From NCBI GenBank assembly GCA_945787015.1, contig CALZGM010000015.1:16232-80231 (forward strand): a stretch of DNA of 64,000 nucleotides. The letters run 5' to 3'. This document shows, piece by piece, positions 1-64,000 of this stretch (positions are counted from its first letter, which is position 1; every line of letters starts with the position of its first letter). The notes beneath the pieces were generated by a model, which saw only the letters and a program-made list of their open reading frames with translations, had not been told where the DNA came from and searched no databases. Position numbers and translations under genes: made by a program. This DNA comes from an uncultured Roseburia sp. Its GTDB lineage: Bacteria; Bacillota; Clostridia; Lachnospirales; Lachnospiraceae.

Positions 1-465
1 GGTCAAAAGATGCTCCCTCATCATTGGAAGACTCTTTTGGTAGAAATCATACAGATTTTCCATATTTCGGCGTTCGTCGAATTCTTTGTCCAGATTTTCC
101 TTAATTCCCCGGAATACATTTTCCAAATCCTTTGCGCCAATCGGTTTGAGAAGATATTCCTCTGCCTCTAAGTGAACGGCTTCTCTGGCGAACTCAAAAT
201 CATCAAAGCCGGAGTAGAGCACCACCTTCGTATTCTTATAGTTTTCCTTTAACTTTCTGCACAATGTAAGTCCGTCCATAAAAGGCATTTTGATATCTGT
301 CATAACCGCATCTACATGCGTCTGCTCAGCAAGTTCCAATGCCTCTTCTCCATTGCTAACGGAACCAATCAGTTCAAATCCCAGTGCGTTCCAGTCCACT
401 TTCTTTTCAATGGATACTCTTACATCCTCCTCATCATCTACTAAAAGCAGTTTGTATAAATTCAC
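1..465 (-). CDS. YesN-type response regulator, N-terminal part (runs off the window)
   Basis: The reading frame runs from a GTG at 465 to the left edge with no stop, so only about 155 N-terminal residues are visible. They form a receiver domain: start MNLYKLLLVDDEEDV with the acidic DDEE pocket, the phospho-acceptor Asp in MTDIKMPFMDG and the conserved Lys in LLKPIG. The linker that follows (DERRNMENLYDFYQKSLPMM) is typical of YesN regulators, which end in an AraC-type DNA-binding domain that here would lie outside the window. An AGGAGG box sits about 9 bases before the GTG. It follows the mgl operon after a terminator, so it may regulate sugar uptake together with a YesM-type kinase; that is inference. 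Confidence 0.85.
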   Translation of the reverse strand, partial: MNLYKLLLVDDEEDVRVSIEKKVDWNALGFELIGSVSNGEEALELAEQTHVDAVMTDIKMPFMDGLTLCRKLKENYKNTKVVLYSGFDDFEFAREAVHLEAEEYLLKPIGAKDLENVFRGIKENLDKEFDERRNMENLYDFYQKSLPMMREHLLT

Positions 466-491
466 CTTTCCTTCTCCTCCTTACTTTCTTT

Positions 492-520
492 AGTTTACCC
501 GATGTTTTCCCATACTGCAA
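492..520 (-). promoter_or_regulatory. Candidate promoter of the YesN regulator
   Basis: On the minus strand TTGCAG (515-520) and TAAACT (492-497) are separated by exactly 17 bases and lie just upstream of the GTG start. It would let the regulator be transcribed independently of mglC. Read by eye only. Confidence 0.4.
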
Positions 521-546
521 GAAAATATAAGCCCCCATTCCTTATA

Positions 547-574
547 TGAAAAGGGCGCCGCAAAAGCGACGCCC
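547..574 (-). terminator. Terminator after mglC
   Basis: A GC-rich stem (GGGCGTCGC / GCGGCGCCC, one mismatch, TTTT loop) is followed on the minus strand by CCCTTTTCAT, about 20 bases after the mglC stop. It separates the mgl operon from the regulator. Confidence 0.7.
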
Positions 575-594
575 AAAGCAAAAGCTTTTTACAA

Positions 595-1608
595 CTATTT
601 TTTCTTTACATACTTACGGATATCCAATGCAACTGCCACTACAATTACAAGACCCTGTACGATGTAGTTGTAGTAAGGGTTTACTCCAAGGAACTGTAAT
701 ACAATCTTTAAAAGTTCGAACACAAGGACACCGACGAGAATACCACCCACGGTACCGATACCACCTGTTGTAGAAACTCCACCGATGGTACAGCCTGCAA
801 TCGCTTCCAATTCATAACCGGTACCAAGTGCCGATGTAGCACCACCGGATTTACCGGCAAGAAGGTAACCTGCCAATGCATACATAATACCTGCTGTCAT
901 GTAAATAAGAATTTTACTTTTTACTGTATTTACACCGGAAACTTCTGCTGCATTTTCATTACCACCAATTGCGTACATATATTTCCCATGTGTAGTTTTA
1001 TTATACATAAACCAGAAGAACACACCTGCAGCAACGGCAATAATTAATAAATAAGGAATACCGGGGAAATCTCCAAAAGAAAAAACCTTACCATTTACAA
1101 ACTGTGTATATACTTTCTGGAAACCACCAATCGGCTGTGCATTTGTAAATACTAATGCAATACCATATACGATAGTCTGTGTACCGAGTGTTGCGATAAA
1201 TGGCGGAACGTTTAATTTTGCAATAATTAAACCATTAACAATACCAATGGTTGCTCCTATTACTAAAACGATGAGCAAAACAACTGCCATATTCATTTCC
1301 GGCATATTTGGGAACATACGACCGGAATAATCGCCACGCTGCAATAAAACACCTGCAAGACAGGCTGCGAGACCTACCTGACGACCAGCAGAAAGGTCTG
1401 TACCTTTTGTAATCAGACAGCCGGAAACACCAAGTGCGATCAAGAAACGAACTGCCGTGTTGCTGGCTAAGTTATTAAAGTTTCCCCATGAGAAGAAGTT
1501 TTCTACATTGAATCCTACAATAATACAAACAACTGTTAAAATAACAACAATTGGATTGCCTTTCATATATGACCAAATTCTCTGAGGAATAGATTTCTTG
1601 TTATCCAT
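595..1608 (-). CDS. mglC: Galactose/methyl-galactoside ABC transporter permease MglC
   Basis: 337 residues with about ten hydrophobic segments, of the BPD_transp_2 permease family used by pentose/hexose ABC importers. The family signature is visible in IAKLNVPPFIATLGTQTI and in the Gly-rich stretch GYELEAIAGCTIGGVSTTGG. It forms the membrane channel for sugar delivered by MglB and powered by MglA. A 14-base gap follows mglA, and AAGGAGG precedes the ATG. As last gene of mglB-mglA-mglC it ends at a terminator. Galactose/glucose specificity is inferred from the binding protein; related permeases carry ribose or xylose. Confidence 0.9.
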   Translation of the reverse strand: MDNKKSIPQRIWSYMKGNPIVVILTVVCIIVGFNVENFFSWGNFNNLASNTAVRFLIALGVSGCLITKGTDLSAGRQVGLAACLAGVLLQRGDYSGRMFPNMPEMNMAVVLLIVLVIGATIGIVNGLIIAKLNVPPFIATLGTQTIVYGIALVFTNAQPIGGFQKVYTQFVNGKVFSFGDFPGIPYLLIIAVAAGVFFWFMYNKTTHGKYMYAIGGNENAAEVSGVNTVKSKILIYMTAGIMYALAGYLLAGKSGGATSALGTGYELEAIAGCTIGGVSTTGGIGTVGGILVGVLVFELLKIVLQFLGVNPYYNYIVQGLVIVVAVALDIRKYVKKK

Positions 1609-1622
1609 ATTCTTTTTCCTCC

Positions 1623-3134
1623 TTATTCAAACTGAGTAGCCAGTTCCATGATATTTTCCTGTGTTGCATCTTTGCCATCGATAAAGCCTGTAATGCGACC
1701 GTCACACATGACCATAACCCGGTCAGACATACCGATAAGTTCAGACATTTCACTGGAAATCATGATGATACTCTTGCCCTGTTTTGCCAAATCCGCAATA
1801 ATACAGTAAATTTCATATTTGGCACCAACGTCAATACCACGGGTAGGCTCATCTAAGATAAGCACATCCGGATTATTTGCCAGCCAACGGCCGATAAGCA
1901 CCTTCTGCTGGTTACCACCAGAAAGACTCTGAATCTGTGTCTTACTGGAAGGAGTTTTGATATTCATTTTTGCAACATTTTCCTGAACCAAGTCCTCTAC
2001 TTTTTTATCATTAATAAAGATACCCATATCAAGGTACTGTTTCAGTGATGCAATAGAAATGTTATCAGCAATAGAGAGAACACCTAAAATACCGGTTGCA
2101 CGACGATCCTCCGTCAGCATTGCAATCCCTTGATCAATCGCATCCTTCGGGCGATTAATCTTCAATTCTTTCCCTTTATATTTAATCGTGCCGGTGGTAT
2201 GAGAGCGGATACCAAACAAGCCTTCCATCAGCTCGGTACGCTGCGCTCCTACCAGACCACCTACTCCTAAGATTTCCCCCTTACGAAGCGTAAAGCTTGC
2301 ATGGCGGAAGCTCTTCGGATTAATGGACGTAAAATCTTCTACTTCAAAAACAACTTCTCCAGGAACATTCTCACGTACAGGATAGAGATTGGTCAACTCA
2401 CGACCTACCATCTTTGTGATGATTGTATCGGTTGTCAAATCTTTTGCATCCCATGTACCTACATACTGGCCATCTCGCATGATGGTAACTTCATCGGAGA
2501 TTCTAAGAATCTCATCCATTTTATGAGAGATGTAAACAATCGAAACTCCCTCAGCTTTTAAATCCTCTACGATACGGAATAAAGCCTCCACTTCATTCTG
2601 AGTCAGAGAGGATGTCGGTTCATCTAAAATCAGAACCTTACAGTTAGCAGAAACCGCTTTTGCAATTTCTACTGATTGCATCTGAGACACACTCAGTTCA
2701 CCAAGCATCTGCTTAGGGTCAAAGTCCATTCGAACTCTCTTTAACAAAGCAGCGGTATCTTCATACATTTTTTTATGATCAACGATAGGAATAAAGCCCA
2801 ATGCTTTTTTCATTGGATAGCGGCCCAGGAAAATATTTTCCCCTACCGTACGGGCCGGAATCGGTTGAAGCTCCTGATGTACCATTGCGATACCCATCTT
2901 TAACGCTTCCATCGGATCCCCGATTGATACTTTTTCGCCTTCATAAAGGATTTCTCCTTCATCCATCTTATAAATACCAAACATACACTTCATTAAGGTG
3001 GATTTTCCTGCACCATTCTCACCCATTAGGGCATGAACGCTACCGGGACGGAGACGAAGTTGTGCGTGATCCAACGCCTTAACACCGGGGAATGATTTAC
3101 AAACCCCACGCATTTCCAAGCGGTATTCAGACAT
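1623..3134 (-). CDS. mglA: Galactose/methyl-galactoside ABC transporter ATP-binding protein MglA
   Basis: 503 residues with two tandem ABC ATPase domains, as in RbsA/XylG/MglA. Domain 1 has Walker A GENGAGKST, signature LSVSQMQ and Walker B VLILDEPTSSL. Domain 2 has a degenerate Walker A region (GVGGLVGAQRTE), signature LSGGNQQK and Walker B VLILDEPTRGID. Degeneration of the second P-loop is normal for this family. It is a cytoplasmic ATPase that drives MglC. AGGAGG lies 9 bases before the ATG. A hairpin between mglB and this gene probably lowers its expression relative to the binding protein. Confidence 0.93.
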   Translation of the reverse strand: MSEYRLEMRGVCKSFPGVKALDHAQLRLRPGSVHALMGENGAGKSTLMKCMFGIYKMDEGEILYEGEKVSIGDPMEALKMGIAMVHQELQPIPARTVGENIFLGRYPMKKALGFIPIVDHKKMYEDTAALLKRVRMDFDPKQMLGELSVSQMQSVEIAKAVSANCKVLILDEPTSSLTQNEVEALFRIVEDLKAEGVSIVYISHKMDEILRISDEVTIMRDGQYVGTWDAKDLTTDTIITKMVGRELTNLYPVRENVPGEVVFEVEDFTSINPKSFRHASFTLRKGEILGVGGLVGAQRTELMEGLFGIRSHTTGTIKYKGKELKINRPKDAIDQGIAMLTEDRRATGILGVLSIADNISIASLKQYLDMGIFINDKKVEDLVQENVAKMNIKTPSSKTQIQSLSGGNQQKVLIGRWLANNPDVLILDEPTRGIDVGAKYEIYCIIADLAKQGKSIIMISSEMSELIGMSDRVMVMCDGRITGFIDGKDATQENIMELATQFE

Positions 3135-3162
3135 ATGCGCAGACCTCCTCTAATTATTAAAA

Positions 3163-3184
3163 GTGGACCGCTATCGCGGTCCAC
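3163..3184 (-). terminator. Attenuator hairpin between mglB and mglA
   Basis: A perfect 9-bp stem GTGGACCGC/GCGGTCCAC with a 4-base loop lies in the 69-bp mglB-mglA gap, followed on the minus strand by TTTTAATAATTA. Such hairpins behind binding-protein genes usually act as partial terminators or stabilise the upstream mRNA, giving excess binding protein. Confidence 0.6.
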
Positions 3185-3203
3185 CAATCTTGTTCGACTA
3201 AAA

Positions 3204-4256
3204 TTATTTAATCATTACATAGTCAACCCAGTAGTAATTATCAATTGCTTCGCCGTTTAATGCTTTAATTGCAACGTCAACTGCTGTATGAGACTGTCCA
3301 ATGTGGTCATTTAATACTGTACCTGTCATTGTTCCATTCTTAACCATTTCCTGACATTCTTCAAGAGCGTCAACACCTAATAAGTAGATATCTTTTCCAA
3401 CTGTACGTCCAGCTGCCTGGATAGCTGCTGCTGCACCAAGTGCCATACCATCGTTGTTACAGAAGATAACTTCTACTGCATCACCATGCTGTGAAAGTGC
3501 TGTAGCTGCGATTTCCTGTCCTTTATCTGTTGCCCACATACCAACCTGGTCTGCTAAACATTCAACTTCCATACCAGCATCTGTTAAAGCTTTTATAGAG
3601 TACTGTGTACGATACTGAGCATCTGGGTTTTCCGGGTCGCCTTCGATCATAACATAAGAAACTTTTCCATCGCCGTTGATATCACCTTTGTCAGGTAAGC
3701 CAAGAACGATTTCACCCTGATATGTACCGGACTGACGAGCATCTGCACCTACGTAGCAAACACCCGGGTTATCTAAGATACCAGCGTAAGATTCGTCACC
3801 ATTGTCACCAAGTGGCTCACGGTTGATAAGTACTAATGGAATGTTAGCTGCAACAACTTCATCGATAATTAATTCTGCTGAAGATGTCTGAACTAAGTTA
3901 CAGATGATAACATCCATACCCTGTGTAATGAATGTCTTAATCTGGTCTGTCTGAGTAGCCATGTCGTTCTTACCATCTACGATAGTAACATTGTACTTAA
4001 CAGAATCTGTTTCTAATGTCTTGAAGTAAGCTTCAATCTCGTTACGGTATAATGTCATGAAGTTGTCATCGAACTGGTAAATTGCAACACCAACGTTATA
4101 AGTTGTTGCACCTGAAGCGTCATCCTTAGATGCTTCCTGTTTCTGTTCTGTAGCCGGAGTGTCATTGCCTGCCGGTTTGTCAGATCCGCCACAGCCAACT
4201 AACAAGGTTGCTGCCATTGCTACACATAAAAGTGCGCTTAAGAGTTTCTTTTTCAT
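3204..4256 (-). CDS. mglB: Galactose/glucose-binding lipoprotein MglB
   Basis: 350 residues. The N-terminus is a lipoprotein signal (MKKKLLSALLCVAMAATLLVGCGG, lipobox LVGC), followed by an Asn/Thr/Lys-rich linker and a type I periplasmic-binding fold (Peripla_BP_4). The EF-hand-like loop GDINGDGKVSYVMIEGDPE matches the calcium site that marks MglB among sugar-binding proteins, so galactose/glucose is the likely ligand. It captures sugar outside the membrane for MglA/MglC. AAAGGAGG precedes the ATG. First gene of the transporter, 180 bp downstream of a chemoreceptor gene on the same strand. Confidence 0.92.
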   Translation of the reverse strand: MKKKLLSALLCVAMAATLLVGCGGSDKPAGNDTPATEQKQEASKDDASGATTYNVGVAIYQFDDNFMTLYRNEIEAYFKTLETDSVKYNVTIVDGKNDMATQTDQIKTFITQGMDVIICNLVQTSSAELIIDEVVAANIPLVLINREPLGDNGDESYAGILDNPGVCYVGADARQSGTYQGEIVLGLPDKGDINGDGKVSYVMIEGDPENPDAQYRTQYSIKALTDAGMEVECLADQVGMWATDKGQEIAATALSQHGDAVEVIFCNNDGMALGAAAAIQAAGRTVGKDIYLLGVDALEECQEMVKNGTMTGTVLNDHIGQSHTAVDVAIKALNGEAIDNYYWVDYVMIK

Positions 4257-4299
4257 TTTTTTGTCCTCCTTTATTTTCGTGAGGATTCCCCCCTCATCG

Positions 4300-4314
4300 A
4301 TAAACTAAGTTTAT
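4300..4314. promoter_or_regulatory. Palindrome in the mglB leader, possible operator
   Basis: ATAAACT-A-AGTTTAT is a perfect 7-1-7 inverted repeat about 45 bp upstream of the mglB start, in the gap where the operon promoter must lie. The regulator is unknown; no convincing -35/-10 pair was found beside it. Confidence 0.35.
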
Positions 4315-4436
4315 ACGAAAAAATTACTTGTTAGAATAGGATTTTCTTCGAAAAAACTATAAAATTATTAAGCATTCTGTCATAATTTCCATTTTTCAAT
4401 TCTATTTTTTGTACATTTTAACCAATTTCTGCCCTC

Positions 4437-6218
4437 TTACTCAACCACGAACACTGAAATTTCTTTCATTAATCGCTTTGATGTATCCTCACATTTATCT
4501 ACTTCTTCGCTAACCTCAGACGTACGGTTTTTCACATCCAATACCTTTTCTGCGATATTTGTTGTGCCTATAGCGCCCTCATTTGTCGCGTTTGCAATTT
4601 CATCCATTGCATCAAGCACTCCATCAATGGATGCCAGTAATTCCTGAGAGGTTGCGCTGAAATCACTAATTAATTCATCAATTTCTTCCGCATCCTTACT
4701 GTATGCTTCTGCAACCTTATCAAACATATCATAGCCAGTCACTACATCCTTTGCCACGAACTCTAACAAACGTGTTGCATCTCCTGCCAGATTATCTACT
4801 GCAGATGTGACTTCCGCTGTTACGCTTTGAATTTTCGTAACTGCCTGTTTGGACTGTTCTGCCAGTCCACCAATTTCAGATGCAACTACTGCAAAGCCTC
4901 TTCCCGCTTCTCCCGCTCTTGCAGCCTCAATAGATGCATTTAATGCCAAAAGATTGGTCTGCTCTGTAATTTCCATAATCGCAGAAGAAAGTACTTCAAT
5001 CTGCTTTACAACTTTTGCTTCCTCCAATGCCCGTGTCAGGCTTTCGCGCAGTTCATTATGCATCTGTCCTGCATGCGCTCTCTGTATCTTTGTATCTTCT
5101 TTCGCTTTTGCAGCACGTTCATGAATGCTTATGGCCTGTTCTGCACCATCCTGTGAACGAACAGCGATATTCTTTGCTGCTTCTTCAATTTCATGAGACA
5201 TATTTTTGATGGTTTCGGAAGATGAAGCGGTCTCTTCCATTCCGGCTGCCAGCTGCTGAGTCGTAGCAGACACATCCTCAATATGTCCGCTCAATATATC
5301 AACATGCTCTTTGACACGGTCAACAATACCATTAATCTGCCCGCTCTGATTTTTCACCTCCAAAATCAGTCCGCCTACCTGCTGTTTCATATTTTCAAGG
5401 CCTGTAGCCAGTGTCCCGAAATCATCCTTGCGACCTGCAAGCTGCTTTGGAAGTTCTTCTGTAAAATCACCTTTTGCAATTCCCCCTATGTACTGTAAGG
5501 AAGCTGCAAATGCGCTGGTTAGGCTTCTGCCAATATAAACTCCCAAACCTACCAGAATCACCAGTACCACAATCTGAATAACTGCTGACATCTTCACGGT
5601 TGCATCGATTTTCTCATATAGATCTGCCGTCTGCAAATCAACAGAGGTATCAATATAATCCACATAATTACCGGTTCCTATTACCCAGCCGAACGGTTCA
5701 AATGCCTTACTGTAAGAACGCTTTGGTGATGGTTCGGTTTCACCTTCCTTTGGAAATACATAATCCACAAAACCGCCATCCGGCTCCATACCAACTCTTA
5801 TAATCTCACGGACCATCTCGTAGCCGTTTGCATCAGTTGTTGCCATACGATTCGTTCCTTCCGCTGCACCACCAAGTAAGACCACATTTACTCCCTCATA
5901 GGTATCTGCCCAGAAATAACCCGCATCGCCATAGCGAAGCTCTCTTAATAAATCCGCCCCTACTTTCTTTGCTTCCGCTAAAGTGTACTCCCCGCTTTCA
6001 TATTTGGCATAAACTGCATCCAGCATAGATATCGCATTTTCCACCTGTTCTCTGATATTTTCATCATAGTCAGCCCGAATGCTTTCCTCAAGCATGTCCG
6101 AAGCCTCGGCTCCAAGCCCTTTTAATTCTACGATAGTCATGCTCCCCAATGTTACCAACCCAATCAGTGTAACAATTACAATAAGTACCATTTTTAGCTT
6201 TACGCTAATGTTTTTCAA
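4437..6218 (-). CDS. Methyl-accepting chemotaxis protein with Cache sensor
   Basis: About 593 residues. TM1 near residues 8-28 is followed by an extracellular single-Cache (sCache_2-like) domain of about 170 residues ([37 protein letters not shown]), TM2, a HAMP-like segment and a cytoplasmic signalling coiled coil. The coiled coil holds the conserved hairpin tip [21 protein letters not shown], here ending [13 protein letters not shown]. The longest frame opens at GTG 6227, but that codon overlaps AGGAGG (6227-6232). TTG 6218 sits 8 bases behind the box and gives MKNISVKLK, so I place the start there. The gene lies upstream of mglB in the same direction; its ligand may be unrelated to MglB because Cache domains usually bind small molecules directly. 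Confidence 0.88.
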
Positions 6219-6331
6219 CACCTTCACCTCCTGTATTATGGTTCAATATGGTACTATTATACCATGCATTTCCGGTTGGGTCTAGCCCGAGGAGGGTTAA
6301 AACTTTGTTTTAGGCTATTGCATAATCGAAC

Positions 6332-6371
6332 AAAAAAGAGAAAAATCAGCTTAAGCTGACTTTCCTCTTTT
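6332..6371 (-). terminator. Terminator after pta
   Basis: Near-perfect stem around TCAGC-TTAA-GCTGA with outer AAAGAG/CTCTTT pairs, followed on the minus strand by a T-rich tail, about 30 bases after the pta stop. Confidence 0.7.
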
Positions 6372-6400
6372 TCTATTCACTAATTATTGTTATATCATTC

Positions 6401-7384
6401 CTATGCCAATGCTGCCGTAATGATAGCCATAGAATATACTTCTGCTGCATTACATCCACGGGACAGGTCATTGATTGGTGCATTCAAGCCAAGTAAAATT
6501 GGTCCATATGCTTCAAAGTTACCAAGACGCTGAGCAATCTTATAACCGATGTTACCTGCGTTGATATCCGGGAAGATGAATGTGTTAGCATGTCCTGCGA
6601 CCGGATTGTCCGGGCATTTTGTACGAGCTACACGTGGAGATACAGCTGCATCAAACTGTAATTCTCCTTCGATTGGAATCTCCGGATATTTTGCCTTTGC
6701 TTTATTTGCAGCGTTGCGAATCTTATCTACGTCTTCACCTTTACCTGAGCCTAATGTAGAGTAGCTCAAGAATGCAACCTTAGGGTCAATACCGAAAATC
6801 TTTGCACAAGCTGCTGTCTCGCCTGCGATTTCTACCAATTCATCTTCGGATGGTTTAATATTAATTGCGCAGTCACCCATAGCGATTACTTCATTATCAC
6901 CGGTAGCTGACGGACGTACAAGAATGAAGCAGGAAGAAACGATAGAATTACCCGGTTTTGTTTTGATTACCTGTAATGCCGGACGTACGGTATCTGCTGT
7001 TGAATAGGTTGCACCGCCAAGAAGAGAATCTGCAACGCCCATTTTTACCAACATGGTACCAAAATAGTTCGCCTGTAATAAGGTTTTTCTTGCCTGCTCC
7101 GGTGTAACACCTTTGCTCTTACGAAGTTCACAGAATAACTCAACCATTTCATCAAAACGGTCATATTTTAAAGGATCAATAATTTCCGCCCCACGAATAT
7201 TGAACCCTGCTTCTTCTGCTTTTGCAAAAATCTCTTCTTCATTACCAACTAAAATTGGATGTAAGAAAGTACCTGCCAACAGGCGGGAAGCAGCTTCCAA
7301 GATACGCGGATCATTTCCTTCCGTAAATACAATTTTCTTTGGGTTCTTTTTCAAGATGTCGATTAACTGACCAAATCCAAACAT
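6401..7384 (-). CDS. pta: Phosphate acetyltransferase
   Basis: 327 residues, the usual length of the short Pta form without the regulatory N-terminal half. It converts acetyl-CoA plus phosphate to acetyl phosphate, the first step of acetate formation. Family motifs visible: KKIVFTEGNDPRILEA, LLGGATYSTADTVRPALQ and SYSTLGSGKGEDVDK. RBS AAAAGGAGAAG precedes the ATG. In relatives ackA normally lies next to pta; here a terminator follows directly, so acetate kinase must be encoded elsewhere. Confidence 0.93.
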   Translation of the reverse strand: MFGFGQLIDILKKNPKKIVFTEGNDPRILEAASRLLAGTFLHPILVGNEEEIFAKAEEAGFNIRGAEIIDPLKYDRFDEMVELFCELRKSKGVTPEQARKTLLQANYFGTMLVKMGVADSLLGGATYSTADTVRPALQVIKTKPGNSIVSSCFILVRPSATGDNEVIAMGDCAINIKPSEDELVEIAGETAACAKIFGIDPKVAFLSYSTLGSGKGEDVDKIRNAANKAKAKYPEIPIEGELQFDAAVSPRVARTKCPDNPVAGHANTFIFPDINAGNIGYKIAQRLGNFEAYGPILLGLNAPINDLSRGCNAAEVYSMAIITAALA

Positions 7385-7532
7385 TTTTTTCTTCTCCTTT
7401 TATATATATGTTTATTATTTATGAAAGCGCTTACTCCCATGCTACGCAAGGCTTTGCGCTCACTTGACACGATTTATTATATAGCAGATTTTTGTAATTT
7501 CAATGCTTGTACTCAAATAAATGCAGAAATTT

Positions 7533-8087
7533 TTAGTCTGTCCAAAAATCGTCGATGTTCCCCCCGGTTATCTCACTTTCATTTCGAACGGATGCTTTTT
7601 CTTGATTGCTTTTTTCTTCCTCCAACTCTTCCATCGCTTCACGAAACTCTTCCGTCTGCGCCAGCTTCAATGCCTTTATGAGATTGGGCACATGATGGTG
7701 CTCTTTATCCGGTCTTGTTGCCAGCATAATACGGCGGAACAAAAACAAAATACAGATTGCAATCACCGATAGCAGCATTTCTTTTGATCCCTGATGGGAA
7801 ATAATCATCTGACGCGCAATTAGAAAAATTAATGCTTCAATGATGTTTGAAGTATTCGGTTTACACAGCATTTTTGCAAACTCAATACCGATTACCACCA
7901 ATGATACCGCTTCCAAAAATTCCATAAAGGAACCTGCCTGATTCCGATTTACCCAAAACTGCATCATCTCCGGCAGCAACCCTATCAGTGAAATGATAAT
8001 CCCAATCACAACAATGATGCCCATTACGAATTCCCCAATATCACATATATCAGAAAGCCTTTTCCTTAGTTTTTCTAAAAAGTGCAT
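7533..8087 (-). CDS. PsiE-like (phosphate-starvation-inducible) membrane protein
   Basis: 184 residues with four hydrophobic helices (about 19-41, 55-72, 84-96, 103-120) and a soluble Glu/Lys-rich tail. The pattern FMEFLEAVSLVVIGIEFAKML...IIEALIFLIARQMI resembles the PsiE family, whose function is unknown. RBS GAGGGGGATGAAGG is immediately upstream. It stands alone between pta and the SRP RNA terminator. Family call is moderate; a plain four-TM unknown is the alternative. Confidence 0.6.
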   Translation of the reverse strand: MHFLEKLRKRLSDICDIGEFVMGIIVVIGIIISLIGLLPEMMQFWVNRNQAGSFMEFLEAVSLVVIGIEFAKMLCKPNTSNIIEALIFLIARQMIISHQGSKEMLLSVIAICILFLFRRIMLATRPDKEHHHVPNLIKALKLAQTEEFREAMEELEEEKSNQEKASVRNESEITGGNIDDFWTD

Positions 8088-8133
8088 CCTTCATCCCCCT
8101 CGTATCCGTTTATATGACTATTTTACTATAGAA

Positions 8134-8171
8134 ATAAAAAAAAGACCATATTCTTTTTGAATATCGTCTTT
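8134..8171 (-). terminator. Terminator of the SRP RNA gene
   Basis: Stem AAAGACGATATTC / GAATATGGTCTTT (one mismatch) with AAAAA loop followed by eight T on the minus strand, a textbook intrinsic terminator just after the SRP RNA 3' end. Confidence 0.85.
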
Positions 8172-8182
8172 CAAATCCTTTT

Positions 8183-8380
8183 AAACCGAGCGCAGCGTGG
8201 GCCGTTACCTACACAGTTAGCTCGGCCCAGGCACCCTCGCATCACCCAGGAGCTTCCGCTTAAGGCTGCTTCATTCCTGACCTGACCTGGTTCGCAGATT
8301 CCTGCCGTGCAAGACCCAAGCGTCAACGCCACTTTTGTAGGGCGGCTCCTTTCGGAGAACCCCACGTGCCACTCGGAGCT
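8183..8380 (-). ncRNA. ffs: Signal recognition particle RNA (scRNA, 4.5S type with 5' extension)
   Basis: About 198 nt. The apical domain GGTCAGGTCAGGAATGAAGCAGCC holds the Ffh-binding loop. Flanking segments GTGGCGTTGACG, TTGGGTCTTGC and GGTGCCTGGGCCGAGCTAACTG match the Bacillus-type large SRP RNA. The two ends pair (CCGAG with CTCGG, GTGGG with CCCAC). The 5' (Alu-like) part is short, with a single TCTCC-GAAA-GGAG hairpin. The tetraloop closing pair is A-U (AGGAAT) where C-G (CGGAAG) is usual. The RNA scaffolds Ffh for co-translational membrane targeting. Ends are approximate to a few bases. Confidence 0.93.
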
Positions 8381-8383
8381 TTT

Positions 8384-8412
8384 AGTATAACTTATGGCTT
8401 CTTTGTTGTCAA
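8384..8412 (-). promoter_or_regulatory. Promoter of the SRP RNA gene
   Basis: TTGACA (8407-8412) and TATACT (8384-8389) with a 17-bp spacer. Predicted start is near 8377. The -35 hexamer overlaps the last codons and the TGA stop of tadA. Confidence 0.85.
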
Positions 8413-8900
8413 TCCTTTCCCGGATTTTGCTTTGCATCTTGCTTTTTTCTCTCCCTCAGTTCCCGAAAGAAACCGGACAGCATAGTTGAACACTCTTCCT
8501 CTAATACGCCACGTTCTATTTCTACCTGATGATTAAATTCTGCCATCTGCAGCAAATTAAGTATTGACCCGGCACAACCGGCTTTTGGATTCATACTGGC
8601 GATAACCACCTTTTTCATCCTGCTTTGTACAATCGCTCCGGCACACATCTGACAAGGTTCTAAAGTTACATACATGGTGCAGTCCTCCAAACGCCAGTCG
8701 CCCGTTTTCTTACTCGCCTTTTTTATCGCGGTCAGTTCCGCATGGGCAAGGGTATTTCCTTCCGTGTTCCTGCGGTTATAGCCCCTCGCAATAATCTTCT
8801 CATTTTGAACGATTACGCAGCCAATAGGCACCTCATGTAAAGCGTAAGCCTTTTTAGCCTCCCGCATAGCTGCTTTCATATATTTTTCATCTTGTGTCAT
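8409..8900 (-). CDS. tadA: tRNA(adenine-34) deaminase
   Basis: 163 residues of the cytidine/deoxycytidylate deaminase fold. Zinc ligands and catalytic Glu are visible as HAE (H53, E55) and PCQMC (C83, C86). The GYNRRNTEGNTLAHAE and CAGAIVQSRMKKVVI stretches match TadA, which converts A34 to inosine in tRNA-Arg(ACG). Start ATG is preceded by GAGGG. It is commonly found next to the SRP RNA gene in Firmicutes, as here. Confidence 0.93.
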   Translation of the reverse strand: MTQDEKYMKAAMREAKKAYALHEVPIGCVIVQNEKIIARGYNRRNTEGNTLAHAELTAIKKASKKTGDWRLEDCTMYVTLEPCQMCAGAIVQSRMKKVVIASMNPKAGCAGSILNLLQMAEFNHQVEIERGVLEEECSTMLSGFFRELRERKKQDAKQNPGKD

Positions 8901-8967
8901 GTCTATCCCTCGTGCTATCCTAAAGATAGTTTTATTTTAGCTTTAATCGGAAAGGTTGGCAATCATT

Positions 8968-9549
8968 ATGGCACAAAATTCTTCTCATTATTTTGCAGTT
9001 CAATACGAAACAGAACGGCTTATTCTAAAAATATTGACTGCTGATTACGCAGAAAAGGTCTGCGATTTTCTTACTCGCAATAGAGAAGTTTTCGGGAAAT
9101 ATGAGCCTGCTGAACCGCCAAACTACTACACTCCGGCTTATCAGGCTACCATCCTAAACTGTGAAATGCAGCTTGCCCTGAAAGAAGAAAGTATCCGTTA
9201 TTATGTTTTTCTCAAAGAAAATCCCGGACAAATAATCGGAACCATCTGCCTGCACAACATTACACCGCGCATATATTCCTGTTGCGAAATCGGCTATAAA
9301 TTCGATGCTGCTTTCTGGCACAAGGGATATGCAAGGGAAGCCGTTGCCATGGGTATTTCCATTGCCTTTGCTGCCCTTGGTCTTCACCGGGTCTCTGCCA
9401 GAGTAATGCCTGATAATACAGCCTCTATCCGCCTGCTAAAAAGCCTTCTTTTTGAAGAAGAAGGCCTTGAGCACGAATCCATCCGGATACAAAATGAATG
9501 GCAGGACCACCTGCGTTTTTCGCTGCTAAATCACTCCTCTAATACATGA
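8968..9549 (+). CDS. GNAT acetyltransferase, RimJ/RimL type
   Basis: 193 residues. The N-terminus YETERLILKILTADYAEKVCDFLTRN and the acetyl-CoA region YKFDAAFWHKGYAREAVAMGISIAFAALGLHRVSARVMPDNTASIRLLKSL are typical of RimJ/RimL-like N-acetyltransferases; the substrate is unknown. The frame opens at TTG 8956 but GGAAAGG touches that codon, so ATG 8968 is the better start. The 3' end overlaps the convergent gene at 9531 by 19 bp. Confidence 0.8.
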   Translation: MAQNSSHYFAVQYETERLILKILTADYAEKVCDFLTRNREVFGKYEPAEPPNYYTPAYQATILNCEMQLALKEESIRYYVFLKENPGQIIGTICLHNITPRIYSCCEIGYKFDAAFWHKGYAREAVAMGISIAFAALGLHRVSARVMPDNTASIRLLKSLLFEEEGLEHESIRIQNEWQDHLRFSLLNHSSNT

Positions 9550-10451
9550 TACCAGATGCCCGGCTGATGTTCTTTCATTTCTTCACAGGATGCAGTCTGA
9601 AGGACTGCATCTTTTTGCGTCAAAAAGAAGCCCGGGAAACCAAAGATGGATGCCATAACCCGTTCCTGTCTTTGATAAATGCCCGGCACGCCTAAGAACC
9701 ATCTTCCATCCGACAATCTGCCCAACAACAAATAATGGTAATTAAAAAATCCGTGAAGAAGGAAGCTGTTATTTCCAAGATACCAGTATTTCTTTGGCAG
9801 TTCTCTCAAATCTTTTAATTCTATTTGAACTGCTTCTACTTCATCGCCATATAAGGTGCGCTCCTTACGATTCTTCCACTGCTCCCATATTTCCGTCATA
9901 TCATAAGTCGGGAAAACATTTTGCACCTGGATTTCCATCGTATGCAAAGATTCCTGCTCTGCATCTTCCACTACTTCCTGCGATACCTCCTGTTGCGGCT
10001 GCTGCTTTTCTTCCTGCAGCAATTCCTTTTGTTCCTCCTCACTTTCCTGTTTTATATATGGTAAAAGCATTTCATCTTTTATCTCTGCCATCTTTATCTC
10101 ACGCCAAAAGCTAAAGTATCTCTTCTCGTTTGAATCAACAATACATACACCATCTATTTTATTAAAATCCAAATTACTTTCCAAAATATTTTCCGTCTGA
10201 AACGCGATATTTGCCGTTCCTGTCCCTCTTTCTATCGGAAATTCTCCTATCGGAATCGAAGCAATTCTTCCGTCTTTCATATAAGCGAAGGAAACCTGCC
10301 CCACTCCTCTCATCACCCCGGTATTCATGAAGTGTATTTCAATTCGTCCCGAGCTGCCACGCGTCTCTATTTTTGCATATCCCGTATTCCCGCTCTTTCT
10401 CCCCTCCTCATAAGCATATATATATGTAACAAAGCGCTGCATTCCTGCCAT
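9531..10451 (-). CDS. Hypothetical protein with conserved N- and C-terminal domains
   Basis: 306 residues, no signal peptide or TM segment. Residues 1-125 form a beta-rich domain (FVTYIYAYEEGRKSGNTGYAKIETRGSSGRIEIH...), residues about 130-170 are a Glu/Gln-rich low-complexity linker, and the C-terminus (YWYLGNNSFLLHGFFNYHYLLLGRLSDGRWFLGVPG) is aromatic-rich. I recall this layout from Lachnospiraceae proteins of unknown function (possibly DUF6128); that name is not verified. AGGAGA precedes ATG. No function is proposed. Confidence 0.7.
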   Translation of the reverse strand: MAGMQRFVTYIYAYEEGRKSGNTGYAKIETRGSSGRIEIHFMNTGVMRGVGQVSFAYMKDGRIASIPIGEFPIERGTGTANIAFQTENILESNLDFNKIDGVCIVDSNEKRYFSFWREIKMAEIKDEMLLPYIKQESEEEQKELLQEEKQQPQQEVSQEVVEDAEQESLHTMEIQVQNVFPTYDMTEIWEQWKNRKERTLYGDEVEAVQIELKDLRELPKKYWYLGNNSFLLHGFFNYHYLLLGRLSDGRWFLGVPGIYQRQERVMASIFGFPGFFLTQKDAVLQTASCEEMKEHQPGIWYHVLEE

Positions 10452-10523
10452 ATCATTTCTCCTAATCTTTTTTACTATATCTATGCAAATGAGACTGCAG
10501 CTATGATATTTTTATAATAAGGA

Positions 10524-10552
10524 TTGACAAAATATCTTTCAGATAATATAAT
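10524..10552 (+). promoter_or_regulatory. Promoter of perR
   Basis: Consensus TTGACA (10524-10529) and TATAAT (10547-10552) with 17 bp between them. Transcription should start about 10559, inside the palindromic operator. Confidence 0.85.
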
Positions 10553-10558
10553 TAAATC

Positions 10559-10571
10559 AGTAACAGTTACT
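10559..10571. promoter_or_regulatory. PerR operator candidate 1
   Basis: AGTAAC-A-GTTACT, a perfect 6-1-6 palindrome at the predicted perR start site. The same element with one change recurs before the rubrerythrin gene (11052-11064), and both are embedded in AATCAGTAA(C/T)AGTTACTA, which points to shared control, probably by PerR. Confidence 0.7.
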
Positions 10572-10596
10572 ATTTTTATTAGAAAGGAAAGGTTCT

Positions 10597-10998
10597 ATGC
10601 TAAAGTATAGCCGGCAGAGAGAAGCCATTAAAAATTTTCTGGCGAACCGCTATGATCATCCGACTGCAGAGACGGTTTATACCGAAATCAAGGATGAGTT
10701 TCCAAACATAAGTCTGGGAACCGTTTATCGGAATCTGGCACTTCTCGCAGAAATCGGAGAGATACAAAAGTTGTCTACAGGATTCGGTCCTGACCGCTTC
10801 GATGGCAGGCCGGAACCGCATTATCACTTTATTTGCAATCAATGCGGTTGTGTGTTAGACCTTACTGTAGATGGTCTTGACCATATCAATGTTTTAGCCG
10901 GTCAGGATTTTGACGGGGAGATTGAGGGACACCTTACTTACTTCTACGGAAAATGTCCGAATTGTAAGCAGGAAAAAGTAAAATTTTCCACTCATTAA
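10597..10998 (+). CDS. perR: Peroxide-responsive Fur-family repressor PerR
   Basis: 133 residues. An N-terminal winged helix (HPTAETVYTEIKDEFPNISLGTVYRNLALL) is followed by the dimerisation domain. Regulatory metal ligands align with PerR: H21, D69 (DRFD), H75 and H77 (HYH), and D88 (VLDL, where Fur usually has Glu). Two CxxC pairs (C80/C83, C120/C123) form the structural zinc site. It should repress peroxide-defence genes until metal-catalysed oxidation of its histidines. A consensus promoter with an operator at the start site suggests autoregulation; the rubrerythrin downstream carries the same operator. Confidence 0.9.
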   Translation: MLKYSRQREAIKNFLANRYDHPTAETVYTEIKDEFPNISLGTVYRNLALLAEIGEIQKLSTGFGPDRFDGRPEPHYHFICNQCGCVLDLTVDGLDHINVLAGQDFDGEIEGHLTYFYGKCPNCKQEKVKFSTH

Positions 10999-11005
10999 AA
11001 AAATA

Positions 11006-11023
11006 AAGTGCCGGAAAGCACTT
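11006..11023 (+). terminator. Hairpin between perR and rubrerythrin
   Basis: AAGTGC-CGGAAA-GCACTT lies just after the perR stop and overlaps the start of the -35 hexamer of the next promoter. The tail after it (GACATTTT) is only moderately T-rich, so it is a weak terminator at best. Confidence 0.45.
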
Positions 11024-11050
11024 GACATTTTAAGATTTATTTATTAAAAT
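11022..11050 (+). promoter_or_regulatory. Promoter of the rubrerythrin gene
   Basis: TTGACA (11022-11027), 17-bp spacer, TAAAAT (11045-11050). The operator palindrome starts two bases later. Confidence 0.75.
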
Positions 11051-11051
11051 C

Positions 11052-11064
11052 AGTAATAGTTACT
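11052..11064. promoter_or_regulatory. PerR operator candidate 2
   Basis: AGTAAT-A-GTTACT, near copy of the element at 10559-10571, placed at the predicted transcription start of the rubrerythrin gene. Confidence 0.65.
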
Positions 11065-11103
11065 AAGTTTAAAAATTTTATCAAATAAAAGGAGAAAAAA
11101 ATT

Positions 11104-11646
11104 ATGGCTAAATATGTTTGTAATGTATGTGGTTATGTTCACGAAGGAGATGCTGCACCGGAATTCTGTCCAATCTGTAAAGCACCAGCTGATAAATTCA
11201 CTTTACAGTCAGCTGAAAGAACATGGGCAGCTGAACACGTTGTTGGTGTAGCACAGGGAGTTAGGGAAGACATCATCGCTGATTTAAGAATGAACTTCGA
11301 AGGTGAATGTTCAGAAGTAGGTATGTACCTTGCTATGGCTCGTGTAGCTCATCGTGAAGGATATCCAGAAATCGGTTTATATTATGAAAAAGCTGCTTGG
11401 GAAGAAGCTGAACATGCAGCAAAATTTGCTGAATTACTTGGTGAAGTTGTAACAACAAGCACAAAGAAGAACTTAGAGTTACGTGTTGACGCTGAAAACG
11501 GAGCAACAGCTGGTAAATTCGACCTTGCTAAGAGAGCAAAAGAATTGAACCTCGATGCAATCCATGATACCGTTCATGAAATGGCTCGTGACGAGGCTAG
11601 ACACGGCAAAGCATTTGAGGGATTATTAAAGAGATACTTTGGCTAA
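11104..11646 (+). CDS. Reverse rubrerythrin (rubredoxin domain first)
   Basis: 180 residues. An N-terminal rubredoxin-like Fe(Cys)4 module (C6, C9, C22, C25) precedes a ferritin-like diiron four-helix domain with the ligand segments [33 protein letters not shown]. The order is the reverse of classical rubrerythrin, where the rubredoxin part is C-terminal. Such proteins are NADH-linked peroxide/oxygen reductases (with rubredoxin reductase) in anaerobes. Strong codon bias (GCT, GAA, AAA) suggests high expression. GGAG precedes the ATG. Control by PerR is inferred from the shared operator. Confidence 0.92.
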
Positions 11647-11662
11647 GCTACAAGCCATGCAA

Positions 11663-11723
11663 TAAAAGAAGAAGCCATACCTGTTGGGAGCTTGCTCACC
11701 AAAAGGTATGGCTTCTTCTTTTA
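11663..11723 (+). terminator. Strong terminator after rubrerythrin
   Basis: A perfect 20-bp stem (11663-11682 with 11704-11723) around a 21-base loop, ending in TTCTTCTTTTA. It lies 17 bases after the stop codon and probably works in both directions. Confidence 0.85.
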
Positions 11724-11970
11724 TTATACGGCGCCAGCCGTCCATGAGGAAGTAGCGAAGCGGATTCCGAATGGAGCATGGCGTAGCGATCCTTATTGGG
11801 CGACAGCCCAACACGAAATAGCCCGTAGGGCTATGAGTGGCTCGGCTTGTTAAAACCTTGAAAAATAAAGGATTTTTAAAGAGCGGATAGAGAAATCTCA
11901 CTGTTCAAGTTAGTTTGTCTCCTACGCAGTGATTGCGCTTCGTGCTTCAGCGTGATATATTGACCATGAG
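11724..11970. other. Intergenic stretch without a gene
   Basis: About 250 bases that look more GC-rich than the surroundings, with small hairpins (TTGGGCG-ACA-GCCCAA, AGCCC-GTA-GGGCT). No supported ORF, RNA or promoter was seen. It leads into the HTH-methyltransferase gene and may belong to the same acquired segment. Confidence 0.4.
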
Positions 11971-11982
11971 GTGAGTAAAACC

Positions 11983-12798
11983 ATGAAAGAGATAGCTGAC
12001 AGCATCCGCGCTCTGCGTTTGAAACATCAAATGACCCAAGCGCAGCTTGCGAAAGAACTTGGAGTCCAATATCAGACAATCAGCAAATGGGAAACGGGGA
12101 TATCCATTCCCGATACGGCAATGCTTCCATGTATCGCGGACTTTTTTGACGTAACGATTGACGAGCTTTTTGGCAGAAAGCAGACTAGATGTACCGGTAT
12201 AATCCCCGAAAGCAGCACTGAGTTTCTGCTTCGGACATACTCACAGATGTATGGTCCGGAGGCTGGTCCCTGGAATCTGTCTGTCGAGAACATGTATTTG
12301 ATGTACAGATTCTCCGATTTCTTCGAAAAGCACTTTGTCGTCTCAGAAAAAGCAAATATATGCAACATCGGCATCGGCACAGGCGAGTGGGATAGATACC
12401 TTTCCTACAAGCTGAAACAGGGTTCGCTCACAAGCATTGACCAAGTGGAGATCTGCTGCCGCCAGTTGGAGCAGCGGCTGGTTTGCGAGGGAAATCCCAA
12501 CGATGTAAGGGTCGTTTGCTCCGATGCCATGGCATTGGATTTTGATGGCCGGTTCGATATTGTAACCATGGTTGGTTCTACTGTCCTAGAAAGCGGCATT
12601 GGTCTTTCTCTGCTCAAAAAGGCAATCAGTTTCGTAAAGACCGGCGGGACGGTTTACTATCAATCCCTCGACGAAAAAGAGGATTGTAATGCCGTCATCC
12701 AGACAGCGTTTCATCACGGAATGTCCTTAGGTGCATTTTGTGAGGACAATGCCTACGGATTTCATTGTCATTATTATCAGTTTGAAAAAAGGAATTGA
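11983..12798 (+). CDS. XRE-type HTH protein fused to a SAM methyltransferase-like domain
   Basis: 271 residues. Residues about 5-62 are a Cro/C1-type HTH (IRALRLKHQMTQAQLAKELGVQYQTISKWETGISIPD). After a linker, residues about 115-270 look like a class I SAM-dependent methyltransferase: motif I NIGIGTGEWDRYL, an acidic residue after strand 2 (SIDQVEICCRQL), SDAMAL, and FDIVTMVGSTVLE. Targets are unknown. ATG 11983 is used because AGGTGAG lies 7 bases before it; the upstream GTG 11971 is part of that box. Base composition appears richer in GC than its neighbours and the gene sits among debris and a repeat element, so recent transfer is plausible. Confidence 0.75.
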   Translation: MKEIADSIRALRLKHQMTQAQLAKELGVQYQTISKWETGISIPDTAMLPCIADFFDVTIDELFGRKQTRCTGIIPESSTEFLLRTYSQMYGPEAGPWNLSVENMYLMYRFSDFFEKHFVVSEKANICNIGIGTGEWDRYLSYKLKQGSLTSIDQVEICCRQLEQRLVCEGNPNDVRVVCSDAMALDFDGRFDIVTMVGSTVLESGIGLSLLKKAISFVKTGGTVYYQSLDEKEDCNAVIQTAFHHGMSLGAFCEDNAYGFHCHYYQFEKRN

Positions 12799-12817
12799 AG
12801 AAACAATCTTTCGCATG

Positions 12818-12901
12818 AACAGTTCCCGTCACAGCAAGGCTCTGAAGGGCCTAGCAGACCGGCGAAGTCAGATGGCACGCGACGAGGCAAGACACCATAT
12901 C
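12818..12901 (+). pseudogene. Rubrerythrin C-terminal remnants
   Basis: In one frame the stretch encodes SSRHSKALKGLADRR (to 12865) followed by [11 protein letters not shown] (12869-12901). Both resemble the C-terminal helix of rubrerythrins; the intact gene upstream ends [22 protein letters not shown]. The two pieces overlap in what they match and appear in reversed order, so this is broken debris of one or two rubrerythrin 3' ends rather than a gene. No start or RBS was seen. Confidence 0.5.
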
Positions 12902-12987
12902 AATGTGGTATTACAACACGATATAAAAATTTTTTACCATTAGATGAAACCAGTTTCCCGGCACATCATGGTACCTATTATTAAAAG

Positions 12988-13014
12988 TCCCTTTTCGGAA
13001 TTGTGTTCCCACTG
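12988..13014 (+). repeat. Left terminal inverted repeat
   Basis: 27 bp, pairs with 13368-13394 (24/27). Described under the element. Confidence 0.7.
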
Positions 13015-13166
13015 AATAGCGATGTATAAATATAAATCGCATGAATAGCGTGAACAGTATGCCCGATTAGAAGAATAATAAATCCGATTGAATTTAGGAA
13101 GTATCCGAATAGATAGCACCTTTCAGAAAGATAAGAAATTTTTATTTTTCTGGAGGAGCTTTTATT

Positions 13167-13307
13167 ATGGCATTAACCAATGAAGAACTGCAAGACATAA
13201 TTTCAAATCTATCACCAGAGGAAAGAAAACAGTTGCTTTCCCAGCTAGGCAGACAAGTAGAAGTTGATAACATTACAAACTCAACGCAGTCTACAAACAC
13301 CCAGTAA
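13167..13307 (+). CDS. 46-residue small protein inside the repeat element
   Basis: ATG 13167 to TAA 13305-13307, 46 residues, preceded by GGAGG with 10-base spacing. The N-terminal two thirds (MALTNEELQDIISNLSPEER then KQLLSQLGRQVE) look like an amphipathic acidic helix; the tail is Asn/Thr/Ser/Gln-rich. No Cys, no TM. It resembles leader regions of peptide precursors in character, but no modification enzymes other than the nearby HTH-methyltransferase are present. Function unknown; the good RBS and codon pattern are the only support that it is translated. Confidence 0.5.
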   Translation: MALTNEELQDIISNLSPEERKQLLSQLGRQVEVDNITNSTQSTNTQ

Positions 13308-13367
13308 TGAAAAAGGAATAAAACTTGTTGAAATGAATAAATATTCATGTTAGTTTAAGCTAATAGG

Positions 13368-13394
13368 CAGTAGGAACACTTTTCCGAAAAGGGA
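13368..13394 (-). repeat. Right terminal inverted repeat
   Basis: 27 bp, inverted copy of 12988-13014 with three mismatches. Confidence 0.7.
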
Positions 13395-13397
13395 GTA

Positions 13398-13433
13398 TTA
13401 AAAAGAAAGATGGGGCTATTTTGTCCCATCTTT
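13398..13433 (-). terminator. Terminator of the HD-domain gene
   Basis: AAAGATGGG / CCCATCTTT stem, followed on the minus strand by CTTTTTAAT, 12 bases after the stop at 13446. Confidence 0.7.
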
Positions 13434-13445
13434 ATCTCTATCTCA

Positions 13446-13916
13446 TTAGATAAATTTACGTCTCATCCCTGCAACGGTTTCCCTTGTCGCACATATTTTA
13501 TCCGCAATGCAAAGAATCACACTCTCACGATATCTCGGAAGCACCAGATTCAGTGGAAACATATGCGCTCTTATCATATTTCGTTCAATATCTGTCAACC
13601 TAAAATCACATTCTGCATTTTTTAGTGCACGCTCTGCATGAAAGAACCCGTGGAGCTGGTGAGACTTGTCCTTCTCATGCCAATCATACAGAAAATAATC
13701 ATGTAACAGTGCACCTCGCACAAGCGCACGCATATCTGCCCGAATGCGGCACAGAATCGCTAATTCCACACAAAGTACTGCAACCATGTAAGAATGCTCA
13801 TATACACTGATTTGCCCATGTTGAAGGCAATTCTTCTCTATGTGCATACCCTCTGAATTCAGAATATCTCTTCCGTATCGTCTGATAATCCTTTCCGCTC
13901 TTTCTTTTCGCAGCAT
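13446..13916 (-). CDS. HD-domain phosphohydrolase-like protein
   Basis: 156 residues. HD-superfamily ligands are visible: His in YEHSYMVAVLCVELA, the HD pair in GALLHDYFLYDW, a further His in HGFFHAERAL and Asp in CIADKICATRET. Proteins of this size act as metal-dependent phosphohydrolases on small substrates or stay uncharacterised. GGAGAGG lies 8 bases before the ATG. Single gene with its own terminator. Confidence 0.75.
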   Translation of the reverse strand: MLRKERAERIIRRYGRDILNSEGMHIEKNCLQHGQISVYEHSYMVAVLCVELAILCRIRADMRALVRGALLHDYFLYDWHEKDKSHQLHGFFHAERALKNAECDFRLTDIERNMIRAHMFPLNLVLPRYRESVILCIADKICATRETVAGMRRKFI

Positions 13917-14033
13917 ACCGTTTCCTCTCCACAGAATTTGTTATATTTCCACCATGACTCATATCCCCATTAGCGTAGCTATAAAAAATATACCATATTT
14001 TTTTCCTATTGTGCCATAAATAAAATAAAAAAA

Positions 14034-14062
14034 TTGACATCTTATGCATGAAACTCTATAAT
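14034..14062 (+). promoter_or_regulatory. Promoter of the FUSC-like gene
   Basis: TTGACA (14034-14039), 17-bp spacer, TATAAT (14057-14062): full consensus. It rules out ATG 14048, which lies inside the spacer, as start of the next gene. Confidence 0.85.
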
Positions 14063-14098
14063 ACTGTCCGAAACATTTTACAGAAAGAAGAAACGATT

Positions 14099-14650
14099 AT
14101 GAGTCATACAACCCTTCACGTAAAACCGCGTTCCCGTTTTCACATCGGGATGCGAAATATTAAAACAGCGCTGGCTGCTATGCTATGTGCCTTAATTTAC
14201 TTCCCATTTGGCCGTAACCCTACCTTTGCCTGCATCGGTGCAATCTTCGGTATGGGCGGAAATGATCATCAGTCAAAACTCGGAGGCGGCAACCGTTTTT
14301 TTGGAACGATTATCGGCGGACTACTTGGTATGCTGTTTTTCAGTATCTATATTAAAGTTTATCCGGAAGGCGGCATGAAGCCTCTGATGCTTTTATTTGT
14401 ATTTATCGGGGTCATCCTTCTAATTATCATCAGCCAGTTAATTGACTGGCCGGGTGCCATTCAACCCGGCGGCGTTATGCTATGTATTATCTTATTTAAT
14501 ACTCCGGTAGAAACTTATATTTCCTATTCTTTGAATCGTATTATTGATACCGGTATCGGTGTTTTAATCGCATTGCTTGTAAACCGGTTGCTGCCACGAG
14601 AGCGTTTAATCCGGTGGTTAAAGTTCTTTAAACTGAGAAATTATGATTAA
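14099..14650 (+). CDS. FUSC/aromatic-acid-exporter-like membrane protein
   Basis: 183 residues, five to six hydrophobic segments. IGMRNIKTALAAMLCALIYFPFGRNPTFACIGAIFGMG and the C-terminal RIIDTGIGVLIALLVNRLLPRE match the N-terminal membrane half of FUSC / ArAE_1 proteins (YgaH-like small forms in Firmicutes). Substrate unknown. ATG 14099 is chosen because the upstream ATG lies between the -35 and -10 boxes. A terminator follows at once. Confidence 0.75.
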   Translation: MSHTTLHVKPRSRFHIGMRNIKTALAAMLCALIYFPFGRNPTFACIGAIFGMGGNDHQSKLGGGNRFFGTIIGGLLGMLFFSIYIKVYPEGGMKPLMLLFVFIGVILLIIISQLIDWPGAIQPGGVMLCIILFNTPVETYISYSLNRIIDTGIGVLIALLVNRLLPRERLIRWLKFFKLRNYD

Positions 14651-14652
14651 AG

Positions 14653-14694
14653 AAAAGCTTCCTGTCATTCTAATCTGATGCCAGGAAGCTTTTT
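14653..14694. terminator. Bidirectional terminator
   Basis: AAAAGCTTCCTG / CAGGAAGCTTTT, 12-bp stem with T tracts on both sides, between convergent genes ending at 14650 (+) and 14697 (-). Confidence 0.8.
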
Positions 14695-14696
14695 CC

Positions 14697-17189
14697 CTAT
14701 AACGCCTCATAAAATTTGTATCCGTTTCGTCCGTTTTCTTTTACCTGATACAACGCAATATCTGCTGCTTTATATAGTTCCTGATAATTGCTGCCGTTCT
14801 CCCTGAAGAAAGAGACTCCTATACTTACCGTTAGTGGTTTCCCATCCCTTTCTATTTCAGCTAAGCGTCTGGCAATCAGCTTCAGTTTTTCTGCAACTAA
14901 CTGTTTCGATGAAACATATTTCATTAAAACCACCATTTCATCTCCGCCAAGCCTTCCCTTTATATCGTCCGAACGGAAGGTTTCCTTTAAAACCGCGGCT
15001 ACGCTCTTTAATACTTCGTCTCCGTACTGGTGTCCATAGCTGTCATTGATATTCTTAAAATGATCAATGTCTAAAATAATAAAAGCATGTGATTCGTTTT
15101 CCGCTGTCTCTTCCTGTAAAAACCGGCTCATCAGGTGCTCTGCTGTTCCTTTATTGTACAGCTCTGTTAAAGAATCATGTTCTGCACGGTATCTCATCTT
15201 TAGTGCTTCCTGCTTTTTATCATCAATGTCTTTTAAATAAATGATTGCTTTTAAGTCGCCAGTATCCGCTTCTTTCAGGAAGTGAATCGTTTGAAGCATC
15301 CAGCGAACCTTTCCATCCGCATCCACTCTGCGGTACTCACAGCTAATCTCATGCAGACCGGTATTATATGCTTTAAAATATGCCTCTCTGCTGAACGAAT
15401 TTTCATATAGTGCCCGGTCTAAAGAATATACGCGGTTTTCCAATGTGATTTTAAACAATTCATCGTAGTGTAAAAGTTCCTCGGAATCACTTTGTGCCCA
15501 TAATCCGCTAACCTTTTCTACAATATCCTTCGTTACATTGATTTCTCCATATGCCAAAGTGTCAGCCAGCATCGCCTGTCTGTACTGCTCTTCCTTTTTA
15601 TATGCCTGTTCTGCTTCTTTTTGTTTTGAAATATCCTCTAAAATACCGATTGCCAATTGTGGCGACCCGTTTTCCCGATATATCGTTCGAAGAGCCGCCT
15701 TTGTCCATGTATAAGAATCTTCCTGCCTGTAACGTATCAGCACCTCTTTTGAAGCCAGTTCGGCACCGGCTTTTATCTGTTTCCAGAGACTTTCGAAGCT
15801 TTCTTTTGAATCCTCATGCAAAACACCCATATGGACCAAATCATCAATTGTACATGCAACCTCTTCTTTCGGGAGCGATAATCCAAAATCGCCATTTTTT
15901 AAATTTACTTTTCCAGCTTTTACATCAAAGTCAAAAACGGTGTTCGCCATCTGCTCAAGCGCAATATTAAGCCGTCGTTCGTTAAGAAGTAATTTACGTT
16001 CCATTTCTTTGCGGTCTGTAATATCTAACAATACACAGCTTAACTGCCGGTTTCGATGATTGTTTAGAATGGTTCCCTTTACCAATACCCACATTTCACT
16101 ATCGTCATGCCGCCGTATTTTGCATTCATATACAATATTTCTCTGCCCAGTAACCATCGCCTCTTCAATGATTTTATTAAAATGATGCTGGTCTTCCTTA
16201 TATAAAAATGCCTGAACTTTCCGGTCGTAATCCTTTCGCAGTTCTTCCTCGGTACATCCGTACAAATGATAAAAGCCTTCATTTCCATAAATAATGTTAC
16301 CTGTATCCAAGTCTATCAGGCAGACACCACCGGGGATATTTTCTGTGATTTTCTCTAAAATTACTGTTTTCTTTTTGTTTTCGTTATTATCAATAAATAC
16401 GCTTTGGAATACTTCGTCTCCATCTGTATCCAGTATTCGTTCTGTACGTTCAATCACCCAAATCTTTTCACCTGTTTTGGTACGAAGGCGTAACTCATGG
16501 CTCGCCTTATCTCCCACTTCTTTAAAATGCATCGTACTGTTTAGATAAATCTGAATATCTTCTCTTGCAATAAGTTCTGCAATGTTCCACTCTTTTTTGG
16601 CTTGAAACTCTTCTTTTGTATAATTGAAAATACGTAATGCTTCCTGATTGACTTTTTTAAAAATCAGCTTATCGTTTTCTCTTTTATAATTCACAATTCC
16701 GCACAAAACAGAGTCAAATAATGCATTGTAGGTTTTCCGTTGATGCTTAATCTCTTCCAGTTCTTCATTGCGTAGCTGCTGTTCTCTCTTTAACAGTTCT
16801 ACCTCATTGATATTCTGGTGATAGCCTTTTACCTGTATTCTACCATCCTCCAGACACTCTGCCCTGCCGCCGCAACGAACAAAAATGCTGCCCAGTTCCG
16901 GATGTTTCCAAGGATACTGCACTTCTAAAAGCTTGCCTGTTTCTATTATCTGGTTTACACAGTTCGTTACATACGCAATATACTTTTCATCAATTCTGTT
17001 ATACCAGTGCGCATAACACTGTTCCGGGTCCGGGTGTTTGGAAAGTCCCAAAAGTGTCAACATCGTGTCGTTGGCATACATCTCATACTTCTGAGCTTCG
17101 TTATCTATTACAATTGCCCATAATCCAACATTTCCGGCGCCTAATACTTCCTGCATCCATGCCGGATCATTCATAAAATCCATGTCCAT
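14697..17189 (-). CDS. Multi-PAS diguanylate cyclase
   Basis: About 830 residues without TM segments. Several PAS/PAC modules can be followed (for example around SVLCGIVNYKRENDKLIFKKVN, GGVCLIDLDTGNIIYGNEGF, and SKQKEAEQAYKKEE linkers). The C-terminal GGDEF domain (HDSLTELYNKGTAEHL...) has the signature as GGDEM and an intact inhibitory-site RxxD (RSDD) five residues earlier. It should make cyclic di-GMP in response to signals sensed by the PAS domains. The frame opens at TTG 17207; ATG 17189 with GGAGAG before it is preferred, ATG 17201 is possible. Terminates at a shared bidirectional terminator. Confidence 0.88.
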   Translation of the reverse strand: MDMDFMNDPAWMQEVLGAGNVGLWAIVIDNEAQKYEMYANDTMLTLLGLSKHPDPEQCYAHWYNRIDEKYIAYVTNCVNQIIETGKLLEVQYPWKHPELGSIFVRCGGRAECLEDGRIQVKGYHQNINEVELLKREQQLRNEELEEIKHQRKTYNALFDSVLCGIVNYKRENDKLIFKKVNQEALRIFNYTKEEFQAKKEWNIAELIAREDIQIYLNSTMHFKEVGDKASHELRLRTKTGEKIWVIERTERILDTDGDEVFQSVFIDNNENKKKTVILEKITENIPGGVCLIDLDTGNIIYGNEGFYHLYGCTEEELRKDYDRKVQAFLYKEDQHHFNKIIEEAMVTGQRNIVYECKIRRHDDSEMWVLVKGTILNNHRNRQLSCVLLDITDRKEMERKLLLNERRLNIALEQMANTVFDFDVKAGKVNLKNGDFGLSLPKEEVACTIDDLVHMGVLHEDSKESFESLWKQIKAGAELASKEVLIRYRQEDSYTWTKAALRTIYRENGSPQLAIGILEDISKQKEAEQAYKKEEQYRQAMLADTLAYGEINVTKDIVEKVSGLWAQSDSEELLHYDELFKITLENRVYSLDRALYENSFSREAYFKAYNTGLHEISCEYRRVDADGKVRWMLQTIHFLKEADTGDLKAIIYLKDIDDKKQEALKMRYRAEHDSLTELYNKGTAEHLMSRFLQEETAENESHAFIILDIDHFKNINDSYGHQYGDEVLKSVAAVLKETFRSDDIKGRLGGDEMVVLMKYVSSKQLVAEKLKLIARRLAEIERDGKPLTVSIGVSFFRENGSNYQELYKAADIALYQVKENGRNGYKFYEAL

Positions 17190-17321
17190 CTTTCTCTCCA
17201 TTTCCAAACAGGTTTCCGTTCAATAGCTACAACACTTCTTTTATTATACATCGTTCGAACATAGATGGAAAGCCTTTTATGAAGAAGCCTCCTTCCTCTT
17301 TCAAATGACCAAATGCGATTT

Positions 17322-17816
17322 CTACATGATTGCAAGTTTATATTTTTTCCCTTTTTCCGTTTCCTCATAAGCCTGAAAACCGGCTTTTTCAAAACATCGT
17401 CTGGAGCCTTCATTATAACTGTAAATCTCGTCCACATATAGTGTCTGATAGCCGAGTTCTTTTCCTCGCTTTATCAACGCACGAACGACTTTTCCGCCAA
17501 TGCCTTTTCCACGGTACCTTCTATCGCCAATCACAATCGGCATATCCTCCTGCCAAAAGGTCACATCACCGATTGGAAGATACTCCTGTCCCTCTAATAT
17601 TTCGATAAAGTATAGTTCTCCATGGTTATTCAAATAGCCATACATTCCGTTTAATTTTCCCCATGAATAAGGCTCATCCACCCCATCCACCAGTTTTACG
17701 GTTTCAATGTCCTGATACCAGTCAAATGCAAAGTCATGATGTCCGTCGTATTTGCGTAAACGCAGCTGCTCGTCAATTTGTATAAATTCCGGTTGTGTGA
17801 TTCCTTCTATTGCCAT
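17322..17816 (-). CDS. GNAT acetyltransferase (AacA4/RimI-like)
   Basis: 164 residues. Acetyl-CoA-binding region IVIGDRRYRGKGIGGKVVRALIKRGKELG and the C-terminal NEGSRRCFEKAGFQAYEETEKG identify a GNAT enzyme. The N-terminal RLRKYDGHHDFAFDWYQDIETVKLVDG resembles proteins annotated as aminoglycoside or unknown-substrate acetyltransferases; resistance is not claimed. AGGAGA precedes the ATG. Isolated, 30 bp downstream of luxC's 5' neighbour direction is not shared in time: it ends before the DGC. Confidence 0.75.
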   Translation of the reverse strand: MAIEGITQPEFIQIDEQLRLRKYDGHHDFAFDWYQDIETVKLVDGVDEPYSWGKLNGMYGYLNNHGELYFIEILEGQEYLPIGDVTFWQEDMPIVIGDRRYRGKGIGGKVVRALIKRGKELGYQTLYVDEIYSYNEGSRRCFEKAGFQAYEETEKGKKYKLAIM

Positions 17817-17846
17817 ATTTTCATTTCTCCTATTGCATAATAAATT

Positions 17847-19136
17847 TTATCTCTCTACCTCTATAATCCTGCTATAGCGTCTTAACGGATATTTCCCATC
17901 ATGGGTTCCTCCAGGCAGCATCTGTGACATGTTTTTCGGACGGACAATATGCGTAAGTCCTGTTTTTACAAAAAGTTCCGCCAGTTCCTTACGTTCCTTT
18001 TCTGTGCAAATCAATCCGACCGTCTGCAAATAACCTTTTTTGCCCTTTAACGATTTGATTATATTTTTCCTTTGCAGAGGTTTTACCCAGCAGTTCTTAA
18101 ACATATAAGAGAGTTCCAGTTCACTATCACTTCCGATTATAACACTAACACCTTTTCCTCGTAAAACCCGGTGCCCGGTATGGATGCTTTCCAGCTCTTC
18201 ATTATAAAGGGAAATACTGACTTTTCCACGAATGCCAATCTTTTCACGTGGATAATCCACACGCACTTCCTCTAAGATGTGTAAAAACCTCTCTGCCACA
18301 GAAAGCAGAACGGTCTCATCCTCTGTATCCACGAAAATGCCCTGGCAGGAGCTGCACAAAAGCTGATTTGTAGCACAGATATGTTTTGCCAAATCGTATA
18401 ATTCCGGCTCATAATCTTCCACTTTTTCTACTACCCCGGCGCTCACATAAGCAAAGCTTAATTTATGTCCCCAGCTGATAATCTGCGTCGAAGGGCTTGC
18501 CATGGTCCGCGCTGCCATGACTGCTTCATCCCCTCCCCAGACTACAATCGCATCCGCCATATCCGCAAGCGTCTTTAAAATCTTCACATTGGTGGAAGCC
18601 ACATCCAACACGCATACATAAGGTGCCAGCGCCGGTTCTTCCTTAATCATCTCATGAAGCAGCATCACCGAAATACCATCGTCCACGGAAGGTAACTTTA
18701 GGATATTCACGTTTCCTGCAAGCAGCCCTTCTATGACACTGAAAAACGGCAAACCTTCTGCGTTCCCCGCTGCGATGTGAAACAGAATTCCAAGCGGTTC
18801 CAGACGTTTTTCTACCGATGCTTTTCGGTCATCCTCAGTTCCCTTCTTAAGGACTCCAAGCTCTGTATCATATTTTAATTGCAGGTTTTCCTTATCAAAA
18901 AAAGTAATTGCCTCTTCTAATTGTGTTCTTGTAAAGGCACCTTTTTCCAGAAGCACCCACAATATAGGATCATATGCACCTGTCTTGATTTTTTCCGACA
19001 CTCTGCCACAGGCATTAATTACTAATTTTGCAATGTCTTTTCGGTTCGTAACTGCCATCAAACAGGAGTCCCACAGTTTTTCAAGCACATCATCAAGCTG
19101 TTCATCCGGAAGGATTTTTCCTTCAAAAAGTATCAT
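17847..19136 (-). CDS. luxC: LuxC-like acyl-CoA/acyl-protein reductase
   Basis: 429 residues of the LuxC family (aldehyde dehydrogenase fold). The acyl-carrying cysteine lies in HICATNQLLCSSCQGIFVD; the NADPH-binding region includes FHIAAGNAEGLPFFSVIEGLLAGN and VVWGGDEAVMAAR. LuxC reduces an activated acyl group to an aldehyde using NADPH. Its ATG overlaps the luxE stop by 4 bp (ATGA), so the two are translationally coupled. No luciferase (luxAB) or luxD is nearby, so the aldehyde must serve another purpose. Confidence 0.85.
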   Translation of the reverse strand: MILFEGKILPDEQLDDVLEKLWDSCLMAVTNRKDIAKLVINACGRVSEKIKTGAYDPILWVLLEKGAFTRTQLEEAITFFDKENLQLKYDTELGVLKKGTEDDRKASVEKRLEPLGILFHIAAGNAEGLPFFSVIEGLLAGNVNILKLPSVDDGISVMLLHEMIKEEPALAPYVCVLDVASTNVKILKTLADMADAIVVWGGDEAVMAARTMASPSTQIISWGHKLSFAYVSAGVVEKVEDYEPELYDLAKHICATNQLLCSSCQGIFVDTEDETVLLSVAERFLHILEEVRVDYPREKIGIRGKVSISLYNEELESIHTGHRVLRGKGVSVIIGSDSELELSYMFKNCWVKPLQRKNIIKSLKGKKGYLQTVGLICTEKERKELAELFVKTGLTHIVRPKNMSQMLPGGTHDGKYPLRRYSRIIEVER

Positions 19137-20278
19137 AGTGTTTCCTCCCCTAACATCGTTCTCATGAGATTTTCAGCACCTGCTGCACAGGTAGTAATAT
19201 CCTCCATTCCGACGCGTCCCAAAATCTCAAGGTAGGGTGTGTCAATGCCGCATCCGCATTCACTTCCGTCATGAAGGATTCCCAAATCATCCGTCATAAT
19301 ACTAAGGATTGGCGCACTTTTCACCATGGGTGTCAGCAGATTCACGAGTCCGGCTTTTCCATGTTCCAGCGGCTCATAGGTGTCCACATCACGAATAAGG
19401 ACTCTGCTATAAATCGGTACATGAAAATGATGTTTCGGACAGTCGCAATAGAGAATCGGATGTTCTACCGCACCAAAAAATTCACGACACATGGATTCCG
19501 GAATATTTAACACGTCCTCCACCAAATCGTACATTTCCTGCTTTTCCGCCCTCTGCGTATAATACTGTTTCCAACCACCGCCAAAGGACATCAGCGATCC
19601 TTTCGGAAGCGGACATTTGATACCGGCTTCTTTCATCTTACTTAATAGCCAGTATGCGTGGAACGTGAAACCGATGATGCGTACCGGTGTGTTGCCTCTG
19701 CTAAACGTAATTAATTTCTCTCTGATTTCTTCCAGATTTAGTCTATAGTCACCATCAATGTATCTTAATGCATAGGTGCGTGAAAGAGCCGGTGCAAAAA
19801 AGGTAAAACCATATGCTGTCTTTGCAACGGCCTTTTCTTCCACTGCATTTTTTCTTCCCAGAATATTACGTGCCTCGTAGCCCAAAATAATATAATGGCA
19901 TGGTCGAAGTGACCAAAGCTTATGTTCTTTCCCCACGCGAAGAACCATCCCCAGCCCCTTTAAAAGACTTAGCACATCATAGCCAATCACACTTTTTGCT
20001 CCGCTTGTTCCTGAGGATGTGGCTGTCGTCAACATCTTCTCCCGTGGCACAGAGTCCATCCTATGATGTTTAAAAAAGAGCGTAGGGATAAACGGAATCT
20101 CTGCTACGGATTCCAATTTATCAATACGCTCTTCGTACCAACCGCGGTGCTCTAAAAGTGCGCGGTATTCTTTGCAGTTTTCGAATTGAAAATGCATGTT
20201 TTCCCGCATCTCCTTCATAAACTGCGTTTCGGTTTTTTCAATGTCGTATGGCCTTTTATACCAGAAAAGTGATTTCAT
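19133..20278 (-). CDS. luxE: LuxE-like acyl-protein synthetase
   Basis: 381 residues of the LuxE/acyl-protein synthetase family, related to adenylate-forming enzymes. Motifs: IPFIPTLFFKHHRMDSVPREKMLTTATSSGTSGAKS (nucleotide loop), FSRGNTPVRIIGFTFHAYWLL, and SFGGGWK. It activates a carboxylic acid as acyl-AMP and hands it to LuxC; a Cys near the C-terminus (EDITTCAAGAENL) may carry the acyl group, as in Vibrio LuxE. GAGG precedes the ATG. Middle gene of a MerR-luxE-luxC operon, 50 bp after the regulator. Confidence 0.85.
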   Translation of the reverse strand: MKSLFWYKRPYDIEKTETQFMKEMRENMHFQFENCKEYRALLEHRGWYEERIDKLESVAEIPFIPTLFFKHHRMDSVPREKMLTTATSSGTSGAKSVIGYDVLSLLKGLGMVLRVGKEHKLWSLRPCHYIILGYEARNILGRKNAVEEKAVAKTAYGFTFFAPALSRTYALRYIDGDYRLNLEEIREKLITFSRGNTPVRIIGFTFHAYWLLSKMKEAGIKCPLPKGSLMSFGGGWKQYYTQRAEKQEMYDLVEDVLNIPESMCREFFGAVEHPILYCDCPKHHFHVPIYSRVLIRDVDTYEPLEHGKAGLVNLLTPMVKSAPILSIMTDDLGILHDGSECGCGIDTPYLEILGRVGMEDITTCAAGAENLMRTMLGEETL

Positions 20279-20327
20279 AGTTGATCCTCTTTATCTCTTG
20301 GTAATACCATCTTAACATTGCCACTGC

Positions 20328-21056
20328 TTATTTACCACAATAAATTTCAATGGCCCGTGCCGTAAAATCCGCAGTCCCGGCACCGCCTGCTTTGTCAATA
20401 TTCTCGGTGTATTCACCTCCGCCGGAATACATGCGTCCCAGACAGGATAAAATCTCCGGTGTACATTTATAAAAATGCTCCGTAATATATGCCTGCAATC
20501 TTTTTACCTGTTCCTGTACGTCCTGCTCCGCCGGGTCTTTCTCCTTCATGCTGCCAAATACAACAAACATTTTCATAAAGTCGTCAGCAATGGCCTTTGT
20601 CGTGTCCTCCGTCCAGTCTTTGCTCTTTTCTTCAAATTCCTTGTAGGCATCTGTCTTACCCCACTGCTCCTTGGCCTGTTTGCTGTATTCATCCAGTTTT
20701 CTTGTGTCAAATGCTGAAAAATCCATATACTTCACTCCTAACATTTTTATTCCACGAGCAAAAAGAATCAGATTTTCCAGGCGTTCTTTTTTTAAAGTCA
20801 GCAGTTCAATCTGCTGTTCCAACGCCAGACTGCGGTCAAAGTTATCACTATCTATAATCGCTTTGATTTCTTTTAGCGGAAACTCCAGTTCACGAAACAG
20901 TAAAATCTGCTGCAGCCGTTCCAGCGCCATATCGTCATACAGCCGGTATCCTGCCTCCGTGACCTTCGATGGATGCAGCAATCCAATCGTATCATAGTAA
21001 TGCAGGGTGCGTATACTCACTCCTGTCATTTTGCTCACTTCATTTACTGTCAACAT
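20328..21056 (-). CDS. MerR-family regulator with TipAS ligand-binding domain
   Basis: 242 residues. Residues 1-70 are a MerR winged helix (LTVNEVSKMTGVSIRTLHYYDTIGLLHPS), then a long dimer coiled coil, then a TipAS-type globin-like domain (about 125-240, KEQWGKTDAYKEFEEKSKDW...YKCTPEILSCLGRMYSGGGEYTENIDKAG...). TipAS domains bind hydrophobic or thiopeptide ligands. It heads the luxE-luxC operon on the same strand and so is its likely regulator. AAGGAG precedes the ATG. Confidence 0.88.
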   Translation of the reverse strand: MLTVNEVSKMTGVSIRTLHYYDTIGLLHPSKVTEAGYRLYDDMALERLQQILLFRELEFPLKEIKAIIDSDNFDRSLALEQQIELLTLKKERLENLILFARGIKMLGVKYMDFSAFDTRKLDEYSKQAKEQWGKTDAYKEFEEKSKDWTEDTTKAIADDFMKMFVVFGSMKEKDPAEQDVQEQVKRLQAYITEHFYKCTPEILSCLGRMYSGGGEYTENIDKAGGAGTADFTARAIEIYCGK

Positions 21057-21123
21057 AAAATCCTGCTCCTTGTTTTCCCAACTCTCGTGTAAGTATAGCT
21101 TAAACTATGACGTAACGTAGGAG

Positions 21124-21954
21124 TCAAGGGGTTATTTTTATTCTCTTTAACCCAAACACCCGCACTGCATTTTCCCACATCAAATCTTCATATGCCTCTT
21201 TTTCAATCCGTTCCGGCAAAACATGAAAATAATCCTGATACACAGAACGTTCTCCTTTCGGATTGCAAAAATAAGTGTCCAATCCATCAATCGGCATATC
21301 GCTTCCAAACATCAACTTTTTACTGCCATATCTTTTGATTGCTTCGATGGTAGTTTCCATTGGCACCCATGTGGTATCCCCATATAAATTATCTGCTTTT
21401 CCAAGCAAATCAAGTGCCTCTTTATTGTCGCTGCCAAGTCCCATATGTACCATAACAAATGGAATTTTAGGGAACATTTTTGCCGCCTCATAAACATGCA
21501 CCGGCTCTGCCTCCTCGCAGCCTCCTGTATGGGACACTACCGCCAGCTGATATTTCTCTGCCAATTCTAAAAACGGAATCGTCCGCGAATCCACCGGTGA
21601 AATATCCGAATGGTACGGATGCAATTTTATGGCATAAATAAGGTCTAAGTTTTCCTGTATCAGCTTTTCCAGTTCCGGTGTCACCTGCTCCTGAAGAGGT
21701 TTTACCCAGACTCCCACACCAATTTTGCCGGGATTTTTTCTTGCAAAGTTTAAGGTGCGCAAAAGCGCAGCTTCCTGTGATGTCTGCAATTCCTTTGGAA
21801 GCAGTCTCTGCTCATGATCTACCTCTGCCGCATCTGAATTAGAGACTAGTGCATAGTCTATTTCGTATTTTTCCATTGCAGCTATGACAAGATTTTCGCT
21901 CATGGAAAAGCCGAGCTTGTCACCTCCGATGTGTACGTGTGTGTCAATTCGCAT
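21124..21954 (-). CDS. Amidohydrolase-family metal-dependent hydrolase
   Basis: 276 residues, TIM-barrel of the Amidohydro_2 type. Metal-binding signatures DTHVHIG near the start, the LHPYHSDISP strand, SHTGGCEE, and FGSDMPIDG near the C-terminus. Members hydrolyse or decarboxylate cyclic or aromatic substrates; the substrate cannot be told from sequence. AGGAGT precedes the ATG. Upstream of MerR on the same strand, but with an 67-bp gap, so co-transcription with the lux pair is possible, not shown. Confidence 0.8.
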   Translation of the reverse strand: MRIDTHVHIGGDKLGFSMSENLVIAAMEKYEIDYALVSNSDAAEVDHEQRLLPKELQTSQEAALLRTLNFARKNPGKIGVGVWVKPLQEQVTPELEKLIQENLDLIYAIKLHPYHSDISPVDSRTIPFLELAEKYQLAVVSHTGGCEEAEPVHVYEAAKMFPKIPFVMVHMGLGSDNKEALDLLGKADNLYGDTTWVPMETTIEAIKRYGSKKLMFGSDMPIDGLDTYFCNPKGERSVYQDYFHVLPERIEKEAYEDLMWENAVRVFGLKRIKITP

Positions 21955-22030
21955 AAGGTATGTACTCCTAACCTTTCTTATAAATTGAATAATTTAAAAT
22001 GCATACCGTCTTGACATGCATTTCATATTT

Positions 22031-22519
22031 TTAATTTTCTAATTTTTTTCGCACTAGTTCCACAAATGCTTCATCGCACTCTGCCATTGCACAAATATCT
22101 GCATCAGAAATCCCTCTCTTAATCATATTGGTAACTACTGTACGGGTCTTTTCCTCTTTACCTGCTTCTATTCCACGGCTAATTCCCTTACTGATACCTT
22201 GACTGATTCCCAAATTAATTCCAGCTTCTCTCGCTTCTCTCAGTTCATCAGATGGTAATCGTAATACTTTTCCACCCATTTCCTCACTCATCCTTTCCTT
22301 TAAAACCGGTTCTTTCCTCAACAAATAATTCATAATCCGCTGCATTAATTGCATTAAATCATGAAACAATCCTGTATTGTCAGTTTTTGTAACTTCTTCT
22401 AAACGACTAATAATCATATGATACTCATCTATTAATTTCTTTGTTCTTTCTTCGCTTTTTGCGATTTCAAAAATATCCTTTTCATAATTCATGATATAAT
22501 ACGGGAGTAAAATCAGCAA
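22031..22519 (-). pseudogene. C-terminal remnant of a Rpn-family nuclease/transposase
   Basis: The frame reads VEKHLLILLPYYIMNYEKDI..., then a helical segment and GINLGISQGISKGISRGIEAG repeats before the stop, as at the C-terminus of Rpn (PD-(D/E)XK nuclease family transposase) proteins. The N-terminal catalytic half of roughly 150 residues is absent; the homologous frame runs back into the 3' end of the membrane-protein gene ending at 22527. No RBS precedes a usable start. An intact relative lies at 45449-46291. Confidence 0.7.
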
Positions 22520-22526
22520 GTGCTTT

Positions 22527-23444
22527 TCAACTTTTGTTTCTTCTCCTATTTGTAAAACAAATACCCTGTATTCCTAAACCTAGAACTATCATGCACAGAG
22601 CAACTCCTGTTATTCCATTCATCAGTTTTATAAATTCCTCCTCGCCATTAGCAAAAGAAGCAAACATCGCTGTCTGGAGTGTTAAAATGGAAACGCAGGC
22701 ATCAATATATCCGATTCTTCTGGTTATGGAAAGAATTGGTGATTTTCTTCTTCCTACCTTAATCACCTGTATCGTTGACATGATAATCTTATAAAAGGTA
22801 TATGTCGCCACCGCATATATCGTAATCCCGGGATAATTTTTGCCACCCTGGGAATTCAAAAGCAAAATAACAGCTCCCGCTAATACGATTGCCATAAACA
22901 CAAACAGTACACTATTCCTGCGATAAACGAAAAGTTCCCTTCTTATGCGCTCTTGTTTTTCATTAATGACAGCAAGCTTTCTTTCCTGCCTGACAATTCC
23001 TATCCGCATGATACTTAACAGTAGATAATATGCTGATAATGTACCGAACCATGCTGAATGACTGATGATTCCGATTACACCATTGAATACTGCAAAGATA
23101 AGATTACTCACCATGCCGGATCCTGCAAAGAGAATGGTTCTTAGCCTGTAATCGGTTGTTACTTTATTCGTATATGGATTTGCTGCAATTGCCGGTTTTA
23201 TAATCTCTATGATATCCTTTTTGGTATAAATCGTGACATAATAACAGCTTGCAATCAATGTAATGGCTGCAAGCACGTAAAAGGTTATACCGACTAAATA
23301 AGCAAAGCACGCAAATGCCGTATTTAGCAGAGCAAGTATCATACAGATAATCGTCACAACGTACAAAAGGATTTGATATCGTAAACGTAACACAGGAATA
23401 TATCTGCTAATTTTTTTCTTTATTGTTTCTTTCGTGGTTTTCAT
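22527..23444 (-). CDS. Polytopic membrane protein of unknown function
   Basis: 305 residues with about eight hydrophobic helices in four pairs (for example LLYVVTIICMILALLNTAFACFAYLVGI and VLFVFMAIVLAGAVILLL) and basic loops. No family recognised. It is the last of three closely spaced genes (24079 to 22527) whose products are two membrane proteins and one soluble repeat protein. The RBS is weak and lies in the tail of the preceding gene, so translation may be coupled. Its 3' end abuts the Rpn remnant. Confidence 0.7.
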   Translation of the reverse strand: MKTTKETIKKKISRYIPVLRLRYQILLYVVTIICMILALLNTAFACFAYLVGITFYVLAAITLIASCYYVTIYTKKDIIEIIKPAIAANPYTNKVTTDYRLRTILFAGSGMVSNLIFAVFNGVIGIISHSAWFGTLSAYYLLLSIMRIGIVRQERKLAVINEKQERIRRELFVYRRNSVLFVFMAIVLAGAVILLLNSQGGKNYPGITIYAVATYTFYKIIMSTIQVIKVGRRKSPILSITRRIGYIDACVSILTLQTAMFASFANGEEEFIKLMNGITGVALCMIVLGLGIQGICFTNRRRNKS

Positions 23445-23450
23445 ACTTTT

Positions 23451-23819
23451 TTACTTTAAACCTTTGATAAAAGGAATCAGGCAGAGGAGAACAACGATAC
23501 CAACAATTCCGATTACAATTCCGGCAACCATATGGCTCCATACCATTGTAAGGCACATACCAACACCTAACAGTAATGCTCCGACAATCCCGAGGAGTGT
23601 TGCACCTATCGTTTTTCCTGATAGCCTAATCGGTTCTTTGTTTTCCATCTTTCTCCATACAAGCACCATAATCAGTAGCACGACTGCTCCAATCACTCCC
23701 ATAATGACACCCGGTCTGAACGCATTCCACTCCGGAATTAGTGTCATGCACATGCCAAGCGCAAATAAAATGCCTCCGATGGTTCCTAAAATCATAACTG
23801 TAAATGTACTCTTTTTCAT
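23451..23819 (-). CDS. Small four-TM membrane protein with internal duplication
   Basis: 122 residues. Two copies of a hairpin unit are evident: GTIGGILFALGMCMTLIPEW...GVIMGVIGAVVLLIMV and GIVGALLLGVGMCLTMVWSH...GIVIGIVGIVVLLCLI, joined by a polar loop. Both carry a GMCxT motif in the first helix. Function unknown. Start and upstream stop overlap as TAATG, implying translational coupling to the gene before it. Confidence 0.75.
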   Translation of the reverse strand: MKKSTFTVMILGTIGGILFALGMCMTLIPEWNAFRPGVIMGVIGAVVLLIMVLVWRKMENKEPIRLSGKTIGATLLGIVGALLLGVGMCLTMVWSHMVAGIVIGIVGIVVLLCLIPFIKGLK

Positions 23820-24079
23820 TATTTCAGTCCTGCCTTTCTTCCTGCTTCTTCTCTTGTTTTCTGCTCTTTAGCAAGTCTGGCTTTCGCTTCTTCCACCGTT
23901 TCGCCTTCCTTGGTCAAATAGTTGTCTACGAACTTATCAGTCATTTTGTTAAATCCGCCAACGACGCCTTCTTCGATTTTTTTGTAACCTCCTACAACGC
24001 CATCCTCAATTTTTTTATAGCCGCTGGTTACGCTCTCTGCAATTTTTTCATTCACCTGTACTAATTTTGATTTTGCCAT
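23819..24079 (-). CDS. Small soluble repeat protein
   Basis: 86 residues, highly charged. Three tandem copies of an 11-residue unit are visible: SGYKKIEDGVV, GGYKKIEEGVV, GGFNKMTDKFV, then an acidic/basic tail KEGETVEEAKARLAKEQ. Similar short proteins occur in many gut Firmicutes without known role. AAGGAGA precedes the ATG. First gene of a three-gene unit with two membrane proteins. Confidence 0.75.
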   Translation of the reverse strand: MAKSKLVQVNEKIAESVTSGYKKIEDGVVGGYKKIEEGVVGGFNKMTDKFVDNYLTKEGETVEEAKARLAKEQKTREEAGRKAGLK

Positions 24080-24186
24080 GTCTGTTAATCTCCTTTTCTT
24101 ATTCGCATTCGTTTTGTTTCATTTGATGATAGGAGAATACCAGCTTTTTGTTTGAATAATGTTTTCTTTTTGTTTACGAAATGTTA

Positions 24187-24216
24187 AAAAAATGCATGCC
24201 GTAATGGCATGCATTT
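24187..24216 (-). terminator. Terminator after the MIF-like gene
   Basis: AAATGCATGCC-ATTAC-GGCATGCATTT followed by TTTT on the minus strand, 15 bases after the stop at 24232. Confidence 0.85.
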
Positions 24217-24231
24217 CCCTAAACTTTCATT

Positions 24232-24573
24232 TTAAAAATTCGATCCGTTCCAGCCCCAGTCACTAACCGGATGATACGTCACATACACGGCGGAACCCGG
24301 AATACCAAGCTCCCGTTCGTAGAGTTCACAAATCTTTGCTGTAAACTTATTATAGTCGGATGCGGATGCATTTCCAAACAGGCTGACAGAAACATATGCT
24401 CCCTTTTCCAGCTTCTTTCCCGCCATCCAAAGGTCATAATTATCTTCCATTCCAACCATCAGATAAGACTCCGGTTTATGGAGCAGGGAAAGTGCCTGCC
24501 CAAGTTCTGTTTTTAACACTTCTTTCTTCTCCGGTGAAACCGGTACTGTAATTTTTGAATCAATAAATGGCAT
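24232..24573 (-). CDS. MIF-family phenylpyruvate tautomerase homologue
   Basis: 113 residues, the length of macrophage migration inhibitory factor. After Met removal the N-terminal residue is Pro, the catalytic base of the tautomerase superfamily; HKPESYLMVGM supplies the Lys near position 33, and the end DWGWNGSNF matches the MIF C-terminus. The CxxC oxidoreductase motif of human MIF is absent. Such proteins tautomerise keto-enol substrates. AAGGAGG precedes the ATG; monocistronic with its own terminator. Confidence 0.85.
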   Translation of the reverse strand: MPFIDSKITVPVSPEKKEVLKTELGQALSLLHKPESYLMVGMEDNYDLWMAGKKLEKGAYVSVSLFGNASASDYNKFTAKICELYERELGIPGSAVYVTYHPVSDWGWNGSNF

Positions 24574-24585
24574 AATGTATCCTCC

Positions 24586-25989
24586 TTAAAATTGATATAG
24601 ATCCTCCAAAGTGACCAGCATAATTTCATTTTCCTGCGCGAATCGTTGTACCTCTTCCGTAAAATTTGTTTTTGAGCACAACACATACGACTTATTTTGA
24701 TAGGCTGTGATCAGTACGCCTCTTTCCAGCAGCTTTTTTGCTGTGTCCATATGGATACCCTGATTCTGATATTTACATTCTCCGAGCAGTACGTACTTTG
24801 TTAATGGATTCACGCCTACAATATCAATTTCTTCCTCTTGTTTCAATTCTGGATTGGTTCCCCACCAGCGTCCGATTTTTGTAATTGTGAAACCGATAGC
24901 TCCTTTTACGCTCATCTGCTGCAGGTAGTATCTGCACATTTCTTCAAAAATGCTTCCCATATAATCCGGTATCTGTGGTAAAACAGTCTCCTTGAAATAT
25001 GTGTTTCCATACTGCATAAGGATCAGATCAATACCATTGGGCACAAACCGATACCAGAAACGAAACATATTATCACAAATTACATACGAAGTCTTTTTTC
25101 TATTATTTTCATCTGTAACAGCAGTGCGTTTTTCTACGATTCCGATCGCAATCAATGATTTCAAACAATAAGATACCGTCGCAGTATCCGAATGAATTTT
25201 TGTCGCAATCTCGTTAATCTTTGCCGCCCCGGATGCCATTGCCTCAATAATGGCATTATATGTGGAGACATCCCGAAGCTCCTGCTTTAATAAATTGTCT
25301 GGCTCTTCATATAAATAACCGCTGCTGTTGAAGAACAATTGTATGATGTTTTCATAAACTGACAACTCCGGACGAAACAACTCCAGATATTTGGGAATTC
25401 CCCCGGTCACACCATAGACAAGTGCTTTGTCTTCGTCTGAATAATCTGGAACAAAACAGGCAGATGTCCGATAATCAAACGGAAGCAATTTAATCTGCGC
25501 AGTTCTCCTACCGTAAAGAGGGCTCTGATAGCCCAGCACCTGATGCTCCATAAAACTCATGGAAGAGCCGCACAAGATCAGATACATTTTACTGTCCTTC
25601 CATTCTCCATCTATATAACTTTGAAGTCTGGATGAAATGCTCTTATCGGAAGCCGCCAGATACGGATATTCATCAATAACAACCACACATCGATCCTTTT
25701 TTACATACTCCGTCAAAAAATTAAAGGCAGCATCAAAGTTCTGAAACGGTGGCATGTGATTCATGGTGGGCAAAAATGTCTTATATATACTTTTACTGAA
25801 TAATTCCAAATTTCTGTCAATGGTTGACTCTATGGCAGTAAAAACAACTGCTTTTTTCTTCTCTATAAATTTGTGGACAAGTGTAGATTTTCCCACTCTC
25901 CTTCGACCATAGATTACCGGCATCTGAAATTGGTCTGTCGCATACAACGCATTTAGGTCTGCTAATTCTTTTTCTCTTCCAATAAACAT
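24586..25989 (-). CDS. DUF234-type AAA ATPase
   Basis: 467 residues. N-terminal archaeal-type ATPase domain with MFIGREKELADL, Walker A GRRRVGKSTL, Walker B CVVVIDEYPYL and sensor ILCGSSMSFM. Residues about 255-310 form a winged helix (INEIATKIHSDTATVSYCLKSLIAIGIVEKR). The C-terminal part is DUF234, a PD-(D/E)XK-like nuclease domain with EEEIDIVGV...VLLGECKYQ (E-x(n)-D...ExK). Role unknown; these genes are scattered in gut bacteria and archaea and are often mobile. AGGAG precedes the ATG, and iterons occupy the upstream region. Confidence 0.85.
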   Translation of the reverse strand: MFIGREKELADLNALYATDQFQMPVIYGRRRVGKSTLVHKFIEKKKAVVFTAIESTIDRNLELFSKSIYKTFLPTMNHMPPFQNFDAAFNFLTEYVKKDRCVVVIDEYPYLAASDKSISSRLQSYIDGEWKDSKMYLILCGSSMSFMEHQVLGYQSPLYGRRTAQIKLLPFDYRTSACFVPDYSDEDKALVYGVTGGIPKYLELFRPELSVYENIIQLFFNSSGYLYEEPDNLLKQELRDVSTYNAIIEAMASGAAKINEIATKIHSDTATVSYCLKSLIAIGIVEKRTAVTDENNRKKTSYVICDNMFRFWYRFVPNGIDLILMQYGNTYFKETVLPQIPDYMGSIFEEMCRYYLQQMSVKGAIGFTITKIGRWWGTNPELKQEEEIDIVGVNPLTKYVLLGECKYQNQGIHMDTAKKLLERGVLITAYQNKSYVLCSKTNFTEEVQRFAQENEIMLVTLEDLYQF

Positions 25990-26035
25990 CGAATTCTCCT
26001 CATTGTCACATTTAATTTGGTATATTTTTTATTAG

Positions 26036-26081
26036 AGTATAATTAACTAAAGTATAATTAACTAAAAATTGTTTAACTAAA
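26036..26081 (-). repeat. Three iterons upstream of the DUF234 ATPase
   Basis: TTAACTAAA occurs at 26043-26051, 26058-26066 and 26073-26081, exactly 15 bp apart; the first two lie in a perfect 15-bp tandem repeat (26036-26065). They sit about 50-90 bp upstream of the ATPase start, where a promoter is expected, so they may bind a regulator, perhaps the ATPase's own winged helix. Confidence 0.65.
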
Positions 26082-26117
26082 TTATATTCACACATGAAAA
26101 GAATATCAAGAAATATT

Positions 26118-26576
26118 TTAATATTTCCACACCTTTGTCTCCACCAAAGTATCCCCTTCATACCTAAGCTTCAGTGAAAAGAACCGCTCGCATTCTTTCA
26201 GCAATCGGAAAAAGACTTTATCTCCTTCCCAAAGATTTAATGCTTCGATTTCAGACTTTGGGACCCAGACCAGATCCCCTTCGTCACAGGTTCTTAGCGT
26301 TCCTTCAAAACCTGTTGCCGTAAACAAATGCATGTACTCTGTGCCCCATTCATTGGAAACAAAGGTTACAAGACCGCGGTAACGATAGTCGGTAAGAGTG
26401 AGTCCTGTCTCTTCCTTTACCTCTCGAAGCAGACAGTCCTCCGGGCTCTCACCCGCTTCCATCTTCCCGCCGACACCAATCCATTTGTCCTTGTTTTCAT
26501 CGTTTTCCTTCTTTACACGATGAAGCATCAGGTATTGATCCTCTTTTTCAATATAGCAAAGCGTTGTATTTTTCAT
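26118..26576 (-). CDS. NUDIX hydrolase (MutT/8-oxo-dGTPase-like)
   Basis: 152 residues with a complete Nudix box GKMEAGESPEDCLLREVKEE followed by TGL. Preceding WIGVGGKMEAGE and following VTFVSNEWGTEYMHLFTA are typical of MutT-like NTP pyrophosphohydrolases. Overlaps the stop of the upstream NUDIX gene by 4 bp and is the last gene of the SdpR-led operon. Substrate not determinable from sequence. Confidence 0.85.
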   Translation of the reverse strand: MKNTTLCYIEKEDQYLMLHRVKKENDENKDKWIGVGGKMEAGESPEDCLLREVKEETGLTLTDYRYRGLVTFVSNEWGTEYMHLFTATGFEGTLRTCDEGDLVWVPKSEIEALNLWEGDKVFFRLLKECERFFSLKLRYEGDTLVETKVWKY

Positions 26577-27076
26577 CGCGCTCTCCCATCTTCCTCAATC
26601 ACGGTTTTCACCAACTGCCACGCAATACTTCCTTCCCGCAGGCGGCTAAGTGCTTCTTCATACGCTACCCACTCTGCTGCATCCACCTCGCCGGATAGCG
26701 TAAAATCTGCTTTTTTCACCTCTGCTTTAAAACCAAGCATCAGCATTTCTTTTTTCTCATAAGGGTAGCTGTGCACAAAGGAAAGCCGTTCTACCGTTAA
26801 CCCAAGCTCCTCCTTCACTTCGCGTATGACCGTATCTTCTGCAGATTCACCCTGCTTCATAATGCCAGCCACACAGACGAAGCTGCTTGTGGATACATAG
26901 TCCTGCCGCAGCAACGCCACTTCCCTTTGCTCATTTACTACCGCACAGATAATGCTGGTGGTAAACATATCCCATAGTGGGACCTTACAGGTCCCGCAAT
27001 ATGGAATACGTCCTTCGTCCCCAATTTCTTTTAACACTGCCTTTGTCCCACAATGTGGGCAATATTCAAAATGCAT
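26573..27076 (-). CDS. NudC-like NUDIX hydrolase with N-terminal zinc ribbon
   Basis: 167 residues. A zinc ribbon (CPHC at 6-9, CGTC at 27-30) precedes a Nudix domain with GIMKQGESAEDTVIREVKEE. Downstream, SYPYEKKEMLMLGF corresponds to the SQPWPFPxSLM motif of NADH pyrophosphatases but is degenerate, so NAD(H) or capped-RNA activity is uncertain. 3 bp from YhfC upstream and overlapping the next NUDIX gene, hence part of one operon. Confidence 0.8.
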   Translation of the reverse strand: MHFEYCPHCGTKAVLKEIGDEGRIPYCGTCKVPLWDMFTTSIICAVVNEQREVALLRQDYVSTSSFVCVAGIMKQGESAEDTVIREVKEELGLTVERLSFVHSYPYEKKEMLMLGFKAEVKKADFTLSGEVDAAEWVAYEEALSRLREGSIAWQLVKTVIEEDGRAR

Positions 27077-27079
27077 CTT

Positions 27080-27952
27080 CTATCCCTCTGCTGCTTCCTT
27101 TGGTTCTGCCATTTCCGGCACCCAAACTTTCTTGATTTTACTGATAATATAAACAGATAAAACAGCCATCAAGGTTAAGAATACATAAATAATCACATAG
27201 CTTACATTCTGTGATAGGACAGCGCCTAAGTATGGAGTGCTCATTCCGCTAACAACTGCGGATACCCCATCCAGCAGAGTATGCAACAACAGACAAATAC
27301 CGATACCCTTGATATCCTGTTTTTTCCACACAAAATAGCATACCAACAGAGACATTGCCGCCTGACCAAGCATTGTTAAAACTCTTTCATAGCCTGCCAG
27401 TAAAAACATAGAAGCCGGTGTATTCACCAGTGTATCCACCAAGGTGTAAACAGGTGTTGCATCCACCCCCATCGCCTCAGTCTGAGCTATCACTGCATTG
27501 ATTGCGCCGCTGTTAATCATTCCTACATAGATAAGATTGCTGATATAGCTGATTCCAATCAGTATCATTGCTTCAATTCCGCCGTGTCCGAGTCCTGCCG
27601 CAAGGCCTTTTTTGAAGGTTAGATTTTTACTTAAAATCTTCGCTACGATATATCTGCCAACCACTTCAAATAATCCCGCAGTAAAAGCCAGTGCAATTGC
27701 ATAAATCAAATAATGATTTTGTGCATATGCTACAAATCCTTCCGACATGCCAAGAACCGATAAAATCGGAGTTCTAATAACCATCTGCATTACAAAGAAT
27801 CCGGCTGCGCCTAAAAACCATGCGCCCACAACTCCCTGTTTCTTATTCTTTACCGCATACACAATCAGTATCACAACCGGTAACACCAATGCAATCACTA
27901 ACGTTACACACATTGCCGCAATACTGCCGCTACTAACTGTTCCTAGTTCCAT
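27080..27952 (-). CDS. YhfC-family intramembrane glutamic protease-like protein
   Basis: 290 residues, about eight TM helices. The conserved GLGHGGIEAMILIGISYISNLIY and the downstream helices with LLLHTLLDG match the YhfC family (related to CPBP/PrsW proteases), with the candidate catalytic Glu in GGIEA. Start ATG follows GGAGG. It is 3 bp after sdpI; the pairing with an SdpI-type protein suggests membrane-stress or bacteriocin-related function, which is inference. Confidence 0.8.
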   Translation of the reverse strand: MELGTVSSGSIAAMCVTLVIALVLPVVILIVYAVKNKKQGVVGAWFLGAAGFFVMQMVIRTPILSVLGMSEGFVAYAQNHYLIYAIALAFTAGLFEVVGRYIVAKILSKNLTFKKGLAAGLGHGGIEAMILIGISYISNLIYVGMINSGAINAVIAQTEAMGVDATPVYTLVDTLVNTPASMFLLAGYERVLTMLGQAAMSLLVCYFVWKKQDIKGIGICLLLHTLLDGVSAVVSGMSTPYLGAVLSQNVSYVIIYVFLTLMAVLSVYIISKIKKVWVPEMAEPKEAAEG

Positions 27953-27955
27953 CTC

Positions 27956-28603
27956 TTAATTTTCCTCCAACTTTTTTCCATGTTTTTTATAATAAAGATA
28001 CGAATAAACGGTCGGTACCAATACCATAACTGCCAACAGCCCAAAAATCAGCCATTCTATTCCTATAAAAATATTTACCAACATAATAAACCCGCAAAGC
28101 ACCCAGATAAATCCTGCCAAACGATGGGTATGGTTCCAGTTTTCCTCATCGTCTAACGTCCATGGAAGTCTGATTCCCATCGTATAATTTTGTTTGCACT
28201 TTGGAAGATAATTGCCAATTATCAAAAATAGCGTTCCTGCAAAGATACCGGAAAGCAACCCAATATTCAATTCATATCCCAGCTCATAACCATAGCAGCT
28301 GATTAATACCATGATGGAAGCAACCGGAAAAATCCAAAAAACAAGGTTCTTTAGCTTTTCACTCATGTTTTGTCTTTTCGGATCCACAAACAAGAAGAAG
28401 CAACATAACAAATGCATTCCAAGCAATATCACAGGAATCCCAAAGACCGTAAATCCTTTGGACGTCCAGTCATTTGGAGTTCCATCCATACCAAAATGTG
28501 TTGCGATTTGTTCCGGTAGCCGGTCCCATAGCATGACCCCGACAAGAATCGGCAGTAAAATAATGATGCTCGTTAAGATCAGCGTTCCTCTATACTTTTT
28601 CAT
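27956..28603 (-). CDS. sdpI: SdpI-family membrane protein
   Basis: 215 residues. N-terminal DUF1648 segment (LPEQIATHFGMDGTPNDWTSKGF) and the SdpI signature IIGNYLPKCKQNYTMGIRLPWTLDDEENWNHTHRLAG, with six TM helices. In Bacillus SdpI confers immunity to the SdpC toxin and sequesters SdpR at the membrane. Here it is in one operon with an SdpR-like repressor, so the same signalling loop is plausible, but no sdpC-like toxin was found in the window. GAGGAGAG precedes the ATG. Confidence 0.88.
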   Translation of the reverse strand: MKKYRGTLILTSIIILLPILVGVMLWDRLPEQIATHFGMDGTPNDWTSKGFTVFGIPVILLGMHLLCCFFLFVDPKRQNMSEKLKNLVFWIFPVASIMVLISCYGYELGYELNIGLLSGIFAGTLFLIIGNYLPKCKQNYTMGIRLPWTLDDEENWNHTHRLAGFIWVLCGFIMLVNIFIGIEWLIFGLLAVMVLVPTVYSYLYYKKHGKKLEEN

Positions 28604-28612
28604 ATTCTCTCC

Positions 28613-30202
28613 TCATCCCAGTTCCTGCAAATTCACGGTATTATTCTTTCGGTACAGGTAAAACGTAACTCCGGCTAAAATCAGGGAAATTATAAATTTA
28701 AATACATTTGTATATGATGCAGGCACAAAAAGTACCAAAAGCATACACACCAGGACTATTGCACAACCGCCCAATCCACCAATCATAGATGACGCACTCT
28801 GTTTTACAACGTTCACTTCGCTTTCCCAGTTAAATACCGGCATTTTTAAATTAATTGTAAGACCAAATACATTACTAAACAAGATACAAATAAGCGGAAC
28901 AAAAACCAGCCACAAAAGTTCCATGAAATCCGGCTTCAATGCCCAAATCAGTAAAATCTCGGAAATGATATAAAATGGTGCCGCAAGGCTCAATCCCCAA
29001 AGCAGCTTGCTGTCTAAGAGCTCTTTTGTTCTCACCGGAAGGCTTTTTACAATCCACCATTCTTTTCCTTCCATAGAAACAGAAGTACAGGTAGTAGTCA
29101 TGACACTAAAAATAACTGCCAGCAGGAACGGAACAACTCCCTTTACATCAATCGGAAGTCCCAGCGCCTTCTGCACCTTATCCAAACCGATTCCAAAAAC
29201 AGCTCCTGAATAGACCACCGCCAAAACAGGTCCAACAATCGTATTTGTCACATAAATACTGGAAGAAAAATATCGTTTTAACTCCCTCTTATATAAGGCT
29301 CCCAAAACCGACGTCTTTTTCAAATGCTCCATCCGGTAATTATGTTTTGCCGTTGTACTGTATAAGCTGCGACAAATCTCATGGAACTTAGCGGAAACCA
29401 ATGCAATCGTTACCATAAATGCAACAAGTCCCCCTGCTATGGAAGCAAAACACATTAGGAAATCGCCGCTTACCATGGCTGTACCAAACCAGATTGCCGG
29501 AGGATAAATTTTCTCAATTACCGCAAGCACCACTTTTGAAAGATTTTGCAGCATATCGATGCTAAACTGATCCTCCATCGTTGACAGACTCGAAGTTCCC
29601 AGCATAATGCCCACTACTAAAAGAATCATAAGCGTTGCACTTACCAGGCTCTTATGCTTCATCCGTGAGGCAATTGCAGTAACAAGTGCGCCCAAAAAAG
29701 TCGCTATGGTGATTGGAATCAGTGGAATAAATATTGTCACCACGCACCCAATCAGATAAAATGAAATCCCCGGTTTTACCATAACACCATACACCATAAT
29801 TCCCGGCAGCATGACGATTACGGTAAGAAACAGATTTTCCACATACATGCGAATAAAACGGCTGACAACAATCGCCGTCTGGCTTACCGGAAGGGAACAC
29901 AAAATGTCATAGGCATTCTGTTGGAAAATCACACTTCCGGCTTTAAAAACAGTAAAAAACAAAATCACTAAACTGGACAGCATTATCAGGTATGCAGGTA
30001 ACACCTCTGCCATTCCTATCATGATGTAGCCGTACGCTGCCATTCCTATATATGCAGCCATCATTAGCACAACGAAAAGCATGGCAACTCCCAATCCTAT
30101 CGTTTTCTGCTTCACTTTTTTATCCTTTGTATACTTAAAAACATTCAGTCCATACAGATTCTTTAATTGAAGTTCCGTTAAATATTTAATTTGTCTTATC
30201 AT
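28613..30202 (-). CDS. ABC transporter permease (putative exporter)
   Basis: 529 residues with about 12 hydrophobic segments arranged in two blocks separated by a soluble part around residues 280-320. VKSLPVRTKELLDSKLLWGLSLAAPFYI and FQQNAYDILCSLPVSQTAIVVSRFIRMYVENLFL are typical of ABC-2-type putative exporters in Firmicutes. Cargo unknown. ATG 30202 has GGAGG nine bases upstream; GTG 30205 is also possible. Overlaps its ATPase gene by about 17 bp. Confidence 0.82.
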   Translation of the reverse strand: MIRQIKYLTELQLKNLYGLNVFKYTKDKKVKQKTIGLGVAMLFVVLMMAAYIGMAAYGYIMIGMAEVLPAYLIMLSSLVILFFTVFKAGSVIFQQNAYDILCSLPVSQTAIVVSRFIRMYVENLFLTVIVMLPGIMVYGVMVKPGISFYLIGCVVTIFIPLIPITIATFLGALVTAIASRMKHKSLVSATLMILLVVGIMLGTSSLSTMEDQFSIDMLQNLSKVVLAVIEKIYPPAIWFGTAMVSGDFLMCFASIAGGLVAFMVTIALVSAKFHEICRSLYSTTAKHNYRMEHLKKTSVLGALYKRELKRYFSSSIYVTNTIVGPVLAVVYSGAVFGIGLDKVQKALGLPIDVKGVVPFLLAVIFSVMTTTCTSVSMEGKEWWIVKSLPVRTKELLDSKLLWGLSLAAPFYIISEILLIWALKPDFMELLWLVFVPLICILFSNVFGLTINLKMPVFNWESEVNVVKQSASSMIGGLGGCAIVLVCMLLVLFVPASYTNVFKFIISLILAGVTFYLYRKNNTVNLQELG

Positions 30203-30911
30203 CACAAGCCACCTCCATAAAGATGGATTCCAAAGATTCTCCCTGTTTTACAATTTCATCCATGTTACCGGATGCAATTAATACACCATCTTTGATGATT
30301 GCTACTTTATTACATAATTTTTCAGCCACATCCAGTACATGGGTGGAGAAGAAAATCGCTCCGCCGCTTTCGCAGATTTCATGCATCATTTCCTTTAACA
30401 CAACCGCTGCCTTTGGATCAAGACCCACAAACGGTTCATCTAAAATCAATAACTTCGGCGCATGAACCAGTGCAGAGATAATTGCCAGCTTCTGCTTCAT
30501 ACCGTGCGAATAGGAAGAAATCAAATCTCCCAAAGACGCCGTAATCTCAAATGCATCGGCATACTTTTCAATGCGCATCTCCCGCTCTTTCTCCGGTACT
30601 TCAAAAATATCTGCAATAAAATTCAAATACTGAATACCGGTCAGGTATTCATACAAATCCGGATTATCCGGAATATATGCAAACTGCTGCTTGCAAAGCA
30701 GCGGATTTTCTTTTATAGAGGTCCCGTTAATTAGGATTTCTCCTTTATCAAATCCATGGATTCCTGCCACGCACTTTAATGTAGTCGTTTTTCCGGCTCC
30801 GTTGTGCCCAATAAATGCATAAATATCCCCCGGCTCAATCGTAAGGCTGATGTCCGTTACACCCTTGTTGCTTCCCTTATAATGTTTTGTTAAATTCGTG
30901 ATTCTAAGCAT
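30186..30911 (-). CDS. ABC transporter ATP-binding protein (exporter type)
   Basis: 241 residues. Walker A GHNGAGKTTTLK, signature SYSHGMKQKL, Walker B LLILDEPFVGLDP and switch His in FFSTHVLD. Pairs with the permease encoded next. Its start overlaps the end of the SdpR-like gene by 8 bp, showing one transcription unit. Confidence 0.9.
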   Translation of the reverse strand: MLRITNLTKHYKGSNKGVTDISLTIEPGDIYAFIGHNGAGKTTTLKCVAGIHGFDKGEILINGTSIKENPLLCKQQFAYIPDNPDLYEYLTGIQYLNFIADIFEVPEKEREMRIEKYADAFEITASLGDLISSYSHGMKQKLAIISALVHAPKLLILDEPFVGLDPKAAVVLKEMMHEICESGGAIFFSTHVLDVAEKLCNKVAIIKDGVLIASGNMDEIVKQGESLESIFMEVACDDKTN

Positions 30912-31179
30912 CGTAATCCCTCTCTTTCAATTCAGATAACCAAAGCATCACTTCTTCTACCACGGAAGTATTCAACTCATAGTAAATAAAATTCTTCTGC
31001 TTCGTTTCCTTTACCAGCTCTGCCTTTTTTAGGATACTTAAGTGATAGGAAATCGTCGCACCCGTCATGTCAAACTGACTGGCAATCTCTCCGGCTGACA
31101 TTCGGTTCTTTTTCAACATTTCTAAGATTTCCCGCCGGACGGGATCCGATAATGCTTTAAATGTCTCTGCAAATCCCAT
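30904..31179 (-). CDS. sdpR: SdpR-family ArsR-type repressor
   Basis: 91 residues, one winged HTH: FKALSDPVRREILEMLKKN, MSAGEIASQFDMTGATISYHLSILKKAELV, then KNFIYYELNTSVVEEVMLWL. This pattern is that of autorepressor SdpR-type ArsR proteins, without the metal-binding cysteines of classical ArsR. ATG 31179 with AAGG eight bases upstream is preferred over GTG 31188. A perfect 20-bp palindrome overlaps the promoter just upstream, so autorepression is likely. Leads a seven-gene operon down to 26118. Confidence 0.88.
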   Translation of the reverse strand: MGFAETFKALSDPVRREILEMLKKNRMSAGEIASQFDMTGATISYHLSILKKAELVKETKQKNFIYYELNTSVVEEVMLWLSELKERDYDA

Positions 31180-31208
31180 TAGACACACCTTTCTTTTCTA
31201 TCAACACT

Positions 31209-31228
31209 ATTTAGAAAATTTTCTAAAT
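31209..31228. promoter_or_regulatory. Operator of the SdpR-like repressor
   Basis: Perfect palindrome ATTTAGAAAATTTTCTAAAT covering the -10 hexamer of the operon promoter. The half-site TTTAGAA also forms the stem of the purF terminator 30 bp away. Confidence 0.75.
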
Positions 31229-31252
31229 ACAACGTACCACTTCTTTTCACAA
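31224..31252 (-). promoter_or_regulatory. Promoter of the sdpR-led operon
   Basis: TTGTGA (31247-31252), 17-bp spacer, TATTTA (31224-31229) on the minus strand. Moderate match to consensus, and its -10 lies in the operator. Confidence 0.5.
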
Positions 31253-31258
31253 AAAACA

Positions 31259-31290
31259 AGAGGTATTTAGAATTTTTTCTAAATACCTCT
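31259..31290 (-). terminator. Terminator after the PurF-like gene
   Basis: 14-bp perfect stem AGAGGTATTTAGAA/TTCTAAATACCTCT with a 4-base loop followed on the minus strand by TGTTTTTTG, 12 bases after the stop. The upper stem repeats the half-sites of the neighbouring operator. Confidence 0.85.
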
Positions 31291-31301
31291 GATCCTCTTT
31301 T

Positions 31302-32708
31302 TTATTCTTTTCCGTCCCAGCAATAGGTGCAAAGCTTACATTTCTCAAGACCTGTCGCTTCTAACATATCATCCAGTCTGCAATACTGCAGGGAAGTGAA
31401 GTTTAAGTCCTTACGGATTTCTTCTACCATTGCTGCATATCGCTCTGTCTCAGGATTTGCATATTCCTCTAATACTTCTCTTGATACCGGGCCGCCTTCC
31501 AAGCGTTCAATCACACGGCGTGTAATCAAATCCATTTCGGAAGAAGAGCGGGAGAAATTCAAATACTTACAACCAAACATAATCGGCGGACAAGCCGGGC
31601 GGATATGTACCTCTTTTGCACCTCTTTGGTACAAGTATTCGGTCGTCTCCCCAAGCTGTGTTCCACGCACAATCGAATCATCAATTAACAAAATGCTCTT
31701 GTCCTTAATCAGTTCATCTACCGCAAGCATTTTCATTTTTGCAATTAAGTTACGCTGGCTCTGCATCGTCGGCATAAACGAACGTGGCCAGGTAGGCGTG
31801 TATTTGATAAATGGTCTGGAGAACGGAACCCCCGATTCATTTGCATAGCCTACCGCTGCTGCAATACCGGAATCCGGAACTCCTGCCACAATGTCCGGTC
31901 TGGCATTGTCACGCTGCGCCATTTTGGCACCGCAGCTATAGCGCATCTGTTCCACGCTTAAGCCCTCATATGCGCTGGCCGGATAACCATAATAAACCCA
32001 GAGGAATGTGCAAATCTTCATGTCTTTTCCCGGATTCACCAATGTATGACATACTCTGTCGTTGATGACTGCGATTTCACCCGGTCCCAGTTCCTTATAA
32101 TCAGTATAACCAAGGTTTTTGTAGGCATAATTTTCAAAAGAAGCACAGAAGGCATCTTCTTTTTTACCAATGACAATCGGTGTTCTGCCGTATTTATCTC
32201 TTGCTGCATAAATGCCTGCTTTGTTCATCAACAAAATTGACAGAGAACCGTCTATCATATCCATCGCGTACTGAATACCCTCAATCAGATTTTCCTTCTG
32301 ATTGATTAAAGCTGCAACTAATTCGGTTGCGTTAATTTCACCGCCACTCATTTCGAGGAAATGTGCATGTCCGGTGTCAAAAAGCTGCTGAATTAACGCA
32401 TCTGTATTATTTATTTTTGAAACAGTCGTAATTGCATAGGTACCATGATGAGAACGAACAATGAGTGGCTGCGGTTCGTAATCGGAAATACAGCCGATTC
32501 CAAAGTTCCCTTTCATTTCCTGCATATCTTTGTCAAATTTTGTACGGAATGGAGAGTTCTCAATATTATGAATGGAACGGTTAAATCCATCCTCTCCCAA
32601 TACTGCCATTCCACCTCTTCTGGTTCCCAGATGGGAATGATAGTCTACTCCAAAAAACAAATCAAAAACACAATCATTCTGCGCTGCTACGCCAAAAAAT
32701 CCGCCCAT
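31302..32708 (-). CDS. PurF-like amidophosphoribosyltransferase paralogue lacking Cys1
   Basis: 468 residues. The N-terminal Ntn-glutaminase fold is recognisable (MGGFFGVAAQ..., YHSHLGTRRGGMAV, GIGCISDYEPQPL), and the PRTase half has the PRPP loop ILLIDDSIVRGTQLGE. Canonical PurF matures to an N-terminal Cys nucleophile; here Gly-Gly follows Met, so ammonia from glutamine cannot be released by the usual chemistry. C-terminal Cys (CKLCTYCW) could bind a metal cluster. ATG 32708 has AAGGA upstream; the frame extends to 32789 only through the preceding gene. Possibly a divergent phosphoribosyltransferase rather than the purine enzyme. Confidence 0.8.
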   Translation of the reverse strand: MGGFFGVAAQNDCVFDLFFGVDYHSHLGTRRGGMAVLGEDGFNRSIHNIENSPFRTKFDKDMQEMKGNFGIGCISDYEPQPLIVRSHHGTYAITTVSKINNTDALIQQLFDTGHAHFLEMSGGEINATELVAALINQKENLIEGIQYAMDMIDGSLSILLMNKAGIYAARDKYGRTPIVIGKKEDAFCASFENYAYKNLGYTDYKELGPGEIAVINDRVCHTLVNPGKDMKICTFLWVYYGYPASAYEGLSVEQMRYSCGAKMAQRDNARPDIVAGVPDSGIAAAVGYANESGVPFSRPFIKYTPTWPRSFMPTMQSQRNLIAKMKMLAVDELIKDKSILLIDDSIVRGTQLGETTEYLYQRGAKEVHIRPACPPIMFGCKYLNFSRSSSEMDLITRRVIERLEGGPVSREVLEEYANPETERYAAMVEEIRKDLNFTSLQYCRLDDMLEATGLEKCKLCTYCWDGKE

Positions 32709-32745
32709 GCTTTTTCCTTTCTGTACGAATCTCGTTACCGGTTTC

Positions 32746-33237
32746 TTAGACACCAAGACGATAATTATCAATGTCCTGATATTTTTCAAACTTCATGCCG
32801 ACTTCTTTAATTCTGCCGCAAAATTCAAAACCAAATTTCTCATGAAGCTTCTCACTCGCCTCGTTTCCGCTGGTGATGACTGATACTACAGTGTGTGTGC
32901 GTTCATCCTTTTTCGCTTCTTCCAAAATTGCTTCCATCAAAGCGGTCGCCACACCTTCCCTACGGTGATTTGCATCAATATAAACCGAAAGCTCTACGGT
33001 AGATTTGTAGGCCTCCTTTTTACGATAAGAGGAAAGGCTCGCATATCCAATTACTTTCCCACCACCTTCTGCTACCAGAAGCGGATGGTTTTCGATATTA
33101 TGCTCATTATACCAGCCCCACCACTCCGTTAAGGACTTTGGCTGCAGGTCCAACGTAGCTACACCATGTTCTACTTCATAATTATAAATTGCAAGCAGGT
33201 CTTCTAAATCTGCCCCTTTTGCTTTTCTAATTGTCAT
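32746..33237 (-). CDS. GNAT acetyltransferase, phosphinothricin-acetyltransferase type
   Basis: 163 residues. MTIRKAKGADLEDLLAIYNYEVEHGVATLD and SVYIDANHRREGVATALMEAILEEAKK with GNEASEKLHEKFGFEFCGRIKEVGMKF identify the PAT/Bar-like branch of GNAT enzymes, which acetylate small amines such as methionine sulfoximine in many bacteria. 37 bp upstream of the PurF-like gene on the same strand. GAGG precedes the ATG. Confidence 0.85.
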   Translation of the reverse strand: MTIRKAKGADLEDLLAIYNYEVEHGVATLDLQPKSLTEWWGWYNEHNIENHPLLVAEGGGKVIGYASLSSYRKKEAYKSTVELSVYIDANHRREGVATALMEAILEEAKKDERTHTVVSVITSGNEASEKLHEKFGFEFCGRIKEVGMKFEKYQDIDNYRLGV

Positions 33238-33365
33238 AACCAGCCTCGTATAATATAATAGCGATTGTAAAAAGTTCTCCTTTTCACAACCGCTACTATT
33301 CTAACGCAAAATAATACATCCCGCAACTTATTTTGCCTTATCAATGTTATTAAATTCTCTAATGG

Positions 33366-35927
33366 TTAACTTGGTGCGTTAACACGTTCAAATCGTAAAA
33401 TCACCTTAAACAGATCCCCATCTACAATAAGCTCAAATTTACCATGCATTAACTCCATCAGACTTCTCGCAATGGATAGGCCAAGACCGCTTCCTTCTGT
33501 ATTTCTGGAAGAGTCACCACGCACAAACCGCTCCATTAACTCTTCGCTTGTAATGTTCAACTCATAGCGGGAGGTATTTCGGAAGGTAATACACACTTCC
33601 TTTTCCGTTGCCTCTAAGTTAATGTAAACACGCGTATCCGGCTGCGCATACTTGCAGACATTGTTCATTAGGTTATCAATGACACGCCAGAAATGTCTAC
33701 CGTCTGCCTGAATATAAATCGGCTCCTCCGGTTTCTTAATAATTAACTCTAAGCGCTGCGCCTTTGTCTTTGCCTCAAATTCTCCCACGGTCTGCACTAA
33801 AAAGACGCCTGCTTCTAAGGTTTCAAAATTCACTGTAAGATTTCCGGTAGAAGCCTTTGAGGCTTCCAGTAAATCCTCCAGTAATTTTTTCAGTCTGGCT
33901 GACTGCCGCTCCAGAACCTCTAAGTACCCTTTTTCCGTGTTCTCATCTACCCCGTCCTTTTGCAGAAGGTCTACGTAGTTAATAATAGAGGTCAACGGGG
34001 TTTTAATATCATGAGAAACATTCGTAATCAGCTCTGTCTTAAAGCGCTCACTCTTCATGCGTTCTTCTACTGCAAGGGAAAGACCTTCCCCGATGCTGTT
34101 TAGGTTCTCTCCATGCTCTTTAAAATCGAAGAGCATATGATCGGTGTTAATCTTGTAGTTTAAATCTCCGGCTGCTACATGCTTTCCGGCTTCCTTTAAT
34201 TTCTGAAGCCATACAGCGATTGCTAATACAAAAAAGAATAAAATTGCTTTTTCTACTAAAATCAGTAGAATACCGATACCGCCATAGCCATTTGCAATTC
34301 CTAAAAGAAATAGTTCCACAAAGCAAATCGCCGCAAACAATGCACCAACTCGTAAGACCATATTGGTATGAGTACCTGCGAATTCCCAAATACCCTTCAC
34401 CAATCCATATAATTTCCCGCATATCCACCCCAAAATAGTTCGAGAAAATATCGTCTTCATTTTGATTCTGGCAAAAAATTCCACACCGGTCACTGTCAAA
34501 AGCAATCCAGCTGCCAACACCACCAGTACTATCATGACAATCCAGAAAACATCTGTGAAATCCCCTATATCATAAGAAAGCCCGTCAATTGCATATATTG
34601 CAAAAACCTCCAGCAATCCGACAACTGCCAGGTAGATTTCAAACGGCACCTTATTGATAAAGTTCTCCGTTAATTCTTCCTGCCCCCTGCGATGTCCCGC
34701 ACAGGTACATAAAAATACGAAAGCAGCCAGGAATACTCCGATATTTATCAGTAAAAGCACAATCAGCTCATAGCGATACTGGTAGAGCGTTCCAAACACA
34801 TGCTCGAATTTCAAAAATAAATCTCCGTATATCCAGTCTTTTCCAAAATTTGAAAGACCTCCCGGCAAAAAGGAAAGCACATAATAATTTGTGGAGGTAT
34901 CTCCTTCCTCTCTTACTTTTAGATATCCCTCCGGGGAAATGCGGACGTCTTTATTCGCAATAATATAAGCACCGGCAGCATCGGTACCGAGCGACACAGT
35001 ACGTATATTTACTGCCGTGCCGTAGCTTGCATAGACAGCTTCCAACGCATCGACAGCCGTGTCTACACTTACGTTCATCTCAGGTTCTTCGGTGGCGGCT
35101 TCACTGAATTTGTCTGCACTTACACAGGCTTGCTTCCACTCGCCCATATCAATCCCGAATTCCTCAAACGTCAAAAATGTAAAAGCAGGAAACGTCTCTA
35201 CCATTTCCAGATACCCCGTTACGTCTGCATCGTATATCATCAGTTCCAACACACCATCTTCCTCATTTTGGAAAGATTCCTGCGCTCTTATATACCCATG
35301 CTGCTCTTTATCATAACTTAACGGGATTACTGCGCTTCCATTTCCCTCCACATATAACATGAGGTTTGGAACAGGATAATAGTTGCCATCTACGATTTTA
35401 CAATAAAAGATGCCACTATCCGTGTCATATACATAGGAATCAATATCATAGGCTCTCTCAAGACTGCCCGTGTTTCGTATCCAGTAATAGCCCCAAAGAG
35501 AATCCGGATTCCGGGATTCAAAATGGGTATTCTCGCGGATGGCGCATTGAAAAATATGTACGTCCTCTAACCGAATTGTTTCATCAAAATTTCTATCTAC
35601 ATAGTTCTTCGAATCATTCAAATCCAGCTGCTCGAGTTCTTCATAGGAATCTGCCTGAATGACTCCATAGTGAAAGTTTTTTTCTTCGAAGTAAGCCTGA
35701 TTTGATTCACTTCCTTCTTCCTTTAGATAAGCCAGTACCCGCGCGGAATAACGGTCATTATATCTGTCATATGCTTCTTCCCTGATCTCACTGATATCCC
35801 GGCTGTAAAAGCCTTCCTCCTGCAGACCAAAAATCAGCAGAGCACTTCCTACAAGGGAAAGCCCCGATATCGCGATTACAAGCCAGGCAAGGAATTTTGC
35901 AATTACAGAAGTTTTCAATCTGCTCAT
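33366..35927 (-). CDS. Sensor histidine kinase
   Basis: 853 residues. TM1 near residues 10-32, an extracytoplasmic region of about 350 residues rich in Asp/Tyr, a block of six or so TM helices (about 385-600), then HisKA with the phospho-acceptor in NVSHDIKTPLTSIINYVDLL, and HATPase_c with N-box DNLMNNVCKYA and G-box GSGLGLSIARSLMEL. The ligand is unknown. ATG 35927 with GGAAGGGG upstream is preferred over the longer frame, which would overlap the response regulator gene. Pairs with the OmpR-type regulator 22 bp upstream. Confidence 0.88.
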   Translation of the reverse strand: MSRLKTSVIAKFLAWLVIAISGLSLVGSALLIFGLQEEGFYSRDISEIREEAYDRYNDRYSARVLAYLKEEGSESNQAYFEEKNFHYGVIQADSYEELEQLDLNDSKNYVDRNFDETIRLEDVHIFQCAIRENTHFESRNPDSLWGYYWIRNTGSLERAYDIDSYVYDTDSGIFYCKIVDGNYYPVPNLMLYVEGNGSAVIPLSYDKEQHGYIRAQESFQNEEDGVLELMIYDADVTGYLEMVETFPAFTFLTFEEFGIDMGEWKQACVSADKFSEAATEEPEMNVSVDTAVDALEAVYASYGTAVNIRTVSLGTDAAGAYIIANKDVRISPEGYLKVREEGDTSTNYYVLSFLPGGLSNFGKDWIYGDLFLKFEHVFGTLYQYRYELIVLLLINIGVFLAAFVFLCTCAGHRRGQEELTENFINKVPFEIYLAVVGLLEVFAIYAIDGLSYDIGDFTDVFWIVMIVLVVLAAGLLLTVTGVEFFARIKMKTIFSRTILGWICGKLYGLVKGIWEFAGTHTNMVLRVGALFAAICFVELFLLGIANGYGGIGILLILVEKAILFFFVLAIAVWLQKLKEAGKHVAAGDLNYKINTDHMLFDFKEHGENLNSIGEGLSLAVEERMKSERFKTELITNVSHDIKTPLTSIINYVDLLQKDGVDENTEKGYLEVLERQSARLKKLLEDLLEASKASTGNLTVNFETLEAGVFLVQTVGEFEAKTKAQRLELIIKKPEEPIYIQADGRHFWRVIDNLMNNVCKYAQPDTRVYINLEATEKEVCITFRNTSRYELNITSEELMERFVRGDSSRNTEGSGLGLSIARSLMELMHGKFELIVDGDLFKVILRFERVNAPS

Positions 35928-35949
35928 TCTATCCCCTTCCTCTCTCTCA

Positions 35950-36651
35950 TTAGAACTTTGTTTCTTCAATTTTATAACCGCGTCCCCACACTACCTTTAA
36001 ATATCTTGGCTCAGCCGGATTGTACTCCACCTTTTCTCTCAAGTGGCGGATATGTACCGCAACTGTGTTCTCGGTTCCGTATGGATTGTCTTTCCAGACC
36101 TGCTCGTAAATCTGGTTTGGCGAAAATACCTGTCCCGGATGCTCCATTAACAGCTTTAAAATATCATATTCCGTCCGGGTTAAGGATACTTTTTCTCCAT
36201 CCAGCGTGACCTCTTTTGTCCGGTCGTCAAGCTCAATCCCACCAATCACCAGTGAATCATCCTGCTGCTTTACATTTCCGCCGCCCAAGAGCATATAGCG
36301 CCTCAGCTGGGATTTCACACGGGCCTGAAGTTCCACCGGATTAAACGGCTTTGTCACATAGTCATCCGCTCCAACGGTAAGTCCTAAAATCTTATCCGTG
36401 TCCTCACTTTTCGCTGTTAAAAGAATCACCGGCACATTACTGATTTCACGGATTCGTGTCATGGCGGTAATACCGTTCATTTCCGGCATCATAATATCCA
36501 TTAACACCAGGTGAATCTCCTGCGTCCGAATGATATTCAGTGCTTCCTTTCCATTATAAGCCTCAAAAACCTGATAACCATCCGCGGTCAGGTATATTTT
36601 AAGTGCAGAAACAATGTCCTTTTCATCATCGCATACTAGTATGTTATACAT
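35950..36651 (-). CDS. OmpR-family response regulator
   Basis: 233 residues. Receiver domain with CDDEKD, phospho-acceptor in LVLMDIMMPEMNG, TAK and VTKPF; C-terminal winged helix EVTLDGEKVSLTRTEYDILKLLMEHPGQVFSPNQIYEQVW...NTVAVHIRHLREKVE...KVVWGRGYK. VanR/WalR-like. First gene of a two-gene unit with the kinase. AGAGG precedes the ATG. Upstream lies a GC-rich palindrome (36681-36702). Confidence 0.92.
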   Translation of the reverse strand: MYNILVCDDEKDIVSALKIYLTADGYQVFEAYNGKEALNIIRTQEIHLVLMDIMMPEMNGITAMTRIREISNVPVILLTAKSEDTDKILGLTVGADDYVTKPFNPVELQARVKSQLRRYMLLGGGNVKQQDDSLVIGGIELDDRTKEVTLDGEKVSLTRTEYDILKLLMEHPGQVFSPNQIYEQVWKDNPYGTENTVAVHIRHLREKVEYNPAEPRYLKVVWGRGYKIEETKF

Positions 36652-36680
36652 GGGTAACCTCTTTCTGTCTCATAGAATCT

Positions 36681-36702
36681 GCCGCAGGCTTAAGCCCGCG
36701 GC
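36681..36702. promoter_or_regulatory. GC-rich palindrome in the response-regulator leader
   Basis: A 22-bp inverted repeat centred on GGCTTAAGCC with flanking GCCGC/GCGGC and one G-T pair, between the DEAD-box gene and the response regulator. It could be a hairpin in the leader mRNA, a terminator for the helicase gene (no clear T tract) or an operator. Confidence 0.4.
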
Positions 36703-36787
36703 GCGTGCACGTTTTATGAGTATGTTATTATTGTATCGGAATCTTTATGAAGTAAAAAGATGGGAAAACATTAAGATTTGATGAAGT

Positions 36788-38380
36788 TTATTTCTGATTC
36801 GCCGGCTCAATACTTACAGAACGTCCTTTAATCTTCGCATTCTTCATGGCTTCTAACACGGTTCTGCCATATTCTCTTGGTACTTCTACAAAGGTGTATT
36901 TGTCGTACATGTCAATGGCGCCCACTACCTTGCCCGGAATCTTGGATTCACCGGCAATCATGCCCAGGATATTACTAGGTTTCAAATGGTCTTTCTTGCC
37001 TACATTGATAAAAAGACGCACCATACCTTCTTCTGCTCCGGTATCGCCCCAGTCTTCTTCCTTGTCCTCTTCATTCGAAAGATTCACCTGACCTAAGGCC
37101 TGCTTTAAGAATGCCGCAGCAATATCCATTGCGGTGTAATCTGCCTCATTTACCTGGCGCTCAATGATTTCTATCATATCTTTTAAGTTTTCATTTTCGA
37201 TGATGCCTGCAATGTCTTCCATCACCTTTTCTGCTTTAATCTGGGCTACGTCATCCGTAGACGGAATCGGCATTGCAAGAATCTTCGTCTTACAATAGCG
37301 CATGATGTCTTTGAGCTTATATACCTCTTTCCCCTTGATAAAGGTAAAGGCCCGTCCGGTTCTGCCTGCTCGCCCGGTTCGTCCGATACGGTGGACATAA
37401 TACTCATCGTCCTGTGGAATGTCATAGTTAAATACAGCTTCCACGTCATCCACATCGATCCCTCTGGCAGCCACATCTGTCGCTATTAAAATTTCTACCC
37501 GACCGCTTCGAAATGCCTTCATCACACGGTCACGCTGCACCTGCTTCATATCGCCATGCAATCCCTCTGCCAGATAGCCGCGGTCTTTTAAGGCGTCCGT
37601 CAGCTCGTCCACCATTTTTTTCGTATTGCAGAAAACCAAAGAAAGCTTTGGATTATAATAATCTAACAAACGGGTCAGAACCTCGGTCTTGTCCTTGCGC
37701 TTCACATCATAGTAGTACTGCTCGATGCTCGGAACGGTTAATTCCTTTTTTACCACCTTAATGGTCACCGCATCATGCTGATATTTTTTCGTGATGTCTA
37801 AAATTGGCTTTGGCATGGTTGCCGAAAAAAGGACCATCTGCCGTCCTTCCTGCGGGATATATTCCAAAATGGTCTCGATATCCTCCCGAAAGCCCATATT
37901 TAGCATCTCATCCGCTTCATCAAGTACGATGGTATTCACTGCATCGCAGCGAATGGTTCTTCTGCGGAGATGGTCCATCACACGCCCCGGTGTACCGATA
38001 ATAATCTGGGCACCACCTTTTAAGGCCTTAATCTGTCTGGTAATATCCTGTCCACCGTAGACCGGCAGCACCTTAATACCATGCATATACTTTGCCAGTT
38101 TGCGGATTTCTTCGCACACCTGGATTGCCAATTCTCTCGTTGGGGATAAAATAAGTACCTGTGTTTTTTTACTGTTTACATCTACCTTGTGCAGCACCGG
38201 AATACCAAAAGACGCGGTTTTTCCCGTTCCTGTCTGTGCTTGTCCTATCACATCAGCACCTGACATCACTGCGGGTATGGCTCTGCTTTGGATTGGGGTT
38301 GCCTCCTCAAAGCCCATCTCCTTAATTGCACGCAATACCTGTGGGTATAAATTCAATTCGTCAAATCTTACTGTTTCCAT
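36788..38380 (-). CDS. DEAD-box ATP-dependent RNA helicase (DeaD/CshA type)
   Basis: 530 residues. Helicase motifs: Q motif (GFEEATPIQSRAIP), I AQTGTGKTA, Ia PTRELAIQ, II DEAD, III SAT, V ARGIDVDDV, VI HRIGRTGRAGRTG. The C-terminus (about 455-530, MVRLFINVGKKDHLKPSNILGMIAGES) is a DbpA-type RNA-binding domain, as in DeaD and YxiN. Roles are RNA unwinding in ribosome assembly and cold adaptation. A 160-bp leader with a GCTTTC-TTTTC-GAAAGC hairpin (38410-38428) precedes the gene; cold-regulated leaders are known for this family, but nothing specific is visible. Confidence 0.93.
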   Translation of the reverse strand: METVRFDELNLYPQVLRAIKEMGFEEATPIQSRAIPAVMSGADVIGQAQTGTGKTASFGIPVLHKVDVNSKKTQVLILSPTRELAIQVCEEIRKLAKYMHGIKVLPVYGGQDITRQIKALKGGAQIIIGTPGRVMDHLRRRTIRCDAVNTIVLDEADEMLNMGFREDIETILEYIPQEGRQMVLFSATMPKPILDITKKYQHDAVTIKVVKKELTVPSIEQYYYDVKRKDKTEVLTRLLDYYNPKLSLVFCNTKKMVDELTDALKDRGYLAEGLHGDMKQVQRDRVMKAFRSGRVEILIATDVAARGIDVDDVEAVFNYDIPQDDEYYVHRIGRTGRAGRTGRAFTFIKGKEVYKLKDIMRYCKTKILAMPIPSTDDVAQIKAEKVMEDIAGIIENENLKDMIEIIERQVNEADYTAMDIAAAFLKQALGQVNLSNEEDKEEDWGDTGAEEGMVRLFINVGKKDHLKPSNILGMIAGESKIPGKVVGAIDMYDKYTFVEVPREYGRTVLEAMKNAKIKGRSVSIEPANQK

Positions 38381-38539
38381 ATTTCCTCATTTCTGTGTTA
38401 TGTAGGGCAGCTTTCTTTTCGAAAGCAGCCATTTTGTTATAAAAAGCAATCGATAAAGGTATTTTACATAAATAGGAGGGATTTCAATCGTTGGCTTCTT
38501 ATCTTAAGTAAAACTGTGAAGCATCGATTGCGAACTTTA

Positions 38540-40171
38540 CTATATTGTATTCGCATCCGACCATTGTGTGACTGTCTCTGACATCCAAATATTTTCTGAA
38601 TTCAGGTTTCCCATACATATATTGTTTCTGCACTGCTTTTTCACACGATATAACATCGCATCTGCTGTATGCAGATAATCCCAGCTTTTACTATCTGCTG
38701 TCGGAATATCAAAGCAAATCCCCTGTGTAATAGTGACAACCGGCAAAGCCATAGAGTATAAATGCTCGATTTGTAAATCCATAATACTTTTGCGTAGTTT
38801 TTCTGCTGCCTGCTCCACCTCTACCTTTGGCATATCCTCATAAATAATAATGAACTCATCTCCGCCATAGCGTGCGCAAAAAATATGTTCATTCTGCATC
38901 TGTTTCAGTTCGTCTGCAATCGCTGCAATGCACTTATCGCCGGCCTGATGACCATAATTATCATTATACTGCTTGAAGTAATCAATATCCAAAATCTCCA
39001 TTGCTAGTGAAAGCCCGCTTTTTCTGCAGCGTTCAAACACTTTCTCGGAATACGCATTCAGACGATATCTGTTAGGAAGCCCTGTAAGCTGATCCGTTTC
39101 GGATTTGCGGACAAGGCGCTCATTCGCCTCCTCCACCATACGGCGCTGCTCATTGGCACGCTCCAAGGAATTTCGGATATTCATAATGCTCACCATCATA
39201 TACCGGTTTTCACGTTCCATGATTTCCGTCAGTTCATAATGTAATCCTGCTGCCTGTAAAAAGCCCGCATTTTCTCCGATGGAACGATAATACTTAATCT
39301 TTAGAGAAATGATTTTTCTCTGCAGATTTACAATCTTGGCCCGCTTTGTCAAATCCTCTAAAATCGTAAGGATTTTCCACAAAACATCATCCCTTTTTAT
39401 TTCCAGTAGCAGTTGGCATATATCATATAAATCATCGAAATTATCCATAACAACAAAGTCTTCATTTACCCGATTGTTAATTTCCTCGATACAGGCATCT
39501 CTTGCCGCAACCCTTTCCATCCGGTGATAATAGTGTGCTTTAAAGCACAATACGCAAAGCATTTCTATATTATCTAAGTAAGGTACACACTCTTCATCCA
39601 GCCGGTTGCAATAGTTTCCGGCTTCTTCATTCTTACCCGCCAGCAGATAACAGCGTCCAAGACCGATAAAAATACAGGTCAGAAGTGTCCTGTAATCTTC
39701 GGCTTCTTTATGAGCATTGGTATATTCATAACCTTTTTTAAAGTATGGCTGTGCCTCCTTATACTGACCATTATTTAAGTACAGTGTTCCCAGATTTAAG
39801 TGAATCATATTCTGGATATCAGGGATTCCACATTTTTTGCAGTAATTTAAGCCGGTCAGATAATAATCCATGGCGACTGCTACATTTCCTCTGTTTGCGG
39901 CAGTAATTGCCATCAGGTTATAGGATCTTGCCAGCAATTCCCATTGTCCGGTTTCATCAAGACAGCCAATGGCTCTGGTGATATATTTGAACAGATTTTC
40001 ACCATCATTTAAGCCATAATAGGTCTCGCCACAGTAATAATATGCAAACCCTAACAGCGTCTTATTTTCCTTCTCTTTGGCGTATTTTTCAATCTGTCTG
40101 CAATATCCTAATGTAAGCTCCGCATCCACTCCGCGATTTTTTAAAACACCTTCGATCCAATCATTTACCAC
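38540..40171 (-). CDS. TPR-repeat diguanylate cyclase
   Basis: About 543 residues. The N-terminal two thirds are helical with TPR-like repeats (for example NMIHLNLGTLYLNNGQYKEAQPYFKKGYEYT). The GGDEF domain starts at SETDQLTGLPNRYRLNAYSE and has an intact ARYGGDEFIIIYED; no RxxD inhibitory site is present at the usual place. It should form c-di-GMP without product inhibition, controlled through TPR partner binding. GTG 40171 lies 8 bases behind AAAGGGAGG (40180-40188) and is the best start; the ATG at 40219 has no good RBS. Confidence 0.85.
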   Translation of the reverse strand: MVNDWIEGVLKNRGVDAELTLGYCRQIEKYAKEKENKTLLGFAYYYCGETYYGLNDGENLFKYITRAIGCLDETGQWELLARSYNLMAITAANRGNVAVAMDYYLTGLNYCKKCGIPDIQNMIHLNLGTLYLNNGQYKEAQPYFKKGYEYTNAHKEAEDYRTLLTCIFIGLGRCYLLAGKNEEAGNYCNRLDEECVPYLDNIEMLCVLCFKAHYYHRMERVAARDACIEEINNRVNEDFVVMDNFDDLYDICQLLLEIKRDDVLWKILTILEDLTKRAKIVNLQRKIISLKIKYYRSIGENAGFLQAAGLHYELTEIMERENRYMMVSIMNIRNSLERANEQRRMVEEANERLVRKSETDQLTGLPNRYRLNAYSEKVFERCRKSGLSLAMEILDIDYFKQYNDNYGHQAGDKCIAAIADELKQMQNEHIFCARYGGDEFIIIYEDMPKVEVEQAAEKLRKSIMDLQIEHLYSMALPVVTITQGICFDIPTADSKSWDYLHTADAMLYRVKKQCRNNICMGNLNSENIWMSETVTQWSDANTI

Positions 40172-40266
40172 GTTTGCGGCCTCCCTTTCCTGTTGCCGGT
40201 CAACTTCTCCGCCCTTCATTATAACTTAGAAATCCCATGGTTTCAAGGAAAAGGAGCCACATAGAG

Positions 40267-41070
40267 TTACTCAAAATATGCAATTGGGTCTACCGGTTCC
40301 CCGTCCTTTTGCAACTCAAAGTAAAGATTGCTTCCTTCTACCGAAAAATACTTTGTCGGTTCACTTACATAACCGATGACATGTCCCGGTTCCAGATAAT
40401 CGCCCTCTTTGAAATTAAGTTCTTTTAGCTGACCGTAAATTGCCTGATAGCCGTCTCCTAAGTCTACGGTCACCGTCGTTCCTGTCACTTCATTTTGGGA
40501 AATGTCTGTAATCTTACCCTGTGCTACCGCATACACCTTACTGTTTACATCACCTGAAATAATAATTGCAGGATTATACTTGTACTGGTCTAAGGTCGCA
40601 TAATAGATAGTTGCATCCATGCTGTAATTCATGATGACATTTCCTTCCAATGGCCAAGTCATTCCCTCTTCCTTTGGGAAATGCAGACTCGGTGTATTTG
40701 ACGAAACGCTTTTTGCAGGAGCCTCTGCTAACACTTCCGGTTCTTCAATAATCTCCCCCGCAATTTCATCTGTAGGTTCTAACACAGCCTTTTCCTCTAC
40801 TGACGGAAGCAGTTCTTCTACCTTTCTGTTTGCCGCCTCGTTATTTTTGGGCGGCACAATGGAAGAGGCATGTTCTACTTCCTCCTGTTCCTCTGCCACT
40901 TCGTTTCCCTGCTCTGAAATTTCCGACAGCTCCTGTTCTAATCTTTCCCGCTCTTTTTCCTGATTGTGGCTATATAAGGCCGTCATTCCAAATGCCGCGA
41001 AAAGTACAAGGGCGCCGGCGATGATATACTGTTTTCTGAACCAAAAATCGAATACTTTGTTTCTTCTCAT
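40267..41070 (-). CDS. SpoIIQ-like degenerate M23 peptidase-fold protein
   Basis: 267 residues. One TM helix (about 15-35), a Glu-rich coiled-coil and linker (40-130), then a LytM/M23 fold (MTWPLEGNVIMNYSMDATIYYATLDQYKYNPAIIISGD...GDYLEPGHVIGYV...LYFELQKDGEPVDP). Zinc ligands are lost: the usual HxxxD and HxH are replaced (LYFEL instead of LHFEV), so it is probably not catalytic. SpoIIQ proteins bind SpoIIIAH across the forespore septum during engulfment, which fits the neighbouring spoIID. ATG 41070 with GGAAGG eight bases upstream. Confidence 0.72.
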   Translation of the reverse strand: MRRNKVFDFWFRKQYIIAGALVLFAAFGMTALYSHNQEKERERLEQELSEISEQGNEVAEEQEEVEHASSIVPPKNNEAANRKVEELLPSVEEKAVLEPTDEIAGEIIEEPEVLAEAPAKSVSSNTPSLHFPKEEGMTWPLEGNVIMNYSMDATIYYATLDQYKYNPAIIISGDVNSKVYAVAQGKITDISQNEVTGTTVTVDLGDGYQAIYGQLKELNFKEGDYLEPGHVIGYVSEPTKYFSVEGSNLYFELQKDGEPVDPIAYFE

Positions 41071-41124
41071 AACCTTCACCTTCCATAGTTTTTTACAACT
41101 ATAGTGTTTCCGGTTTTTATGTAT

Positions 41125-42024
41125 TTATTCTTTGATTGTGACTCCTTTATAAAAGTATGTTAAAATCTCCTGATAGTTAAATCCTTCCTCTGCCAGATGC
41201 TTTGCCATACTCTGGCTTAATCCAAAACCATGGCCCTGACCTAATGTTACAATCCGCACATCGCCGTCAAGCAATGTTAATTCAAAACAAGCCGAAGGAA
41301 GATTCAGTTTTTTTCGAAAAGTCTCTCCCTCATAAACGGTTTGTCCCACCGAAACTTCCAGTACATATCCTGCCGTATCTCTCGCCGTTACCGTTACTTC
41401 TGTGCTATTTTGCAGTTCTGCTTCCGGAAAAAGCTCCTTCATCTGCTTTAAAAACACTTCTTCTGTCCAGAAAAAAACATTCAGATACCCCTCCGCAGTC
41501 GTATCTTCATGACATGCTGCACTGCTTAAGTAGGGCATTACATTACTTTTATAATATTCCCCCATGTCTCTCGTATTTCCTGCACTGGTCTGGTGATAGG
41601 CCGCGTATATGTACTTGTTCTGATACTGCAGCGTTTCTCCCTCCGTTTCCTTAATCAAGGCCGAAAGCTTTTCATAGCAGGCTGCATAGTCGCTCCCCCA
41701 TAATGCCTGCAATTCTTCTGTCGAAAATCCTTGCGGTTCTTCTTTTCCTGCTTCCTTTGCTGCCATCAGGTTTGTTCTTGCAATCACACTCTGGGCTTTG
41801 ATACATTCCTCCGGCATCTGAATACTGATTTCCTTCGCCACTAGAAGAGGCAGCTTCGCTTCTACCTCTGCAATTTTACTCTCCGGCTTGTTCAAAATTA
41901 AATCCTCAAGGTGAAGCCGTCCCATGTAAGTAGTAATAAATATCGGCAACACGCAAAGAAAAATCAGTAAAATTAAAAGCACATTTATTTTTTCTTCTAA
42001 TGTTTTTTTTCTTTTTCTACGCAT
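41125..42024 (-). CDS. spoIID: Stage II sporulation protein D (lytic transglycosylase)
   Basis: 299 residues. N-terminal TM (about 13-32), then SpoIID core: IPEECIKAQSVIARTNLM-like segment (MPEECIKAQSVIART), YAAYHQTSAGNTRD and the C-terminal GQGHGFGLSQSMAKHLAEEG. SpoIID trims glycan strands denuded by SpoIIP to drive engulfment. Its Shine-Dalgarno box lies in the 3' arm of the terminator of the preceding gene. Followed after 54 bp by the SpoIIQ-like gene, forming a sporulation pair. Confidence 0.88.
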   Translation of the reverse strand: MRRKRKKTLEEKINVLLILLIFLCVLPIFITTYMGRLHLEDLILNKPESKIAEVEAKLPLLVAKEISIQMPEECIKAQSVIARTNLMAAKEAGKEEPQGFSTEELQALWGSDYAACYEKLSALIKETEGETLQYQNKYIYAAYHQTSAGNTRDMGEYYKSNVMPYLSSAACHEDTTAEGYLNVFFWTEEVFLKQMKELFPEAELQNSTEVTVTARDTAGYVLEVSVGQTVYEGETFRKKLNLPSACFELTLLDGDVRIVTLGQGHGFGLSQSMAKHLAEEGFNYQEILTYFYKGVTIKE

Positions 42025-42025
42025 A

Positions 42026-42070
42026 AAAAAACCTCCGTGTCTTCACATTATATGTGACACGAAGGTTTTC
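42026..42070 (-). terminator. Terminator whose 3' arm carries the spoIID Shine-Dalgarno
   Basis: AAAACCTTCGTGTC / GACACGGAGGTTTT (one mismatch) followed by T tract on the minus strand; it ends the ksgA operon. GGAGG (42032-42036) in the 3' arm is also the ribosome binding site of spoIID, whose ATG begins at 42024. Confidence 0.8.
42047..42054 (-). promoter_or_regulatory. Possible SigE-type -10 box of spoIID
   Basis: CATATAAT on the minus strand in the loop of the terminator hairpin resembles the SigE -10 consensus CATACAAT. The matching -35 region (about 42069-42075) is poor. A start near 42040 would give a leader without the 5' arm. Confidence 0.3.
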
Positions 42071-42090
42071 CATTCAAATTTTTAAATTTA

Positions 42091-42777
42091 TTAATACATG
42101 GTCCTTAATACCATCGCCGAAGCTGCAAGCATCATTACAAAAAAACCGATAAACGAAAGTAAATAAACGCAAACCGTGTATACAATCGGCCCCGCTTTTT
42201 TCTGTCCCAAAAGATATGCTCTCCAGATGAAATAAGCCGGACGCAGAAAAATCGCAAATAAAATGGCACCGGTAATTTTGTTTCCTGCTTTATACAGCTG
42301 TCGGATATCAAATACAAAAAGTACCACCGTTGCTATAAAAATAAAATCTCCAAAGGTTGATAATACAGAAAAAAGTGGCTGTTCTGCTATTGCAAGAGTC
42401 GCATTCACTACTTCTTCCAGACTATTTCCAATGTGATAAGCTTCTGCTGACAGCATGGTTGTCACTAGGTTAATGATTCCGGTTATTGCAATCAACACCA
42501 TCAGAATATATGCAAATACCTGCTTTACTTTCTGCTTTGGCTCCTCATACGGTGTATACTGCTGGTATGGATTCTGTTGATATGGGTTCTGCCACTGCTG
42601 ATATGGATTCTCCTGATACGGATTTTCCTGGTATGGATTCTGCTCCTGCATATTGAGTTCCTGCTGTGCGTTTTCCTGCTCTTCCTGCATCTGCTGCTGA
42701 TAAGCAGTTCTTCCATACTTTGTACTCGGGCGTTGTTCTATTACTACCTCTTCGTTGTTTTGATTCATTTCTTCCAT
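42091..42777 (-). CDS. Membrane protein with NPYQ repeat region
   Basis: 228 residues. Residues about 35-80 are Gln/Asn/Tyr-rich with repeated NPYQ(E/Q) units (NPYQENPYQENPYQQ), then four TM helices (about 88-112, 135-155, 165-180, 195-222). Similar proteins with a Pro/Gln-rich cytosolic head and a small membrane domain are common in Clostridia and uncharacterised. 18 bp after ksgA; last gene before the terminator. Confidence 0.75.
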   Translation of the reverse strand: MEEMNQNNEEVVIEQRPSTKYGRTAYQQQMQEEQENAQQELNMQEQNPYQENPYQENPYQQWQNPYQQNPYQQYTPYEEPKQKVKQVFAYILMVLIAITGIINLVTTMLSAEAYHIGNSLEEVVNATLAIAEQPLFSVLSTFGDFIFIATVVLFVFDIRQLYKAGNKITGAILFAIFLRPAYFIWRAYLLGQKKAGPIVYTVCVYLLSFIGFFVMMLAASAMVLRTMY

Positions 42778-42795
42778 GATAATTTCTCCCTTACT

Positions 42796-43680
42796 TCATT
42801 TCTGTTTTTTATCGGCAAGTTTCTTCCCTACAATATTACTAAGTTTCGCAAACTGCTCTAAGGTCAATACCTCACCACGAATCGTTACCGGAACGCCCAG
42901 TTCTTCGATGCTTTCCTGTATTTCTGTTTTAGAGAGCGGAATATCCGGTGCATTGCCAAGTCCGTTTGCCAGTGTTTTTCTTCGCTGATTAAAAGATGCG
43001 CGGATTAAGCGGAACATTAGTTTTTCATTTTCTACCTGCACCGGTGGTGCACTATGTCTGGTCAGGCGAATGACCGCGCTACCTACATTCGGTCTTGGCA
43101 TAAAACAGTTTGGCGGAACATTTGCCACAATTTCCGGCTTTGCATAATACTGCACCGCCAGAGATAATGCGCCATAATCCTTGGTCCCCGGTCCCACCTG
43201 CATACGGTCTGCCACTTCCTTTTGCACCATAATCGTAATGCTGTCAATCGGCACATGGCTTTCAAACAATCCCATGATAATCGGCGTCGTAATGTAATAC
43301 GGAAGATTCGCTACTACTTTAATTGGCCTACCACCGTTTTTTTCCTGCGCCAGACGGTTAATGTCCACCTTTAAGATATCCTCATTGATAACCTCCACGT
43401 TATCATATGCGCTTAACGTATCCGCAAGAATCGGAATTAAGTTTTTGTCGATTTCCACCGCAGCCACTTCTCTTGCGTTCTCACAGAGATACTGGGTCAT
43501 GGTTCCGATTCCCGGACCAATCTCTAAGACAAAATCATCCTTTGTAATATGAGACTCTTCTATGATTTTATCCAGTACATGGGTGTCAATCAAGAAATTT
43601 TGTCCGAATTTTTTCTGAAAATTAAAATTATATTTCTGCAAAACCGCAATGGTATTTGCCGGAATTCCTAATGTTGCCAT
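42796..43680 (-). CDS. rsmA: 16S rRNA (A1518/A1519-N6,N6)-dimethyltransferase
   Basis: 294 residues, standard RsmA/KsgA length. FGQNFLIDTHVLDKI, motif I VLEIGPGIGTMTQYLCE and catalytic NLPYYITTPIIM are all present, and RASFNQRRKTLANGL is in the C-terminal domain. It dimethylates two adenines in helix 45 during 30S maturation. 11 bp after a small unknown gene, in one operon. Confidence 0.95.
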   Translation of the reverse strand: MATLGIPANTIAVLQKYNFNFQKKFGQNFLIDTHVLDKIIEESHITKDDFVLEIGPGIGTMTQYLCENAREVAAVEIDKNLIPILADTLSAYDNVEVINEDILKVDINRLAQEKNGGRPIKVVANLPYYITTPIIMGLFESHVPIDSITIMVQKEVADRMQVGPGTKDYGALSLAVQYYAKPEIVANVPPNCFMPRPNVGSAVIRLTRHSAPPVQVENEKLMFRLIRASFNQRRKTLANGLGNAPDIPLSKTEIQESIEELGVPVTIRGEVLTLEQFAKLSNIVGKKLADKKQK

Positions 43681-43691
43681 ATGTTCTCCAT

Positions 43692-44102
43692 TTATTTCGC
43701 AAGCTTTTCATCAAACAGTCTGTCTAAAAATTCCTGATACAGCCGCTGATAGGTTTCTCCGTAAATGCGGGCGATATCTCCACCCTTTCCACCATTCATC
43801 TGGGATTCTTCAAAAATCGCAAACGCCGTCTCATAAAGTTCCGGATTTTTGTCATAAAACACTTCCGTCAACCCATCCTGAAAGGTAAACTGTGCTTCCT
43901 GTGATAAGTTTTCCTTAAAATCAGCCTTTGATATACAGCCATTTTCTTCATAATCAGACAAAAAAATGTGTCCGGCTGCCGAGGTCACAAAATCCTCGAA
44001 GGCTTCCTTAACATCTTCATAAGTCACCGGAACATAGTTTTCATTCCAATACGCATCAAATGTTTCTCTGTCCGGGAACTGTGCAAAAATTTCACTTTCC
44101 AT
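43692..44102 (-). CDS. Hypothetical protein, acidic
   Basis: 136 residues, acidic, predicted helical, no TM or known motif. Contains QFTFQDGLTEVFYDKNPELYETAFAIFEESQMNGGKGGDIARIYGE. Lies between the methyltransferase and rsmA with 20 and 11 bp gaps, so it is co-transcribed. Not recognised. Confidence 0.7.
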   Translation of the reverse strand: MESEIFAQFPDRETFDAYWNENYVPVTYEDVKEAFEDFVTSAAGHIFLSDYEENGCISKADFKENLSQEAQFTFQDGLTEVFYDKNPELYETAFAIFEESQMNGGKGGDIARIYGETYQRLYQEFLDRLFDEKLAK

Positions 44103-44122
44103 TTCTCTTACCTCTGTTTTTT

Positions 44123-45169
44123 CTATATCTTACCACTTTCTTTCAAAAGTGTATATAAAGTTGGCGTCACGTAGAATTCTTCCATGACAGCTTCCACTTC
44201 CCCAAGATACTTTTTCTTAACGGCTGCCGGAACGACCGGCTTACGGATGGCACGAATCAAAATATTTTTGGGTGTACGGGCAAAATCCACAAATTCCAAA
44301 AGTTGTGTCCTATAACCGCAGCACTCTAACAGGTTCGCACGGATGGCATCCGTTGTAAGGGCCGCGAAACGCTCTTTTACAATACCATATCTGGTCAAAA
44401 GCGACAAGTCATCTGTCTGCATCTGTTTATTTAGTTCATGCTGACAGCACGGAACGGAAAAAATCATCTTCGCATTCCAGCAAACTGCATTATACAGTGC
44501 AAAATCGGTAGCCGTATCGCAGGCATGCAGGGTCACAACCATATCCACATCAAACGGCGCCTTAAAGCCATTGATATCGCCCATTTCAAAATGCAGATTC
44601 TCATAGCCATATTTTTCTGCAGTTTCATTGCACTTCTTTATTACATCTGCCTTTAAATCCAGCCCCAGCATCTGCACCTTCATGTGACGCACTTCTGTAA
44701 AATAGTAATACATGATAAAAGTCAGATAGGATTTTCCACATCCAAAATCAATGATGTGGATTTCCTCCTTTTGATAATCCCTGATTCCATCGTCAATCAT
44801 CTCGATGAAACGATTAATCTGCCGAAATTTATCGTACATGGATTTGACTACTTTTCCCTCTTTAGTAAAAACGCCCATGTCTACTAAGGGTGGAATGACC
44901 TGGCCTTCTTTCAAAATATAATTCTTTTGGCGGTTGTGGTCTTCATATGTCATATCCCCGGTCTGTGTTCTACAACCTGAAACTTCCGGCATTTTGTCCC
45001 CCCCGGTATCAAGTAATTTTTTTGTTTTATAAGTAACTTTTCCTTTTTTTGATAGTAATAGGATATGCTCTTTTTCGACGTCCCACGCATTTACCTGCAG
45101 GTACGCATCCGAAATCGTATCCAACAAATACTGTTTAAGGGTGTCCGGCTCTATGTTGTCGTGAAACAC
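44123..45169 (-). CDS. SAM-dependent methyltransferase (Methyltransf_32-like), downstream of an in-frame TAG
   Basis: 348 residues from GTG 45169. The methyltransferase core has motif I IIDFGCGKSYLTFIMYYYF, then LGLDLKADVI, FEMGDIN and VTLHACDTATDFALYNAV...SVPCCQHELN, the pattern of Methyltransf_32 (TRM13-like) proteins of Firmicutes. The true gene very probably begins at ATG 45325 (GGGAGAGG four bases upstream): the frame continues unbroken except for TAG at codon 44 (45194-45196). GTG 45169 has only a weak RBS. Either the product is N-terminally truncated, or the gene is inactivated, or the TAG is a sequence error or read through. Confidence 0.75.
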   Translation of the reverse strand: MFHDNIEPDTLKQYLLDTISDAYLQVNAWDVEKEHILLLSKKGKVTYKTKKLLDTGGDKMPEVSGCRTQTGDMTYEDHNRQKNYILKEGQVIPPLVDMGVFTKEGKVVKSMYDKFRQINRFIEMIDDGIRDYQKEEIHIIDFGCGKSYLTFIMYYYFTEVRHMKVQMLGLDLKADVIKKCNETAEKYGYENLHFEMGDINGFKAPFDVDMVVTLHACDTATDFALYNAVCWNAKMIFSVPCCQHELNKQMQTDDLSLLTRYGIVKERFAALTTDAIRANLLECCGYRTQLLEFVDFARTPKNILIRAIRKPVVPAAVKKKYLGEVEAVMEEFYVTPTLYTLLKESGKI

Positions 45170-45325
45170 CTGCTTTTCGGTGTATTTTGCTGCCTAAAAA
45201 TAATCCTTTTTTCGCTCGATTACGATTTTTTTATATGGATTGCTTTTTTCCTGCGGTTTACTGATAATCATTTTTTGAATGGAGCAAGCCACAATCTGAC
45301 TGATGATGTTTTCCAATTCGTTCAT
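45170..45325 (-). pseudogene. 5' part of the methyltransferase gene cut off by TAG
   Basis: ATG 45325 opens MNELENIISQIVACSIQKMI..., reaching KKDYF before TAG (45194-45196); after it AAKYTEKQVFHDNI continues in the same frame into the downstream gene. The sequence on both sides reads as one protein, so a single nonsense change is the simplest explanation. Confidence 0.7.
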
Positions 45326-45400
45326 ATGTCCTCTCCCAAATATCTAATATGAATATTTATAGCATAAAACCTGTGCTCTGTCACCTTTTTGCAGAATTTG

Positions 45401-45442
45401 ATAACAAAAATAGCATCCCAAGTTGATGCTATTCTTGTTATC
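45401..45442 (-). terminator. Terminator after the Rpn-family gene
   Basis: Long near-perfect stem ATAACAAGAATAGCATC / GATGCTATTTTTGTTAT, 7 bases after the stop at 45449. Confidence 0.75.
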
Positions 45443-45448
45443 GTATTC

Positions 45449-46291
45449 TTATTTCCAATATACTTCCATATATTTCTCTGCTTCCTCAGATTTTACAGAG
45501 AATTTTTGAATCACCTTATCTAGGGTATCTTCTTTTGACACATTTAACTCCTGACAAGTTGTTATAAGAGCCTCTATCCCTTTCTCTATCCCTTGTTCAA
45601 TTCCAATCTCTAGAATGTTCATCTTTACTGCCTCCCATTCTTCTGATTCTTTGACCTCAGTTACTATCTTATCTAATGCAACAATCCGTTCATCTTTTAC
45701 CATAATCTCAGGATTGTCTATTCTTGTATCCTTCATATATTGTAACAGACTTACCAGCTCTTTGGAACCATTTTTACTACTCATATTCAAGAATATTTTT
45801 GTTGTCCCGTCTTCTAAATGTAGACCTTCAATTTCTTCGCATTGCTCTGTAAAAGTATACTTAGCTAAATCTTTTTTAAATATGTCATCTTGCGTAATAA
45901 AAATAATTATCGTTGATGGCAAATTCCTATATTTTGTTTCTTTTCCAGACTTTAAAATTGGTGTGTCTATCATGCCTTGATAATATCTGGCACGCTTTGG
46001 CATATGATCTTTATCCGCATGATTTTCCATCTCCATATTTACCTGTCTGTTATCTGTTGTTTCGCCCCACGCATCTAACCTAATTGCGCGCTTTCCATAC
46101 CCATTTAGTATAACCTGCTCAACTTTTACCTCTTTCATTTTTACATCCGGTTCATTCAAAATGATGCTGAGTGCATAACCATATGCTTCCTTATTCTTCA
46201 TAACAGATAAGAACAATGCAAAATCGCTTAAATTAAATCTGTAATCAACTGGAATATATGCTTTTTCCTGCATGTTTATAGTGTTTCCCAT
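45449..46291 (-). CDS. Rpn-family PD-(D/E)XK nuclease/putative transposase
   Basis: 280 residues. YRFNLSDFALFLSVMKNKEAYGYALSIILNE, then the nuclease core AIRLDAWGETTDNRQVNMEMENH (D-x(n)-ExE type), KRARYYQGMID, and the C-terminal GIEQGIEKGIEAL repeats. Rpn proteins are DNA endonucleases that promote RecA-independent recombination. ATG 46291 with GGGAGG nine bases upstream is preferred to TTG 46297. Complete, unlike the remnant at 22031. Confidence 0.85.
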   Translation of the reverse strand: MGNTINMQEKAYIPVDYRFNLSDFALFLSVMKNKEAYGYALSIILNEPDVKMKEVKVEQVILNGYGKRAIRLDAWGETTDNRQVNMEMENHADKDHMPKRARYYQGMIDTPILKSGKETKYRNLPSTIIIFITQDDIFKKDLAKYTFTEQCEEIEGLHLEDGTTKIFLNMSSKNGSKELVSLLQYMKDTRIDNPEIMVKDERIVALDKIVTEVKESEEWEAVKMNILEIGIEQGIEKGIEALITTCQELNVSKEDTLDKVIQKFSVKSEEAEKYMEVYWK

Positions 46292-46493
46292 AGGCAAACT
46301 CCTCCCGCAAATTAAATTTTATTGTTTTGAAAAATGGCGAATTGCCAAGCTGCCCTATACGGCATAGACTGAATGAATTAATTCTTTAATACATTCATAA
46401 AAAATCAACGAATATACCCACGTATAAATTTATTCATGAGTATATTAGAATTGATATTATAAATATATTAAAAAATACTATCATATGCAATCC

Positions 46494-46507
46494 CGAACAA
46501 ATATTCG
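46494..46507. promoter_or_regulatory. SOS (LexA) box candidate, upstream copy
   Basis: CGAAC-AAAT-ATTCG, one mismatch from the Firmicutes LexA consensus CGAAC-N4-GTTCG, just upstream of the -35 hexamer. Confidence 0.55.
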
Positions 46508-46515
46508 ATTTTATA

Positions 46516-46544
46516 TTGCAAATTTCTTCCATCTGTGTTACTAT
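46516..46544 (+). promoter_or_regulatory. Promoter of the putative SOS operon
   Basis: TTGCAA (46516-46521), 17-bp spacer, TACTAT (46539-46544). Predicted start near 46551, two bases before the downstream LexA box. Confidence 0.65.
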
Positions 46545-46552
46545 CTTTTTAC

Positions 46553-46566
46553 CGAACATCTGTTCT
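46553..46566. promoter_or_regulatory. SOS (LexA) box candidate at the start site
   Basis: CGAAC-ATCT-GTTCT, an exact GAAC-N4-GTTC core, located over the predicted transcription start and 16 bp before the ATG. Confidence 0.75.
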
Positions 46567-46581
46567 TTGGAGGTTTACGTT

Positions 46582-47637
46582 ATGTTAACTTATGGTATCG
46601 ATTTTGATGATGTATTAGCACCTTTCGTTTCCCATGCATGTGACTTGGCAAATGAAGAACATCCCGGCTTAGACGCCAGCCCAAAAGATGTTACCTGCTG
46701 GGGTTATTCCGGTAATGAAAAGATTGAAATTGTAAGTAAATATTACAGCGACGAGCGTGTCTTTGCGCGTCAGCAGATTCCCGAATCTGCAAAAGAGTTC
46801 ATTCACAAGCTCATGAAAAAAGGCCGCGTATACATTATTACCGCTGTCGCGCCTCAATTTATGGCACTTCGCGCGGCACAGATTAAAGAAGCCTTTCCCG
46901 ATTTTCCGGAAGAAAACATTATCATGGGAGCAAATAAGTCCCTGATTCAGTTTGACATCACCTTAGATGACGGACCGAATAATATTTTAAAATCCTGTGC
47001 CAGATTTCCGGTATTATTCCGGCAGCCATGGAACCGCTCCTTGTCCGGAATGCTTTCTGTGAATAACTATGAAGAGTTTTTCCAGCTCATTGAACAGATT
47101 AAATCTTCTTTAGTAGAAGATAAAAAGATTCCGCAGGTTCCGTCTGTGATTGCACTGGTTGGGCCTTCCGGTTCTAATAAAGGAGAGCTGGCAGCTGCTT
47201 TAGAAAAAAAAGCGTTTGCAAAGCGTATCTTTTCTTATTCCACGAACCTTTGCTTTGCTCACCGCTATATTTCCGAGGCAGAATTTGATTCTACAGATTT
47301 TATTGCGCAGACGGTATATGCCGGTACCAGGTATGGAATCTGCAAATCTGACATTGAAGAACATTTAAGCAAAACAGAAAATGTTACTATCGTAACGGAC
47401 ATCTGTGGCGCTGTTGCCCTAAAGCAAACCTATCCGACTCTCATCATTTTCTGCCGTAGAAGCAGGGAGCAGATGATTGAGTGTATTTTAGAAAAGGATA
47501 TCAGTAATGCCGAAAAGAAATGGCGACTGCTTTCTATGGAAAACGAGTTAAAAAATGAAAATTTGTGTGATTATGCAGTCCGCACGGAAAATGTAACTGC
47601 TGCTGCAGATTCCATTATGCTTCTCTTCGAAAAGTAA
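46582..47637 (+). CDS. 5'(3')-nucleotidase fused to a guanylate-kinase-like domain
   Basis: 351 residues. Residues 1-185 are a HAD-type 5'(3')-deoxyribonucleotidase (NT5C): motif I GIDFDDVLAPF, motif II region VYIITAVAP, and DDGP as motif IV. Residues about 198-345 look like guanylate kinase: VIALVGPSGSNKGELAAALEKK, FSYSTN, DIEEHLSKTENVTIVTD. The Walker A is degenerate (SNKG in place of SGKS/T), so kinase activity is doubtful. GGAGG precedes ATG 46582; the frame upstream to 46516 is inside the promoter. First gene of the SOS-type operon, so it may act on nucleotides released or modified during DNA damage. Confidence 0.75.
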   Translation: MLTYGIDFDDVLAPFVSHACDLANEEHPGLDASPKDVTCWGYSGNEKIEIVSKYYSDERVFARQQIPESAKEFIHKLMKKGRVYIITAVAPQFMALRAAQIKEAFPDFPEENIIMGANKSLIQFDITLDDGPNNILKSCARFPVLFRQPWNRSLSGMLSVNNYEEFFQLIEQIKSSLVEDKKIPQVPSVIALVGPSGSNKGELAAALEKKAFAKRIFSYSTNLCFAHRYISEAEFDSTDFIAQTVYAGTRYGICKSDIEEHLSKTENVTIVTDICGAVALKQTYPTLIIFCRRSREQMIECILEKDISNAEKKWRLLSMENELKNENLCDYAVRTENVTAAADSIMLLFEK

Positions 47638-47671
47638 AGCTGATTCATATTTGTAAATGGAGGTTGCCAGT

Positions 47672-49012
47672 ATGAGGATTCAGCAGAATATGTCCCTTAT
47701 GGAGAAGCTTGCCATCTTGTCTGATGCAGCTAAATACGATGTTTCGTGCACATCTTCCGGTGTTGACCGTAAAGGGAATGGAAAGGGCATGGGGAATTCG
47801 ATTGCAGCGGGTATCTGCCACTCCTTTTCCGCAGACGGCAGATGCATCTCTCTCCTTAAGATTTTATTTACCAACGAGTGTATTTTTAATTGTTCCTACT
47901 GTCAGAACAACTGTAATTCCGACGTTCTACGCGCCTCTTTCACCCCGGAGGAAGTCTGTGAGCTTACGTTAGAGTTTTATCGCAGGAATTACATTGAAGG
48001 GTTATTCTTAAGTTCCGGTATTATGGTTAGCCCAAATTACACCATGGACTTAATTTATCAGACCCTATACAAGTTAAGGGTAGAACATCATTTTAACGGT
48101 TACATTCACGTAAAAGCTATTCCGGGCGCCGACCCGCTTCTTGTAGAAAAAACCGGCTTTTTAGCAGACCGAATGAGCATTAATCTAGAGCTCCCTACCG
48201 CAGACAGTCTAAAAAAGTTAGCGCCCTATAAGTCCCGCAATACTATCCTAAAACCGATGCGTCAGATACAAAACGGTATTATAGAAAACAAAAATGAACT
48301 AATGGTTTACCGTAAAACACCAAAGTTCGTTCCCGCCGGGCAGAGTACCCAGATGATTATCGGTGCAACGCCGGAAAATGATTATCAGATTATTAGCGTT
48401 GCAGAAAGTCTTTACAATAAATTTGATTTAAAGCGCGTTTTTTACTCCGCTTTTGTAAATGTAACGAATAATTCTGATTTACCTGCCCTGCCCGGAGGGC
48501 CGCCACTATTACGCGAGCATCGTCTCTATCAGGCCGACTGGCTTTTAAGATTTTATGATTTTAAGGCGGATGAATTGTTGTCGGAGGACAGACCTGACTT
48601 TAACATATTTCTGGACCCGAAGTGTGACTGGGCGATTCGTCACTTGGAATGTTTTCCTGTTGAAATTCATACGGCAGATTATCATACCTTACTTCGTGTA
48701 CCGGGCATTGGTGTAAAGTCTGCCAAACGCATTGTGACAGCGCGACGTAACGGGCGGCTTGATTTTAATGATTTAAAGAAAATTGGTGTTGTATTAAAAC
48801 GAGCACTTTATTTTATCACCTGTTCCGGTAAAATGATGTACCCGACAAAGTTAGAGGAAAATTATATCTGTCAAAATCTGATGGCCGACAAGACACAGAT
48901 TCCAAAGGAAATCCGTGAAAGCGGTTATCAGCAAATAAGTTTATTTGATACAGAACTGGAGGGAAGTTTATGTATATCTTCATCTGCGAAGACAGCCTTG
49001 ATGGGATTTTGA
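47672..49012 (+). CDS. Putative DNA modification/repair radical SAM protein (TIGR03916-like)
   Basis: 446 residues. The radical SAM cluster is CIFNCSYC (CxxxCxxC) in LLKILFTNECIFNCSYCQNNC. The C-terminus has a helix-hairpin-helix DNA-binding motif LLRVPGIGVKSAKRIVTARRNGRLDFNDLKKIGVV. Front part MEKLAILSDAAKYDVSCTSSGVDRKG is characteristic of the family known only as a putative DNA modification/repair protein, always paired with a DUF4130 protein. GGAGG is 8 bases before ATG 47672. Its chemistry is not established. Confidence 0.88.
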   Translation: MRIQQNMSLMEKLAILSDAAKYDVSCTSSGVDRKGNGKGMGNSIAAGICHSFSADGRCISLLKILFTNECIFNCSYCQNNCNSDVLRASFTPEEVCELTLEFYRRNYIEGLFLSSGIMVSPNYTMDLIYQTLYKLRVEHHFNGYIHVKAIPGADPLLVEKTGFLADRMSINLELPTADSLKKLAPYKSRNTILKPMRQIQNGIIENKNELMVYRKTPKFVPAGQSTQMIIGATPENDYQIISVAESLYNKFDLKRVFYSAFVNVTNNSDLPALPGGPPLLREHRLYQADWLLRFYDFKADELLSEDRPDFNIFLDPKCDWAIRHLECFPVEIHTADYHTLLRVPGIGVKSAKRIVTARRNGRLDFNDLKKIGVVLKRALYFITCSGKMMYPTKLEENYICQNLMADKTQIPKEIRESGYQQISLFDTELEGSLCISSSAKTALMGF

Positions 49013-49776
49013 CAGGCATCTACGATGCCTGGACCTATAAAATACAACATAAGGAGATTGCTCATGATGACATCCGACTCGCTTCCTGTGAGCCGGAAAA
49101 TTATGAACTATTTAGTAACTATCTCCGTGTGGAACCCTCAGCCGAGAAAGCAGAAAAGGTCAGCCGTACCCTCTTTGGGAAATTAGGCAGCGAATTTTAT
49201 GAAGCCATTGTATATGCCGCTTTATCAAGAGAACCTGCCGGAAAGGCAGATATGGATAAGGCTGATGCCATTTATAAAACAGTTGTCCTTGCACTGCGCT
49301 CTTCTGCCGAAGAAAAGGTACTTCTCTATTTAGGGGAACCCTGCATTTTCCGCGTTTTTACTCTTTCCCGTGCAACGCATAATGAAGCGCATCACCTAAC
49401 CGGCTTTTTGCGTTTTTCCGAATTAAAAAATGGTGTATTGTTTTCTACCATACACCCCAAAAATCACGTCCTTCCGATTTTAGCAGAGCACTTTACCGAC
49501 CGTTTTCCACAGGAAGATTTTATGATTTATGATGAAACGCGCCAGCTTGCAGCCGTACACCGTGCCGGTAAGAATTTTATGCTGGTAGATGCCTCAGACC
49601 TAAATCAGGAGATTATTCATAACTATTCCGAAGAAGAACAGCAATTCCGTGATTTGTGGCTGACCTTCTTCGACAGCATTGCCATTAAAGCACGTATCAA
49701 TCCAAAGCTCCAGGCGCAAAACATCCCGAAACGGTTCTGGCCGGATGCATTAGAGCTGGCAAGAATGTCTTCCTAA
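48970..49776 (+). CDS. TIGR03915-like/DUF4130 DNA repair partner
   Basis: 268 residues. MYIFICEDSLDGILTGIYDAW, then the DUF4130 core THNEAHHLTGFLRFSELKNGVLFSTIHPKNHVLPILAEHFTDRFPQEDFMIYDETR. DUF4130 also occurs fused to uracil-DNA glycosylase-like proteins, supporting a DNA repair role. It overlaps the radical SAM gene by 43 bp with its own GGAGGG box, so the two are translated from one mRNA. Followed by a terminator. Confidence 0.88.
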   Translation: MYIFICEDSLDGILTGIYDAWTYKIQHKEIAHDDIRLASCEPENYELFSNYLRVEPSAEKAEKVSRTLFGKLGSEFYEAIVYAALSREPAGKADMDKADAIYKTVVLALRSSAEEKVLLYLGEPCIFRVFTLSRATHNEAHHLTGFLRFSELKNGVLFSTIHPKNHVLPILAEHFTDRFPQEDFMIYDETRQLAAVHRAGKNFMLVDASDLNQEIIHNYSEEEQQFRDLWLTFFDSIAIKARINPKLQAQNIPKRFWPDALELARMSS

Positions 49777-49820
49777 ATAATAAAAAGTACACTTTTCGAA
49801 CCTTCTATTATCATAAACGA

Positions 49821-49855
49821 AATTACCGCCGGCGCATTCGCAACCGGCGGTAATT
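49821..49855. terminator. Bidirectional terminator
   Basis: AATTACCGCCGG / CCGGCGGTAATT, perfect 12-bp stem, between the convergent genes ending at 49776 (+) and 49862 (-). Confidence 0.85.
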
Positions 49856-49861
49856 CTTATC

Positions 49862-51148
49862 CTAAAATAGTGCAGGAAACAGCATTGCAGGAATTGCAAG
49901 GAAGAAATCCGAAAATACAATCATAGCAACAAGTACTGCAACAGAGGAAAGGAAGTATGGTAACACTCCTTTGAAGGAGTCCTCAATTGTAATACCGCTA
50001 ATGGATCCTGCAAGTAACAGGCACAGGCCATATGGCGGGGTGACCAGACCTAATGCCAGAGTAACAACAACGATAAGTCCTAAAATAATCGGGCTGATTC
50101 CAAGAGCAGTTGCACTCGGAAGAATAATTGGTACAAATAGAATCATGGCAGGTACTGCATCCATAAATGTTCCTACAAACATAAAGAAGAATACAACTAC
50201 CACAAGGAATACCAGTTTGCCTCCCGGCATACCAAGGAAAAACTGCTGTACATAAAGGTTCAGCTGATAGTAACTTAAAAGTTCACCTAAAGCATTTGCT
50301 GTTGCAAGTGCAAACAGAGATAACGCTGACATTTTCATTGTCTCAACAAGAATGTGAGGCAGTCTGCTGATTTTAATTGATTTATAGAAAAATACACCAA
50401 TCAAAAGAGCATAGACGCAAGCAAATGCTGCGGACTCTGTAGGGGTAAACCATCCGGTACAAATACCACCTATTAAGATAATCGGAGTCATCAGAGCCGG
50501 AAGAGAATGCCAAATCTGACGAAGCACTTCTTTTACCGGAACAGCTTCTCCTTTAGGAAAGTTCTTCTTTTTCGCGCCAAGTGCAACTACTGCCATTATA
50601 GCAAGTCCTAGAAGGATTCCCGGTACAAGTCCTGTCATGAATAGTGCACCTGTTCCCACATTTGCAATACCTGCATACACAACCATCGTTATAGATGGTG
50701 GAATAATAGATCCGAGTGTGGAAGATGCTGCTGTAACACCTACAGCTGTTTTTTTATCATATCCCTGCTTTTCCATAGCCGGAATCAGGATTTTTCCGAT
50801 ACCTGCCGTATCCGCCTGGGAAGAACCGGAAATACCGGCAAAAATCATAGATACGAGAATGTTTGCATGAGCCAGGCCACCACGGACACGGCCTACTGCT
50901 GAGTTACATACTTCAATTAATCGGTCACTGATGGAACCTTCATTCATAAGGTTCGCAGCCAGAATAAACAGTGGAACTGCCAATAATGTAAAACTGTTTA
51001 AACCATTAAACATTTTTGTAAACACAACTGTATTCGGAATGCTTGAAAGGCTTGCTATCCCTGCAAAGCTGACAAATCCAAGTGCAAAAGAAATCGGGAC
51101 GCCAATAGCAACAAAGATAATAAAAAGTAATATTAATAATACTTGCAT
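49862..51148 (-). CDS. TRAP transporter large permease (DctM/YiaN)
   Basis: 428 residues with about 12 TM helices. DctM hallmarks: GVPISFALGF, FAGISGSSQADTAGIGKILIPAMEKQGYDKKTAVGVTAASSTLGSIIPPS and LVTPPYGLCL. It is the sodium-coupled membrane subunit for uptake of a carboxylate or sugar acid. Starts immediately after the DctQ stop (TAAATG). Confidence 0.93.
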   Translation of the reverse strand: MQVLLILLFIIFVAIGVPISFALGFVSFAGIASLSSIPNTVVFTKMFNGLNSFTLLAVPLFILAANLMNEGSISDRLIEVCNSAVGRVRGGLAHANILVSMIFAGISGSSQADTAGIGKILIPAMEKQGYDKKTAVGVTAASSTLGSIIPPSITMVVYAGIANVGTGALFMTGLVPGILLGLAIMAVVALGAKKKNFPKGEAVPVKEVLRQIWHSLPALMTPIILIGGICTGWFTPTESAAFACVYALLIGVFFYKSIKISRLPHILVETMKMSALSLFALATANALGELLSYYQLNLYVQQFFLGMPGGKLVFLVVVVFFFMFVGTFMDAVPAMILFVPIILPSATALGISPIILGLIVVVTLALGLVTPPYGLCLLLAGSISGITIEDSFKGVLPYFLSSVAVLVAMIVFSDFFLAIPAMLFPALF

Positions 51149-51631
51149 TTATTTTTCCCCCTTTGCAATGATTTTAATGGAATCTGCCAGCTGACCCAAC
51201 AGATAAATAGCAGATGTTCCACCACAAATCGGTACACACATCCAGACCGGTCCTCGATTGAAACTTGGTATACTAGTCCACTTATAATTCCAGAACCGTT
51301 TTGTAATCTGAATGCCATATACAAGCATCAAAACCGAAAATGTTAACATCACCAAGGCAATCACTATTTCAAGAGCAGCTTTTGCTTTTGGCTTTTTGAT
51401 AGAATCACTAATAGATGTAAAAGCAAAATGTTTTTTCTCATGTACCATTGCACCTGCCCCCATAAAGGCCGCCCATATAAAGGAATACATTGATACATCT
51501 TCTGTCCACGTGGCAACTAACCCTAAGTATCGGCTGCCCATCTGAATTACAACTGCAAGCAAAAAGATTGTCAGCATAACTGCACCCACTCCAATCTGTA
51601 TTCGCTGCAAGGTATCCAATGCTTTTTTCAT
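51149..51631 (-). CDS. TRAP transporter small permease (DctQ/YiaM)
   Basis: 160 residues, four TM helices (about 12-32, 47-60, 87-107, 128-148). MGSRYLGLVATWTEDVSMYSFIWAAFMGAGAMVHEKKHF is the DctQ signature. Lies between binding protein and large permease. Confidence 0.9.
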   Translation of the reverse strand: MKKALDTLQRIQIGVGAVMLTIFLLAVVIQMGSRYLGLVATWTEDVSMYSFIWAAFMGAGAMVHEKKHFAFTSISDSIKKPKAKAALEIVIALVMLTFSVLMLVYGIQITKRFWNYKWTSIPSFNRGPVWMCVPICGGTSAIYLLGQLADSIKIIAKGEK

Positions 51632-51648
51632 GGTTTCATCCTCCCCAA

Positions 51649-52704
51649 TTAATATGCGGCATTCCGGATCATTTCAAGATATTCCTGCATGTTGTTCTCT
51701 TCTGCAAATTCATCCTGAATCGGTACTGCAATCGCCTTGAATGCATCAATATCAATATCTTCATAATTTGTTACAATAGCGCCGTCATCAATACAAATCT
51801 GTTTTGACTCTTCAAACATATTGATCGTAATTTCACGATTTGCTTCTGTTGCAATACGGCAAGCCTCGTCAAACCATCCTTTCTGTTCATCTGTCAGCTT
51901 CTCATAGTAGCTTCCTGTTGTAAGGAAAAGACGTGTCGTATAATCATGATGTGTTTCACAAATATATTTACTATTTTCTGTTTTATGATGCTCTTTTAGA
52001 CGAAGACTTGTATAATCATTCTCAGCAGAATCAACAACACCCTGTGAAAGTGCCTGGTAAAGTTCTCCCCATGCTACAGTAGTCGGAATGGCACCACACT
52101 GTGTCCAGAAGTCCTGTACAACCGCAGTACTTTGTGTACGAATTGTCATACCTTTTAAATCTGCAGGAGTAGTGATTTCTTTTTTTCCATAATAATCACG
52201 AACAGAAGATGTCCAGTAACCTACTACTTTAAAGCGATTATCTGTTTTCTCACTAATCACTTCTTTCATAGCATCACCAAATTCTCCATCCATGCATGCT
52301 TCCCAGTGTTCAAAACTATCAAACAAGTAAAGCAAAGAGAAGATATCAATTTCTTTTACACCAATTGCTGTCATAAAGCCAGGAGATGCAACGGTTACAT
52401 CAACTGCACCCATTTCCAATTTTTCAACAAGTTCACTTTCATTTTCTCCAAGATCTCCATTATGTACAGTGGCAGTAGCTCTTCCTCCTGATACTTCTTC
52501 CAAAGCCTCCTTAAATTTTAAAGCTGCCTGTGAATATGGATTTTCAGCAGAGGTCTGATTATGTGCGATTACAACATTTAATTCTACATTTGATGCCTGA
52601 GTGGAATTCACTCCCGTTGTATTACCTGATGTATTTGCGCCGCCACAAGCAACCATAGAAAGTGCCATTACGCCGGCCAGCATGATAGATACTAATTTTT
52701 TCAT
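51649..52704 (-). CDS. TRAP transporter solute-binding lipoprotein (DctP/YiaO)
   Basis: 351 residues. Lipoprotein signal with lipobox MVAC followed by GGANTSG; DctP fold with LNVVIAHNQTSAENPYSQAALKFKEALEE, RTQSTAVVQDFWTQCGAIPTTVAWGELYQALSQGVVDSAENDYTS (the Arg that binds the carboxylate lies in MTIRTQ). Ligand is probably a sugar acid such as 2,3-diketo-L-gulonate, judged from yiaK/yiaL next to it. ATG 52704 with GGAGA upstream is the real start; the frame extends upstream into the yiaK 3' end. Confidence 0.9.
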   Translation of the reverse strand: MKKLVSIMLAGVMALSMVACGGANTSGNTTGVNSTQASNVELNVVIAHNQTSAENPYSQAALKFKEALEEVSGGRATATVHNGDLGENESELVEKLEMGAVDVTVASPGFMTAIGVKEIDIFSLLYLFDSFEHWEACMDGEFGDAMKEVISEKTDNRFKVVGYWTSSVRDYYGKKEITTPADLKGMTIRTQSTAVVQDFWTQCGAIPTTVAWGELYQALSQGVVDSAENDYTSLRLKEHHKTENSKYICETHHDYTTRLFLTTGSYYEKLTDEQKGWFDEACRIATEANREITINMFEESKQICIDDGAIVTNYEDIDIDAFKAIAVPIQDEFAEENNMQEYLEMIRNAAY

Positions 52705-52757
52705 TTTACTTTTCTCCTTATACATTATATATATTTTTATATTATCTGATGGTACTG

Positions 52758-53759
52758 CTACATCGCAAGTACCTGGTTCCATTTTTCTTCTACTACAGGA
52801 ATACCATTTGTCTTAAAGTCTGCAATGTTCTTTGTTTCCATTTCACTCGGATAGTACACTGCTCCACCTTCCTCTGCCGGAATACTGGTCTTAATATCTG
52901 CTAAAATGTCGTTTACAATATCGTCTGTCTGTTGAACACTATTTGCCTTTGTTGGATCAATAGCAATCATAATTTGGGTAAGGCCAACTTCATCACCAAA
53001 GGTACCAATGATATGAACAGAATTACCATTACTTAATACTGTTGCAATCAAGTCGAGACAAATGGAAAGACCGCTGCCCTTCCAATATCCCATTGGAAGT
53101 ACTCTCCAGGTTTTTTCAATTTCTGCCGGATCTTTTGTTAACTCTCCGTTTGAATCATAGCCTCCATACACCGGCAAAGACAAACCTTTCAATCTGCAAT
53201 CCTCGATTTTTCCATAACTGAACTGAGATACTGCACAGTCAATCATAACGTGCTCGCCATTGCTGCGAGGTATGGAAAGAATCAGTGGGTTGTTACCAAT
53301 CTTTCTGTCTTTACCGCCCCATGCAGGCATGTTCGGGCAGGTATTTGACCAACAAATTCCGATGCATCCCTGGTCAGCAGCAAGCCATCCATATGTACCA
53401 CCACGCATCCAGTGATTGTTATTACCTAAAGCAACAAGTCCGATACCATATTCCTTTGCCAACTCACAGGCGCGATCCATTGCCATCTTTGCATTAAGCG
53501 GACCGAATCCACGATGACCATTCCATCTTTCAAATGCTCCCATAGAAAGCTCGCAGGTTGCTTTTGCATTTGGATCAATTTCTCCTTTTTCAAGATACTC
53601 AACCAATCTTGGGAAACGATTTAATCCATGACTGAATACTCCTGCAAGACTGTTTTGAGCAAAGATAATTGCTGCATCTTCTGCACTTTTTTCATCAAAT
53701 CCTCTGGCGGCCAATACTCTCTTAAACTGTGCTACCATTTCTTCGTAAGATACTCTCAT
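52758..53759 (-). CDS. yiaK: 2,3-diketo-L-gulonate reductase (YiaK, Ldh2/malate dehydrogenase family)
   Basis: 333 residues of the sulfolactate/malate/ureidoglycolate dehydrogenase fold. HGLNRFPRLVEYLEKGEI, GNNNHWMRGGTYGWLAADQGCIGICWSNT and GYWKGSGLSICLDLIATVLSNG are typical; the His and Asn of GNNNHW are catalytic-site residues. Reduces 2,3-diketo-L-gulonate to 3-keto-L-gulonate with NADH. Between yiaL and the TRAP genes, same order as in enterobacteria. Confidence 0.87.
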   Translation of the reverse strand: MRVSYEEMVAQFKRVLAARGFDEKSAEDAAIIFAQNSLAGVFSHGLNRFPRLVEYLEKGEIDPNAKATCELSMGAFERWNGHRGFGPLNAKMAMDRACELAKEYGIGLVALGNNNHWMRGGTYGWLAADQGCIGICWSNTCPNMPAWGGKDRKIGNNPLILSIPRSNGEHVMIDCAVSQFSYGKIEDCRLKGLSLPVYGGYDSNGELTKDPAEIEKTWRVLPMGYWKGSGLSICLDLIATVLSNGNSVHIIGTFGDEVGLTQIMIAIDPTKANSVQQTDDIVNDILADIKTSIPAEEGGAVYYPSEMETKNIADFKTNGIPVVEEKWNQVLAM

Positions 53760-53786
53760 TTTATCATTCTCCTTTTCCGTTTCAGA

Positions 53787-54257
53787 TTATAAAGAACCAA
53801 CTCTTATTTTAATTACAATTATTTTGATATCTTCCGGTCCATCCATCTGGCAAAGCGGACGATGTACATCTTCCGGGAAGAAAACTGCAAAGTCTCCTTC
53901 ATGCATTGGAAGCATTTGTTCTGTAACTTCCTGATTTTCTTTATAAAAGATAGTATCGAATTCCTCTAAATGATCTTCTGCAATTTCATTATTTGCTTCA
54001 TCCGGATAGAAACCGATAAAATCTTTTCCTTGGTACATAAACTGAAAATCCACAAATTCTTTATGAACTTCCGGGAAGTTCTGCTCTTTTGGTTTGGTAG
54101 TACGCTCATTTACCTGAACGATGAAATCATCGTCTATCGGATAACGTCCATCTTTCATCTGTGAAAAATCTGTTTTCCTGCAATATTCAATCGCTCTCAT
54201 TACCTGCGCTGAATATGCACCATTTGAATGTTTCGCTGTAATATTGCTGTAAATCAT
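53787..54257 (-). CDS. yiaL: YhcH/YjgK/YiaL family protein
   Basis: 156 residues, cupin-like DUF386 fold. PKEQNFPEVHKEFVDFQFMYQGKDFIGF and EGDFAVFFPEDVHRPLCQMDGPEDIKIIVIKI contain the conserved His and Glu residues of the family, which is thought to act as sugar isomerase or anomerase. First gene of the yia operon, with operator and promoter upstream. Confidence 0.88.
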   Translation of the reverse strand: MIYSNITAKHSNGAYSAQVMRAIEYCRKTDFSQMKDGRYPIDDDFIVQVNERTTKPKEQNFPEVHKEFVDFQFMYQGKDFIGFYPDEANNEIAEDHLEEFDTIFYKENQEVTEQMLPMHEGDFAVFFPEDVHRPLCQMDGPEDIKIIVIKIRVGSL

Positions 54258-54278
54258 ATCTCTTCTCCTTTACTTTTT

Positions 54279-54294
54279 AGTTAACCGCTTAACT
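54279..54294. promoter_or_regulatory. LacI-type operator 1
   Basis: AGTTAACCGCTTAACT, inverted repeat with a central CG, between the yiaL promoter and its start codon. Confidence 0.65.
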
Positions 54295-54309
54295 ACTTTT
54301 GATGATATG

Positions 54310-54338
54310 AGTATACAACGTGCAAGTTCCCATTTCAA
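54310..54338 (-). promoter_or_regulatory. Promoter of the yia operon
   Basis: TTGAAA (54333-54338), 17-bp spacer, TATACT (54310-54315) on the minus strand. Operator 1 lies about 10 bp downstream of the predicted start. Confidence 0.75.
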
Positions 54339-54404
54339 TACACTTTATTTACAAATATAAATCAAAAAGTTTATGCAAAATATCCAAAAACGGCTCATTT
54401 TTAC

Positions 54405-54416
54405 TTAATCGGTTGC
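54405..54416. promoter_or_regulatory. Partial LacI-type operator 2
   Basis: TTAATCGGTTGC shares ten of twelve positions with the operator core TTAATCGGTTAA found upstream of the lacI-type gene. Confidence 0.35.
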
Positions 54417-54431
54417 TTTTTATGGCAAAAA

Positions 54432-54461
54432 TTTATCCCCAACGCTTTTGCCGGGGATAAC
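54432..54461 (-). terminator. Terminator after the LacI gene
   Basis: TTATCCCC / GGGGATAA stem followed by ATTTTTGCC on the minus strand, 14 bases after the stop at 54475. Confidence 0.75.
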
Positions 54462-54474
54462 TATCATATCTTGA

Positions 54475-55464
54475 TTAAGTTGTTTCGCGTTCCTGGATGG
54501 TACAGTATAACATAATCCGTTCCGGATTTTCTCTTCCTTGCAGGCAATCAATCAGTATTCTGCTTGCTTCATTGCTCAACTGCTCCATTCGGTTATTTAA
54601 ACTGCTAAGCTTTGGATAACACATCTCACAACAGCTTGAGTTGTCTACTCCTATCAACGCTATTTCCTTAGGAATCCTCTTACCGGCATCATGCAGCGCG
54701 CGAATGGCACCTACTGCAGCCAAATCCTCAGCGCAAACCACACCTTCCACATCCGGATGATCCTTTAATATTTTCGTCATTATTTGATAGCCGTCTTCAA
54801 CAGAGGTAGAAGCCTCATAAATCCACTGGCTTTCGCGGGCAACGCCCTGCCGCTCCATTTCTGTCTGAAATCCCTCCCGCTTATCTAAGTTACTGCGTGT
54901 ACTATTCGGCAATACAAACGCCAGTTTATGATGCCCTTTATCTACGAGAAGTCGAACACAGTCTTCTATTCCTTCTTTCTCATTCACAAGGATCCCATGA
55001 ACATTTGGTAACGGAAGATATCCGTTTGTCATAACCACAGGTATGTCTGACAGCGATTCCTTAATCGCATTTTTTACACTCTCACATTCGAAGGTAGAAC
55101 CGACCAGTACGACTCCATCTACCCTGCGCTGTTCCATCAAGCGAATTGCTTCTACCTTTTTTTCATCAGAATGTCCTGTATTTAAGATAAGACTGCAATA
55201 ACCATGTGGAAGCAATTCCGACTGAATATTGTACGCTATCTGTATATGAAAGGTATAACGAATATCCAGAATCAAAATTCCTATCAGCTTTGTTTCTTTG
55301 TTTGCCAGCCCACGGGCGGTCTCGTTTGGAGTATACCCATATTCATCTAATAATTTTTGTACTTTTTCTCTTGTCGCTTCGCTCATACCGGATTTTCCGT
55401 TAATAACACGGGAAACGGTACAAGCAGAAACTCCTGCTGCTTTCGCAATATCGTAAATTGTCAT
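54475..55464 (-). CDS. LacI-family repressor of the yia/TRAP operon
   Basis: 329 residues. LacI HTH MTIYDIAKAAGVSACTVSRVINGKSGMSEATREKVQ with hinge helix, then a periplasmic-binding-like effector domain (KLIGILILDIRYTFHIQ, DGVVLVGSTF, IALIGVDNSSCCEM). Related operators occur before this gene (55495) and before yiaL, so it probably represses both itself and the operon until a sugar acid binds. Confidence 0.88.
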   Translation of the reverse strand: MTIYDIAKAAGVSACTVSRVINGKSGMSEATREKVQKLLDEYGYTPNETARGLANKETKLIGILILDIRYTFHIQIAYNIQSELLPHGYCSLILNTGHSDEKKVEAIRLMEQRRVDGVVLVGSTFECESVKNAIKESLSDIPVVMTNGYLPLPNVHGILVNEKEGIEDCVRLLVDKGHHKLAFVLPNSTRSNLDKREGFQTEMERQGVARESQWIYEASTSVEDGYQIMTKILKDHPDVEGVVCAEDLAAVGAIRALHDAGKRIPKEIALIGVDNSSCCEMCYPKLSSLNNRMEQLSNEASRILIDCLQGRENPERIMLYCTIQERETT

Positions 55465-55494
55465 AAGAAACCCTCTTGATTAAGAAACTGTCTT

Positions 55495-55510
55495 GATTAA
55501 TCGGTTAACT
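55495..55510. promoter_or_regulatory. LacI-type operator 3 (autoregulatory)
   Basis: GATTAATCGGTTAACT, core TTAATCGGTTAA, about 30 bp upstream of the LacI start. A direct repeat of CTTGATTAA lies beside it. Confidence 0.6.
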
Positions 55511-55616
55511 TTCATGTAAGTATAACACCTTTTTTCTCAATCGTAAAGGAGTTATTTTCACAAACCCCAAATAAAAAAGGAGCTTTAAAATGCTCCTTTT
55601 TTCATATTCTTTGTAT

Positions 55617-57620
55617 TTAGCAGATCTCCGCTCCGCTTGGCATCTTCTTTTCCGGCACCATTAATGCTAACTCGCCATTTTCATCTTCGGCACAAAGCAA
55701 CATGCCTTCAGACAGAACACCAGCTAATTTTGCCGGTTTTAAGTTTACTAAAACCATTACCTTCTTGCCCACCATTTCTTCCGGTGAGTAATCTTTGCGG
55801 ATACCGGAAACAATCTGTTTTACCTGACTTCCGATTTTCACCTGAGAGCAAAGAAGCTTTTTCGATTTTGCAACTGCTTCGCAGGCAATGATTTCTCCAA
55901 CCTGGAACTGCATTTTCATGAAGTCCTCATAAGTGATTTCTTCCTTGGCTTCAATATCAATTGCTGCCTCTTCCTCTTCTGCATTTGTCTCTGTGTCTGC
56001 TCCGCCGGCCAGTTTTTTCTGCTCAGCTTCGAACTCTGCCTTCTGGGCAGCCTGGATAGCTTCTACCTTTGGCATAATCTCTTTTATATCCAAACGGGCA
56101 AATAAAATTTCCGGTGTCTCGGTTACCTTAGTTCCGCTTTCATATAGACCAAATTTGTCCAAATCATCAAAATCACGTAAGCCGGTATGAAGCTGGGAAA
56201 CAATACGCTCTGCCGTCTCCGGCAGGAAGCTGTGAAGTAAACTTGCACCGATGGTGATTGATTCGGTTAGGTTGTATAACACCTCTGCCAGACGGTCCTT
56301 GCTTGCCTCGTCTTTTGCAAGTGCCCAAGGGGTGGTCTCGTCGATATATTTGTTGCAGCGTCTGAACAAATCAAATACGATGGTAATCGCGTCTGCTACA
56401 CGAAGCTTTTCCATCTTCTCTTCTACTTTTGCCCTGGTTCCGGTTACAACTGCTTTTAAGTCCTCATCTACCGCATCTGTTACGCCTGTGCTTTTTACCA
56501 CGCCATCAAAGTATTTATTGCTCATGGAGATGGTACGGTTTACAAGGTTTCCTAAAATATTGGCAAGGTCGGAGTTGAAACGCTCTACGACCAGTTCCCA
56601 GGTGATGATACCATCGTTTTCAAACGGCATCTCGTGCAGTACGAAGTAACGGGTAGCATCCACGCCGAATAAATCTACCATATCATCGGCATAAATGACA
56701 TTTCCCTTTGACTTACTCATCTTATCGCCGCCCTGCAATAACCATGGATGACCAAATACCTGTTTCGGCAACGGCAGGTCTAATGCCATCAAAAAGATTG
56801 GCCAGTAAATGGTGTGGAAACGCACGATGTCCTTTCCGATTAAGTGTAAATCTGCCGGCCAGTTTTTCTCAAACAGCTCGCTGGAACCGTCCGGGTCATA
56901 TCCAATTTTTGTGATATAGTTGGTCAACGCATCAAGCCATACATAAACCACGTGTTTCGGGTCAAAGTCTACCGGAATTCCCCAGCTAAAGGAGGTTCTG
57001 GATACACAAAGGTCCTGTAAGCCCGGTAAGAGGAAGTTATTCATCATCTCGTTTTTACGGGATACCGGCTGAATGAAATCCGGATGGGTGTTGATATGCT
57101 CAATCAAACGATCTGCATATTTGCTCATCTTAAAGAAATAAGCTTCTTCCTTAGCCGGTTTTACTTCGCGTCCGCAGTCCGGGCACTTGCCGTCTACTAA
57201 CTGGGACTCTGTCCAGAAGGATTCACACGGTGTACAGTAAAGTCCTTCGTAAGCGCCCTTGTAGATATCGCCCTGATCATATAATTTCTTGAAAATCTTC
57301 TTAACACATTTTTCATGGTCTTCATCGGTTGTACGGACAAAGTTGTCATAGTCTGTGTTCATCAAATCCCAGATTCTCTTTACTTCGCCAGCCACTTCAT
57401 CTACATACTGCTTTGGTGTGATGCCTGCGGCTTCTGCCTTTTCCTGAATCTTCTGGCCATGCTCATCTGTTCCGGTCTGGAAGTATACGTCATAGCCCTC
57501 TGCTTTTTTGTATCTTGCAATGGCGTCTGCAAGTACGATTTCATAGGTGTTCCCAATATGCGGTTTGCCTGATGTGTAGGCAATCGCTGTTGTCATATAA
57601 AATTTTCCTTTATTGCTCAT
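55617..57620 (-). CDS. metG: Methionyl-tRNA synthetase
   Basis: 667 residues. Class I signatures: PHIGN (HIGH motif) in AYTSGKPHIGNTYEIVLADAIARYK and KMSKS in GGDKMSKSKGNVIYADD. One zinc knuckle (CTPC...CPDC). The C-terminal EMAP/Arc1p-type tRNA-binding domain (about 560-667, KMQFQVGEIIACEAVAKSKKLL) is present. Charges tRNA-Met. Expression is controlled by the T-box leader upstream. Confidence 0.96.
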   Translation of the reverse strand: MSNKGKFYMTTAIAYTSGKPHIGNTYEIVLADAIARYKKAEGYDVYFQTGTDEHGQKIQEKAEAAGITPKQYVDEVAGEVKRIWDLMNTDYDNFVRTTDEDHEKCVKKIFKKLYDQGDIYKGAYEGLYCTPCESFWTESQLVDGKCPDCGREVKPAKEEAYFFKMSKYADRLIEHINTHPDFIQPVSRKNEMMNNFLLPGLQDLCVSRTSFSWGIPVDFDPKHVVYVWLDALTNYITKIGYDPDGSSELFEKNWPADLHLIGKDIVRFHTIYWPIFLMALDLPLPKQVFGHPWLLQGGDKMSKSKGNVIYADDMVDLFGVDATRYFVLHEMPFENDGIITWELVVERFNSDLANILGNLVNRTISMSNKYFDGVVKSTGVTDAVDEDLKAVVTGTRAKVEEKMEKLRVADAITIVFDLFRRCNKYIDETTPWALAKDEASKDRLAEVLYNLTESITIGASLLHSFLPETAERIVSQLHTGLRDFDDLDKFGLYESGTKVTETPEILFARLDIKEIMPKVEAIQAAQKAEFEAEQKKLAGGADTETNAEEEEAAIDIEAKEEITYEDFMKMQFQVGEIIACEAVAKSKKLLCSQVKIGSQVKQIVSGIRKDYSPEEMVGKKVMVLVNLKPAKLAGVLSEGMLLCAEDENGELALMVPEKKMPSGAEIC

Positions 57621-57666
57621 AATGAGTCCTCCCTTTTTCTCGTTCTTGTCCTGCTCTATAAACGCA

Positions 57667-58028
57667 GAAAATCCCGTCTTCTTAAATCTCTTTAAGAAGA
57701 CGGGATACTAATATCTCGTGTTACCACTTCTCTTCGCTCATGCCTCACGACATACGCCTCATCAGGTGTCTCTATTCGCCGGATGCTTATACACCGTAAA
57801 CCTCCATGCTCCTTTTAACATCTTCCGCTATAACAGGCGGTCCCGTCAGAACTTATCCTCATCGGTTCAGTCCTGCCACTCCAAAGCCATCTTCCATCTG
57901 TCCTTGCTCATTTCCTCTCAGCACATGCTGTCCCTTGCGCCTTACTGCCGCTTGTGACAACCGGGAAATCTCTCTGTAAAGTTTAAACAAATGTACTCTC
58001 TTTTTCCTCGTGTTTATTGTTTTACGCT
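57667..58028 (-). promoter_or_regulatory. T-box riboswitch leader of metG
   Basis: From a predicted start near 58028 about 360 nt precede metG. The T-box antiterminator sequence GGTAACACGAG is at 57715-57725. It overlaps region that competes with a terminator: perfect 16-bp stem 57671-57686 / 57691-57706 followed by a T-rich tail. Upstream stems with a GAAATGAGCA segment could present an ATG specifier, fitting metG, but I cannot fold it to be sure. Uncharged tRNA-Met should stabilise the antiterminator and switch metG on. Confidence 0.88.
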
Positions 58029-58034
58029 TTTTTA

Positions 58035-58063
58035 AGATTAGCACGGAAAAATGGGAAAGTCAA
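58035..58063 (-). promoter_or_regulatory. Promoter of the metG T-box leader
   Basis: TTGACT (58058-58063), 17-bp spacer, TAATCT (58035-58040) on the minus strand. Confidence 0.65.
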
Positions 58064-58076
58064 GTGTCCGCAAAAA

Positions 58077-58940
58077 CTACTCCCCGAACATATACAAATA
58101 TTTCCCCGCCTGATACCGTAGTGTCTCTTCCACCCGCGCAAACTCTTCCTTCGTGTATCCGCAACATTTCCCGGCTTTCACATCCTCCTTGGTTAATAAA
58201 AGATCCTGTTTCAATTCCTCTACGACCTGTGTGATATTTCTTCTTGGAAAGGCAAACTTTAAGTAGCCTCCGTATAACGCTTCTGCTGCATCCAACTGCT
58301 CATCAAAATCTCTCGCAAATGGTTTTGCTGTAATCACCTCTCTGCACGCCATAAAATCCATGCCGATGGGATACGTCTCTCTGGTATCTGAAAAAAGTGA
58401 CAAACCCATATCAAAAAACGGACACAGGCGATACTCTTTCCTCTCATTGTTATAAAGCAACGCAATGTTTTTCGTGTGGCGGTCTTCATTTAAGAAAAAC
58501 GCATCTATCTCTAAAAGTTTTGCCAGATACTCACCAAAGTTCTCAAGCCCCGTTATATTCTGTACCAGTTCTTCTACATAAGAAATGCGTTCCTTTGCTC
58601 CTGTCATACGCGCCATCTGCTTCGCCAGTCCAAAGCCACTATAGCTTCGCGCCAGTCGCTCTAACGGAATCAGTTCTTCCTTTTCACCGCGGAAGTTTTT
58701 GCTGCGACAGCCCCGATACTCTTTGCCCTTATAGCGAATCAAAACCGGTTCATAAACGACGGTCTTTTGAATGCTTGACTGTAGTAACAGACGGGAAACT
58801 ACAACTTCCGCCAGGCTCTCATAACCAAAGGCATCCGCCTTATACCACCATCCGTCCTGCTCCCATTTTAATTGGTTCCCTTTAGAAGAGTGTCCGATAC
58901 TGATATCGACATTTGCCGTTCTCATCTCGATTATCTGCAT
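58077..58940 (-). CDS. HipA-like kinase-fold protein
   Basis: 287 residues. The C-terminal half has the HipA/PI4-kinase-like catalytic pattern: IDAFFLNEDRHTKNIALLYN (Asp of DRH as catalytic base, Asn of KN) and RLCPFFDMGLSLFSD (Mg-binding Asp of DMG). The N-terminal half supplies a short beta region including SIGHSSKGNQLKWEQDGWWYKAD, where HipA has its N-lobe; the classical N-terminal subdomain 1 is absent. Directly downstream (3 bp) of an HTH gene, forming a two-gene toxin-antitoxin-like module. Target unknown. Confidence 0.7.
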   Translation of the reverse strand: MQIIEMRTANVDISIGHSSKGNQLKWEQDGWWYKADAFGYESLAEVVVSRLLLQSSIQKTVVYEPVLIRYKGKEYRGCRSKNFRGEKEELIPLERLARSYSGFGLAKQMARMTGAKERISYVEELVQNITGLENFGEYLAKLLEIDAFFLNEDRHTKNIALLYNNERKEYRLCPFFDMGLSLFSDTRETYPIGMDFMACREVITAKPFARDFDEQLDAAEALYGGYLKFAFPRRNITQVVEELKQDLLLTKEDVKAGKCCGYTKEEFARVEETLRYQAGKYLYMFGE

Positions 58941-58943
58941 CTT

Positions 58944-59519
58944 TTACTTCACCTCCGGTCTAAAATAGGTAATATCAATCCACTGTAAATCCTCAGCCAT
59001 ACGCCCTTTGGTCTTTTCAATAATTGCAAGCGGGTCATAGCTGTCCAGTCCCAAATCCTTTAGTACAAGACGCAAATGATCTCTTGTCCTTGGAAAGCAG
59101 CGGCTCTCCAGAAATTCCATAAAATCTTCCCAGGTTGGCTTTGCCTTTATCCCGAATGCCCGGTGAATAATGTCATCTGTCGTATTCACGATTGCAATTT
59201 GCTCTCGCCTAAAATCCACTAAAATCTGTGTACAGCATTCGTCCTCACACATAAAGTCCATGCGCATCACATAGTCTGCGGTATCAATTCCCCGGAATCT
59301 GTGGTTTATTTCTGCCCACTTACGATAGGTTTTGCAAATCTGCTCCATCTGTGCATCTTTGCGGTTTAAATAGCCGGAAAGAGTCTGACGGGATACACCA
59401 TATTCCTCTGCCAATGCTGTCAAAGTCTCTCCTGCATCCTTACGCACTCTAATCTGCGCAATCACTTCATCACTTAGTGCCTGTTTTCTTCCCGCCCCCC
59501 GCTCGTTCTTTTTTGCCAT
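58944..59519 (-). CDS. HTH protein partnered with the HipA-like kinase
   Basis: 191 residues. N-terminal resolvase/Hin-type HTH (GRKQALSDEVIAQIRVRKDAGETLTALAEEYGVSRQTLSGYLNR), then a domain of about 130 residues ending FPRTRDHLRLVLKDLGLDSYDPLAIIEKTKGRMAEDLQWIDI, which recurs in proteins next to HipA-like kinases. It may be both DNA-binding antitoxin and the missing HipA N-terminal part. AAGGAG precedes the ATG. The identification of the second domain is by memory only. Confidence 0.65.
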   Translation of the reverse strand: MAKKNERGAGRKQALSDEVIAQIRVRKDAGETLTALAEEYGVSRQTLSGYLNRKDAQMEQICKTYRKWAEINHRFRGIDTADYVMRMDFMCEDECCTQILVDFRREQIAIVNTTDDIIHRAFGIKAKPTWEDFMEFLESRCFPRTRDHLRLVLKDLGLDSYDPLAIIEKTKGRMAEDLQWIDITYFRPEVK

Positions 59520-59613
59520 ATAAAGTACACTCCTTCCTCAACATTTTATCCCTATAAATATGTTATGATACAGCCGGTCAGTTTGTCAAGTTTTTAATTT
59601 CTTTACGTTCCGT

Positions 59614-59655
59614 GCAAAAATACAGTCAGACACAATTGCTATCTGTATCTGACTG
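59614..59655 (-). terminator. Terminator after the CPBP protease gene
   Basis: CAGTCAGACACA / TGTATCTGACTG stem (one mismatch) followed by TATTTTTGC on the minus strand. Confidence 0.75.
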
Positions 59656-59667
59656 CCTTATTTTTCC

Positions 59668-60570
59668 CTATTCCATTGTAGTATCTGTGACTGCTTCTTC
59701 CACAGTCTCCATTGGCTCCTCTGCTCCCACAGTCTCTTCCTCCATCACAGGAAGTTCAGCCGCAACTTTCAAAATCATGCGGTATGCGACAACAACCAAA
59801 ACGATACTTGCTACGAAGAGCCCCCATACCACAGCACCGGCTTCTTCCGGAATTAATGACAATGCCATACCGGAAAGATTATATGCCATATGTAAAAGGA
59901 TATTTGCTGTCAACGAATGGAATTTCTCAAATACCCAGATTAATACAAGACTAAAAATAAATGTGTAAATTGCCCAGATAATCGTACCGTGCATGGTACC
60001 AAATGCCAGTGAGGTAAGAATGGCTGCCGCAACGATTGGCATGCCTTTTTTTAGCCTGGTATACATCAGGCCTCTAAAGACCACTTCCTCTAACACCGGT
60101 GCCATCAGTACCGCTGTAAGCCATGCCGCCAATGAATTGTCAATAACAGAGGAATTCATCATATAGGAATCCATCCAGCTCTGTGGCCATGGCGCGAGTC
60201 CTATCAATACCGATGTAATCACATTGAAAGTGACTGCCAGTAATACAATCGGTAAAATTCCTTTTGTAGGAATCGGACGTATCATTACTTCTGCCGTCAG
60301 CTTTTTTTTGCGAATCAGGAAAATAACCCAGTAAATCAGTAATACTGCAATGCCGGAAATAAATGTCATAAGCATTGCCTGATCCATAACCGCTGCCGTT
60401 ACCTGCTCTGTCAGAGCCATTACATCCAGTTCTTCACCGGTTGCCATCATTTCCATTGTCATCTTCGTTGATATGCTTACGCTAAATATCATGGACACAA
60501 TCACCTGTACCAAAAGGTATACGCCAAAATATAGCACTGCTTTACCAACTGCCTTAAAAAATTCTTTCAT
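59668..60570 (-). CDS. CPBP-family intramembrane glutamic endopeptidase
   Basis: 300 residues, eight TM helices. Catalytic motif EEVVFRGLMYTRLK (EExxFR) and FGTMHGTIIWAIYTFIFSLVLIWVFEKFHSLTANILLHMAYNL (FxxxH and HxxxN) are complete. The C-terminal tail is acidic (EEETVGAEEPMETVEEAV). Relatives act in bacteriocin immunity, prenyl-protein processing or unknown roles. AAAGGAG precedes the ATG. Confidence 0.88.
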   Translation of the reverse strand: MKEFFKAVGKAVLYFGVYLLVQVIVSMIFSVSISTKMTMEMMATGEELDVMALTEQVTAAVMDQAMLMTFISGIAVLLIYWVIFLIRKKKLTAEVMIRPIPTKGILPIVLLAVTFNVITSVLIGLAPWPQSWMDSYMMNSSVIDNSLAAWLTAVLMAPVLEEVVFRGLMYTRLKKGMPIVAAAILTSLAFGTMHGTIIWAIYTFIFSLVLIWVFEKFHSLTANILLHMAYNLSGMALSLIPEEAGAVVWGLFVASIVLVVVAYRMILKVAAELPVMEEETVGAEEPMETVEEAVTDTTME

Positions 60571-60643
60571 CTCTCTTTTTCTCCTTTATCATTTTAGCTT
60601 CCCCTATTATCTTACTCTTTATCCTCTACATAGTCAAAGATGT

Positions 60644-60683
60644 AAAGAGAAAGCCTTACAGTCCATTTAACCATAAGGCTTTT
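60644..60683 (-). terminator. Terminator after the zinc-ribbon gene
   Basis: AAAGCCTTA / TAAGGCTTT stem with T-rich tail on the minus strand, about 8 bases after the stop at 60691. Confidence 0.65.
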
Positions 60684-60690
60684 ATCCCGC

Positions 60691-61131
60691 TTATTCTTCT
60701 GTATGTTCCTCAACCGGTGGTTCTACTGTATCTTCTGTAACCGGTTCCTCCGAAACCACTTCTGCATCTACTACAACGTCATCTAATTTTGCTCCGCAGG
60801 CACTGCAATAGCAGTTATCAGCCGGAACTTTCTTACCACAGTTCGGGCACACTACCACGCCCTGAATATCAAGCATCTGCTGGTTCATACGTTCGATTTC
60901 ATCCAACGCCTCTTTGATTACTGCAAACTGCTCTTCCTCTTCTGCACTTACATTATCCTTCTTTACTTCATAATAAGCTCTTCCAAGGATTGCAAACTGC
61001 TTTTCCACAAAGTCTTCTTTTGCATGAATATCCATCTTTAACTTTGCAACCTCAGATACTTCCTTTGCTTTCTGGCTCACATCACGGCCTGCTGCAAATA
61101 AACTGTCTTTAATATTTTCCCAATTTGCCAT
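60691..61131 (-). CDS. Zinc-ribbon protein of unknown function
   Basis: 146 residues. Residues 1-85 are a helical segment (RDVSQKAKEVSEVAKLKMDIHAKEDFVEKQFAILGRAYYEVKK), residues about 92-115 a double CxxC zinc ribbon (CPNCGKKVPADNCYCSACGAKL), then an acidic Val/Glu-rich tail. Common in Firmicutes, role unknown. CTGGAGG precedes the ATG. Confidence 0.8.
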   Translation of the reverse strand: MANWENIKDSLFAAGRDVSQKAKEVSEVAKLKMDIHAKEDFVEKQFAILGRAYYEVKKDNVSAEEEEQFAVIKEALDEIERMNQQMLDIQGVVVCPNCGKKVPADNCYCSACGAKLDDVVVDAEVVSEEPVTEDTVEPPVEEHTEE

Positions 61132-61220
61132 TGTTCCTACCTCCAGTTTTTAATTTCATATAAGTTATTATATACCATTTATACTCGCTACAAAAGTACT
61201 TCTTTCTTATAAAAATGATA

Positions 61221-61249
61221 TTGCAGGTCCGCCGCAAGTGTGGGATAAT
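61221..61249 (+). promoter_or_regulatory. Promoter of xpaC-telA
   Basis: TTGCAG (61221-61226), 17-bp spacer, GATAAT (61244-61249), about 35 bp before the xpaC start. Confidence 0.55.
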
Positions 61250-61284
61250 CTTAATATCTATATAGTAAAATAAGGAAATAAAAA

Positions 61285-62505
61285 ATGAGTAGTAATTTTA
61301 ACTCCAATTTAGGAGAGCAATTTAAAAAAGCAGTATCGGAAGGTCTTGCCACAGGAGACTTCAGAGAACTCAACGTTCTGGTGAATGAAACGGTAAGTGA
61401 AGCCATTTCCCAGGCAGGCAAACAGGTAAAAAATGCCAACGTCTATCAAAACGCGCGCCGGTATGAAGAGCAGCAGCGTCAAAGGAATGCTGCCTACAAG
61501 CAAAATTCCTATCAGAAGACAGCGGTAACTCCACAGCGTTCTACCCTTCCGTCCACAAAAGTAAAAAATGTCGGACAGGTATCCAGCATTTTATATATGG
61601 TATTCGGCGGCATCGGAACCGGTGTCACCTCTGCGGTACTTCTGGCTGCGCTTATCTGTGCCCTGGTAGGTTTCATCTGGCCGGTTCCGGTACTTTGTAT
61701 CCTCGGGTTGGCATGGGGCGGTTCCGTTTTTGCCATTCGCAAAGGTGTTGTTGAAAAAGAACGTTTAAGCAGAATGAAACGTTATGTTTCCCTCTGCGCC
61801 GGAAAAATGTATGTGAACATTACAGACTTGGCAAAAAGTGCCGGAAAAAGTACCAAGTACATTTTAAAAGACTTAAAAAAGATGCTGGCACTCGGATTTT
61901 TCCCCGAAGGCCATTTAGATACGAAGGAAACCTGCTTCATGTTAGATGATGCAACGTTTCGCGAGTATTTAAGAGTTGAAAAAGAGCGCAAAGCTCTTGA
62001 AATGAATACTACCACCCCGCCACAACAGGCCACACAGCCGACGAATGCGGATGATACCAATCAGGAATTGCAGACTATGATTCGGGAGGGACAAGACTAT
62101 ATACACAAGCTTCACGAATTGAATGACCAGATTCCGGGAGAAGTAATTTCCGAAAAGCTCTACCGCATGGAGCATCTGCTAAAAGAGATTTTTGAGCGTT
62201 TAGAAGACGACCCTGATCAAATGCCTCAGATGCATAAGCTGATGAATTATTATCTGCCTACGACGATCAAGCTTTTGCAGTCTTATGCGGAATTCGATAT
62301 GGTAAGTGCACCGGGCGAGGAAATACTTTCTGCAAAGGCACAGATTGAATCAACTGTTGATACGATTAATGAAGCTTTTGCCGAACTTTTGAATAAGCTG
62401 TTTCAAGCTACGGTATTTGATGTTACTACAGATGCCCAGGTACTTCAGACGATGTTAGCAAAAGAAGGTTTAACTAAAAATAATTTTTCGGAGGATAAGA
62501 AATGA
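61285..62505 (+). CDS. xpaC: XpaC-like protein (5-bromo-4-chloroindolyl phosphate hydrolysis family)
   Basis: 406 residues. Two hydrophobic helices (about 100-140, GGIGTGVTSAVLLAALICALVGFIWPVPVLCILGLAWGG), a winged-helix-like segment (YVNITDLAKSAGKSTKYILKDLKKMLALGFFPEGHLD), and a long helical C-terminus (RMEHLLKEIFERLEDDPDQMPQMHKLMNYYLPTTIKLLQSYAEFD) typical of XpaC family. Pairs with TelA, whose gene it overlaps by 4 bp, as in the Bacillus xpaC-yaaN operon. Activity on the chromogenic phosphate is historical; the true role is unknown. Confidence 0.85.
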   Translation: MSSNFNSNLGEQFKKAVSEGLATGDFRELNVLVNETVSEAISQAGKQVKNANVYQNARRYEEQQRQRNAAYKQNSYQKTAVTPQRSTLPSTKVKNVGQVSSILYMVFGGIGTGVTSAVLLAALICALVGFIWPVPVLCILGLAWGGSVFAIRKGVVEKERLSRMKRYVSLCAGKMYVNITDLAKSAGKSTKYILKDLKKMLALGFFPEGHLDTKETCFMLDDATFREYLRVEKERKALEMNTTTPPQQATQPTNADDTNQELQTMIREGQDYIHKLHELNDQIPGEVISEKLYRMEHLLKEIFERLEDDPDQMPQMHKLMNYYLPTTIKLLQSYAEFDMVSAPGEEILSAKAQIESTVDTINEAFAELLNKLFQATVFDVTTDAQVLQTMLAKEGLTKNNFSEDKK

Positions 62506-63647
62506 GCAAAGATTTAGATGAATTATTAAAGGAAGCCCCAACCCTGACCTTTGACCCGGTTGTGGATACCAAGGAAGAAATTGTCGTTACCACAGAAGCC
62601 AAAAAGGACGAACCGGAAAAGCTTGAAGTCGTGCTCACACCGGAGGAGCAAAAAATGGTAGACGACTTCGCTGCACAGATTGACCTGACCAATACACAGA
62701 TGGTCATGCATTATGGTGCCGGTAGCCAGAAAAAAATTGCAGATTTTTCAGAAACCGCATTAAACAGCGTCCGTACCAAGGACATGGGTGAAATCGGCGA
62801 CCTATTAACCGATGTTGTAGCAGAGCTTAAAAGTTTTGATGAAGAGGAAGAAAAAGGCTTTTTAGGGCTTTTCAAAAAAAGCAGTAATAAGCTTTCTAAT
62901 CTGAAAGCCAAATATGACAAAGCAGAGGTTAACATTAATAAAATCTGTCAGGCAATGGAGACGCACCAGATTACATTGCTCAAAGATGTTGCCATGCTCG
63001 ATAAAATGTATGAGCTGAACTTAAACTACTTCAAAGAACTATCTATGTACATCCTCGCCGGCAAGCAGAAATTAGAGCATGCAAAAAACGTAGAATTACC
63101 GGCATTACTTGCAAAGGCTGAACAAAGCGGTCTTCCGGAGGATACTCAGAAGGCAAAAGATTTTTCAGAAATGTGTAACCGCTTTGAAAAGAAAATTTAT
63201 GATTTGGAATTATCCCGTACCGTATCCTTACAGATGGCTCCTCAGATTCGTCTGATTCAGAATAACGATACCGTGATGTCTGATAAAATCCAGTCCACTC
63301 TGGTAAATACCATTCCATTATGGAAGAGCCAGATGGTTATCGCCATTGGTGTCAGCCACGCAACAGATGCAGCTGCTGCGCAGCGCGAAGTAAGCGACAT
63401 GACTAATGCTCTTCTTAAGAAAAATGCAGACCAACTTAAGATGGCAACCGTCGAAACAGCGAAAGAATCTGAGCGTGGCATCGTAGACATCGAAACACTT
63501 CAGGCTACCAACCAGACCCTGATCTCTACTTTAGATGAAGTAATGAAGATTCAGGAAGAGGGCCGCTCAAAACGTGCTGCTGCGGAAGCAGAACTTTTAA
63601 AGATTGAAGCAGAAATGAGACAGAAACTGCTTGAGATGAGCAAATAG
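62502..63647 (+). CDS. telA: TelA-like toxic anion resistance protein
   Basis: 381 residues, almost wholly helical. KKIADFSETALNSVRTKDMGEIGDLLTDVVAELKSFD, FKKSSNKLSNLKAKYDKAEVNINKICQAMETHQ, LNYFKELSMYILAGKQKLEH and VSLQMAPQIRLIQNNDTVMSDKIQSTLVNTIPLWKSQMVIAIG match the TelA/KlaA family. Often linked with tellurite or cationic peptide resistance, mechanism unclear. RBS GGAGGATAAG before ATG overlaps the end of xpaC (ATGA). Confidence 0.9.
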   Translation: MSKDLDELLKEAPTLTFDPVVDTKEEIVVTTEAKKDEPEKLEVVLTPEEQKMVDDFAAQIDLTNTQMVMHYGAGSQKKIADFSETALNSVRTKDMGEIGDLLTDVVAELKSFDEEEEKGFLGLFKKSSNKLSNLKAKYDKAEVNINKICQAMETHQITLLKDVAMLDKMYELNLNYFKELSMYILAGKQKLEHAKNVELPALLAKAEQSGLPEDTQKAKDFSEMCNRFEKKIYDLELSRTVSLQMAPQIRLIQNNDTVMSDKIQSTLVNTIPLWKSQMVIAIGVSHATDAAAAQREVSDMTNALLKKNADQLKMATVETAKESERGIVDIETLQATNQTLISTLDEVMKIQEEGRSKRAAAEAELLKIEAEMRQKLLEMSK

Positions 63648-63688
63648 AAGGGGTATTTAGTTAATAACTTAATTTGATAAAATATAGT

Positions 63689-63710
63689 GTGCCGGCGAAA
63701 GCCGGCACTT
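63689..63710 (+). terminator. Hairpin after telA
   Basis: GTGCCGGC-GAAA-GCCGGCAC, perfect 8-bp GC stem, 41 bases after the telA stop; only TT follows, so a moderate terminator. Confidence 0.6.
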
Positions 63711-64000
63711 CCCAATTCATGATAATAGAAAGTTCTCAGAACATACTTTCTATTGGATATATTAAAACAGGGCATAAACATATCATTTTGAAGTGATTTT
63801 GCCCAACTTTATGAAGAATTGTCTTTATAGTGGGGCATCAGAATTCATTTTACATCTATTATGCCCCAGTACAAAGTTTAAAAGAGCTAATATTTTGCTA
63901 CAGTAATTGTTTTTCTCTGATATACACTTTTATAAATCCAATTACTGGACTGATATGTAATGACCTTTGTCAAGTGTAAATTAACAGAGAATCACCACAA
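63711..64000. other. Non-coding tail with several hairpins
   Basis: No ORF of note. Inverted repeats: TAGAAAGT/ACTTTCTA (63726-63752), GGGC...GCCC enclosing ATCA...TGAT (about 63771-63805) and TGGGGCAT/ATGCCCCA (63831-63867). The last two share the GGGCAT core, so they may belong to one repeat element. Sequence ends before any gene. Confidence 0.4.

Follow-up and report, generated by a model that had tools for sequence, protein, structure and literature searches.

What does an operon that sets a fused HAD phosphatase and guanylate-kinase-like protein before a radical SAM–DUF4130 pair do, and does it belong to the SOS response? The locus lies in the window (the whole 64,000-nucleotide stretch analysed) and is read from the plus strand. 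Its promoter combines a -35 element TTGCAA (46516-46521), aligned with TTGCAT and similar hexamers in congeners, and, 17 bases further, a -10 element TACTAT (46539-46544), preceded by TGTGT and likewise aligned in congeners. It is enclosed by two LexA-type boxes, a distal one, CGAACAAATATTCG (46494-46507), and a proximal one, CGAACATCTGTTCT (46553-46566), each recognised from its sequence, the genome-wide pattern count and its aligned position in congeners. A ribosome-binding site GGAGG (46569-46573) precedes the ATG of gene 1 at 46582. Gene 1 (46582-47637, 351 aa), gene 2 (47672-49012, 446 aa) and gene 3 (48970-49776, 268 aa) follow, with coordinates that give a 34 bp gap and then a 43 bp overlap. 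The original prediction had described a promoter between two LexA-type boxes and three tightly spaced genes with these spacings; the promoter was correct to the base and the spacings match the gene coordinates.

The host genome offers a first answer on regulation. A search of its 3,305,552 bases for CGAACN4GTTCG with at most one mismatch returned 23 sites, versus 79 for the backwards-read pattern. Two of the 23 are the boxes of this promoter, 59 bp apart, and the three boxes at lexA form the only other cluster; boxes are also present at recA, two polymerase IV-like genes and one PcrA/UvrD-like helicase gene. The operon's promoter box matches the host's own LexA boxes at lexA, recA and the polymerase IV-like genes, each operon box departing from the symmetric consensus at one base. 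Elsewhere in the genome, several of the single-mismatch sites resemble chance occurrences.

Related loci were drawn from the best-scoring matches (the best 60 of 112 DUF4130 matches over cut-off for the family, the best 30 radical SAM matches for the genus and the best 29 other than the window for the phylum), so that divergent members are under-represented in the counts that follow. Allowing two mismatches at most, a box is present in the 250 bp before the radical SAM gene at 26/27 genus, 54/59 family and 18/29 wider-phylum loci, against means of 1.6, 4.1 and 1.3 and maxima of 8, 13 and 5 in scrambled half-site controls (n=29); left out were L107 and L102, in which the HAD gene lies between promoter and radical SAM gene, and L121 and L156, with less than 100 bp of upstream sequence. 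At least two boxes are found at 67 of the 86 genus and family loci, and at 34 of these 67 the two gene-nearest boxes are 55-61 bp apart (controls: mean 0.24, maximum 3). Among 22 further genus loci, 16 have a TTG...-N17-TA... promoter enclosed by two boxes 50-64 bp apart (rows picked by spacing), and the flanks of these 16 differ despite the kept box–promoter arrangement. Homologous loci had been proposed as the place to look for LexA boxes, and there they are found, conserved among family members and at a smaller share of loci outside the family. Because lexA, recA and the polymerase IV-like genes of the host carry this box too, and because orthologous loci conserve it, LexA (SOS) control of the operon, as predicted from sequence, is strongly supported.

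The pair itself extends well beyond this genome. TIGR03915 is above cut-off in 112/200 family genomes and TIGR03916 in 53/60 genus and 91/398 phylum genomes; a Caulobacter control genome contains both the TIGR03915/DUF4130 and the TIGR03916 families. At loci picked by the radical SAM gene alone, a same-strand DUF4130 open reading frame is present in 30/30 genus and 24/29 phylum cases, while the figure for all tiers together, 111 of 119 loci, is biased by the choice of family loci through DUF4130. Two viral loci were also seen in IMG/VR.

Gene 1 is the odd part of the locus. Its NT5C/HAD domain (46594-47094, residues 5-171 by Pfam) scores 69.9 bits against a cut-off of 24.8, and D7, D9, T87, K119, D129 and D130, which we take to be the conserved HAD residues by role, are invariant in the 17 aligned rows of the family. 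The C-terminal half (47146-47622, approximately residues 189-347) is guanylate-kinase-like: by sequence gene 1 matches two guanylate kinases of solved structure (E 4e-6), and this half reaches 35.2 bits with the guanylate kinase equivalog, far below the cut-off of 160.45. The predicted fusion of an HAD nucleotidase to a guanylate-kinase-like domain holds at this level. An active guanylate kinase finds no support in the window protein, given the sub-cut-off score, a P-loop (GPSGSNKGE) that the alignment reveals to be altered, and Pfam Guanylate_kin, which at E 0.01 matches 14 of the 17 family members and misses this one.

Elsewhere this gene keeps other company. It adjoins the radical SAM–DUF4130 pair in 2 of the 39 genomes that have it, a count limited by possible contig breaks, as gene and pair sit on different contigs in many of the 39; a conserved three-gene system is rejected on this count, the same contig breaks being possible. 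Away from the pair, no box (at most two mismatches) was found at 23 of 24 loci, the exception being a weak one in L083, and on this ground the HAD-kinase is rejected as a general SOS gene; the 24 come from a set of 37 genomes in which gene and pair are apart, the rest being 11 genus loci, G208 (gene in pieces) and L054, a near copy of L053 left out of both the HAD-kinase alignment and the box count. The original prediction of an SOS-induced unit acting on an altered deoxynucleotide retains its SOS control, on the strength of the boxes; its single three-gene unit working on such a nucleotide stays conjectural, in view of these two counts and of a kinase half without normal guanylate kinase features.

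The strongest competing explanation, a serious one that we lean slightly against, accepts the pair as the SOS unit and regards the HAD-kinase as a passenger, a housekeeping nucleotide gene rearranged downstream of an SOS promoter and devoid of a repair role. Its rare adjacency and altered P-loop fit such a history, as do its neighbours elsewhere, which by eye from N-terminal sequences are not repair-like (SurE-like and DHH phosphatase-like genes are examples). Against it, the arrangement is kept in two lineages: in the window and in a sister MAG the three genes run in the same order behind both boxes, with synonymous sites saturated (pS 0.73-0.79, pN 0.05-0.15), and the HAD-kinase protein is under purifying selection (pN 0.152 vs pS 0.734). 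Nor did homology searches find a second HAD-kinase copy in the genome. The gene stands between SOS promoter and pair in two species; it appears to have been captured by an ancestral SOS promoter, and in this lineage it is inserted between that older promoter and the pair, a direction of events that we infer.

Gene 2 is assigned to TIGR03916 with 692.1 bits (cut-off 343.5). C70, C74 and C77 of its CX3CX2C motif (47879-47902, residues 70-77) are each kept in 113 of 118 aligned rows, and a helix-hairpin-helix region (48659-48781, residues 330-370) falls under the Pfam cut-off. By sequence it has weak matches alone to solved structures (best E 0.23). Spore photoproduct lyase (SplB) was sought in two ways: no SPL family appears at E <=1 among the profile matches listed for gene 2, and no SPL structure among the best 50 structural matches of its model. 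Among solved folds, those of lipoyl synthase, HydE and viperin-like enzymes come nearest to that model, and viperins have nucleotides as substrates. These likenesses would suit an operon of RNA or cofactor metabolism, induced by SOS as a by-product of stress, in which the radical SAM enzyme leaves DNA untouched. We consider this unlikely in view of the helix-hairpin-helix region, sub-cut-off though it is, the boxes kept across the family, and the LexA control that two studies, in their available text, predict in other lineages for this pair or for probable relatives of it (PMC3828012, PMC8565304).

That the boxes are chance or another regulator's sites, as their single mismatches and the chance-like sites elsewhere might suggest, was already disfavoured and is highly improbable, the restriction of clusters to this locus and lexA, the occurrence of the box at recA and at polymerase IV-like genes, and a conservation well above scrambled controls all standing against it, and chance itself being rejected on the genome counts and these controls. 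Anti-phage defence was likewise rejected: genes 1 and 2 matched no PADLOC model at E 0.01, and one match for gene 3 (13.1 bits, E 0.006) was disregarded.

Gene 3 scores 220.3 bits with TIGR03915 (cut-off 112.25) and 168.2 bits with DUF4130 (cut-off 27), so that the family calls originally made for genes 2 and 3 both survive. By sequence it matches no solved structure, and family profile searches found no glycosylase domain in it. Its predicted model (pLDDT 92.5) has DHH proteins as best PDB matches, a trend shared by viral models, and this confident model bears a moderate resemblance to RecJ/Cdc45 that may reflect a common fold. Kinship by sequence has no support. The DHH motif is the metal-binding motif of DHH phosphoesterases, and none of its columns is conserved in 56- or 110-row DUF4130 alignments; DHH and DHHA1 are absent from the Pfam families listed (25 of 26) at E <=1 for 56 members; and hhalign, run on two small alignments (5 NrnA-like proteins, 6 RecJ-like proteins), gave a probability of 0.1, below both controls (radical SAM profile 1.5, HAD-kinase profile 0.2).

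Taken with all its proposed steps, a LexA-repressed, DNA-damage-inducible repair operon is the explanation we favour with reasonable confidence. Given the boxes and established SOS biology, LexA dimers on the two promoter-flanking boxes would almost certainly block RNA polymerase, and RecA-stimulated LexA cleavage would free the promoter. The core would be the radical SAM protein, which, judging from its family, probably docks on DNA through the helix-hairpin-helix and carries out its radical chemistry there on a damaged nucleotide. The DUF4130 protein, whose model is somewhat RecJ/Cdc45-like and lacks a recognisable DHH metal site, may bind DNA or DNA ends for it, a tentative role suggested by fold resemblance. 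The HAD half of gene 1 probably handles mononucleotides during the response, the kinase half has perhaps ceased to be a normal kinase, and that the fusion acts in the same pathway as the pair is conceivable, a little short of an even chance. It is tempting to speculate further, on what we regard as an improbable extension, that an inactivated RecJ/Cdc45-like DUF4130 protein clamps damaged DNA or an end for the radical SAM enzyme, and that the added HAD-kinase processes the released nucleotide or terminus, by analogy with the pairing of phosphatase and P-loop kinase in polynucleotide kinase-phosphatase.

The radical SAM–DUF4130 pair is common, and its conserved SOS boxes rank it among the damage-response genes of gut bacteria and show experimenters when it should be looked for. 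The DHH-like model supplies a structural hypothesis for DUF4130, and the captured HAD-kinase a clue to the type of product the pathway may release. If the clamp were real, the locus would encode an SOS-induced lesion-repair machine of an undescribed kind.

SOS control of the pair, well supported here, is not new in kind. In Clostridium acetobutylicum LexA control of CAC3343-CAC3344, of which CAC3344 is the presumed DUF4130 counterpart, was predicted in 2013 (PMC3828012), as for the window; there are two genes there and three here, and the available part of that account leaves the HAD-kinase unmentioned. DUF4130 has been linked to SplB-like radical SAM proteins and uracil-DNA glycosylases and predicted to be a mutagenesis-related enzyme (PMC3765255, the only publication naming DUF4130 found in the open literature, supplements and subscription papers being outside this scope), and fold, promoter and HAD-kinase are absent from the accessible portion of its account. 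The core SOS regulon of Gram-positive bacteria includes a radical SAM protein, and one, vnz_31145, is named for Streptomyces venezuelae (PMC7739468, PMC9380542); their families are unspecified in the portions available, so that either may or may not belong to TIGR03916. Partial sources also report, once each, up-regulation of a gene named 'repair radical SAM protein' in Fusobacterium coculture and in desiccated Acinetobacter, and the available part of a C. difficile SOS regulon account yielded no such operon. The main text of a Caulobacter SOS paper contains none of the terms uracil, radical, helix-hairpin and DUF, though the genome has both families. In the open literature, TIGR and short family names, or UdgX with radical SAM, retrieved no publication, and (subscription papers, supplements and RegPrecise-type databases aside) none assigning a lesion or reaction to the pair was found.

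A second comparison involves COG4277, presumably the helix-hairpin-helix radical SAM family and a probable relative of gene 2. The COG1573-COG4277 operon was predicted in 2021 to be SOS-regulated in Bacteroidetes, with a glycosylase system cited there as SOS-regulated in Verrucomicrobia and Alphaproteobacteria (PMC8565304, in its available sections). COG4277 resembles the window's radical SAM protein in being LexA-linked and differs, as far as that text goes, in its partner, a uracil-DNA glycosylase family protein instead of DUF4130, and in its LexA motif. The combination had originally been called not recognised as described; this stands for the three-gene set, of which no description was found, and is weakened for the pair by the C. 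acetobutylicum prediction and the LexA-linked Bacteroidetes operon, both known from parts of their sources. With RecJ, Cdc45 and NrnA, finally, the DUF4130 model appears to share the two-domain arrangement over approximately residues 1-224, and it departs from them in having neither a conserved DHH motif nor a significant sequence-profile match.

The operon for which the original prediction proposed SOS control opens with two 14-base boxes around a TTGCAA-N17-TACTAT promoter, each with one mismatch to CGAACN4GTTCG. Downstream lie three plus-strand genes, spaced by a 34-bp gap and then a 43-bp overlap: a HAD (NT5C)/guanylate-kinase-like fusion (HAD-kinase, 46582-47637), a radical SAM gene (TIGR03916, 47672-49012) and a DUF4130 gene (TIGR03915, 48970-49776). 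This layout, and all coordinates predicted for boxes, promoter and genes, were borne out on re-examination. Divergent from the operon lies a gene for an Rpn-family recombination-promoting nuclease/putative transposase (45449-46297, minus strand; TIGR01784, 52.2 bits, cut-off 52.1); in the sister locus L099 (Roseburia sp. MAG RGIG7456) its place is taken by other genes, one of them alkaline-phosphatase-like, below cut-off.

Across the 3,305,552-base host assembly, CGAACN4GTTCG with at most one mismatch occurs at 23 sites, versus 79 for the reversed pattern. Inspecting the surroundings of the 21 sites besides the window's two, in 19 stretches, placed three boxes near lexA (TIGR00498, 247.9 bits; cut-off 110.95), a box near recA (TIGR02012, 575.3 bits; cut-off 325.3) and others near two DNA polymerase IV-like genes and one PcrA/UvrD-like helicase gene, whose proteins are incomplete in the stretches examined and score under the curated cut-offs; the box of one polymerase IV-like gene lies about 200 bp upstream of the listed start codon. 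Several other single-mismatch sites, within genes or next to unrelated genes, look like chance occurrences. Judged by sequence, the window's boxes are LexA boxes of the host genome. Elsewhere in this genome, a LexA-like box, CAAACATATGTTCG (L006:1268-1281; G000:C34:20867-20880), starts 24 bp before a HisKA_3 sensor kinase gene with a response regulator downstream of it, possibly linking SOS to a two-component system, or possibly by chance.

Conservation of the boxes was assessed at 119 radical SAM gene loci in three tiers (30 genus, window and sister included; 60 family, the best of 112 DUF4130 matches; 29 wider phylum), sampled by best score, so that divergent members are under-represented. 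The radical SAM gene is present in all 90 genus and family loci, and in 59 of these the 600 bp upstream contain a site with no more than one mismatch. Allowing two mismatches in a fixed 250 bp upstream, sites were found in 26/27 genus, 54/59 family and 18/29 phylum loci; 29 control palindromes with permuted half-sites averaged 1.6, 4.1 and 1.3 such loci, with 8, 13 and 5 as the highest counts, respectively. Of 86 genus and family loci, 67 carry at least two boxes; the spacing between the gene-proximal two is 55-61 bp at 34 of these 67 loci and 23-36 bp at 23. A search of 22 further genus loci for two boxes spaced by 50-64 bp found such a pair in 16; each pair encloses a promoter in which 17 bases separate a TTG-type -35 from a TA-type -10, in most cases with TGTG in front, whereas the flanking sequences do not align. 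The box counts against controls, together with paired boxes around an aligned promoter within unalignable flanks, provide good comparative evidence that LexA would repress these loci, and SOS regulation of the operon is very likely.

The radical SAM protein presumably belongs to the same family as COG4277. Besides the radical SAM motif it has conserved cysteines C26, C49 and C58 (residues 26-58 at 47747-47845) and C384 (48821-48823), which suggests an auxiliary metal site or a hydrogen donor. A DUF4130 reading frame was not seen in the stretch examined at 8 of the 119 loci (L142, L144, L159, L194, L195, L206, L208, L216); for the first three the miss is an artefact of threshold or stretch, since these family loci were found through their DUF4130 matches. 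Radical SAM relatives also lie on two IMG/VR viral contigs (L219 and L220; 49% and 65% identical where they match), which may be host sequence. A role of the pair in repair is somewhat favoured.

The full-length HAD-kinase fusion was found, among the genomes searched, only within the window's family: in 8/200 family genomes and 31/60 genus genomes (window counted in each), one more genome having the gene in two pieces. Of 196 genomes sampled across the order, 19 match at E 1e-20, with full length in only two, both of that same family. It was found adjoining the radical SAM pair in two of 39 gene-bearing genomes, the window's and G258, which we infer to be that of the sister locus; gene neighbourhoods were inspected for part of the 39, and contig positions were used for the remainder. 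Of 24 examined HAD-kinase loci that lie apart from the pair, 23 lack any site within two mismatches in the 175-250 bp searched upstream. The neighbours of the gene in two other family genomes (L055, L056), identified by eye, are SurE-like and DHH phosphatase-like, a hint of nucleotide or RNA turnover.

The window and L099 have flanking genes to either side in common, as well as the order of the three genes and both boxes (spaced by 55 bp in L099), even though synonymous sites have reached saturation (pS 0.734, 0.785 and 0.783 for genes 1-3; pN 0.152, 0.054 and 0.113). The simplest history would be capture of the gene by the pair's ancestral SOS promoter in their common ancestor, followed by retention under selection. 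The presumed HAD catalytic residues D7, D9, T87, K119, D129 and D130 are invariant across 17 aligned relatives, as is the P-loop lysine K200. The P-loop reads GPSGSNKGE in window and sister, with no Ser or Thr at either of the two positions after the lysine; comparable departures occur in several relatives, and many retain GSGKS/T. Given the invariant HAD positions and the deviant P-loop, the phosphatase half is probably active and activity of the kinase half is uncertain. That the HAD-kinase acts in the pair's pathway is a tentative reading, a little short of even.

In the available portions of the literature searched, no description was found of the family-wide double-box promoter, of a HAD-kinase insertion behind an SOS promoter or of a DHH-like fold for DUF4130, and the accessible part of the C. 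difficile LexA regulon paper (PMC4234289) shows no operon of the radical SAM-DUF4130 type. As far as the available text of each source goes, a radical SAM protein of unspecified family belongs to the Gram-positive core regulon (PMC7739468), another to the Streptomyces SOS regulon (PMC9380542), and SplB-like radical SAM proteins and uracil-DNA glycosylases have been linked to DUF4130 (PMC3765255). LexA control has been predicted for CAC3343-CAC3344, the presumed radical SAM pair of Clostridium acetobutylicum (PMC3828012, in part), and the portion available of PMC8565304 places COG1573-COG4277 under SOS control in Bacteroidetes, citing Verrucomicrobia and Alphaproteobacteria for the glycosylase system.
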